From positions 1-28,294 of IMG/VR virus record IMGVR_UViG_3300043015_001027: DNA of 28,294 bases. The stretch is one strand, 5' to 3'. This document shows, piece by piece, positions 1 to 28,294 of this stretch (position 1 is the first letter of the stretch; each line of letters begins with the position of its first letter). The notes beneath the pieces are model-generated. The model was given only the letters and a program-made list of their open reading frames with translations. It ran no database searches and was not told the DNA's origin. The position numbers and the translations under genes were made by a program. This DNA is from a virus.

Positions 1-786
1 TTCAAATCCTTTTAAGAGTTCTTTTCTTTTAATAAGAGGTAATGTACCACTTCCTGTTCTGAACTCATCAATAGGTAGAAAATCAAATAATGCAAAGTAA
101 GCATCTTGAGTTTCAGCACCTTCCTTTCTGTGTACTTGTTTCATTAGTGATTGAAAATCGGCTGACATTACTTCACCATCAAAGACAAGGTTATTAAACA
201 TCTTATGACTGAATGCTTCTTCTATATGTGGAAAGTTAGTTAATTGTTTTCCGTTACGAGAATAAATGGTAGCAGTATCGTTTTTAACAATTACGATTGC
301 TCTTACACCATCGTACTTATATTCTACAACACAGTCTCCTGTAATCTTTTTAGGATTGTTATCTCCGCTGTGGGCAAGCATACACTTGAATACAGGGATG
401 GTACCTTTTGCTGCCTTATTGACTGTACTTACAGAGAAACCTGCTCTAAAGTCTTTAATTAAGATTCTACGATACCAATCATTCCATTGTTCTTGTGTTG
501 CTTTTGCCATTAATACAAGAATAGCATCTCGAGCAGCATGACCTGTTAATGTTCTATTTTCAAGTTGAGAAGCAACCTTGACGAAATCTTCAGGACGAAT
601 ACCTTCTCCTGTTGGATCCTTTTTAATAGGAACTTGAGCAACACCAAAGGTTACCATATTATCAAGTCCTAATCTTAATCCTGCTACGAATTCCGTATTA
701 TCAATATTAGCTCTAATAACGTCTTCTTTGAAAAGCTTTCCGTTATCAGATTCTAACTGTTGTATAATTTTCCAAGGTTCAATCAT
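1..786 (-). CDS. ATP-dependent DNA ligase, T4 gp30-like (3' end beyond window)
   Basis: Seals nicks in replicating phage DNA through an enzyme-AMP intermediate. 262 residues are visible from the ATG at 786; the C-terminus lies beyond base 1. Nucleotidyltransferase motif I is EYKYDGVR at about residues 155-162, with K157 the expected adenylated lysine; SRNGKQL (motif Ia-like) and FDGEVM (motif III, about 202-207) follow in order. The N-terminal part also follows T4 ligase: RTLTGHAA near 78, RRILIKDFRAGFSVS near 106 and MLAHS near 136 match the corresponding T4 gp30 segments. The start overlaps the end of the upstream gene by 8 bases, implying translational coupling. It closes the operon downstream of bS21 and the structured RNA. 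The family assignment is firm; the nucleotide-binding OB domain cannot be seen. Confidence 0.93.
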   Translation of the reverse strand, partial: MIEPWKIIQQLESDNGKLFKEDVIRANIDNTEFVAGLRLGLDNMVTFGVAQVPIKKDPTGEGIRPEDFVKVASQLENRTLTGHAARDAILVLMAKATQEQWNDWYRRILIKDFRAGFSVSTVNKAAKGTIPVFKCMLAHSGDNNPKKITGDCVVEYKYDGVRAIVIVKNDTATIYSRNGKQLTNFPHIEEAFSHKMFNNLVFDGEVMSADFQSLMKQVHRKEGAETQDAYFALFDFLPIDEFRTGSGTLPLIKRKELLKGFE

Positions 787-1117
787 TCGATTCATCTTCT
801 CCGTAACGACCACGATCTTCGTTGCCATCATAATTTAATTCAGTCATTGCTTTTTGTTTCATCTTTTGGTCTTTAAGATGAGGGTATCTTGTATAAGCAG
901 GATGAGCAAACTCAGAACTTAATTCTGCATCTTCATCAACATCAGCCTCTCCGTACCAATTAGCTCGTACCTCAACATGTTCAGCACTATTGCCATCATT
1001 GCTATACGGCTTTAATTCTTTTTTCTTTTTACCAAAGATACGATCCCAACCATCGTCATACGCTTTGTTTGGAGCTTTACTTGTTAGGTTATCTCCTGTG
1101 ATATCGTTCTTACTCAA
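779..1117 (-). CDS. conserved-type phage protein, unknown function
   Basis: 112 residues, very hydrophilic, with an acidic middle and C-terminus (repeated D/E runs, ending in DESND) and a short basic KKKKE stretch near residue 31. No signal peptide, membrane segment or recognised motif. It overlaps the ligase start by 8 bases downstream and the next upstream gene by 8 bases, so it is locked into the same translationally coupled string. I do not recognise a function. The low-complexity charged composition would fit a small nucleic-acid or replication accessory protein, but that is only a guess. Confidence 0.7.
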   Translation of the reverse strand: MSKNDITGDNLTSKAPNKAYDDGWDRIFGKKKKELKPYSNDGNSAEHVEVRANWYGEADVDEDAELSSEFAHPAYTRYPHLKDQKMKQKAMTELNYDGNEDRGRYGEDESND

Positions 1118-1334
1118 AATTTAACTCCAATTGTTTATCGTCTGTAAATTGATTGCCTGTCCTACGAAAGAACATACAGCGATCCACGTCTAATTCTAAA
1201 ACAAATGTATCTCCAACTTTTAATGGAGTCCTGTCGATGTCGACTTGATTAAAGTCTTTATCTTCTCTGTGTTTATCGGTTAACCTTAATCCTTCGCGGT
1301 CGATTTCAAAGTTAAAGTCGTAATATAGTGTCAT
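1110..1334 (-). CDS. small hypothetical protein
   Basis: 74 residues starting MTLYYDFNFEID and ending in LELNFE. The predicted character is small, soluble and beta-rich, with alternating charged and hydrophobic residues (VGDTFVLELDVDRCMFF). It overlaps both neighbours: 4 bases with the upstream gene (ATGA-type junction) and 8 bases with the downstream one. Unknown function; support comes from tight coupling and clean coding character. Confidence 0.68.
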   Translation of the reverse strand: MTLYYDFNFEIDREGLRLTDKHREDKDFNQVDIDRTPLKVGDTFVLELDVDRCMFFRRTGNQFTDDKQLELNFE

Positions 1335-1747
1335 CTTGCCATCCTAGATATTTCTTCAGCTTGTTTTTGGTTAATTATAGGAACTGCATTTGATTTATGC
1401 ATTGTAGCAATACCTTTAATCAGTGTTCCTGTATATTTAGGTGATTCTTTCTTAGTTCCACTACCACCTGACCTAGAAGATATTTCCATACTAGGATAGT
1501 TTGGAGTGGTTCTTTGATAAGAAGTGTTTGGTTTGTAAGGTTTGAACTCCTTGGTGATTTTTGTTTTACCTAAACAGTAATTTATATATTCATCCAAGGT
1601 TTCGTATCGCAACTCATGAAGACCTTTTGATTTCATGGTACGATTGTGTGCGCGCCAATCAAGCTCGTATTGAGCTAACTTGGCCTTTGTGATTTTTACT
1701 TTACGCTTACGAGTGTTAAGCGTTGACATTCCACGTACTAATCCCAT
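1331..1747 (-). CDS. conserved-type phage protein, basic, unknown function
   Basis: 138 residues from the ATG at 1747 (MGLVRGMSTL). The frame is open further upstream to an ATG at 1819, but that extension runs through the structured RNA and its U-run, so the internal start is preferred. A second reason is that the 16 bases 1745-1760 around this ATG are identical to 13563-13578 around the primase ATG, as if both use the same initiation element. The N-terminal half is basic (NTRKRKVKITKAKL) with a conserved-looking LDWRAHNRTMKSKGLHELRY block; the C-terminal part reads TGTLIKGIATMHKSNAVPII. I have the impression of similar proteins in marine T4-like phages, always without a function. It may be expressed by read-through of the RNA's terminator-like end. 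Confidence 0.72.
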   Translation of the reverse strand: MGLVRGMSTLNTRKRKVKITKAKLAQYELDWRAHNRTMKSKGLHELRYETLDEYINYCLGKTKITKEFKPYKPNTSYQRTTPNYPSMEISSRSGGSGTKKESPKYTGTLIKGIATMHKSNAVPIINQKQAEEISRMAR

Positions 1748-1763
1748 AATATAAAATCCATTC

Positions 1764-1960
1764 AAAAAAGAGGAGACAGTGGTCGGTTCTTTGGCGTTTC
1801 GTCCACACTCAGTTGACATACCTCGAAACTTACGTCGCTCGGTATATCGGTCGGTGCTTCAGGAGTTGCTCCCGAACTCAGTAACCGTCGTGGGTCCTAA
1901 ATGGTAGAGCTATTAACTCCGTGATTCCATCTCGCCGTCATGGTCTATTCCCACCGTCTC
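1764..1960 (-). ncRNA. candidate structured non-coding RNA, about 190 nt
   Basis: The interval between bS21 and the next gene is visibly less AT-rich than its surroundings and folds into a closed structure. The first 10 bases (1960-1951, GAGACGGUGG) pair fully with 1782-1773 (CCACUGUCUC, one G-U), forming a closing helix. Inside are at least four helices: AGAUGG/CCAUUU (1932-1927 with 1904-1899), GAGUU/AACUC (1879-1875 with 1867-1863), CGGU/ACCG (1887-1884 with 1855-1852) and an 8-bp helix (1848-1841 with 1822-1815) enclosing a GUAA tetraloop candidate at 1833-1830. CUC and six U residues (1769-1764) follow the closing helix. A perfect TTGACA-N17-TATAAT promoter puts transcription start on the first base of the helix. 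It is not recognised as tRNA, tmRNA, RNase P RNA, 6S RNA or a known riboswitch. It could be a free RNA or a leader attenuator for the next gene. Confidence 0.72.
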
Positions 1961-1967
1961 AAATTAT

Positions 1968-1996
1968 ATTATAATCTATTAATATAAGAATGTCAA
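1968..1996 (-). promoter_or_regulatory. perfect sigma70 promoter for the structured RNA
   Basis: TTGACA at 1996-1991, 17-base spacer, TATAAT at 1973-1968. The seventh base after the -10 is followed by G1960, the first base of the RNA's closing helix. It begins four bases after the bS21 stop codon. Confidence 0.88.
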
Positions 1997-2000
1997 TAGT

Positions 2001-2291
2001 TTATCTGTAATTTCTTTGTCCTCTTGCTGAAAAAGATCTGTTTTCCATTGCGATTCTTTTCTGATGTCTTTTTATGGCTTCAGCTTTTTTCCTTTTACGT
2101 TTTGCTGTAGGCTTTTCGTAAAATTCTTTATTTCTCAGATCCTTTAGAACTCCTGCTTTTTCAACATTCTTTCTAAACTTTCTCAACCCTACATCAAATG
2201 GCATTGCTGTAGGTGGTCTTTTATCTTTAGGATGTCTAGGTCTAGGTGTTAAGTCGACAGACAATCCTCCGTTCTTATTATTATATCTCAT
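2001..2291 (-). CDS. rpsU: ribosomal protein bS21 (phage-encoded)
   Basis: 96 residues. From about residue 31 it follows E. coli bS21 closely: [19 protein letters not shown], then [25 protein letters not shown] and an AMENRS tail corresponding to ARENAR. bS21 sits on the 30S platform near the anti-Shine-Dalgarno sequence and assists translation initiation. This copy is longer than the usual roughly 70 residues, with about 29 extra N-terminal residues (Pro/Arg/Lys-rich) and a short C-terminal extension. Phage-borne bS21 is known from pelagiphages. It has its own consensus promoter whose expected start site lies only 2-3 bases before the ATG, so the mRNA appears leaderless. An internal ATG at 2204 would give a more typical length but lacks a clear ribosome site. 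Confidence 0.95.
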
Positions 2292-2300
2292 ATACCGTAT

Positions 2301-2329
2301 ATTATACTATAGTTCATTCAGAATGTCAA
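2301..2329 (-). promoter_or_regulatory. perfect sigma70 promoter for bS21
   Basis: TTGACA at 2329-2324, 17-base spacer, TATAAT at 2306-2301. The predicted start (A at 2293) is two bases before the ATG at 2291, leaving no room for a Shine-Dalgarno sequence. Confidence 0.88.
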
Positions 2330-2341
2330 TAGTTAATTTCA

Positions 2342-2443
2342 TTATTTTTTACCATCAAAATAATCAGTCATCCATACAGCCGCATACCATGACGCGACAG
2401 GAATGACAAATAAAAGGATTATTGAAATATGCAAATATGTCAA
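2342..2443 (-). CDS. putative 33-residue membrane peptide
   Basis: Open frame starting with TTG at 2443 that overlaps the nuclease TGA stop as TTGA, which suggests re-initiation. The peptide has one strongly hydrophobic stretch of about 20 residues (HISIILLFVIPVASWYAAVW) followed by a charged tail DYFDGKK, so a single-pass membrane peptide is predicted. It fills the gap between the nuclease and the bS21 promoter. There is no ATG at this position and the start is uncertain; an ATG in another frame two codons away gives only a short peptide without such character. Confidence 0.42.
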   Translation of the reverse strand: MTYLHISIILLFVIPVASWYAAVWMTDYFDGKK

Positions 2444-2922
2444 TCATATTTACCAGAAGCTACATACTTATTATATGTATCTTCGTTGATAAGTCCTTCG
2501 GAAAGAATCCTTTTACGATTCTCTAAATGTTGTTTTTCAACATCATCCTTACTTCCACCGTGGTATTCAACTGCATGACCTTCTTTGACCATGATTTCAG
2601 TTACTCGACAGACACGATCATCAGCATGATAATATACATTAAAGTCACCAAGGATACGACCAAACTTGCCCTTTGCATCTTCTCCTCCTCGTCCTTTAAA
2701 TGTTTTTAATACCACATCAGATTTCAGTAGTTCTTTTAATCTTTTCTTTGCCGCAAGTCCAAAAAGTTTTTCAACCTTGTTGCTCGTTCTAGACTCTGGT
2801 GTATCAATACCCATAATGCGAACACGCTCGCTACGAAGCCAAACACCAAACCCCAAGTCAATATCGACATCTACGGTATCTCCGTCTACTACTTTAATTA
2901 ATTTTGCTTTATACTCATACAT
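2440..2922 (-). CDS. thermonuclease (SNase-like, micrococcal nuclease family)
   Basis: 160 residues, one staphylococcal-nuclease OB-fold domain and no signal peptide. The catalytic set aligns nearly residue for residue with the staphylococcal enzyme: D20 (VDVDID), R35, D40, T41 and E43 in VRIMGIDTPE, and R89 in GKFGRILG. It would hydrolyse DNA or RNA with calcium. Without an export signal it likely acts in the host cytoplasm, for example in host-nucleic-acid degradation or nucleotide recycling, which fits its place in the nucleotide-metabolism operon. The start ATG at 2922 has an AGGAG about 9 bases upstream, just after a 30-codon ORF. Confidence 0.92.
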   Translation of the reverse strand: MYEYKAKLIKVVDGDTVDVDIDLGFGVWLRSERVRIMGIDTPESRTSNKVEKLFGLAAKKRLKELLKSDVVLKTFKGRGGEDAKGKFGRILGDFNVYYHADDRVCRVTEIMVKEGHAVEYHGGSKDDVEKQHLENRKRILSEGLINEDTYNKYVASGKYD

Positions 2923-2942
2923 AATTATAATCTCCTAATACT

Positions 2943-3035
2943 TTATTTATTGCGATTACACCATACGCGGACCCACCACTTGAAGTACTTTCTTCCTTCT
3001 CCGTATGCCGCTGATTCTAATCTATTATAAATCAT
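2943..3035 (-). CDS. putative 30-residue basic peptide
   Basis: ATG at 3035 overlaps the stop of the upstream gene in an ATGA junction, and the frame ends just before the AGGAG of the nuclease gene. The peptide starts MIYNRLESAAYGEGRKYF and ends in a Trp- and Arg-rich tail (KWWVRVWCNRNK). No homologue is recognised. Its exact fit between two coupled genes is the main support. Confidence 0.45.
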   Translation of the reverse strand: MIYNRLESAAYGEGRKYFKWWVRVWCNRNK

Positions 3036-3625
3036 TTCTGAACGTAAAGTATATCTCTATGAGCTGTCATGATTTCCATTCTTTCTCTTGCCCATTCAGC
3101 TCTTGGTGTTGACTTTTCATATCCTTCGTGATTCTGATATATGTTCTCTGCTCCTATACCATCAAATCCTAATAGTATAATTTCATTGAACCAACCAGAT
3201 TCACATGCTCTTAATAATGCTCTTGAGCCAGAACTGATTTGCATTTCAGGCATTGTCTTAACCATGTCTTCATCATCTGTCCAAGTAACATATGTAAATT
3301 CATCAGAACCTGATACGACACAAGTTTGACGATCTTCTCTGTCATTTGAAATAACAGGCTTGCCTAATTGTTTTGCTAAGTTATAACCTTCGTCACCGGG
3401 AAGAGTTTCCCATTCGGAAAAGTAACAAAGATTTTCTTTACAATATCCTGACTTATAAATTAGATGCTGCATATATACATCAACACAAACTAATGCATCA
3501 GGCTTTTCTTTATATGCGCCATTACACCCGTACACAAATGCGTCAGGATATTCTTTTCGGTAATTGACTCCCATACGAGATTCACCATTACCTAATATAA
3601 TACAAGTTCTATTTCCCTTGTCCAC
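3032..3625 (-). CDS. Rossmann-like protein with sialyltransferase/MptE-like motifs
   Basis: 197 residues. The N-terminus ICIILGNGESR-like segment (CIILGNGESRMG, residues 8-19) is followed by AFVYGCNGAY, and a C-terminal block SSGSRALLRACESG then EIILLGFDG (about 131-155). This ILGNGxS ... SSGxxALLxA ... LLGFDG layout parallels the L and S sialylmotifs of GT29-type enzymes and the related MptE/DUF115 Rossmann proteins. A role in transferring a sugar or other nucleotide-activated group is inferred. It resembles in layout the GT29-like protein at 27494-28087 but is clearly diverged, and no HxxxxE motif is evident. It overlaps the 47-codon gene upstream by 17 bases. Substrate unknown. Confidence 0.6.
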   Translation of the reverse strand: MDKGNRTCIILGNGESRMGVNYRKEYPDAFVYGCNGAYKEKPDALVCVDVYMQHLIYKSGYCKENLCYFSEWETLPGDEGYNLAKQLGKPVISNDREDRQTCVVSGSDEFTYVTWTDDEDMVKTMPEMQISSGSRALLRACESGWFNEIILLGFDGIGAENIYQNHEGYEKSTPRAEWARERMEIMTAHRDILYVQK

Positions 3626-3752
3626 GATACCTTTTGAAAGATCTTTTCTTTGATTTGTTCATAGTCGCCATTGACTTTGGACGTTTACCAATTGAAGTAC
3701 CTTTCTTAATTCCTTCGTGAACATTTGAATATGCGCCGATTTTTAATGCCAT
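3609..3752 (-). CDS. small, very basic conserved-type phage protein
   Basis: 47 residues starting MALKIGAYSN, with a Lys/Arg-rich C-terminus (NKSKKRSFKRYRGQGK). The start at 3752 has a strong ribosome site, AGGAG six bases upstream. The GTSIGKRPKS ... KRSFKRYRGQG pattern looks like a short protein recurrent in T4-like marine phages, as far as I recall, and has no assigned function. Nucleic-acid or ribosome binding is possible from its charge alone. Confidence 0.68.
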   Translation of the reverse strand: MALKIGAYSNVHEGIKKGTSIGKRPKSMATMNKSKKRSFKRYRGQGK

Positions 3753-3761
3753 AATATTCTC

Positions 3762-3947
3762 CTATTCGTTATAATTAATACTGCTTGTTACTTTTTGTTT
3801 TTGGAACTCAGGATCTTCTCTCCATTCTTTCCAAACTTGTTCTGTAATTGGTTCTTGTGCTTTAAGACAAAAGTAGGTAGTAATTCCACCAAATACCATA
3901 GGACATAAGAATACGGCAAGTAATCCTAATTGTCCAATCATTTCCAT
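3762..3947 (-). CDS. small membrane protein, unknown
   Basis: 61 residues with one hydrophobic segment at about 5-27 (IGQLGLLAVFLCPMVFGGIT) followed by a charged cytoplasmic-type tail rich in E/K/W. It overlaps the end of glyA by 10 bases. Probably a single-pass inner-membrane protein; function unknown. Confidence 0.65.
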   Translation of the reverse strand: MEMIGQLGLLAVFLCPMVFGGITTYFCLKAQEPITEQVWKEWREDPEFQKQKVTSSINYNE

Positions 3948-5101
3948 TTTGTTGGGTCCTCTAATATATCAACAATTCTTTCCCCCAAGTTAATGAAATC
4001 TTGTTCTTTATAGCCTCTTGTTGTTTCAGCTGCGGTACCTAAACGAATACCGCTTGTTTCTTTAAAGTTTCTCGGATCATTTGGAATACCATTTTTATTA
4101 CAGGTAATTCCATGCATCTCTAATGTATCGGCAGCTTGTCTTCCACTTAATTCAGATTGAACTAAACTAACAAGAATGATATGCGAATCAGTTCCGCCTG
4201 TCAATACTTCCAATGTTTTTGCTTTATTTAATGTTTCAGCAAATGCCTTTGCGTTACTCACAACTTGAGCAGAGTATTCTTTAAACTCTGGAGTATTTGC
4301 TTCAATAAATGCTTGTGCCTTTGCTGCGATAATATTCATTAATGGACCACCTTGTGTTCCTGGGAATACTGCACCATTAATCTTTCTTGTATAGTCTGGG
4401 TTATTCCATAGGATAATTCCACCACGAGGACCACGAAGTGTTTTATGAGTTGTAGAAGTAACGAAATCAGCATAAGGTACAGGACTATCATATACACCAC
4501 CAGCAATCAAACCTGAATAGTGAGCCATATCAACCATTAAGTAAGCTTCAACTGACATAGCAATATATTTCATTCTTTCCCAATCAATTTGTCTTGGATA
4601 TGCAGAGGCACCTGCGATTAACATTTTAGGTTTATGTTCTTGTGCTAATCTTTCGACTTCATCGTAATCAATCATACCCCATTCATCAACACCATAAGTA
4701 TATGAATTGAACCACTTACCTGAGATAGTGACAGGAGCACCATGAGTTAAATGACCACCGCTTGCTAAATCCATTCCAAGAATTGTATCACCGGGTTCAA
4801 GGAATGCTTTCATAATCGCAAGGTTTGCGTTTGCTCCACTATGTGGTTGAACATTCGCAAATTCACAACTGTATAATTCTTTTAGTTGGTCAATTGCGAT
4901 TGTTTCTATTTCATCCATGAATTCACAACCATTATAATAACGTGCTCCGGGATAACCTTCTGCATATTTGTTTGTAAATTCAGAACCACACATTTTCATT
5001 ACCGCCTTTGAAGCAAAGTTCTCTGAAGCGATTAATTCAATAGTTCCTTTTTGTCGTGCAAGTTCTTTTTGATAAATTTTATTGATTCTTTCGTCTAACA
5101 T
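3938..5101 (-). CDS. glyA: serine hydroxymethyltransferase
   Basis: 387 residues, PLP-dependent fold type I. It converts serine and tetrahydrofolate to glycine and 5,10-methylene-tetrahydrofolate. Visible landmarks: LIASENFAS (23-31), YAEGYPGARYYNGCE (46-60), the GHLTHG region near 116, D191 in LMVDMAHYSGLIAGG (PLP ring Asp), and STTHKTLRGPRGG with PLP-binding K220. It is about 30 residues shorter than the E. coli enzyme, mostly in the C-terminal domain, with all catalytic blocks present. It lies downstream of thyX and ALAS in the same operon, which use its two products. The start is three bases after the stop of the glutaredoxin gene. Confidence 0.96.
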   Translation of the reverse strand: MLDERINKIYQKELARQKGTIELIASENFASKAVMKMCGSEFTNKYAEGYPGARYYNGCEFMDEIETIAIDQLKELYSCEFANVQPHSGANANLAIMKAFLEPGDTILGMDLASGGHLTHGAPVTISGKWFNSYTYGVDEWGMIDYDEVERLAQEHKPKMLIAGASAYPRQIDWERMKYIAMSVEAYLMVDMAHYSGLIAGGVYDSPVPYADFVTSTTHKTLRGPRGGIILWNNPDYTRKINGAVFPGTQGGPLMNIIAAKAQAFIEANTPEFKEYSAQVVSNAKAFAETLNKAKTLEVLTGGTDSHIILVSLVQSELSGRQAADTLEMHGITCNKNGIPNDPRNFKETSGIRLGTAAETTRGYKEQDFINLGERIVDILEDPTKWK

Positions 5102-5104
5102 GAT

Positions 5105-5365
5105 TTAGATTTCACTCATCCTATATTGATTTGATTTAATAAAGTCGTAATAAGTACCGATATAGTTATCGTCTTCGAATATTTGAGGAATAACATTTGT
5201 ACTTATATTCTGTTCACGGAGTATATTATAATACTTTTTCATTCCAATGTCAAGGAATTTATACTCTCCATACCATTTTTCTGCATATTGCTTTGCCTTG
5301 TCGCAGAATGCGCAAGATCTTGTTCCATAAATGTAAATCACGGCTTGGGTGTTTCTTCTTTCCAT
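5105..5365 (-). CDS. glutaredoxin
   Basis: 86 residues, a single thioredoxin-fold domain. The active site is C18-A-F-C21 in GTRSCAFCDKAK, with the cis-proline loop NVIPQIFEDDNYIGTYYDF near residues 57-75. Glutaredoxins pass electrons from glutathione to ribonucleotide reductase, which is encoded in this operon. A second glutaredoxin domain is fused to NrdB, so the operon carries two. The active site is CxFC, not the common CPYC. It overlaps the upstream gene by 28 bases in another frame. Confidence 0.88.
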   Translation of the reverse strand: MERRNTQAVIYIYGTRSCAFCDKAKQYAEKWYGEYKFLDIGMKKYYNILREQNISTNVIPQIFEDDNYIGTYYDFIKSNQYRMSEI

Positions 5366-5670
5366 TTATTAATGAAGTCTAATATCTTAGCTTGAGACCA
5401 TTCTTTAAAAATCTCAGGAGAATTATCTTCTGCGAATAATTGTAATACCTTTTCAGTATCAACTAAATCCACATTTGTAATTGTTTCACCTAACCATCTT
5501 TGACTGAATTCTTTTACTTCTTCAGTCGTCACAGCGTCAGACGCCCATTCTTTAGCAAGCTTATCAGTTAATTTAACTTCTTCGTTCCAAGCTTGCATTT
5601 CGCTCTTGGGTACAACATATCTTTGTTTAAAAACAGATATCGTATCTACCACAACATATTCACTTTTCAT
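5338..5670 (-). CDS. hypothetical protein
   Basis: 110 residues, acidic, Trp- and Glu-rich, predicted alpha-helical after a short beta N-terminus (MKSEYVVVDTISVFKQRYVV). No membrane segment or known motif. The start has GAGG about seven bases upstream, placed directly after the stop of the small ORF at 5679-5807. Function not recognised; its overlap with the glutaredoxin gene suggests coupled expression. Confidence 0.7.
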   Translation of the reverse strand: MKSEYVVVDTISVFKQRYVVPKSEMQAWNEEVKLTDKLAKEWASDAVTTEEVKEFSQRWLGETITNVDLVDTEKVLQLFAEDNSPEIFKEWSQAKILDFINKWKEETPKP

Positions 5671-5678
5671 AATTACCT

Positions 5679-5807
5679 CTAAATGTATAAAAGTCCAATT
5701 AGGAATCCAATGTTAAGTCCTATTGAACACGCCAAAATAAAATCTTTATTGAACTCGTCCTTTTTCTCGACGAACTCTATCGTTGTATGCTCCTGCTGCC
5801 ATTGCAT
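5679..5807 (-). CDS. putative 42-residue membrane peptide
   Basis: ATG at 5807, nested 62 bases into the end of the upstream small gene in another frame, with a GAGG sequence about 10 bases upstream. The N-terminal half is charged (EFVEKKDEFNKDF) and the C-terminal half is one hydrophobic segment (ILACSIGLNIGFLIGLLYI) ending at the stop. This tail-anchored layout and the fit before the next ribosome site support it; the start is uncertain. Confidence 0.45.
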   Translation of the reverse strand: MQWQQEHTTIEFVEKKDEFNKDFILACSIGLNIGFLIGLLYI

Positions 5808-5922
5808 CAGCTGCGTCCTCTACGGCGCTTGGCTTAATTTGTTTCCTGTCAGCAATTGGAGCGCCTATTTCCCTAGCATAAACAGTCTTGCCCTTATCTG
5901 GGCTTTCGTATATCATTGCCAT
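5746..5922 (-). CDS. small hypothetical protein (58 residues)
   Basis: Starts MAMIYESPDK with a clear AGGAG upstream of the ATG at 5922. It is soluble, with an Ala-rich helix (VEDAADAMAAGAY) and a basic C-terminus (NDRVRREKGRVQ). Not recognised. Good ribosome site and tight packing between neighbours support it as a real gene. Confidence 0.6.
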   Translation of the reverse strand: MAMIYESPDKGKTVYAREIGAPIADRKQIKPSAVEDAADAMAAGAYNDRVRREKGRVQ

Positions 5923-5934
5923 ATTATAGTTCTC

Positions 5935-6114
5935 CTACACAAATTGATGTATTGTCCAAAAGGACAACAGCATAAATCCAAATACACAAAGTTGTATCAC
6001 ACTTGCGTATGCTGCTTGTTTCATTGGATGAATTTCAGTTAACTTTTCAACAATTGATTCATCAGGTGAAAGGTTAACCGCCTGGAGGATTTTCTCCTCA
6101 GTACTTTTTGTCAT
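5935..6114 (-). CDS. small membrane protein (59 residues)
   Basis: Starts MTKSTEEKIL at 6114, overlapping the end of the upstream gene by 17 bases. A soluble N-terminal helix of about 30 residues is followed by one membrane segment at about 36-56 (YASVIQLCVFGFMLLSFWTI). Function not recognised. The frame is intact, and AAGTACTGAGGAG-like purine tracts sit inside rather than before the gene, so initiation may depend on coupling to the upstream gene. Confidence 0.6.
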   Translation of the reverse strand: MTKSTEEKILQAVNLSPDESIVEKLTEIHPMKQAAYASVIQLCVFGFMLLSFWTIHQFV

Positions 6115-6382
6115 TATCTAATCTTCTCAATATTTTATTAATAACGTTTTCTGCTTCCGGATATTCGTCCATCATATCTACTACTTTGTCAATTATATCC
6201 AAATCTTGTAACATATCGTTTCTTCTTTCAAGCCAGGCTTTCTGTTGTTCGTATGCTCTACGTTCTTGCTCAAGATAATGCATATCATGTAACTTTTTAA
6301 CGAATGCATTAATGCGCATCCATTTATGATAGTCTATGTGTCCGTCTTTATCGAACGGTAGTTTATCGTTATCTCCACTCAT
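6098..6382 (-). CDS. hypothetical protein
   Basis: 94 residues, highly charged and predicted helical (YLEQERRAYEQQKAWLERRN, about 36-55), with an N-terminal segment MSGDNDKLPFDKDGHIDYHKW. No membrane segment. It lies eight bases after the DUF454 gene. Not recognised; possibly a small coiled-coil partner of the neighbouring membrane proteins. Confidence 0.65.
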   Translation of the reverse strand: MSGDNDKLPFDKDGHIDYHKWMRINAFVKKLHDMHYLEQERRAYEQQKAWLERRNDMLQDLDIIDKVVDMMDEYPEAENVINKILRRLDNDKKY

Positions 6383-6390
6383 ATATCTAT

Positions 6391-6807
6391 TTATTTAAAT
6401 AAACCTATTTTCTCTCCAGCTTTTATTCTACGGTCATATTCTTCCGGTGTGTCTGGAAATCTAAAGCCCCAGTATGCACCAAATGCCATAAAGGAACCAG
6501 AATACATTATTGCTTTCCAATTACCTGTGAACACAATCATCAGTAATAAGGCAAATGCCATAAAGCCTAACATTGTGTATTTTGCTTTTCTTGGAAATAC
6601 CTTTTTGGTTTCCCAATTTGTTAAAAACGGACCAAACAGTTTATGATTGTATAACCAAGTATGCATTCTATCTGAACTCTTAGCAAAGCAATACGCTGCG
6701 AATACGGCAGGAATACTAAAAGGAATACCTGGCATCACTACACCAATGTAAGCAACTCCTAAACTTAAAAATCCTAATCCACCCCACAATAATTTTTTTA
6801 TATTCAT
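6391..6807 (-). CDS. DUF454 (YbaN-like) inner-membrane protein
   Basis: 138 residues. The family pattern is clear: GLGFLSLGVAYIGVVMPGIP (10-29), the AAYCFAKSSDRMHTWLYNHK block (37-56), FGPFLTNWETKK, then two membrane segments at about 78-94 and 98-116. Three or four membrane spans are predicted. DUF454 proteins are small bacterial inner-membrane proteins without an established function and are not standard phage genes, so this looks host-derived. It overlaps the membrane coiled-coil gene by 4 bases, and ALAS lies just upstream of that, making a possible functional trio. Confidence 0.85.
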   Translation of the reverse strand: MNIKKLLWGGLGFLSLGVAYIGVVMPGIPFSIPAVFAAYCFAKSSDRMHTWLYNHKLFGPFLTNWETKKVFPRKAKYTMLGFMAFALLLMIVFTGNWKAIMYSGSFMAFGAYWGFRFPDTPEEYDRRIKAGEKIGLFK

Positions 6808-7628
6808 ATTTTTCTTCTATTTAATGTTGTTGTTAATCCGCTGCGCTTTTCTTCGACTTCCATGTTCATTACTTGGGCTTCATCAACTAAAGGTGTAGCA
6901 GGACGTTCGCGGTCTCTTTTGAATGCTGCAGTTGATACAATCAACAACATAATCGCAAGAGGGTCAAATACAAAGATGATAGTTAAGATAACCCAACGAA
7001 CAGCATTATCATACATTGACTCTGCTTCTTCACCGTATATCATATCAGCAATATATTTTACAGGACCTAGTTCAGCTTCTTGTTCTAATTGTAATCTCTG
7101 AATAGGCATCTTCTGTTCGTTTAAAGAAACAATCTCTCCAACCAATATATCTATATCAGCATTGATATTATTTCTTTCTTCTGTTTGTACTCGGTTCACA
7201 TAATTACGATCTTCAGGTTTACTTGTTTGTAATACATAATCTAAATTTTCTAATCTTCCTGTAAGATTGTCCAATTGTAATTGCTTACCTTCTAACCTCT
7301 TGTCAACAATACTTGCTTCAAGAGAGTAACTATCTGATGTGACTGCACTGTCAATATGAGCTTTAGAAAGGAATCCAAATATACCCATACTTGTAATTAA
7401 CATAAGTACCACGACAGCGGTGGTGAAATATGCTCGGACTAAATTATTGATTCTGTCCCATTCATAATGGAGCCAGGCTGCTGATACAACTTTACCAAAT
7501 TCTAATATACTTGCCATGAAAGCAATTGATAAAGCAGCACCACTGAATATTGTCATCAGTCCTATAATACTAAAATACGCAGCTGTTCCTGCGAGTGATA
7601 ATGATGTAAATAATGTTAACCACTTCAT
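6804..7628 (-). CDS. multi-pass membrane protein with periplasmic or cytoplasmic coiled coil
   Basis: 274 residues. Hydrophobic segments at about 5-27, 29-50, 66-87 and 209-234 flank a long charged helical region (about 101-185) with heptad-like Leu spacing ([20 protein letters not shown]). The C-terminal 40 residues are hydrophilic. Proteins of this layout occur in marine T4-like phages, as I recall, without known function. It overlaps ALAS by 4 bases and DUF454 by 4 bases, so the three are likely translated in a coupled way. Membrane location is well supported; function is unknown. Confidence 0.75.
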
Positions 7629-8827
7629 GTTATTTCTCTAAATGTTTCTTTCAGAGCAAGAACTAAATTTTCCATCATACCATTGGTGTGAAGTGGAGTT
7701 GGTGTAATTCTAAGCCGCTCTGAACCCACATCGACTGTTGGGTAATTAATAGGCTGAACATATATTCCATAATCGTTTAACAACTTATCTGACATAATTT
7801 TGCATTTCTTTGCATCTCTTACCATAACAGGTAATATATGAGTACAACTATTTTGGTGTAATTCTATTTCATTTTCTTCAAATAACTTTCTTAGTGTGTT
7901 TGCTCGTTCTTGATGTTGTTCTCTTAATTCATTATGTTCTTTTAAATAACGAATTGAAGCAATTGCTCCTGCACACATAACAGGACTTAAACTTGTCGTA
8001 AAGATAAACCCTGAAGCTACAGACCTAATAGCATCGAGGACAATACTATCACCAGCAATATAACCACCGTGACAACCAAACGCCTTTCCAAGTGTTCCAT
8101 TTATAATATCTACTCTATCGGAGAGTCCTAACTTTTCGCAGTACCCAGCTCCTGTGTCACCATAAAGTCCTACTGCATGAACTTCATCAATATATGTAAT
8201 TGCATTATACTTATCAGCAAGATCACATACTTCTTTAATTGGTGCAACATCTCCATCCATACTATATACGGATTCAAATACAATACACGGAACTTGATTA
8301 TTCATTTGCGCTGTTTGTAATGCAAGCTCAAGATCGTCCATGTTATTATGTTCCCAAATAATTTTATCTGCTCGAGAATGTTTAATACCCATAATCATTG
8401 AAGCATGATTTTTATTATCAGATATAAAACAAATATTTGGTATAATACGACTTAGTGCAATTAATGTCCATTCATTAGCAACATAGGCAGAAGTAAATAA
8501 TAAACCTTTTTCTTTTTGATGAAGGTCAGCTAAAACATTTTCAAGAGTAACATGATAATGAGAGGTACCGCCGATATTGCGAGTACCCCCACTACCACTT
8601 CCTGTTTTCTCTAACGCAGTTGCCATCGCATCGATGACATACTTGTTTTGTCCTTGACATAAGTAATCATTAGAACACCAATTGACAATTGTCTTAGGTG
8701 AATATTTAGAATACCATGTTGCTTTAGGAAAGTTTCCCCTCTCCCTTACAATGTCGTTAAAGACTCGATACTTGCCTTCTTTTTTGAGAGTATCAACTAC
8801 GTCTTGAAAGTATTTCTTGTTTATCAT
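7625..8827 (-). CDS. hemA: 5-aminolevulinate synthase (ALAS, Shemin pathway)
   Basis: 400 residues, alpha-oxoamine synthase family, PLP-dependent. It condenses glycine and succinyl-CoA to 5-aminolevulinate, the first step of tetrapyrrole synthesis in alphaproteobacteria. Distinguishing ALAS from related KBL and BioF enzymes are [14 protein letters not shown] (23-36), [18 protein letters not shown] with T82 and N84, and R21, positions that contact succinyl-CoA in the Rhodobacter enzyme. Also visible are [14 protein letters not shown] (184-197), D214 in [13 protein letters not shown] and PLP lysine K248 in NGTLGKAFG. The length is normal and no motif is missing, so it is probably active. Phage-borne ALAS genes have been reported from aquatic phage sequences. 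Here it is between nrdB and membrane genes in a nucleotide-synthesis operon that also carries glyA, a source of glycine. Confidence 0.96.
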
Positions 8828-8836
8828 TTCTACGCC

Positions 8837-10045
8837 TTAAGCTGCGTAGGCATCATCCCAGTTTCCTGATAATCCAGCAACCTCATATTCGGTTACACGA
8901 TTTTCAAAGAAGTTTGTATGGTCGGCACCATTCAGTACCCATTCTAACCAAGGTAATGGATTTTCTTTAACCTTGAAATTAGTTTTCATGCCTAACTGTA
9001 ATAATCTTCTGTCTGTTATATACCTTATATATTGTTTTACTTCGGATTTTTCCAGACCATCAATTTCACCCATCTCGTAGGCAAGGTCAATGAACTTATC
9101 TTCAAGATTTACAATGTCTTTTGACATTTCATAAATTTCTTTTTTGAACTCATCGTCAACAACACGACTATGTTCTTTTACAAATGCTTTAAACAATTTA
9201 GAGTTACCTTCAACGTGAATTGATTCGTCTCGTATACTCCATTCAACTACTTTACCCATACCTTTCATTTTACCGAAACGTTGAAAGTTAAGTAACATAA
9301 CGAAAGAAGCAAATAAAGCAACACCTTCGTTAAATACAGATTTTGCTAAAGCAAGACCAAGACCACGTAATGTTGCATTGTCTGCCTTTCTCATATAATC
9401 AATCTTATCTGCCATTTCAGAATATTCCAAGAATGCATGATATTCAGAATCAGGCAAACCTAGTGTTTCATTCAACAATGCATAAGCTCTTTGATGAATA
9501 CCTTCTCGAGCAGCAAACGATCCTAACATATTACGAATTTCATTATTCTTAAACTTAGGAATAAATTGGTCGTAATAGTTTTGACCTACTGCTACATCTG
9601 ATTGTGTAAACAGTCTTAATACATTTGTAATATAATCTTTCTCAACCGGTGTAATCTTTCCACCTTTCCAATCTGCTACGTCTTCAGACAAATCAAGTTC
9701 ATCTTCAATCCAATGAGCCTTTTCATGTCTTGTTGTAATTTCAACAGCCCAAGGATAATGAAACGGTTTATATGTTTCACTAAACTCTAAAAGACCACCT
9801 TGTTTCTTTACAAGTTTATCTGAAATTGCCATCAAATCATTATATGTACCGATATGCTCATCGTTAATAAAGATCTGAGGTACTGACCTTACTTCTTTTC
9901 CATTACTAAATTTTTGATAAAATGCCAATCTTTGTTCTTCGTCATCTAATACAACTTGTGTATATCCGAATCCGTGTTGTTTAAACCATGCCTTTGCCTT
10001 TTCACAAAAAGGGCAATTTGATTTGGTATAAATTAGTACTTCCAT
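8837..10045 (-). CDS. nrdB: glutaredoxin-class Ia ribonucleotide reductase beta subunit fusion
   Basis: 402 residues from the ATG at 10045, chosen because AGGAAAG lies just upstream and the protein then begins at the glutaredoxin fold; a longer frame to 10147 would overlap nrdA. Residues 1-80 are a glutaredoxin (C11-P-F-C14, SVPQIFINDEHIGTYNDL). Residues from about 100 are the diiron radical subunit: D150, then E181-x2-H184 with the tyrosyl radical candidate Y188 (REGIHQRAY), E240 in FNEGVALF, and E274-x2-H277 (RDESIHVEG). It generates the radical for NrdA, and the fused glutaredoxin may rereduce NrdA directly. It lies 19 bases after nrdA. Confidence 0.95.
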   Translation of the reverse strand: MEVLIYTKSNCPFCEKAKAWFKQHGFGYTQVVLDDEEQRLAFYQKFSNGKEVRSVPQIFINDEHIGTYNDLMAISDKLVKKQGGLLEFSETYKPFHYPWAVEITTRHEKAHWIEDELDLSEDVADWKGGKITPVEKDYITNVLRLFTQSDVAVGQNYYDQFIPKFKNNEIRNMLGSFAAREGIHQRAYALLNETLGLPDSEYHAFLEYSEMADKIDYMRKADNATLRGLGLALAKSVFNEGVALFASFVMLLNFQRFGKMKGMGKVVEWSIRDESIHVEGNSKLFKAFVKEHSRVVDDEFKKEIYEMSKDIVNLEDKFIDLAYEMGEIDGLEKSEVKQYIRYITDRRLLQLGMKTNFKVKENPLPWLEWVLNGADHTNFFENRVTEYEVAGLSGNWDDAYAA

Positions 10046-10064
10046 TTTCTTTCCTACTTTTCTA

Positions 10065-11855
10065 TCATCCTTCACAGGCGATACACTCATCTTGTTGTTC
10101 CTCCGAGCCGTTGCTGAACTTAATTGAGTTTGGGTTAATAATATCATCTAACTTTTCGCGTTCCACTTTTTGGGATACGTTTTCTGCACGATTAGATGTT
10201 TCTGTTCTTAAATAATATAATCCTTTACACCCTTGCTTCCATGCTTGATAATGGGCTTCGTGTAATTCTTTCTTTGTTGCTCCAGCTGGGAAGAAGAGAT
10301 TAAATGATTGACCTTGACATAGGTACTTTTGTCTATCTCCTGCTAACTTAACTAAGGCTAACTGATTTAATTCAATTGCTGTTAAGAATACTTCTTTTAC
10401 GTGGTCATGTAAAAAATCTAGGTGTTGCACTGAACCACCGTTTGTAATAATGGTTGACCATACGTCATCTGTATTCTTACCAATTTTTTCCAATTCTGCT
10501 TCGAGATATGGATTTTTATTTAGGTGACTTCCCACCCTTGTTCTAGAAGTAAATGCATTTGCTTTCCAAGGTTCAATACTCGGTGAAGTGTTTACAATCA
10601 TAGAACTATTTGCATTAGGTGCAATTGCTAACATATGAGCATTACGACGACCTGTTCCTTTCATATCAGGAGCTTCACCTCGACGCTTACCCATTTCTAA
10701 AGTAGCTGCTAATGATTCTTCTTTAATATGTTTAAATATTGCATCATTAATACCGACAGCCTGTTCACAGTCAAATGGTACTGAATGCTTTTGTAGATAC
10801 GAATGAAAACCCATCGCACCTAAACCTAATGATCTTTCTTGTGTTGCTGAAAATCTTGCTTTACTAATTTCATCTCCTGCATTATCAATAAAGAACTGTA
10901 ATACATTGTCTAGGAATACAATAAGGTCTTTAACCATTGATGTCCCTACCCATTCATCATACTTTTCTAAATTAACAGAAGATAAACAACATACTGCTGT
11001 CCTTTCTTCAGAGGTCACTAAATGAATTTCATTACATAGGTTAGACCCCTTAATGGTTAAACCCATTGCTTTCTGTGCATCAGGTAATGCACGGTTTGCC
11101 GTATCAATGAAGTTCATGTATGGCTCACCAGTTCTATATCTTGTTTCTAAAATGAGTTCCCATAACTTACGAGCGGACATTGTTTCACGAACAGATTTAT
11201 CATTAGGGTCTAGTAAATCCCATTGAGCACCTGCCTCTACTGCTTCCATAAATTTATCTGTAAGGTTAACCGCATGGTGTAAATTTAAATTTTTACGATT
11301 CACGTCACCTGTAGGTATACGCATATTAATAAATTCTACAATGTCAGGATGGTCAACATCCATATAGGCTGCATAAGAACCTTTTCTAGTTCTTCCTTGA
11401 CGATAAGCAACCATGTCAGCATCAACTGTATGTAAGAAAGGCATAGGACCTGGAGCCTTTTTAGATACTGCACGAATATCAGACCAATGACCACCTACTC
11501 CACCACCTTTAACAGATAACCATCTTAGCTCTGCGGTATGGTCTATGAGACCGTCTAATGTGTCTGGTACATAGGTAAGAAAGCAACTGATTGGTAATGC
11601 CTTGGCTTTTTCTCCTTTTAATGGTGCATTTGAAAGCACAGGAGATGCATACATAAACCAACCTTTAGAAACATAGTCGTAAATTCTTTGTGCAAGTTTT
11701 AAATTACCACCACAAAAAGCAACGGCTGCACGAGCAAACGCATGTTGTGGTGATTTTTCGTCTTCTCTACAATAATAATCTTTTAAGAGCTTAAACGACT
11801 GCTCAGATAATTCCTTATCTCTTTTTGTTTCTATTTCTATACCTAAATGCTGCAT
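10065..11855 (-). CDS. nrdA: class Ia ribonucleotide reductase alpha subunit
   Basis: 596 residues; reduces ribonucleoside diphosphates for DNA synthesis. Active-site features: C91 (PISCFL), N272-C274-E276 in SNLCNEI, the second disulfide cysteine at 289 or 290 (VCCLSSVNL), radical-relay tyrosines Y547 and Y548 in GLYYLRTE, and the C-terminal redox pair C591/C594 in ECIACEG. It is about 165 residues shorter than E. coli NrdA; the N-terminal ATP-cone that senses dATP for overall activity is absent, so inhibition by dATP through that domain is not expected. It lies between thyX and nrdB. The start ATG at 11855 follows thyX by 15 bases. Confidence 0.96.
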   Translation of the reverse strand: MQHLGIEIETKRDKELSEQSFKLLKDYYCREDEKSPQHAFARAAVAFCGGNLKLAQRIYDYVSKGWFMYASPVLSNAPLKGEKAKALPISCFLTYVPDTLDGLIDHTAELRWLSVKGGGVGGHWSDIRAVSKKAPGPMPFLHTVDADMVAYRQGRTRKGSYAAYMDVDHPDIVEFINMRIPTGDVNRKNLNLHHAVNLTDKFMEAVEAGAQWDLLDPNDKSVRETMSARKLWELILETRYRTGEPYMNFIDTANRALPDAQKAMGLTIKGSNLCNEIHLVTSEERTAVCCLSSVNLEKYDEWVGTSMVKDLIVFLDNVLQFFIDNAGDEISKARFSATQERSLGLGAMGFHSYLQKHSVPFDCEQAVGINDAIFKHIKEESLAATLEMGKRRGEAPDMKGTGRRNAHMLAIAPNANSSMIVNTSPSIEPWKANAFTSRTRVGSHLNKNPYLEAELEKIGKNTDDVWSTIITNGGSVQHLDFLHDHVKEVFLTAIELNQLALVKLAGDRQKYLCQGQSFNLFFPAGATKKELHEAHYQAWKQGCKGLYYLRTETSNRAENVSQKVEREKLDDIINPNSIKFSNGSEEQQDECIACEG

Positions 11856-11870
11856 TCTCTGCTCCTATTA

Positions 11871-12539
11871 TTATTCTTGTAAATATTCTTGTGATAAAGG
11901 AAATATTTTAGATATTGCCTCAGCAACTGCACGTGCGAGTTCAATGTGTTCAAGTTGTGTACCATTTCCACTTCGTAATTCAATATAATGAATCCATGAT
12001 CTTAATGTACCATTTACATATAATCTTGAAACTGTATTTCCTTCAGGCAACACTGCTCTTGCTTGTTCTTTCGCAATACCTTTATCAATTGCCCAGTTAT
12101 ATAATTCTTTTGCTTGACGTATAAATGCTAATTGCTTCATACGAAAGTCTTCGTTAATTCTTCGATGTAATTCATCATCCCAATCTACAGGGATTGAGTT
12201 TTGTCTATTCTTTGGATCTTGTAATCGAGCTTCACGTGCCACAAATTCTAAATCTTCAGTTGGGTCAGCATATCTTTGACTGAACTCCTGAAAAGAAAAA
12301 GAACGATGTCTTAGTAATTGGCGTGCAATATCTCGTGTCGTTTCAATTTCCAAACAAGCACTCACCATTTCAAATGGAGACCAATGCTTATGTTTAGCAA
12401 GGTACTTCAAAAGTTTTTCAGATGTTTCTTTATTGTTTTGATTATTAGGATTGCTTACTCTCGCACAATAAGCAACTAAGTCCTGAGCTGATTCGTTGTA
12501 CTCAGGGGATTGACTATAACTAATCAATTTAACCTTCAT
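11871..12539 (-). CDS. thyX: flavin-dependent thymidylate synthase ThyX
   Basis: 222 residues. The ThyX signature RHRx7S is present as R77-H78-R79 through S87 (RHRSFSFQEFSQRY). N-terminal and C-terminal family blocks are also visible (KHKHWSPFEMV near 50 and LPEGNTVSRLYVNGTLRSW near 164). It makes dTMP from dUMP with methylene-tetrahydrofolate, FAD and NADPH, releasing tetrahydrofolate. Methylene-tetrahydrofolate can come from the glyA product of this operon. It lies three bases after the primase stop and 15 bases before nrdA. A normal-length, intact enzyme. Confidence 0.96.
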   Translation of the reverse strand: MKVKLISYSQSPEYNESAQDLVAYCARVSNPNNQNNKETSEKLLKYLAKHKHWSPFEMVSACLEIETTRDIARQLLRHRSFSFQEFSQRYADPTEDLEFVAREARLQDPKNRQNSIPVDWDDELHRRINEDFRMKQLAFIRQAKELYNWAIDKGIAKEQARAVLPEGNTVSRLYVNGTLRSWIHYIELRSGNGTQLEHIELARAVAEAISKIFPLSQEYLQE

Positions 12540-12542
12540 TAT

Positions 12543-13565
12543 CTATGTCCTTCTCCATTGTTGAAATTTCAATTTAGCCTCTAAACCTTTATATGTAATT
12601 GTTCTCATTAAACTCTCAACACAACTAATTTTACCTGAGAGTACCATTTCATTAATATCCTTTCCTTCAATATCATTAGGCCATATTACAATACTATGAC
12701 CTGCGTCAATTAACTTTTCCATTCTTTTATGAATCTCTTTATTTCGAGGTTCAGCGTCAAAGACAAAGACTGCATTCTCCACATTTTCAAGTGCGTTAGT
12801 ACCACCGTCTGCTCCAGCCATCGCAACTGCATTTGATAAAAACATACTATCCAACGCACCTTCGACAACATAATACTTTTCTTTAAAGTTTACTTTGTCA
12901 AGTCCAAATATTTTAGGTACATCATCAAACATGATAGTAATATACCTTAGCCCGTCTGGGTCAAACCCTCGAGCTGCGACTCCGAAACATTTTCGGTCTT
13001 TGTCTAAAAAAGGAATAACTAAGCGAGGCTCGTCTTTCTTTACGTTCTCAAACTTATTTGGAATGATTCCGTTAATCCATTCTTTAAATCTTGGGGCGAA
13101 GTAAAGACGGTAATGGTGCTTAGTAGGAATACTCCTTTTATCTATATATTTCTTTACTGGGTGATTATAATCGAGTTGACTGATTTTTTTTAAGTTTTTT
13201 AACACATCTCTGTGAGAGAAATTTGGTTGCTCAAACTTCGTCTTCTCTAGAGTTGATGTTTCTGTTGAAATCGTATTATTGGCTTTACCGATAAATTTTT
13301 CGGCAACATAATCATTATATGCTAAAGGGTCGACCACCTTGAGAAAATTGGAAAAGGAATGACTTGCTCCACAATTGTGACAATAATAGAACAAGGAGTT
13401 GTCTTTCTCAAGGAGCCAACCACGAGCTTTTGATTTGGATTTTTTTGAATCACCGCATATAGGACAACGAAAGTTGATTTTCATCGGAGAGCGGTTTGTA
13501 ATCTTGTATCTGTCCAATCGCCCTGCTAATTGCTGGGCATACTGAATCTCCACAAAGTCAAGCAT
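12543..13565 (-). CDS. DNA primase, T4 gp61-like
   Basis: 340 residues. An N-terminal zinc-binding domain has C34-x2-C37 (CPICGDS) and C62-x2-C65 (CHNCG). The TOPRIM catalytic domain shows E235 in YYVVEGALDSMFLS and D270 in VFVFDAEPRNKE, with GADGGTNAL between them. It would synthesise RNA primers for lagging-strand replication with a phage helicase encoded elsewhere. It is the first gene after a perfect sigma70 promoter and so heads the nucleotide-metabolism operon. The ATG at 13565 is preceded by a 13-base leader segment identical to that before the gene at 1747. Confidence 0.92.
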   Translation of the reverse strand: MLDFVEIQYAQQLAGRLDRYKITNRSPMKINFRCPICGDSKKSKSKARGWLLEKDNSLFYYCHNCGASHSFSNFLKVVDPLAYNDYVAEKFIGKANNTISTETSTLEKTKFEQPNFSHRDVLKNLKKISQLDYNHPVKKYIDKRSIPTKHHYRLYFAPRFKEWINGIIPNKFENVKKDEPRLVIPFLDKDRKCFGVAARGFDPDGLRYITIMFDDVPKIFGLDKVNFKEKYYVVEGALDSMFLSNAVAMAGADGGTNALENVENAVFVFDAEPRNKEIHKRMEKLIDAGHSIVIWPNDIEGKDINEMVLSGKISCVESLMRTITYKGLEAKLKFQQWRRT

Positions 13566-13605
13566 AATATAAAATCCAAATGTTTATAATTTAATCGTTG
13601 CGACT

Positions 13606-13634
13606 ATTATAATACAATTTGTGCAGGATGTCAA
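13606..13634 (-). promoter_or_regulatory. perfect sigma70 promoter for the primase-thyX-nrdAB-ALAS operon
   Basis: TTGACA at 13634-13629, 17-base spacer, TATAAT at 13611-13606. It leaves a leader of about 34 bases to the ATG at 13565. It sits just downstream of the stop of the coiled-coil gene. Confidence 0.88.
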
Positions 13635-13637
13635 TGG

Positions 13638-14168
13638 TTATTTCTGAAATATTACAGAAAGGTCAGCATAATTTAATATGAAAGTAATAATGGCAAATGC
13701 TCCTAGCATCCACCACTTCAAATTTTCAAGTGATCTAATCTGTTGTTCTTGTATGGCCACTTTATCTTTAACGTCACGTACTATATTATCAATAATTGCT
13801 AAAGTTTCATTATGTCTTTGTTCATGAGCACGCCTTGTTTCTTCTGCCATTAAACGATGCTGTTCTTTACCATCAGTCATGGCGGATAGCATCTCTTCTT
13901 TAAAGGCCTGCTTATATTCGTCAAGTTCTTCTTTCATGGCAAGCCTTGCTTCCATGTTCATTCGACGTTGGTCTTGTAATCTTTCATCCATGAATTCTAG
14001 TTTGGATTGAAAGTTCTCCATAATCTGTGCCTGCACTGCCAAGGACTTAGCAATATCTTGCATTCCTTCGACGGCGTCATCTACTTTATCAAAGAATTTT
14101 CCAATGGATTGAATGTCTTTTTTGATTAAAGCAATGTCGGTCTTGACGTGATTAAGGTCGTCAGACAT
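13638..14168 (-). CDS. coiled-coil protein with C-terminal membrane anchor
   Basis: 176 residues. Residues 1-145 are charged and helical, with long heptad-like runs (FQSKLEFMDERLQDQRR, EELDEYKQAFKEEML). One membrane segment lies at about 150-170 (WWMLGAFAIITFILNYADL). The layout, long coil plus a C-terminal anchor, resembles XhlA-type proteins associated with holins. Its location beside spanin-like genes and a lysozyme supports a lysis role, but no true holin is identified and a structural role remains possible. It has both a TATAAATA late element and a consensus sigma70 promoter upstream. Confidence 0.7.
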   Translation of the reverse strand: MSDDLNHVKTDIALIKKDIQSIGKFFDKVDDAVEGMQDIAKSLAVQAQIMENFQSKLEFMDERLQDQRRMNMEARLAMKEELDEYKQAFKEEMLSAMTDGKEQHRLMAEETRRAHEQRHNETLAIIDNIVRDVKDKVAIQEQQIRSLENLKWWMLGAFAIITFILNYADLSVIFQK

Positions 14169-14189
14169 ATTTACTCCAGTTATATGGTT

Positions 14190-14218
14190 ATTATATCACA
14201 GAATCCATTATATGTCAA
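14190..14218 (-). promoter_or_regulatory. perfect sigma70 promoter upstream of the coiled-coil membrane gene
   Basis: TTGACA at 14218-14213, 17-base spacer, TATAAT at 14195-14190, 22 bases before the ATG at 14168. A CTGGAG ribosome site lies between. A TATAAATA element overlaps just upstream. Confidence 0.87.
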
Positions 14219-14221
14219 TGG

Positions 14222-14229
14222 TATTTATA
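14222..14229 (-). promoter_or_regulatory. T4-type late promoter element (TATAAATA)
   Basis: Exact TATAAATA on the minus strand, followed by CC, immediately upstream of the -35 box of a sigma70 promoter. It would drive the coiled-coil gene late. In T4 such elements are read by gp55 with the gp45 clamp. Confidence 0.6.
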
Positions 14230-14257
14230 ATTAAGGAGGTACGAATTTAAGATTAAA

Positions 14258-14806
14258 TCAATTATTATCTGATTTATTTTGAATCGCAATACCCGCCGCG
14301 GGTTCGTCGTCAATAGTTACATTTCGATAATATACAATTACTTCTCCAAGCTCTCGTATATATCTTCTAAGTTCTTGCGTATTCTTTGACATCAATTGAT
14401 AGTCTCCAACAGTCATTGCTACAAACACCACATCACCGTTGTTCTTCTTTTTCATGTCGTCAAGGAATTTGTCAAGGTAAGTGTAACCTACGGGCCAGTC
14501 AGGGTTATCGCGCTCTTCGAGAGAACAGTCCTTTGGCCGTTTAAATTGCTCAACACCTTCGTCGTTAAATTTTGGAGGGTCGTATTGAATTGTAGCTTTA
14601 CACGGATTTGTAATAACCGCTTCAGATACAACATACCATTTAGGATCGTTTAATTGAATAGGACGTGGTAGTGTCGGTTGAATAATCTCAATCTTAATTG
14701 GTTTGGTGACAATCTCAACTTCTTTAGTACCAAATAGATTACCTAAGGTACTACAACCGCTAAGGAACGTCAGGAGCGTCAAGCTCGCTAATAGCTTTGC
14801 TGTCAT
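14258..14806 (-). CDS. lipoprotein, probable outer-membrane spanin (Rz1-like)
   Basis: 182 residues with a bacterial lipoprotein signal: hydrophobic LLASLTLLTFLSGC with lipobox LSGC and the lipidated residue at C18. The mature part is Pro-rich near its start (VTKPIKIEIIQPTLPRPIQL) and then soluble and mixed. The gene begins 47 bases inside the end of the membrane-anchored coiled-coil gene upstream, the overlapping arrangement typical of spanin pairs. With that partner it would span the periplasm and fuse inner and outer membranes at lysis. It is longer than lambda Rz1, so another envelope role is possible. Confidence 0.72.
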   Translation of the reverse strand: MTAKLLASLTLLTFLSGCSTLGNLFGTKEVEIVTKPIKIEIIQPTLPRPIQLNDPKWYVVSEAVITNPCKATIQYDPPKFNDEGVEQFKRPKDCSLEERDNPDWPVGYTYLDKFLDDMKKKNNGDVVFVAMTVGDYQLMSKNTQELRRYIRELGEVIVYYRNVTIDDEPAAGIAIQNKSDNN

Positions 14807-15143
14807 TCTCTATGTCCTCAAATACTGCGGCAGTACCATTATTGAATCTTATTTCCATAAGACCAGGTTTGGCAACTGCAAGTTTGTCAAAATTGTGTCG
14901 AGCAAATATAGCAAGATACTGGTCCTTCTCTTGCTCTATTTGATTATAATTACGTTGAAGATTAGATAACGATTGTCCTTGTCTTTCAAAAGATTCTTGT
15001 AGAGCAGCCATTGTTGCCTTCTGTTCTTCAACAGCAGCTTCAAGTTTTACTGCGTTCTCTTTTAAAGTTATGTTTTCGTTATATAACCAATATGAACCAA
15101 GTCCGAGAACCAAAATAATTCCAATGAATATTTGGTTAAACAT
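14760..15143 (-). CDS. probable inner-membrane spanin (Rz-like)
   Basis: 127 residues. One N-terminal membrane segment (FIGIILVLGLGSYWLYN, about 6-22) is followed by a coiled coil (LKENAVKLEAAVEEQKATM through YNQIEQEKDQYL, about 27-76) and a short soluble end (AKPGLMEIRFNNGTAAVFE). This N-in, C-out layout with a periplasmic coil is that of i-spanins. The lipoprotein gene overlaps its 3' end in another frame. It lies two bases after the stop of the small acidic gene, and the lysozyme gene is close upstream. Confidence 0.72.
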   Translation of the reverse strand: MFNQIFIGIILVLGLGSYWLYNENITLKENAVKLEAAVEEQKATMAALQESFERQGQSLSNLQRNYNQIEQEKDQYLAIFARHNFDKLAVAKPGLMEIRFNNGTAAVFEDIENDSKAISELDAPDVP

Positions 15144-15145
15144 TT

Positions 15146-15346
15146 TTAGTCTTCTTCAGATTGTTCAGCTTCTGGTTCTGCAGCAAGGTCAGCTGCCATT
15201 TCAACTTCAGGATGTTCCTGAGTCATGTCTTGATACTTTTGATTTAATGCAGCTCTTACACGAGTTGTCATTTCAGCATCAAAAGCTTTCTTAAGGTTAA
15301 GTGGATTGTTATCCAACGCGTTAGCGATTATATCATTTACTGGCAT
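15146..15346 (-). CDS. small acidic protein, possibly gp67-like prohead core protein
   Basis: 66 residues. The N-terminal half is one helical block (NDIIANALDNNPLNLKKAF, then EMTTRVRAALNQKYQD) and the C-terminal half is strongly acidic (EVEMAADLAAEPEAEQSEED). T4 gp67 has the same organisation: a short M-x-x-I-x-x-A ... F-x-x-x-M-x-x-R N-terminal block followed by an acidic tail. The resemblance is by pattern only. A TATAAATA late promoter 34 bases upstream fits a structural or assembly protein. Its position next to lysis genes, not gene 21-23 homologues, is unlike T4. Confidence 0.6.
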   Translation of the reverse strand: MPVNDIIANALDNNPLNLKKAFDAEMTTRVRAALNQKYQDMTQEHPEVEMAADLAAEPEAEQSEED

Positions 15347-15379
15347 TTTATGTTCTCCATACTATATTGTTAGTAAAAT

Positions 15380-15387
15380 TATTTATA
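15380..15387 (-). promoter_or_regulatory. T4-type late promoter element (TATAAATA)
   Basis: Exact TATAAATA spanning the last codons of the lysozyme gene, 34 bases upstream of the ATG at 15346. It would drive the small acidic protein and the spanin-like pair late in infection. Confidence 0.65.
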
Positions 15388-15850
15388 CATTTTCTAAACG
15401 AACCATTAATCTTTCGGCTCGGTTAGTAACTTGTTTGTGCCATCGAGAATCTCTACCCTCAACAGCGGCTTCTTTCCAATCTCCTTTGAGAATGGCTTCA
15501 TGCATTTTCTTAAATTTGCTTAGTCTTGTTCTTCCCATGTTGAACATCATATTAACTAAGATTTGTTGTACTTCATCAGGTAGGTCTCCGAAGACTCCTT
15601 CTTCATACAATTTTTCGCATTCACTGATTGCGATATCTAAATCCTTCTCGAAGCATTCTTTTACTCTGTCTTCGTCAACAGGTGTACCAACTTCTGCTCC
15701 GTGTTCTGGATCTGATTCTAATACTAGGTGACCAACTCCAAAAGTAGGATAACCTAGATGGTCAAGATAAACTTCATTAACGACGCCTTCGTCAATTTTT
15801 AATTGTTCAAAGACAGCTTCTCTGTCTAATTTTGTATCTCTAAAAAACAT
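15383..15850 (-). CDS. T4-type lysozyme (endolysin, glycoside hydrolase 24)
   Basis: 155 residues, close to T4 gpe (164). The catalytic triad E21, D30 and T36 in IDEGVVNEVYLDHLGYPTFG has the same spacing (+9, +15) as T4 E11, D20 and T26, and is followed by VGHLVL, matching T4 IGHLL. Later blocks DEVQQILVNMMFNMGRTRLSKF and WKEAAVEGRDSRWHKQ also follow the family. It cleaves the beta-1,4 link between MurNAc and GlcNAc in peptidoglycan. There is no signal peptide, so release needs a holin, which is not identified in the window. It sits beside the spanin-like pair as part of a lysis cluster. Confidence 0.93.
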   Translation of the reverse strand: MFFRDTKLDREAVFEQLKIDEGVVNEVYLDHLGYPTFGVGHLVLESDPEHGAEVGTPVDEDRVKECFEKDLDIAISECEKLYEEGVFGDLPDEVQQILVNMMFNMGRTRLSKFKKMHEAILKGDWKEAAVEGRDSRWHKQVTNRAERLMVRLENV

Positions 15851-15861
15851 TTTGTTCCTCT

Positions 15862-16212
15862 CTATGTTAACGTCGTTATATCAACAGCAGATGTACCTTG
15901 AAATTCTAAAAGGTTTGCTACTATACTTTCCGCGTTATCTTTAATAGTATTATCATAATATGTATCACCGCCTGCATACTCATATCCCCATAAAGCAATG
16001 TCAACTGCAGTATTTGCTGTAGAGACTTTTTCTATTTCTGAGTTGGCAAGATCTTCAGCACTCAATACAGCAACCATAGGTTGTACTGCATATACTGAAC
16101 TTCCGACTGCCACATCATAAGTTTTAACATTAAGTGTTACTTTCTTAATTGTGTTGTCTGAGTCAAACTTTAATACTTCAGCTAACTCAAGTACCTTATC
16201 ATAACTAGGCAT
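15862..16212 (-). CDS. hypothetical protein, probable virion-associated
   Basis: 116 residues starting MPSYDKVLELAEVLKFD, mixed alpha/beta, with Ala/Val-rich beta stretches (SSVYAVQPMVAVLSAEDL) and a C-terminal helix (DNAESIVANLLEFQ). No membrane segment or known motif. It shares one base with the upstream gene and ends 11 bases before the lysozyme start. Location in the late cluster suggests a structural or assembly role. Confidence 0.68.
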   Translation of the reverse strand: MPSYDKVLELAEVLKFDSDNTIKKVTLNVKTYDVAVGSSVYAVQPMVAVLSAEDLANSEIEKVSTANTAVDIALWGYEYAGGDTYYDNTIKDNAESIVANLLEFQGTSAVDITTLT

Positions 16213-16703
16213 TAAGTAAGCATCTCAAATTCTGCAGATTTATTTAAGAATGCAATTGCCCATCTGTCATCAGAATCAATAAAGCAATAATGTATTGTAC
16301 CTTTATCAGGTCCATCTATTACTTCCCAAATCCAACATACCCAGCCATCTTTAAGTTTTTTGTCTGACTGAGCAATTGCACTAAAGAAAGCTTTCATTCT
16401 ACCTTGAGCACTCCAAAAATGACCGTATCGAATTTCGTCAGACTTCCAAATATCTTTGTACTTGGTTTGAAGGTCTTTGTAATCTTTACCGATTACCATT
16501 CTCTTATCTGCCTTTTTACCAAAAGGTACTATTCCCATTCCAAGAACCTTAACCTTACCATCGTAAACAGGCATTCCTGATATACCATAGTTCTTTGCAC
16601 TGCGTCCTTTCCACATGGGGGTTACAGTTAGACCAGGTCTTAATTTGGCGATAGTAACTTTAGCTTCGTTTAAAGTTTCTTCCCAACGTTTAAAAGATTT
16701 CAT
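16212..16703 (-). CDS. hypothetical protein with capsid-targeting-like N-terminus
   Basis: 163 residues. The N-terminus MKSFKRWEETLNEAK resembles the capsid-targeting sequence of T4 internal head proteins (MKTYQEFIAEA), with a possible gp21 site after L11-N-E13. The rest is soluble and rich in aromatic residues (WSAQGRMKAFFSAIA, then DGWVCWIWEVIDG and IHYCFIDSDDRWAIAFL), predicted beta-rich, without a recognised family. It overlaps the next gene by one base. Packaging in the head is an inference from the N-terminus only. Confidence 0.68.
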   Translation of the reverse strand: MKSFKRWEETLNEAKVTIAKLRPGLTVTPMWKGRSAKNYGISGMPVYDGKVKVLGMGIVPFGKKADKRMVIGKDYKDLQTKYKDIWKSDEIRYGHFWSAQGRMKAFFSAIAQSDKKLKDGWVCWIWEVIDGPDKGTIHYCFIDSDDRWAIAFLNKSAEFEMLT

Positions 16704-16717
16704 TTTTATTCCCTTTA

Positions 16718-17476
16718 TTAACCTGCCGCCGAACTCATTGCTTGCTTAGCTGCAGCACGTGCTTTATCGCGTTCTTGTTTACGTTTCTCACGCTCTTTTT
16801 CAACTTCATCTTGAGCCTTTTGCCTTTCGGCTTCAGCAGCGTGCTTTAACTTAATTCTTTCTTTTTCCTTGTCTTGACGATCCTTCATCAATTCAAGTTC
16901 AGATGCTTGCCTTGCCTTTAATTGAGCTTGAGCAACTGCATCTTCTTTAACATTTACCGTACCCATAATATCTCGAATACGTTTCTTGTGTTTCTTTTGA
17001 TTCTTTTTAGAAACTCCTGGTTCTCCGTCAGGACCTACTCCTAATCCGGCAATATTTCCACCACCGACATTATTTACAGGTTCTTCTTCCATTTCGCGTT
17101 TTGCTGCTTCAGCAATAATCACGCCGTTCTCTTCCAAGAATCTTTCTAAAGCCAAATCTAAATCTTTTTCAATAGATTCTTCAGTTAAATAATTTGTAGC
17201 GTCAATTCTTTGCTCTTCTTTAATTAACCAAAGAGCTGCGGCATAACTTGCTAATTTTGTTTGACCGCCTGGTAATTTACTTAAAAGCTTTTTGATATTT
17301 AATATCATTTGGTCAAATACACCAAAGGCTTTCTTTTGCTCATTCTTACCAAAGTCCTTACGTTTAATTAAGATATTACCTTTTTCGTCGATAATACCTA
17401 ATTTATACGCAGGCCAAGTATTAAAAGGCTTTACTAACCTCTTAATAAAAGAATATGCTAAGAATAAATCTACCAT
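16718..17476 (-). CDS. conserved-type T4-like virion structural protein
   Basis: 252 residues. The N-terminal 110 residues form a compact block (MVDLFLAYSFIKRLVKPF, KLGIIDEKGNILIKRKDF, KLPGGQTKLASYAAALWLIKE) that I associate with a virion protein of marine T4-like phages. A Gly-rich linker (NNVGGGNIAGLGVGPDGEPG, about 135-155) is followed by a long highly charged helix of K/E/R/A repeats (about 185-250), a likely coiled coil. No enzyme motif. It ends two codons from the next ribosome site (GGGAAT) of the gene at 16703. Confidence 0.72.
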   Translation of the reverse strand: MVDLFLAYSFIKRLVKPFNTWPAYKLGIIDEKGNILIKRKDFGKNEQKKAFGVFDQMILNIKKLLSKLPGGQTKLASYAAALWLIKEEQRIDATNYLTEESIEKDLDLALERFLEENGVIIAEAAKREMEEEPVNNVGGGNIAGLGVGPDGEPGVSKKNQKKHKKRIRDIMGTVNVKEDAVAQAQLKARQASELELMKDRQDKEKERIKLKHAAEAERQKAQDEVEKEREKRKQERDKARAAAKQAMSSAAG

Positions 17477-17851
17477 TTATATTTCCTTTAACCTTAGTTC
17501 GATAAGTTCATCTCCTACAATAGAATTAGAATTTATCATCAATCCATCATATATTAATACCTCAGGCATATAGTTCAAATATTCCACGAACGGTTTTAAA
17601 AATTCGTGATACTCATGCAGCCGCATAAATAACATATTTGTTGCCGTAGGACCAAACACATTGAATATTACAATGAGATGGTTCAGAATTAACCTTTCCT
17701 TTAAATCGCCATCTTGACGATAACGACTAAAGAGCTTACGCAAATATTGAAAGCGTTTAATATCTTCTTCAAACTCTGACATCTCAGTACACTGAGGATT
17801 GTCATAGTTCTTCATCGCGTATAGCAGAAAGGTTGATTCTGTCAAATTCAT
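17477..17851 (-). CDS. conserved-type T4-like phage protein, unknown
   Basis: 124 residues, mostly helical. The pattern LYAMKNYDNPQC ... RFQYLRKLFSRY ... LKERLILNHLIVIFNVFG ... MLF ... FVEYLNYMPE resembles a small protein I associate with T4-like cyanophages and pelagiphages, with no known function. It abuts the virion protein gene: its stop is immediately before the ATG at 17476. Its position among late genes suggests an assembly or structural role. Confidence 0.7.
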   Translation of the reverse strand: MNLTESTFLLYAMKNYDNPQCTEMSEFEEDIKRFQYLRKLFSRYRQDGDLKERLILNHLIVIFNVFGPTATNMLFMRLHEYHEFLKPFVEYLNYMPEVLIYDGLMINSNSIVGDELIELRLKEI

Positions 17852-17877
17852 AACAATAAAAGGCTAACTATTTAGAA

Positions 17878-18180
17878 TTAGCTGTCAGCTACAATTGCGT
17901 CTTCGACCGCTGTATCGCCTGTCACACCTAAGTCACCAGCATCAACTGCAGATACCTTCATAGGTACTAAGCATTCTGCGAAGTGTCTTCCGTTTGCTGT
18001 ATGATACAACCACCAACCTGGACCTGTGAGTCCTTTTGCTCTGTTAGCTGCAACACCTGCTTCCGTTAAGTCAACAAATACTGCATTGTCAATATCGTTA
18101 GACTTATTAGTGTTATTGGCATCGTTTTCTAACCACTTTGGCGCACTTGCCAATGTATCGGTTTTTCCCCATAGTGCCAT
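17878..18180 (-). CDS. small virion structural protein (marine T4-like type)
   Basis: 100 residues starting MALWGKTDTLASAPKWL, then FVDLTEAGVAANRAKGL and GPGWWLYHTANGRHFAECLV, a pattern I associate with a small structural protein of T4-like marine phages. The C-terminus is Asp/Ala/Gly-rich. An AAGGAG ribosome site lies seven bases before the ATG. No catalytic motif. The exact virion role is unknown. Confidence 0.72.
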   Translation of the reverse strand: MALWGKTDTLASAPKWLENDANNTNKSNDIDNAVFVDLTEAGVAANRAKGLTGPGWWLYHTANGRHFAECLVPMKVSAVDAGDLGVTGDTAVEDAIVADS

Positions 18181-18224
18181 TGTTATCTCCTTGTTTTTAT
18201 TTTATTAACGTTAATAATAAATTT

Positions 18225-18473
18225 TTATTTTAAAACTTTATAAAGTTCATTAACTAAATCAGCTTTCTTTTTACGTTTGTCTAATTCAATTCCTGCTTTA
18301 CGACCTTCTTCCTCAAGTCCAGCTTTTGTTAATTTATTTAACGCAGCTTTAGTAACTTTAGGACCTTTAGCAACAGCAGCCTTTACAGGTTCTACTTTTG
18401 CATTTATAGGTTCTACTTTAGCAGGAGTTTCGTTTAGACCAAAAAGCTTTTTAATCCATTCAATCAAAAACAT
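18225..18473 (-). CDS. small protein with C-terminal SAP/HeH-like motif
   Basis: 82 residues. A hydrophobic N-terminus (MFLIEWIKKLFGL) is followed by an Ala/Val/Lys/Pro repeat-like linker (KVEPINAKVEPVKAAVAKG) and a C-terminal helix-extension-helix motif (LTKAGLEEEGRKAGIELDKR, then KKADLVNELYKVLK), typical of SAP/HeH domains seen in phage proteins. Such motifs often bind DNA or act as small structural domains. The linker contains KVEP twice. The gene may be late; function uncertain. Confidence 0.68.
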   Translation of the reverse strand: MFLIEWIKKLFGLNETPAKVEPINAKVEPVKAAVAKGPKVTKAALNKLTKAGLEEEGRKAGIELDKRKKKADLVNELYKVLK

Positions 18474-18498
18474 AATTTACTCCTATTATATAATAGAA

Positions 18499-18984
18499 TT
18501 AACTACCGCAGTTGCTAGCAGCTAATTTCTTTTTCTTTGGGTCAAGGGTATCTGAAGCTTCAGTATCCTCGGCCTTTTCGTTATCTCCTTTCCAGTTTGC
18601 ATCGATGTAGTTAAAGAATTCTTTCTTCTTCTCATCATCAAGCTCTGCTGGAGATTCGACTCCAAATTTTTTCAAAGCAGATTGAAAGAACTTTTCGTAT
18701 TCTTCCTTATCTCCAGATTCAGCTTCTAATCTAGCCATAATCTTTTGTTCAATCTTGCTCTCAATAATTTCTTTCCAATCGGACATTTTAGTTTCCTCGT
18801 TATATTGTTCTGGTAAAGTTTTGATGAATTTCATTATATCTTTATTATCACCAAAAACACTTAACTCCATTCCAGTTGAAGTTTTTTTAGAAAACGGATT
18901 AAGTTTTGCTTTCTTGGCCAGCATCAACGCATTCTTATAACTTTTGTCGTCCATGTCAACTAATCTAAAACTACCGTCTGCCAT
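18499..18984 (-). CDS. probable virion or prohead-associated protein
   Basis: 161 residues. The N-terminal part (FRLVDMDDKSYKNALMLAKKAKL ... MKFIKTLPEQY, about 6-81) looks like a compact alpha/beta domain. The C-terminal part contains an acidic helical block YEKFFQSALKKFGVESP followed by LDDEKKKEFFNYIDANW (about 99-137), a motif that I associate with marine T4-like structural proteins. It ends in a charged tail. A TATAAATA late promoter lies 31 bases upstream of the ATG at 18984. Confidence 0.7.
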   Translation of the reverse strand: MADGSFRLVDMDDKSYKNALMLAKKAKLNPFSKKTSTGMELSVFGDNKDIMKFIKTLPEQYNEETKMSDWKEIIESKIEQKIMARLEAESGDKEEYEKFFQSALKKFGVESPAELDDEKKKEFFNYIDANWKGDNEKAEDTEASDTLDPKKKKLAASNCGS

Positions 18985-19014
18985 TTAACTTATTCCTTTT
19001 TAGTTTAATATGTT

Positions 19015-19022
19015 TATTTATA
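19015..19022 (-). promoter_or_regulatory. T4-type late promoter element (TATAAATA)
   Basis: Exact TATAAATA on the minus strand, 31 bases upstream of the ATG at 18984 and overlapping the stop codon of the cupin-like gene. Confidence 0.65.
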
Positions 19023-19290
19023 ACAATTTAGTAACTCTGATTTCCAAATTGTTTACGCCTTTAATCAATCTATGGTATTCGCCTTTTCTTATTGTAAGAC
19101 CAATCCCAGGTTTTAATAATATAGGTAAAGATCCTTCAGGCTGAAATTGCCATCCATCTCCACTCAATACTTCAACAATTCTATCTTCATTATCTCTATG
19201 CCAAACAAATTCTTCATCGGGTTGTTCAACATCAAAGATACGAATATCTTCTTTATCTATATATGGCTTACCAGAAATAATCTCCGCCAC
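19018..19290 (-). CDS. cupin-like protein, probable GTG start
   Basis: About 90 residues from a GTG at 19290. The frame is open to ATG 19515, but those upstream 225 bases lie inside the gene at 19268-19639 in another frame and read as non-protein-like sequence, so a late start is preferred. The core EEFVWHRDNEDRIVEVL, GDGWQFQPEG, then GLTIRKGEYHRLIKG has the two-block layout of a cupin barrel with possible metal-ligand histidines. Similar small proteins seem frequent near head genes of T4-like marine phages. A 23-base overlap with the upstream gene suggests coupling. No catalytic role is claimed. Confidence 0.68.
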   Translation of the reverse strand: MAEIISGKPYIDKEDIRIFDVEQPDEEFVWHRDNEDRIVEVLSGDGWQFQPEGSLPILLKPGIGLTIRKGEYHRLIKGVNNLEIRVTKLL

Positions 19291-19639
19291 CTTTGAGTCC
19301 CAATTCGTTTGCGTACTTTGGTAATCGGCATGCCCAGTATCCAGCACTGAGTTTGTCTGTTTTAGTATCGCAATTATGTCTTGATGCAAAATTCTTTGCT
19401 GCCTCTCTATCATTAATCTTAGCTGTGAGGCCACCTTTTTCATCACCAAACTCAATCTTTTTGATATTACCTGTGTCAGGGTTTCTAACATAGACAACAT
19501 ATTTCTTATCTCCACTTGAACGCTTTGGTTTATTTAATTCAGGTTCTTCGTCAAGCTCAATCATTGGAGTTTCTAAAGGAACTGTTACTCCTTCATATAA
19601 TCCAAAACCTTCATGTTTCCAATCTGTAAATTTTTTCAT
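19268..19639 (-). CDS. putative head-associated protein with capsid-targeting-like N-terminus and DUF5872-like domain
   Basis: 123 residues. N-terminus MKKFTDWKHEGFGLYEG with a possible gp21 site after L14-Y-E16. From about residue 45 a compact domain follows: KKYVVYVRNPDTGNIKKIEF, then NFASRHNCDTKTDKLSAGYW and ACRLPKYA, resembling the F-x-x-RHNCD ... YW-CR pattern of a domain found in marine T4-like prohead and virion proteins. The DUF5872-like label is from memory. Its start overlaps the stop of the RimK/RimB-like gene upstream by one base. It is probably made with that gene and may be packaged in the head. Confidence 0.72.
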   Translation of the reverse strand: MKKFTDWKHEGFGLYEGVTVPLETPMIELDEEPELNKPKRSSGDKKYVVYVRNPDTGNIKKIEFGDEKGGLTAKINDREAAKNFASRHNCDTKTDKLSAGYWACRLPKYANELGLKGGGDYFW

Positions 19640-21084
19640 TAGTGATCCGATTCGTCGTTTCTTGCTGTTTTGTTTGATAATATAAATCGTCTATTTGGAT
19701 TAACAGCAACTTTAAACTTTGTCATTAACTTTCTATTCACCAACATCTCTGATGCTGTATCTTTTAATGATAATGCAATTTCAGCAATGTGCTTCTTATT
19801 ATTAAAATATATCTCGTGTTCAATAACAGGTCTTTCATCAAATGGTTTTTGACCTCTCATTGGTTTTGAGATGTATAATAATTTATCTTCAAACTTATAT
19901 CCGTTTTTAGTCCAAGTTACTTTATTGTTTTTCACATCCATACTGTCAACGTGTAACATGCTTGCTTTTGCACTATTACCTGTATCAAACTTTGCACGGA
20001 CAGGATTCTTTTCCATGCCTTTAAATATAATCGTTTCAATATATCCTGCTTCTTGTCTAAATACAGGTCGTCTATTGACATCTTTGGAAAAGAATTGTAT
20101 AATCCTTTCTAATACTTGCTTGTCGGTTATCTTGCCTTGCTTTTCTTCGGTCCAAGGATCATATCCTTCAAAGTGAGAACGAATACCAGGTGAACCATTT
20201 ACTTCCAAGATATAAGGTTTACCGTCAACCATTGCATGGTCAACTCCACAATACATTGCACCACTTGCACGAGCGGCCGCCTTAATTACATTAATTTCAT
20301 TCTTTGATAAACTATATGGTTCTGTTCTTGCTCCTAGGTGGACGTTGTTTCTAAAGTCCTTATTACTTTCTTCTCTTATTCTTTCTGCTGATGCTAATAT
20401 TTTACCACCGATAACAAGAGTACGTATATCAGATTTCATTTCTTTAAATTCTTGTATTAACAAATCAGCATCATATTTCCATAATGACTGACATACACCT
20501 TTAAGAGATGATTCACTATCAACCTTCATAACACCAACACCTTGCGTACCTTTCAAGGTTTTTATAATAACAGGGAATTTACCACCTATTCGTTTATGAG
20601 CATCTTCAATAGATTGCTCATTTGATATAATGGATGTTTTTGGAATTGGAATATTGTTTCTTTCCATCATTAACGCGTTGGACATTTTGTTATCGCAAAC
20701 TAACATTGAATCCAAATCATTAACAACTAAGAAACCAATATCCTGTAAAGAAGAAACCATTGATTGAGAGGATAAAGTTTCAATAGCTCCTGCTCTAATA
20801 AAGATAATTGAGTTATGTGTTTCTATTTCGACGTCTGTATCTTTTCCGTCAATATTACGAATCTTTACTTTACCGATTTCAATATCAGCACCGGTAATCC
20901 AAGCTTTCTTAACATCAACAAAATCAAAACGTATATCTTTTTTAGTACATACTTCTTCCATTAATCCTGCGAAAGTTTTTTCACCTTCACTTGTACCTAA
21001 TACAACACAATGCAATTCCTCGTAGGAAAGTTCAGAGGTTTCTTCTTCAAGGGTTGCACTTCTGTATTCAGATATACTTTTCAT
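19639..21084 (-). CDS. RimK-like ATP-grasp ligase fused to RimB-like aspartic protease domain
   Basis: 481 residues. Residues about 25-330 are a RimK-type ATP-grasp: K175 in VIIKTLKGTQGVGV, DLLIQEF (207-213), SDIRTLVIGG, then E294-x-N296 in YILEVNGSPG. RimK adds glutamates to the C-terminus of ribosomal protein S6. Residues about 345-470 match the RimK-associated protease family (RimB, PF05618): D367-T-G369 in VRAKFDTGNSAKASMLHV, RPVIEHEIYF (418-427) and NRKLMTKFKVAVNPNRRF. Ligase and protease thus lie in one chain. The N-terminus MKSISEYRSATLEEE is capsid-targeting-like, with a possible gp21 site after L12-E-E14. The substrate in this phage is unknown. Confidence 0.9.
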   Translation of the reverse strand: MKSISEYRSATLEEETSELSYEELHCVVLGTSEGEKTFAGLMEEVCTKKDIRFDFVDVKKAWITGADIEIGKVKIRNIDGKDTDVEIETHNSIIFIRAGAIETLSSQSMVSSLQDIGFLVVNDLDSMLVCDNKMSNALMMERNNIPIPKTSIISNEQSIEDAHKRIGGKFPVIIKTLKGTQGVGVMKVDSESSLKGVCQSLWKYDADLLIQEFKEMKSDIRTLVIGGKILASAERIREESNKDFRNNVHLGARTEPYSLSKNEINVIKAAARASGAMYCGVDHAMVDGKPYILEVNGSPGIRSHFEGYDPWTEEKQGKITDKQVLERIIQFFSKDVNRRPVFRQEAGYIETIIFKGMEKNPVRAKFDTGNSAKASMLHVDSMDVKNNKVTWTKNGYKFEDKLLYISKPMRGQKPFDERPVIEHEIYFNNKKHIAEIALSLKDTASEMLVNRKLMTKFKVAVNPNRRFILSNKTARNDESDH

Positions 21085-21104
21085 AATAATAATTTCAACA
21101 AAAT

Positions 21105-21740
21105 TTATGCGTTGAGAATAATATCAATGAAGTCTTCGGCATCGTCTTTGCTTTGAACTTCACCGTTATCCATTGCCCAAGTTAATAGTTCGTCTTCAAC
21201 ATTTTTAGGCAAATCTTTACGACCTTTTTGGAATGCATCAATATGTCTTGCGTGTTTCTTAACAAGTTTACGCCAATCAGTTGCACGTAAACCAAACATA
21301 TTTTCAACTTGTTTAACACCTTCAAGTAATTCTGGAAAAATATCTTCGATATCTTCATCATCCATTGCATATGCATCGCCTTGTAAGAACTTAACAATAT
21401 CGCCTTTCTTACCAGTAATGTCAGCCATTTGACGACCTGTCTTTTTAATTTTGATATTGTATTCTCTTTGCGATTGGTTAATATCAGATGAACTTCCAAT
21501 GTAGTCAATATCAATTGTAGTTGTTTTGTTTGGGCTTCTGAGTCTTAACTTTTCAACTAATACAGATTCGTCTAAACTAATTGTAACTTCTTCGTTATGC
21601 GGGTAACCTTTTAATGGTTCCTTTTCTGGAGCAAGCTGGGCTTTAATCTTTTCATATGCTAACTTAGCAAGCTTTTCTCTAAATTCTTTTGTGCGACCAT
21701 CAATTATCTTTTTGGTCTCAGCATCTAATTTCTTTTCCAC
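21105..21740 (-). CDS. hypothetical virion-cluster protein
   Basis: 211 residues, highly charged. The N-terminal helix (TKEFREKLAKLAYEKIKAQL) is followed by a possible beta domain (EEVTISLDESVLVEKLRLRS, TTTIDIDYIG) and an acidic helical C-terminus. No known motif or membrane segment. It lies two bases after the stop of the MKTF-type gene upstream and 20 bases before the RimK/RimB-like gene. Codon context and position indicate a late gene; function not recognised. Confidence 0.68.
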   Translation of the reverse strand: MEKKLDAETKKIIDGRTKEFREKLAKLAYEKIKAQLAPEKEPLKGYPHNEEVTISLDESVLVEKLRLRSPNKTTTIDIDYIGSSSDINQSQREYNIKIKKTGRQMADITGKKGDIVKFLQGDAYAMDDEDIEDIFPELLEGVKQVENMFGLRATDWRKLVKKHARHIDAFQKGRKDLPKNVEDELLTWAMDNGEVQSKDDAEDFIDIILNA

Positions 21741-21742
21741 GT

Positions 21743-22126
21743 TTATCCTCCGAATTCGTGTCCTGCGACTCTCTTCATTTGTTTCTTAAACTCAGCAAAG
21801 TCAGGTTTATTTTTATATAATTTGATTGATAGATGGTCTTTATCCTTGCCTTTAATACGCCAATTATAACCATCCTTTTTATGTTCAGGTTTTGTTGTCT
21901 TTACAACACGCCTTTCGAATCCATCTTCCCACGATTCGGATCCTTCGTCAAGTTTACCACCTGCGGCAGTAAAGGCCGCGATTGCCATATCTCGACGCTT
22001 TTCTTTATCTGCACCTTTAAATTGTGGAGCATCTGATTTCATAAAGTCATCAATCCAAGCCCCAAGTCCATCAGAAACTTTTAACTTTTCTTCTAAGCTT
22101 TCTAAAAGTTCCCTGAAGGTTTTCAT
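21743..22126 (-). CDS. putative head-associated protein with capsid-targeting-like N-terminus
   Basis: 127 residues starting MKTFRELLESLEEK, close to the T4 capsid-targeting pattern (MKTYQEFIAEA), with possible gp21 sites after L7-L-E9 or L11-E-E13. The middle (LGAWIDDFMKSDAPQFKGAD, then KEKRRDMAIAAFTAAGG) is a short block I associate with T4-like marine phage proteins. The C-terminus is basic (WRIKGKDKDHLSIKLYKNKP). It overlaps the next upstream gene by one base. A packaged internal head protein is inferred. Confidence 0.72.
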   Translation of the reverse strand: MKTFRELLESLEEKLKVSDGLGAWIDDFMKSDAPQFKGADKEKRRDMAIAAFTAAGGKLDEGSESWEDGFERRVVKTTKPEHKKDGYNWRIKGKDKDHLSIKLYKNKPDFAEFKKQMKRVAGHEFGG

Positions 22127-22596
22127 TATACTAATTTAACTCCGTAAACAAATCCTTTACCGTTTGCCATATTTCTGTAATGGGCTTCAGCGTAATATTC
22201 ATCAATAGGATCTCTGCCTGGGAAATCATCAGTACTATCAAACTTTTTGAAATTGTCTGCTGTTATTTTTGAATATTTTGTTCTATCTTTTGCTGTTCTT
22301 AATGCTTCTCTAAACATCATTTTTACATCACCGTCAGAATAACCTGATTCATCTTCATCAAAAGTATATATGGCAATATCGCCTTTATAAGTTACTTCTG
22401 CAGAATCAGTATCAATATCAAGTAAAGCACCTAGATTATATCCAATGCTATCTGCAGTTTCTTGGTCAAACTTTTGTAGGTTGCCACGAAAGCCTTTTAC
22501 TTGAACGGAAATATTAGTACCGCGTGGTCCTACTTCCATTAATTTTCTAGTTTCATTATTTCTTACTTCGGCTAATGCCTCTCTTAATGTTTTCAT
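22126..22596 (-). CDS. putative head-associated protein with capsid-targeting-like N-terminus
   Basis: 156 residues from the ATG at 22596, one base after the stop of the upstream gene; a longer frame to 22659 only overlaps that gene. It starts MKTLREALAEVRNNE, with a possible gp21 site after L8-A-E10. The rest is soluble and mixed alpha/beta (ISVQVKGFRGNLQKFDQ, then AEVTYKGDIAIYTFDED and a helical FREALRTAKDRTKY), with no recognised family. It belongs to the same late string as its neighbours, several of which share this N-terminal type. Confidence 0.72.
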   Translation of the reverse strand: MKTLREALAEVRNNETRKLMEVGPRGTNISVQVKGFRGNLQKFDQETADSIGYNLGALLDIDTDSAEVTYKGDIAIYTFDEDESGYSDGDVKMMFREALRTAKDRTKYSKITADNFKKFDSTDDFPGRDPIDEYYAEAHYRNMANGKGFVYGVKLV

Positions 22597-22597
22597 T

Positions 22598-23146
22598 TTA
22601 TCCAAACCTCTTTGCGAATGTTTTAAGGTCAATGGTTTCAATAGAACCAAACTCATCAATTACTTTATACATAAGTTTGCCTCTCATATCAATTGCCATT
22701 GCCATATAATATTTACCTCCAGATCTTAAACCACTAATCTCGGAACCGTAAATATTTAAATGTTTAATCTGTGGGGCTTTTCTAATTTCTTGAAGTTCGG
22801 CATCTTCATCAAACATACCTGATGCTTTCATCATAGCAAGTGCATCTTTCTTTGCCTTATCAGCATTCTGCTTATTAATCTTTTCAACTGCCTGTCTAAT
22901 CATAGCAAGTCTTTTCTTTTTATCTTTTTCAGACATTGCCTCTTGAACTTCAACTACCTCAGTAGCAGTTTCTTTAATATTTGTAGAAGACTCGTCTATG
23001 TTATTTAATATATCTTTAAAAGTTTTCATCTTTTTTCCTTTAGTAATCTCTTGTCCTGGAGTGTCCTTTTGTAATCTTGCGCGAGCCTTATCAGTTCCCC
23101 AATCACCAGCTCCACCAGTTTCGTTAATATTATTTATACTATCCAT
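22598..23146 (-). CDS. putative head-associated protein containing an internal capsid-targeting-like start
   Basis: 182 residues if the ATG at 23146 is used, directly after the stop of the nucleotidyltransferase gene. An internal ATG at 23029 gives MKTFKDILNNIDESS with a possible gp21 site after I11-D-E13, and has AAAGGA seven bases upstream, a better ribosome site than 23146. The first 39 residues include GDWGTDKARARLQKDTPGQ, which looks conserved in kind, so the longer form may also be real. The body is Lys/Ala-rich and helical, ending in a small beta segment (KYYMAMAIDMRGKLMYKVID). Start choice is unresolved. Confidence 0.68.
   Translation of the reverse strand: MDSINNINETGGAGDWGTDKARARLQKDTPGQEITKGKKMKTFKDILNNIDESSTNIKETATEVVEVQEAMSEKDKKKRLAMIRQAVEKINKQNADKAKKDALAMMKASGMFDEDAELQEIRKAPQIKHLNIYGSEISGLRSGGKYYMAMAIDMRGKLMYKVIDEFGSIETIDLKTFAKRFG
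23131..23138 (-). promoter_or_regulatory. T4-type late promoter element (TATAAATA), internal
   Basis: Exact TATAAATA inside the first codons of the gene starting at 23146 and about 100 bases upstream of the alternative start at 23029. If active it would transcribe only the shorter MKTF form and the genes after it. Confidence 0.5.
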
Positions 23147-24922
23147 TTATTTAACTTTATCAGCCAAGTCTTTATCAGCTTTACCCCAAGTGCCTGGTGA
23201 TTTTGTTGCGAAACTATTCACTCTTGCCAATCCCCACTGAACAGGAGTTGTACCAGGTCTGTGACCTGTTCTCCATGCAGCAACACCTCTATCAAATACT
23301 TTCTTTAATATTGCGTAAGGCATTCCACTCTTTTCTGCTTTATCTTTTAAAGATTTTTCAGGATTTGATTTTTCACTAACGAATTCTACTTGCTCGATTA
23401 AACTTTCTAATTCACGGATTCTTTGTTCTGTTATTTCAGCTTCAACTTCAGCTCTTGATTTTTCTACGGCTTCTATTTCCTTTGCCTTTCCATACATTTT
23501 AAATCTATAGTCAAAGTTAACTGTATTATCTTGTCTTAATAATTGATGTGGTCTTTTTAAACCTGCACGTTCTAAATTACTTTTAACTGCTTCACCAAAC
23601 ATTTTCTTAAATTTGTTTGAATGCTTAGATGGTTTTGTTTCGGCAGTTGCATCACCAGGAGCAGGTTCATATGCTTTTGGATTATCATCATCCATTTTTG
23701 ATTGCTTTGCGAATTGCGCTTGACGCTTATCTTTTGTTGAATTACCTAAACCTTTATAGTATCCAGGTGATTGCTTTTGTTTCTTTGATTCTTTATCGTC
23801 TTCTTTTTGTAAACGTTCTTGGATAGAAGCTGCTCGATATAAATCTGGATTAACTTCTTCATTTGCATGTCTTAATGCTTTTTGAACTTCAGGATGTTTG
23901 GAAAGGTTTCTTTTGAGTTTATCAATTTCTTTCACTGCATAATTCATATTGCCTGAAAGGTCTAATGCTAATTCAATTCCTAACTTAACTTTGTCGTCTC
24001 GATTGGCTGCAGACTTTGCTCTAGGATTATTTTTATAATATTGAGCAACTTCAGCACCTGTTAATTTTGTCTTACCCATAGGTGATAAAGGATCTACTTT
24101 ACCATCCTTTACTCTTTCAGCAAGGAATTGGTCCACATTATAATTTAATTCTTCGTTAATACGTAATCCTTTACGAACATCGTTAAATAAAGATTTAATG
24201 AGGTTTTCGTTTCTTGTAGGTACACCTTTTTTGAAACTTGCGTAATCGTTATCTGCAGCATATGCTCTCATCTTACTTGCTGACATTCCTGAAACATCAT
24301 CCATGTCAGGATCTCTATCACCTGCAGATACAACTTCAATAGAATCAAAAGTATAATCTTTTCCGTTATATTTTTGTAAGAGAGTGTTGAATTCGTCTAT
24401 GCGATCTGAACCTACAACCACGACGAGCCTTGAATAACTTTTCTGTAATTCTTTTGCTACTTCGATGATTGTCCTTGCATTAGATTTTACAACATACTTC
24501 CGGCCAAACAGGGATTGTCCATATTTTAATTTTTGGTCGTATGTTAAAGGATTTTTCTTTGCATCTTGTGTTTTTGAAAGGTATACTAGCGGGGTACCTT
24601 TTTCATCAATAGCAACAGAAATAATTTTATTTACAAGTTTTTCATGGCCTACTGTCGGAGGGTTCATTCTACCAAATGTGATAACTGCGGTTCCTGAAAC
24701 AGCCTCTTTGATTGTAGGTTCGGTATCGACATATTTGTCTGCGTCAAAAGATTTTGCTGAGTCCTTTTTAACAATACCTTTACCAGTATCTTGGTCGCTC
24801 TTCTTATCTTTACGCTTTTTAATATCTTTATTATCAGTGTCTTTGATATTATCAAAGTCTCTTTGGTCATCAACAGATGCCGCTGATGGCGATGTCGTAT
24901 CTTTTTCTAATAAGCTTGACAT
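23147..24922 (-). CDS. large late protein with NMNAT-type nucleotidyltransferase domain
   Basis: 591 residues. A polar Asp/Lys/Ser-rich N-terminus (1-75) ends in IKE, a possible gp21 site after E73. A nucleotidyltransferase domain follows: GRMNPPTVGH (84-93, the HxGH-type site present as TVGH), VVVVGSDR (167-174) and SASKMR (214-219, the S-x4-R type motif). The middle is charged and helical. The last 64 residues form a distinct domain (SGMPYAILKKVFDRGVAAW, GHRPGTTPVQWGLARVNSF, GTWGKADKDLADKVK). The fold suggests transfer of a nucleotide to NMN or a related phosphate, but the substrate is unknown. A late TATAAATA promoter lies 35 bases upstream, so it is likely a virion or assembly protein. 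Confidence 0.75.
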   Translation of the reverse strand: MSSLLEKDTTSPSAASVDDQRDFDNIKDTDNKDIKKRKDKKSDQDTGKGIVKKDSAKSFDADKYVDTEPTIKEAVSGTAVITFGRMNPPTVGHEKLVNKIISVAIDEKGTPLVYLSKTQDAKKNPLTYDQKLKYGQSLFGRKYVVKSNARTIIEVAKELQKSYSRLVVVVGSDRIDEFNTLLQKYNGKDYTFDSIEVVSAGDRDPDMDDVSGMSASKMRAYAADNDYASFKKGVPTRNENLIKSLFNDVRKGLRINEELNYNVDQFLAERVKDGKVDPLSPMGKTKLTGAEVAQYYKNNPRAKSAANRDDKVKLGIELALDLSGNMNYAVKEIDKLKRNLSKHPEVQKALRHANEEVNPDLYRAASIQERLQKEDDKESKKQKQSPGYYKGLGNSTKDKRQAQFAKQSKMDDDNPKAYEPAPGDATAETKPSKHSNKFKKMFGEAVKSNLERAGLKRPHQLLRQDNTVNFDYRFKMYGKAKEIEAVEKSRAEVEAEITEQRIRELESLIEQVEFVSEKSNPEKSLKDKAEKSGMPYAILKKVFDRGVAAWRTGHRPGTTPVQWGLARVNSFATKSPGTWGKADKDLADKVK

Positions 24923-24955
24923 TAATATTTTCCTAAATTTAATTTGCTAGTACTT

Positions 24956-25642
24956 TTATTTATAATATTTTGCGAATGTGTCAATAAATTTATAGTTTCT
25001 GTTCGCAGATTGACTCCAAATCGTAGATTCTCTTAAATATCCTATAGCAGGTGTTGGTGACATAATTGCTAAAGGTACCTTTGTTCTGCGTTGTCCTTTA
25101 ATGAAATACGCATTATCAACAGCACCTAATATACCGTGTCTTTCTATTTCTGTTACAAGTCTCTTTGCTGTTAATTTTGTCATCATATATGCATGAGCAC
25201 CTTCATGCCCAGCAATAGGTATTAATTCTCTAGGTTCGTTCTTGGCATCTAAAAATCTATAATCATGATAGTTAGGTAATTTATAACCAAGAGCAACGAT
25301 TAAGTTATCAGGTACATGTATATCTGGTTTATAATACATTAAAGCATCGTGCTCTAATACAATACCAACTTCATCATCACCATCAGCAATCTTTTTCCAT
25401 ATTGCTCCATGCCCAGCTGAACAAATGTTTGCCTTTTGATGTTGGTTTGGATTATCAATCTCCATCATAGGTTCGTAAAACTTCATACGAATACCAGTTT
25501 CACACCAAGCCATACGACCCGTGCAATTAGACCAACCATCAAAATATTCCCAATTCAAATCAATCACGTCACAAGTTTGAGCACACATCTTTGCGTACTC
25601 GTGAGACTTCGGATCATCATGTCTTAGGATATATGCTTTCAC
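24956..25642 (-). CDS. putative glycosyltransferase, GT25-like
   Basis: 228 residues. The start MKAYILRHDDPKSHEYAK and the block ICSAGHGAIWKKI ... VGIVLEHDALMY (about 73-104) match the H-x-x-x-W ... LVLEDDA region of LPS glycosyltransferase family 25, with EHD in place of EDD. A later GHEGAHAYMMTKLTAKRL (about 144-161) corresponds to the family's G-x-x-AY segment. It would transfer a sugar from a nucleotide sugar. The residue change at the acidic motif leaves the activity open. It overlaps the sulfotransferase gene by 4 bases. Confidence 0.68.
   Translation of the reverse strand: MKAYILRHDDPKSHEYAKMCAQTCDVIDLNWEYFDGWSNCTGRMAWCETGIRMKFYEPMMEIDNPNQHQKANICSAGHGAIWKKIADGDDEVGIVLEHDALMYYKPDIHVPDNLIVALGYKLPNYHDYRFLDAKNEPRELIPIAGHEGAHAYMMTKLTAKRLVTEIERHGILGAVDNAYFIKGQRRTKVPLAIMSPTPAIGYLRESTIWSQSANRNYKFIDTFAKYYK
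24957..24964 (-). promoter_or_regulatory. T4-type late promoter element (TATAAATA)
   Basis: Exact TATAAATA spanning the stop region of the GT25-like gene, 35 bases upstream of the ATG at 24922. It marks the boundary between the glycan module and the late structural genes. Confidence 0.68.
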
Positions 25643-26298
25643 TTTGTTAATTCTTCATATGTTTCAAAATCTAATTTAAAATGATTACGTAAACTATTCA
25701 TTACTTCATCATCAAATTCAATCTCTGCGTGACGGTCTTTTCTAAATCCTGACTTATGCCGCGGCATTGGATGTTTTACTTCTATATTTAAATCTTCCAT
25801 CAATTTGTTAAGTTCTGTTTCTAAATTTTCGTATAACCAAAACTCACCACGTAATTTACCTTCATACATTAATAAATCTGTTTGTTTAAGCATTGTATTA
25901 TATTCACGTCTTAACGAATATCCGTCAGGTGAGAATGATTTATATTCTTCAAGAGTAGCAACCGTATTTGGTGCCCACCACTTTTTCATAAAATAATAAA
26001 AACTTTTCTGTCTATCTACAGGATTTCTTAATACACTAATACAACGATAATTCATTATAATATCAGGTGTAATAACTCCTTCACGAATTAAATCATTTAA
26101 GCTAAAATGAAAATATTTAAAAGGACGATTACGATTTACAATATGTTCGTTTAAAGTACCAGGAATTCCTGTATCATCAATCTCTGTATAGATTGCATCA
26201 GGGTCGTCAATATTTTTAATTAAAAATTCAGATAAACTACTACTGCCTGTCTTTGGCGTTCTTAATACTAAAATTTTATACTTCTTTGATAAGTACAT
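25639..26298 (-). CDS. sulfotransferase
   Basis: 219 residues, P-loop sulfotransferase fold. The 5'-phosphosulfate loop is LRTPKTGSSSL (12-22). The 3'-phosphate-binding segment is CISVLRNPVDRQKSFYYF (about 86-103). It would move a sulfuryl group from PAPS to a hydroxyl, here most likely a sugar, because it sits between glycosyltransferase genes with 4-base and zero-base junctions. Sulfated polysaccharides are common in the sea, but whether the acceptor is a virion glycoprotein, host surface glycan or other molecule is unknown. No membrane segment, so cytoplasmic. Confidence 0.87.
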   Translation of the reverse strand: MYLSKKYKILVLRTPKTGSSSLSEFLIKNIDDPDAIYTEIDDTGIPGTLNEHIVNRNRPFKYFHFSLNDLIREGVITPDIIMNYRCISVLRNPVDRQKSFYYFMKKWWAPNTVATLEEYKSFSPDGYSLRREYNTMLKQTDLLMYEGKLRGEFWLYENLETELNKLMEDLNIEVKHPMPRHKSGFRKDRHAEIEFDDEVMNSLRNHFKLDFETYEELTK

Positions 26299-26961
26299 TT
26301 ACACTCCTTGCGAATAATCTTTTAACCACGGCATTCCGCCATCAAGAGCAGTTGAACCCCAATGCTGTTCTGCATAAACTTTATCAGGTCCTACATATCT
26401 TGGATAACCTTGCCTATACCATTGAGGTATGAAATAGTGGGATGGAAAAATATGTAATTTGTCTCTATTAAAATCTAATAACCTTGCTAAGAAAAAGTTT
26501 CCTGTTGATTCGTGAGGCTTTTCGTGTAATTGTGCTGGTCTCAATTGATGTAAGTTTCTTAGAATCATATCCAAGAATTTATTACCTGGGTTTGCTGCCA
26601 TGATTGGTGATATTGATTTTGGTAATACTCTTTCACATTCATATACAGTATAAGCTAACTTTGGGTCTTGAACAAATAATTCAGATACATCGTGTAAACA
26701 TTCTGAATCTGCTTCAGGCCAAAATCCACCTCTCTCATAAATTAACTCATAACGAATTAAATCAGCAACACCTGCCCAAGTACCTCTTCGATAATATTCT
26801 TCTATTAAATGTTGATTATACCATTTACGATTGTGTAGCATTTCATCGGTGAATATACTATATTCCCAATCTGGCATTTTCTCTTTCCAAGTATTCATCC
26901 ATTTTAATGGAGGATCTTTAGGACCAATCCATATATGAGTCATCTTCTTTTCAATATTCAT
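26299..26961 (-). CDS. glycosyltransferase, GT32-like
   Basis: 220 residues. THIWIGPKDPPLKWMNTWKE (8-27) followed by PDWEYSIFTDEML is the typical N-terminal pattern of GT32/OCH1-type enzymes. GVADLIRYELIYERGGFWPEADSE (about 63-86) corresponds to the A-x-x-SD-x-x-R-x-x-L-x-x-GG-x-Y-x-D-x-D block, with EAD in place of the usual DxD. The C-terminus has HHW-type residues (AEQHWGSTALDG). It would transfer a sugar from a nucleotide donor. The atypical metal-site residue is worth note. It lies directly before the sulfotransferase in the operon. Confidence 0.85.
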   Translation of the reverse strand: MNIEKKMTHIWIGPKDPPLKWMNTWKEKMPDWEYSIFTDEMLHNRKWYNQHLIEEYYRRGTWAGVADLIRYELIYERGGFWPEADSECLHDVSELFVQDPKLAYTVYECERVLPKSISPIMAANPGNKFLDMILRNLHQLRPAQLHEKPHESTGNFFLARLLDFNRDKLHIFPSHYFIPQWYRQGYPRYVGPDKVYAEQHWGSTALDGGMPWLKDYSQGV

Positions 26962-27491
26962 AATCGCTGTATATACCTCATTGCCGCTCGAGCGTTATCT
27001 TCGGACTGTAATTTTATATATTGAATATCCAGAGTTTCAAATTGATGGACAATAGCAGCATCAATTTCTAATGACTCTTCAAGATCTTGTGCACGACCTT
27101 TTTGTTCAAAGTCACCTTGACGACCTAACATAAAATTAATATTTGTCTTATATAAATTATAACACTCTAAAGCCATCTTGTCAATTATATCTGAATATAA
27201 GCTTTCACCATAACGACCGCGATATATTGGACTTAACAAGACAGGACTATCAGTAATAATATAATCTACCTTATCAGCTAATCGTAATATCTTTCTATGT
27301 TGATGTCCAAGAACCCAGAGTTGGTCTTGAAGCATTGGAATGTTACCTTCCCAAACACATTCTTTAGCAAACTCATCTGTCAGTTCAACATTATAGCCTG
27401 CGATTTTCATATTGTAAAACAATCCTGCGGCAGCAGTAGATTTACCTGAACCCGGTCCTCCGTAGAAATTAATGACCGTCACGTTTTTCAT
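26958..27491 (-). CDS. P-loop ATPase or kinase, NadR/AAA_28-like
   Basis: 177 residues. Walker A GGPGSGKST (11-19), a DYIITDSPVLLS Walker B-type segment (about 76-87), and an arginine-containing lid region GRQGDFEQKGRAQDLEES (about 123-140). This layout is that of small nucleotide or metabolite kinases. Proteins of this type seem common in marine T4-like phages, with unproven substrates. Its place in the glycan module might suggest activation of a sugar precursor or PAPS supply, but no sequence motif for APS kinase is seen. It overlaps the GT32-like gene by 4 bases. Confidence 0.75.
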   Translation of the reverse strand: MKNVTVINFYGGPGSGKSTAAAGLFYNMKIAGYNVELTDEFAKECVWEGNIPMLQDQLWVLGHQHRKILRLADKVDYIITDSPVLLSPIYRGRYGESLYSDIIDKMALECYNLYKTNINFMLGRQGDFEQKGRAQDLEESLEIDAAIVHQFETLDIQYIKLQSEDNARAAMRYIQRL

Positions 27492-27493
27492 TA

Positions 27494-28087
27494 TCAGTTT
27501 CCTTTTATTACAAATCGTTCCTGCGAAAAATATTTCTGCTTTGCGTATTCTTCTTCAAATTTAAAGTTATGTCGATAAAAAGAATCATACCTTTGATTAT
27601 CAACACTATTATGTTCGCGTGAAAAAGTTTTTGTTCTTTTAAAATCCATTCCATATACTGTTACCCATCTAGGATTATATTCGTTAAGTAAATATAATAA
27701 TATGGATCCTGCTGAAGGATTACCTAATTCTTTTTTACACTTTCTTTTTATGTCAGAACCAAACTCTACATCGTCTAACTCAAACGCTCTATCTGCATTT
27801 GCTCCTAATAAGTTAAGTTTATGATATTTACCCGAAGAAAAGAACTCGTCGGTTCTTGGTCCTCGGTATTGTTTTTGAGAAGTGATAAATTTTAGAACAT
27901 CCCAGAATGCCCATATAGTATTCCGAGAGCCATGAGAATGGCGATTATTATCGTAATAAATTGCCGTGTCGTTAATTCTTATAACAACGTCGTGATCATC
28001 TATTTCACTTCCATATTGATAATCAAACAAACTTTGGCTGTTTCCAACCAAGGCGACTGTCTTTTTATCAATAAGATCTTTCATCAT
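27494..28087 (-). CDS. GT29-like (sialyltransferase-fold) glycosyltransferase
   Basis: 197 residues. Three sialylmotif-like segments appear in order: VALVGNSQSLFDYQYGSEID plus HDVVIRIND (L-type, 11-40); GNPSAGSILLYLLNEY plus VTVYGMDF (S-type, about 141-169); and HNFKFE (an HxxxxE VS-type motif). GT29 enzymes use CMP-sugars such as CMP-sialic acid. The protein is short and lacks a membrane anchor, so it is a minimal cytoplasmic form. It is the first gene after a perfect sigma70 promoter and heads the glycan module. Donor and acceptor are unknown. Confidence 0.8.
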   Translation of the reverse strand: MMKDLIDKKTVALVGNSQSLFDYQYGSEIDDHDVVIRINDTAIYYDNNRHSHGSRNTIWAFWDVLKFITSQKQYRGPRTDEFFSSGKYHKLNLLGANADRAFELDDVEFGSDIKRKCKKELGNPSAGSILLYLLNEYNPRWVTVYGMDFKRTKTFSREHNSVDNQRYDSFYRHNFKFEEEYAKQKYFSQERFVIKGN

Positions 28088-28101
28088 AAACCATAATGTA
28101 T

Positions 28102-28130
28102 ATTATATCATAATTGGGCAGGATTGTCAA
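28102..28130 (-). promoter_or_regulatory. perfect sigma70 promoter for the glycan module
   Basis: TTGACA at 28130-28125, 17-base spacer, TATAAT at 28107-28102, 15 bases before the ATG at 28087. The short leader leaves little room for a ribosome site. Confidence 0.87.
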
Positions 28131-28133
28131 CCA

Positions 28134-28294
28134 CTAAGCGGGGTTATCTACTAGTATAATATCAAAAGAAGATGAAATAACTGAACCAGTGTCACCAGTT
28201 CCTCTCACTTCAATATCAGTTTTTTCTGGAAAGCGCAAAGGAATTGAATAATTCTGAGTAGTATATCCGCCTACGATATCCATAATATCTCTTG
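28134..28294 (-). CDS. C-terminal fragment of an unidentified protein (cut by window edge)
   Basis: About 53 codons ending at TAG (28134-28136). The visible part is beta-rich (NYSIPLRFPEKTDIEVRG, then GSVISSSFDIILVDNPA), like the end of a jelly-roll or virion surface protein. The 5' part lies beyond base 28294, so the gene cannot be named. The glycan module promoter follows immediately. Confidence 0.65.
   Translation of the reverse strand, partial: RDIMDIVGGYTTQNYSIPLRFPEKTDIEVRGTGDTGSVISSSFDIILVDNPA

Follow-up and report, generated by a model that had tools for sequence, protein, structure and literature searches.

A conserved structured RNA with a duplicated core, encoded behind a bS21 gene in marine T4-like phages

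The window analysed here is the whole 28,294-nt stretch of IMG/VR virus record IMGVR_UViG_3300043015_001027. Between a phage gene for ribosomal protein bS21 and a gene of family phrog_27048 lies a structured RNA, all of whose features are on the minus strand; the first-pass annotation of this DNA had given no strand. The locus comprises the following:

2001..2291, minus strand: phage bS21 gene, directly upstream of the RNA (PF01165, E 1.5e-16; phrog_21469), its product being a partner candidate
1968..1996, minus strand: consensus sigma70 promoter TTGACA-17-TATAAT, 12 of 12 positions matching, spacer 17
1764..1960, minus strand: predicted structured ncRNA transcript including its U tail
1764..1769, minus strand: U6 run, terminator-like, 3 nt past helix P1
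1331..1747, minus strand: downstream gene (phrog_27048), with a conserved ATG start at 1747

The body of the RNA in its 188-nt form runs from 1960 to 1773. In the window, the first base of the closing helix P1 falls 7 nt past the −10 element, and the promoter register predicts that transcription starts on this very base of the 10-bp helix; judging from the sequence, the transcript would thus begin at 1960. The fold energy of the minus strand is lower than that of most shuffles (z = −2.9, with 2 of 200 equally good), and that of the plus strand is no better than shuffles (z = +0.5). The 188-nt stretch is also the GC maximum of the window, at 52% against 35% (1 of 2811 windows), and stop codons in six of six frames indicate that it is not coding. 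Automatic ORF calls may place the start of the downstream gene at 1819, within the RNA, the conserved ATG being at 1747. These results bear out what the first-pass annotation had read from the letters, namely a free-standing RNA of about 190 nt that has its own perfect promoter, starts where a 10-bp closing helix begins, has U6 3 bases after that helix, is richer in G and C than its surroundings and lies right behind a bS21 gene. A U run behind a long-range helix is a poor classical terminator, and some variants have no U run.

Perfect TTGACA-17-TATAAT promoters recur in this genome, with five on the coding strand of the first 20 kb (14218, 13634, 5253, 2329 and 1996, minus strand). The one at 5253 falls within a glutaredoxin ORF (5105-5365). 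The bS21 promoter (2329-2291, minus strand) has a −10 element ending at 2301; with the ATG only 9 nt further on, at 2291, the bS21 mRNA would be almost leaderless. Elsewhere in the window, two minus-strand genes, 7625-8827 for 5-aminolevulinate synthase (TIGR01821, E 5e-169) and 3938-5101 for serine hydroxymethyltransferase, form a haem-precursor and glycine pair.

Comparison with the 4227 families of Rfam 15, which include tRNA, tmRNA, RNase P, 6S, group I, riboswitches, OLE, GOLLD, ROOL and CsrB, gave no match at the gathering cut-off in the window or at the loci of six relatives. Searches of the RNA itself at E values up to 10 returned chance matches only, and ARAGORN called no tRNA or tmRNA gene for it, in agreement with the first-pass annotation, which had not recognised it as tRNA, tmRNA, RNase P RNA, 6S RNA, group I intron or a known riboswitch. 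Since no Rfam family resembles it and no description was found in the papers searched, the family looks new relative to Rfam 15 and to those papers; the lack of Rfam matches, together with the covariation presented below, supports the suggestion of a new phage ncRNA class. Phage ncRNAs without an assigned function are as such already known, GOLLD and ROOL among them, and the mechanism may be of a known type. GOLLD and ROOL are ornate phage-borne ncRNAs often found near tRNAs (PMC12286853). The present RNA is likewise phage-borne, non-coding and elaborately folded, and in variant L031 it adjoins a tRNA-Thr, but it measures ~90-190 nt against several hundred, matches neither covariance model and so far gives no sign of oligomer cages.

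About 78 IMG/VR contigs carry the RNA, two of them in partial form, and 36 distinct sequences were aligned. The figure of ~78 is our own count over lists obtained by scanning with neighbouring proteins and RNA-derived DNA patterns, made after 8 chance matches of one pattern scan had been dropped by eye. A first covariance model (R1) detected one copy per record in 11 of 11 records and none in 20 related records; the conservation in related phages on which the first-pass annotation had made its reading depend is thereby confirmed. Against 50,697 phage records BLAST gave nothing beyond a chance-like match of 28 nt in coding sequence of Aeromonas phage AerS_266, and by BLAST the RNA is absent from annotated phage isolates. 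A pattern search in 85k prokaryote species produced 88 matches, 80 of which were scored with covariance model R1 and gave two weak chance matches only, and the same model found none in ~784 genomes of Burkholderiales and Alphaproteobacteria. The first-pass annotation had proposed pelagiphage genomes for the comparison, but a pelagiphage identity of the carriers is not supported: NrdA places the OM43 methylophage Melnitz nearest among isolates (74%), and Melnitz lacks the RNA. Covariance models R1 and R2 on Melnitz, and R2 on HTVC008M, returned only an 18-bit match inside a Melnitz CDS. Record L175, a T4-like fragment, belongs to one clade with L018, their major capsid proteins agreeing at 87%.

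The structure derived from the alignment comprises the following elements, from the closing helix inwards:

1951..1960, minus strand: 5′ strand of P1, GAGACGGUGG, pairing with 1773-1782; 1959-1774, 1958-1775 and 1957-1776 covary
1773..1782, minus strand: 3′ strand of P1, CCACUGUCUC, with covariation
1883..1945, minus strand: domain A, an antiparallel CCAYGACGG ... CCAYGACGG pair plus the P2 hairpin, missing from the 92-nt minimal form
1901..1930, minus strand: P2 hairpin, 1930-1928 pairing with 1903-1901; apex exchangeable, here of the 26-nt GGAAUCACGGAGUUAAUAGCUCUACC type
1850..1882, minus strand: first repeat (R1) of domain B, ACUGA-GUUC-GGGAGCAACUCCUGAA-GCAC-CGAC
1782..1813, minus strand: second repeat (R2) of domain B, ACUGA-GUGU-GGACGAAACGCCAAA-GAAC-CGAC
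1874..1877, minus strand: 5′ strand of P3a, GUUC, pairing with GAAC at 1786-1789; 1877-1786 and 1875-1788 covary
1786..1789, minus strand: 3′ strand of P3a, GAAC, with covariation
1854..1857, minus strand: 5′ strand of P4, GCAC, pairing with GUGU at 1805-1808, with two-sided changes
1805..1808, minus strand: 3′ strand of P4, GUGU, with two-sided changes
1815..1848 (about), minus strand: P5, a lineage-specific insert hairpin with a GUAA tip in the P4 loop, GAUAUACC...GGUAUGUC

Domain B is an internal duplication in which ACUGA-N4-GG..AAC.CC..AA-N4-CGAC is present twice (p = 0.0005 in the window and 0.0035 in L061 and L066; not significant in some variants). P3a joins the beginning of copy 1 to the end of copy 2, and P4 the beginning of copy 2 to the end of copy 1, which makes domain B a pseudo-two-fold rod. 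An optional 5′ domain (A) and swappable hairpin tips are inserted into this core. In the L284 group the RNA is 92 nt long and lacks domain A, its promoter and P1 unchanged, and in the L133 group separate stems close the two domains, a pairing read by eye; a pattern search for more minimal forms found none outside these two groups. At 1941-1887 the A.C mismatch of domain A becomes G.U in L290 and L307 (2 sequences), an isosteric change as expected for domain A pairing. The P2 tips are swapped as modules (GNRA loops, a 26-nt insert or a 38-nt insert), and P4 optionally bears P5. This last hairpin is the GUAA-capped one noticed at first; it is real, yet specific to a lineage. Of the four or more inner helices proposed from the window, inner helices as such do exist, but several of the minimum-energy ones are not conserved and were redrawn from covariation; the resulting structure lies ~9.5 kcal/mol above the free minimum-energy fold.

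The 26-nt P2 insert (1927-1904, minus strand) hardly varies in sequence between RNAs that have otherwise diverged, as though recombination moved it or it were a binding motif in its own right. Part of it (18-23 identical bases; L115 1501-1528, L189 1717-1734) recurs in other phages, within a gene annotated in AerS_266 and in L189, probably by chance. In L025, L290 and L031 the P2 tip is of a third type, ~38 nt long, with the sequence UUGUYCUUACGUUUGAAAMACAACGUAUCAURACGUAAC; it could fold as an H-type pseudoknot, and a remnant of it lies next to tRNA-Thr in L065.

Alignment A2, which holds 34 distinct sequences and was fitted to the proposed structure, has 95.7% of its cells paired and two-sided changes in 20 of 28 pairs, with a covariation score of 0.478 against 0.21 ± 0.012 for shuffled and at most 0.105 for slid controls. 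Because A2 had been fitted to the structure, two further tests were run; the model alignments A3 and A4, in which P1 is mis-registered, were left out. The first, our own test with approximate E-values, used a null obtained by simulation along the tree at site-matched rates: the top six column pairs of the whole alignment belong to P1, P2 and P3a, each with E ≤0.04, and the pairs of P3, P4 and domain A are individually weaker. In the second, a structure-blind MAFFT alignment of the 36 sequences, pairs of P1, P3a and P2 lead again (E 0.000-0.065). The covariation that the first-pass annotation had named as decisive is thus present on a tree-aware null and on a structure-blind alignment alike. 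All four pairs of P4 vary on both sides (CUAC/GUAG, CUGU/ACAG, GCAC/GUGU, CAG/CUG), with single-pair E of 0.7-144 on the tree-simulated null. Also ranked high by the structure-blind alignment is a contact between 1862/1863 and 1799/1800, where about half of the sequences have C-G. This contact suggests pairing between strands of the central loop and renders the local P3 hairpin tentative.

Among 38 variants examined, 28 have the arrangement of a free-standing ncRNA gene, with an own promoter starting at the first helix, and in all 28 that promoter is perfect. The own promoter claimed for the window therefore stands there and in these variants but is not universal, being absent from the other 10. 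P1 begins 5-9 nt past the −10 element in most promoter-bearing variants and 14 nt past it in L141, L161 and L290, whose P1 looks longer. The 10 promoterless variants lie close behind the bS21 stop codon, in the bS21 3′ UTR, and in 7 of them a new TTGACA..TATAAT promoter separates the RNA from the downstream gene. In most carriers the RNA is found 20-35 nt upstream of a start codon. It occupies at least three genomic places in related T4-like phages, with different downstream genes, and some bS21 phages have an empty site, some 30-40 nt separating bS21 from the next gene. In the L133/L175, L141, L161, L290 and L307 groups the RNA is not beside bS21; these records are fragments, and for this reason the lack of bS21 in L175 is uninformative.

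We are nearly certain that this is a real structured RNA, its structure, conservation, promoter register, modularity and change of genomic place having all emerged computationally. Its presence at three or more locations in related phages indicates that it probably acts in trans; its free-standing transcription units, its changing neighbours and the conservation of its internal loops speak for a trans-acting binder rather than a leader. The conserved bases sit in internal loops and junctions, with no free 3′ seed; that the RNA binds a protein is in our estimation an even prospect. A trans-acting, free-standing, protein-binding structured RNA of a marine T4-like phage clade is the best explanation overall, held with about as much belief as doubt. 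Host sigma70 RNA polymerase would make the RNA from the consensus promoter, probably early, and in some lineages the RNA would be left as a 3′ UTR of the bS21 mRNA. It would fold into P1, the pseudo-two-fold-symmetric rod of domain B and, optionally, a second rod (domain A). Through its conserved duplicated internal loops the RNA would most likely bind protein, either to act as a decoy or to form a ribonucleoprotein that targets RNA or the translation machinery of host or phage.

The RNA could be one half of a phage bS21 ribonucleoprotein: bound to it, phage bS21 would be kept in store, carried to ribosomes or put to a use outside the ribosome. We consider this doubtful, and equally doubtful the choice of bS21 as partner, for which the evidence is adjacency: the RNA adjoins bS21 in most carriers, and ten variants examined sit promoterless within the bS21 transcript. 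Phage bS21 is thought to alter ribosomes (PMC9723584), and host bS21 is a proven component of the OLE ribonucleoprotein, bound through an SD/anti-SD-like duplex (PMC12054373); because bS21 binds OLE, an unrelated RNA, it is the leading testable partner. Both cases link a structured ncRNA to bS21. OLE, however, is not homologous (no Rfam match), the link here is gene adjacency alone, a conserved SD/anti-SD-like duplex, which bS21 requires in OLE, was not seen, RNA-less bS21 phages exist, and in the groups named above the RNA is away from bS21, which in such fragments may lie elsewhere. Gene co-occurrence among G003, G001 and Melnitz was rejected as a pointer to a partner, these genomes being too closely related.

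A cis-acting leader or riboswitch of the downstream gene, an unlikely reading, would suit the usual distance to a start codon and the SD-like bases found there, and related marine phages use glutamine riboswitches (PMC9004378). Against it, the downstream genes are three unrelated ones across the genomic places rather than a single family, seven variants have a promoter between RNA and gene, a U run stands at the end of P1, and no Rfam riboswitch matches even at E 10. Short AGUAAGG/CC-GAA strings of the 92-nt form resemble the glutamine riboswitch (glnA, RF01739), but the helix order differs, the RNA here is free-standing, and RF01739 does not match the minimal form up to E 10, leaving the resemblance unsupported.

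An antisense sRNA pairing with host or phage mRNAs is improbable: size, strong promoter and U tail are like those of enteric sRNAs, but the most conserved bases lie in helices, internal loops and closed junctions, and neither a single-stranded seed nor a 3′ tail is conserved. The least probable reading, a CsrA/RsmA sponge titrating the dimeric host regulator with paired GGA motifs, has in its favour GGA in both core repeats, as in CsrB/RsmZ, and a symmetric layout suited to a dimer, but is disfavoured since GGA stays near dinucleotide-shuffle level in 5 of 6 variants (6 against 5.6 in the window; only L061 is clearly above, at 7 against 4.4), the rigid, widely conserved core extends far past GGA, no Rfam family matches and seven phage records have no CsrA.

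Within the preferred reading of a trans-acting, protein-binding RNA, we tentatively propose that the duplicated, pseudo-two-fold core acts as a rigid device that binds a dimeric protein or two ligand molecules, with a swappable periphery, abundant early and capturing a host factor; a ribosome-associated protein, bS21 or a defence signal are examples of what might be captured. If true, this would make it the RNA counterpart of phage protein sponges. The covariation-backed structure, the 92-nt minimal form, the natural insertion and deletion variants and the empty sites lend themselves to direct probing, pull-down and deletion. The finding would show that marine T4-like phages spend a consensus promoter on a highly folded RNA beside a translation gene.
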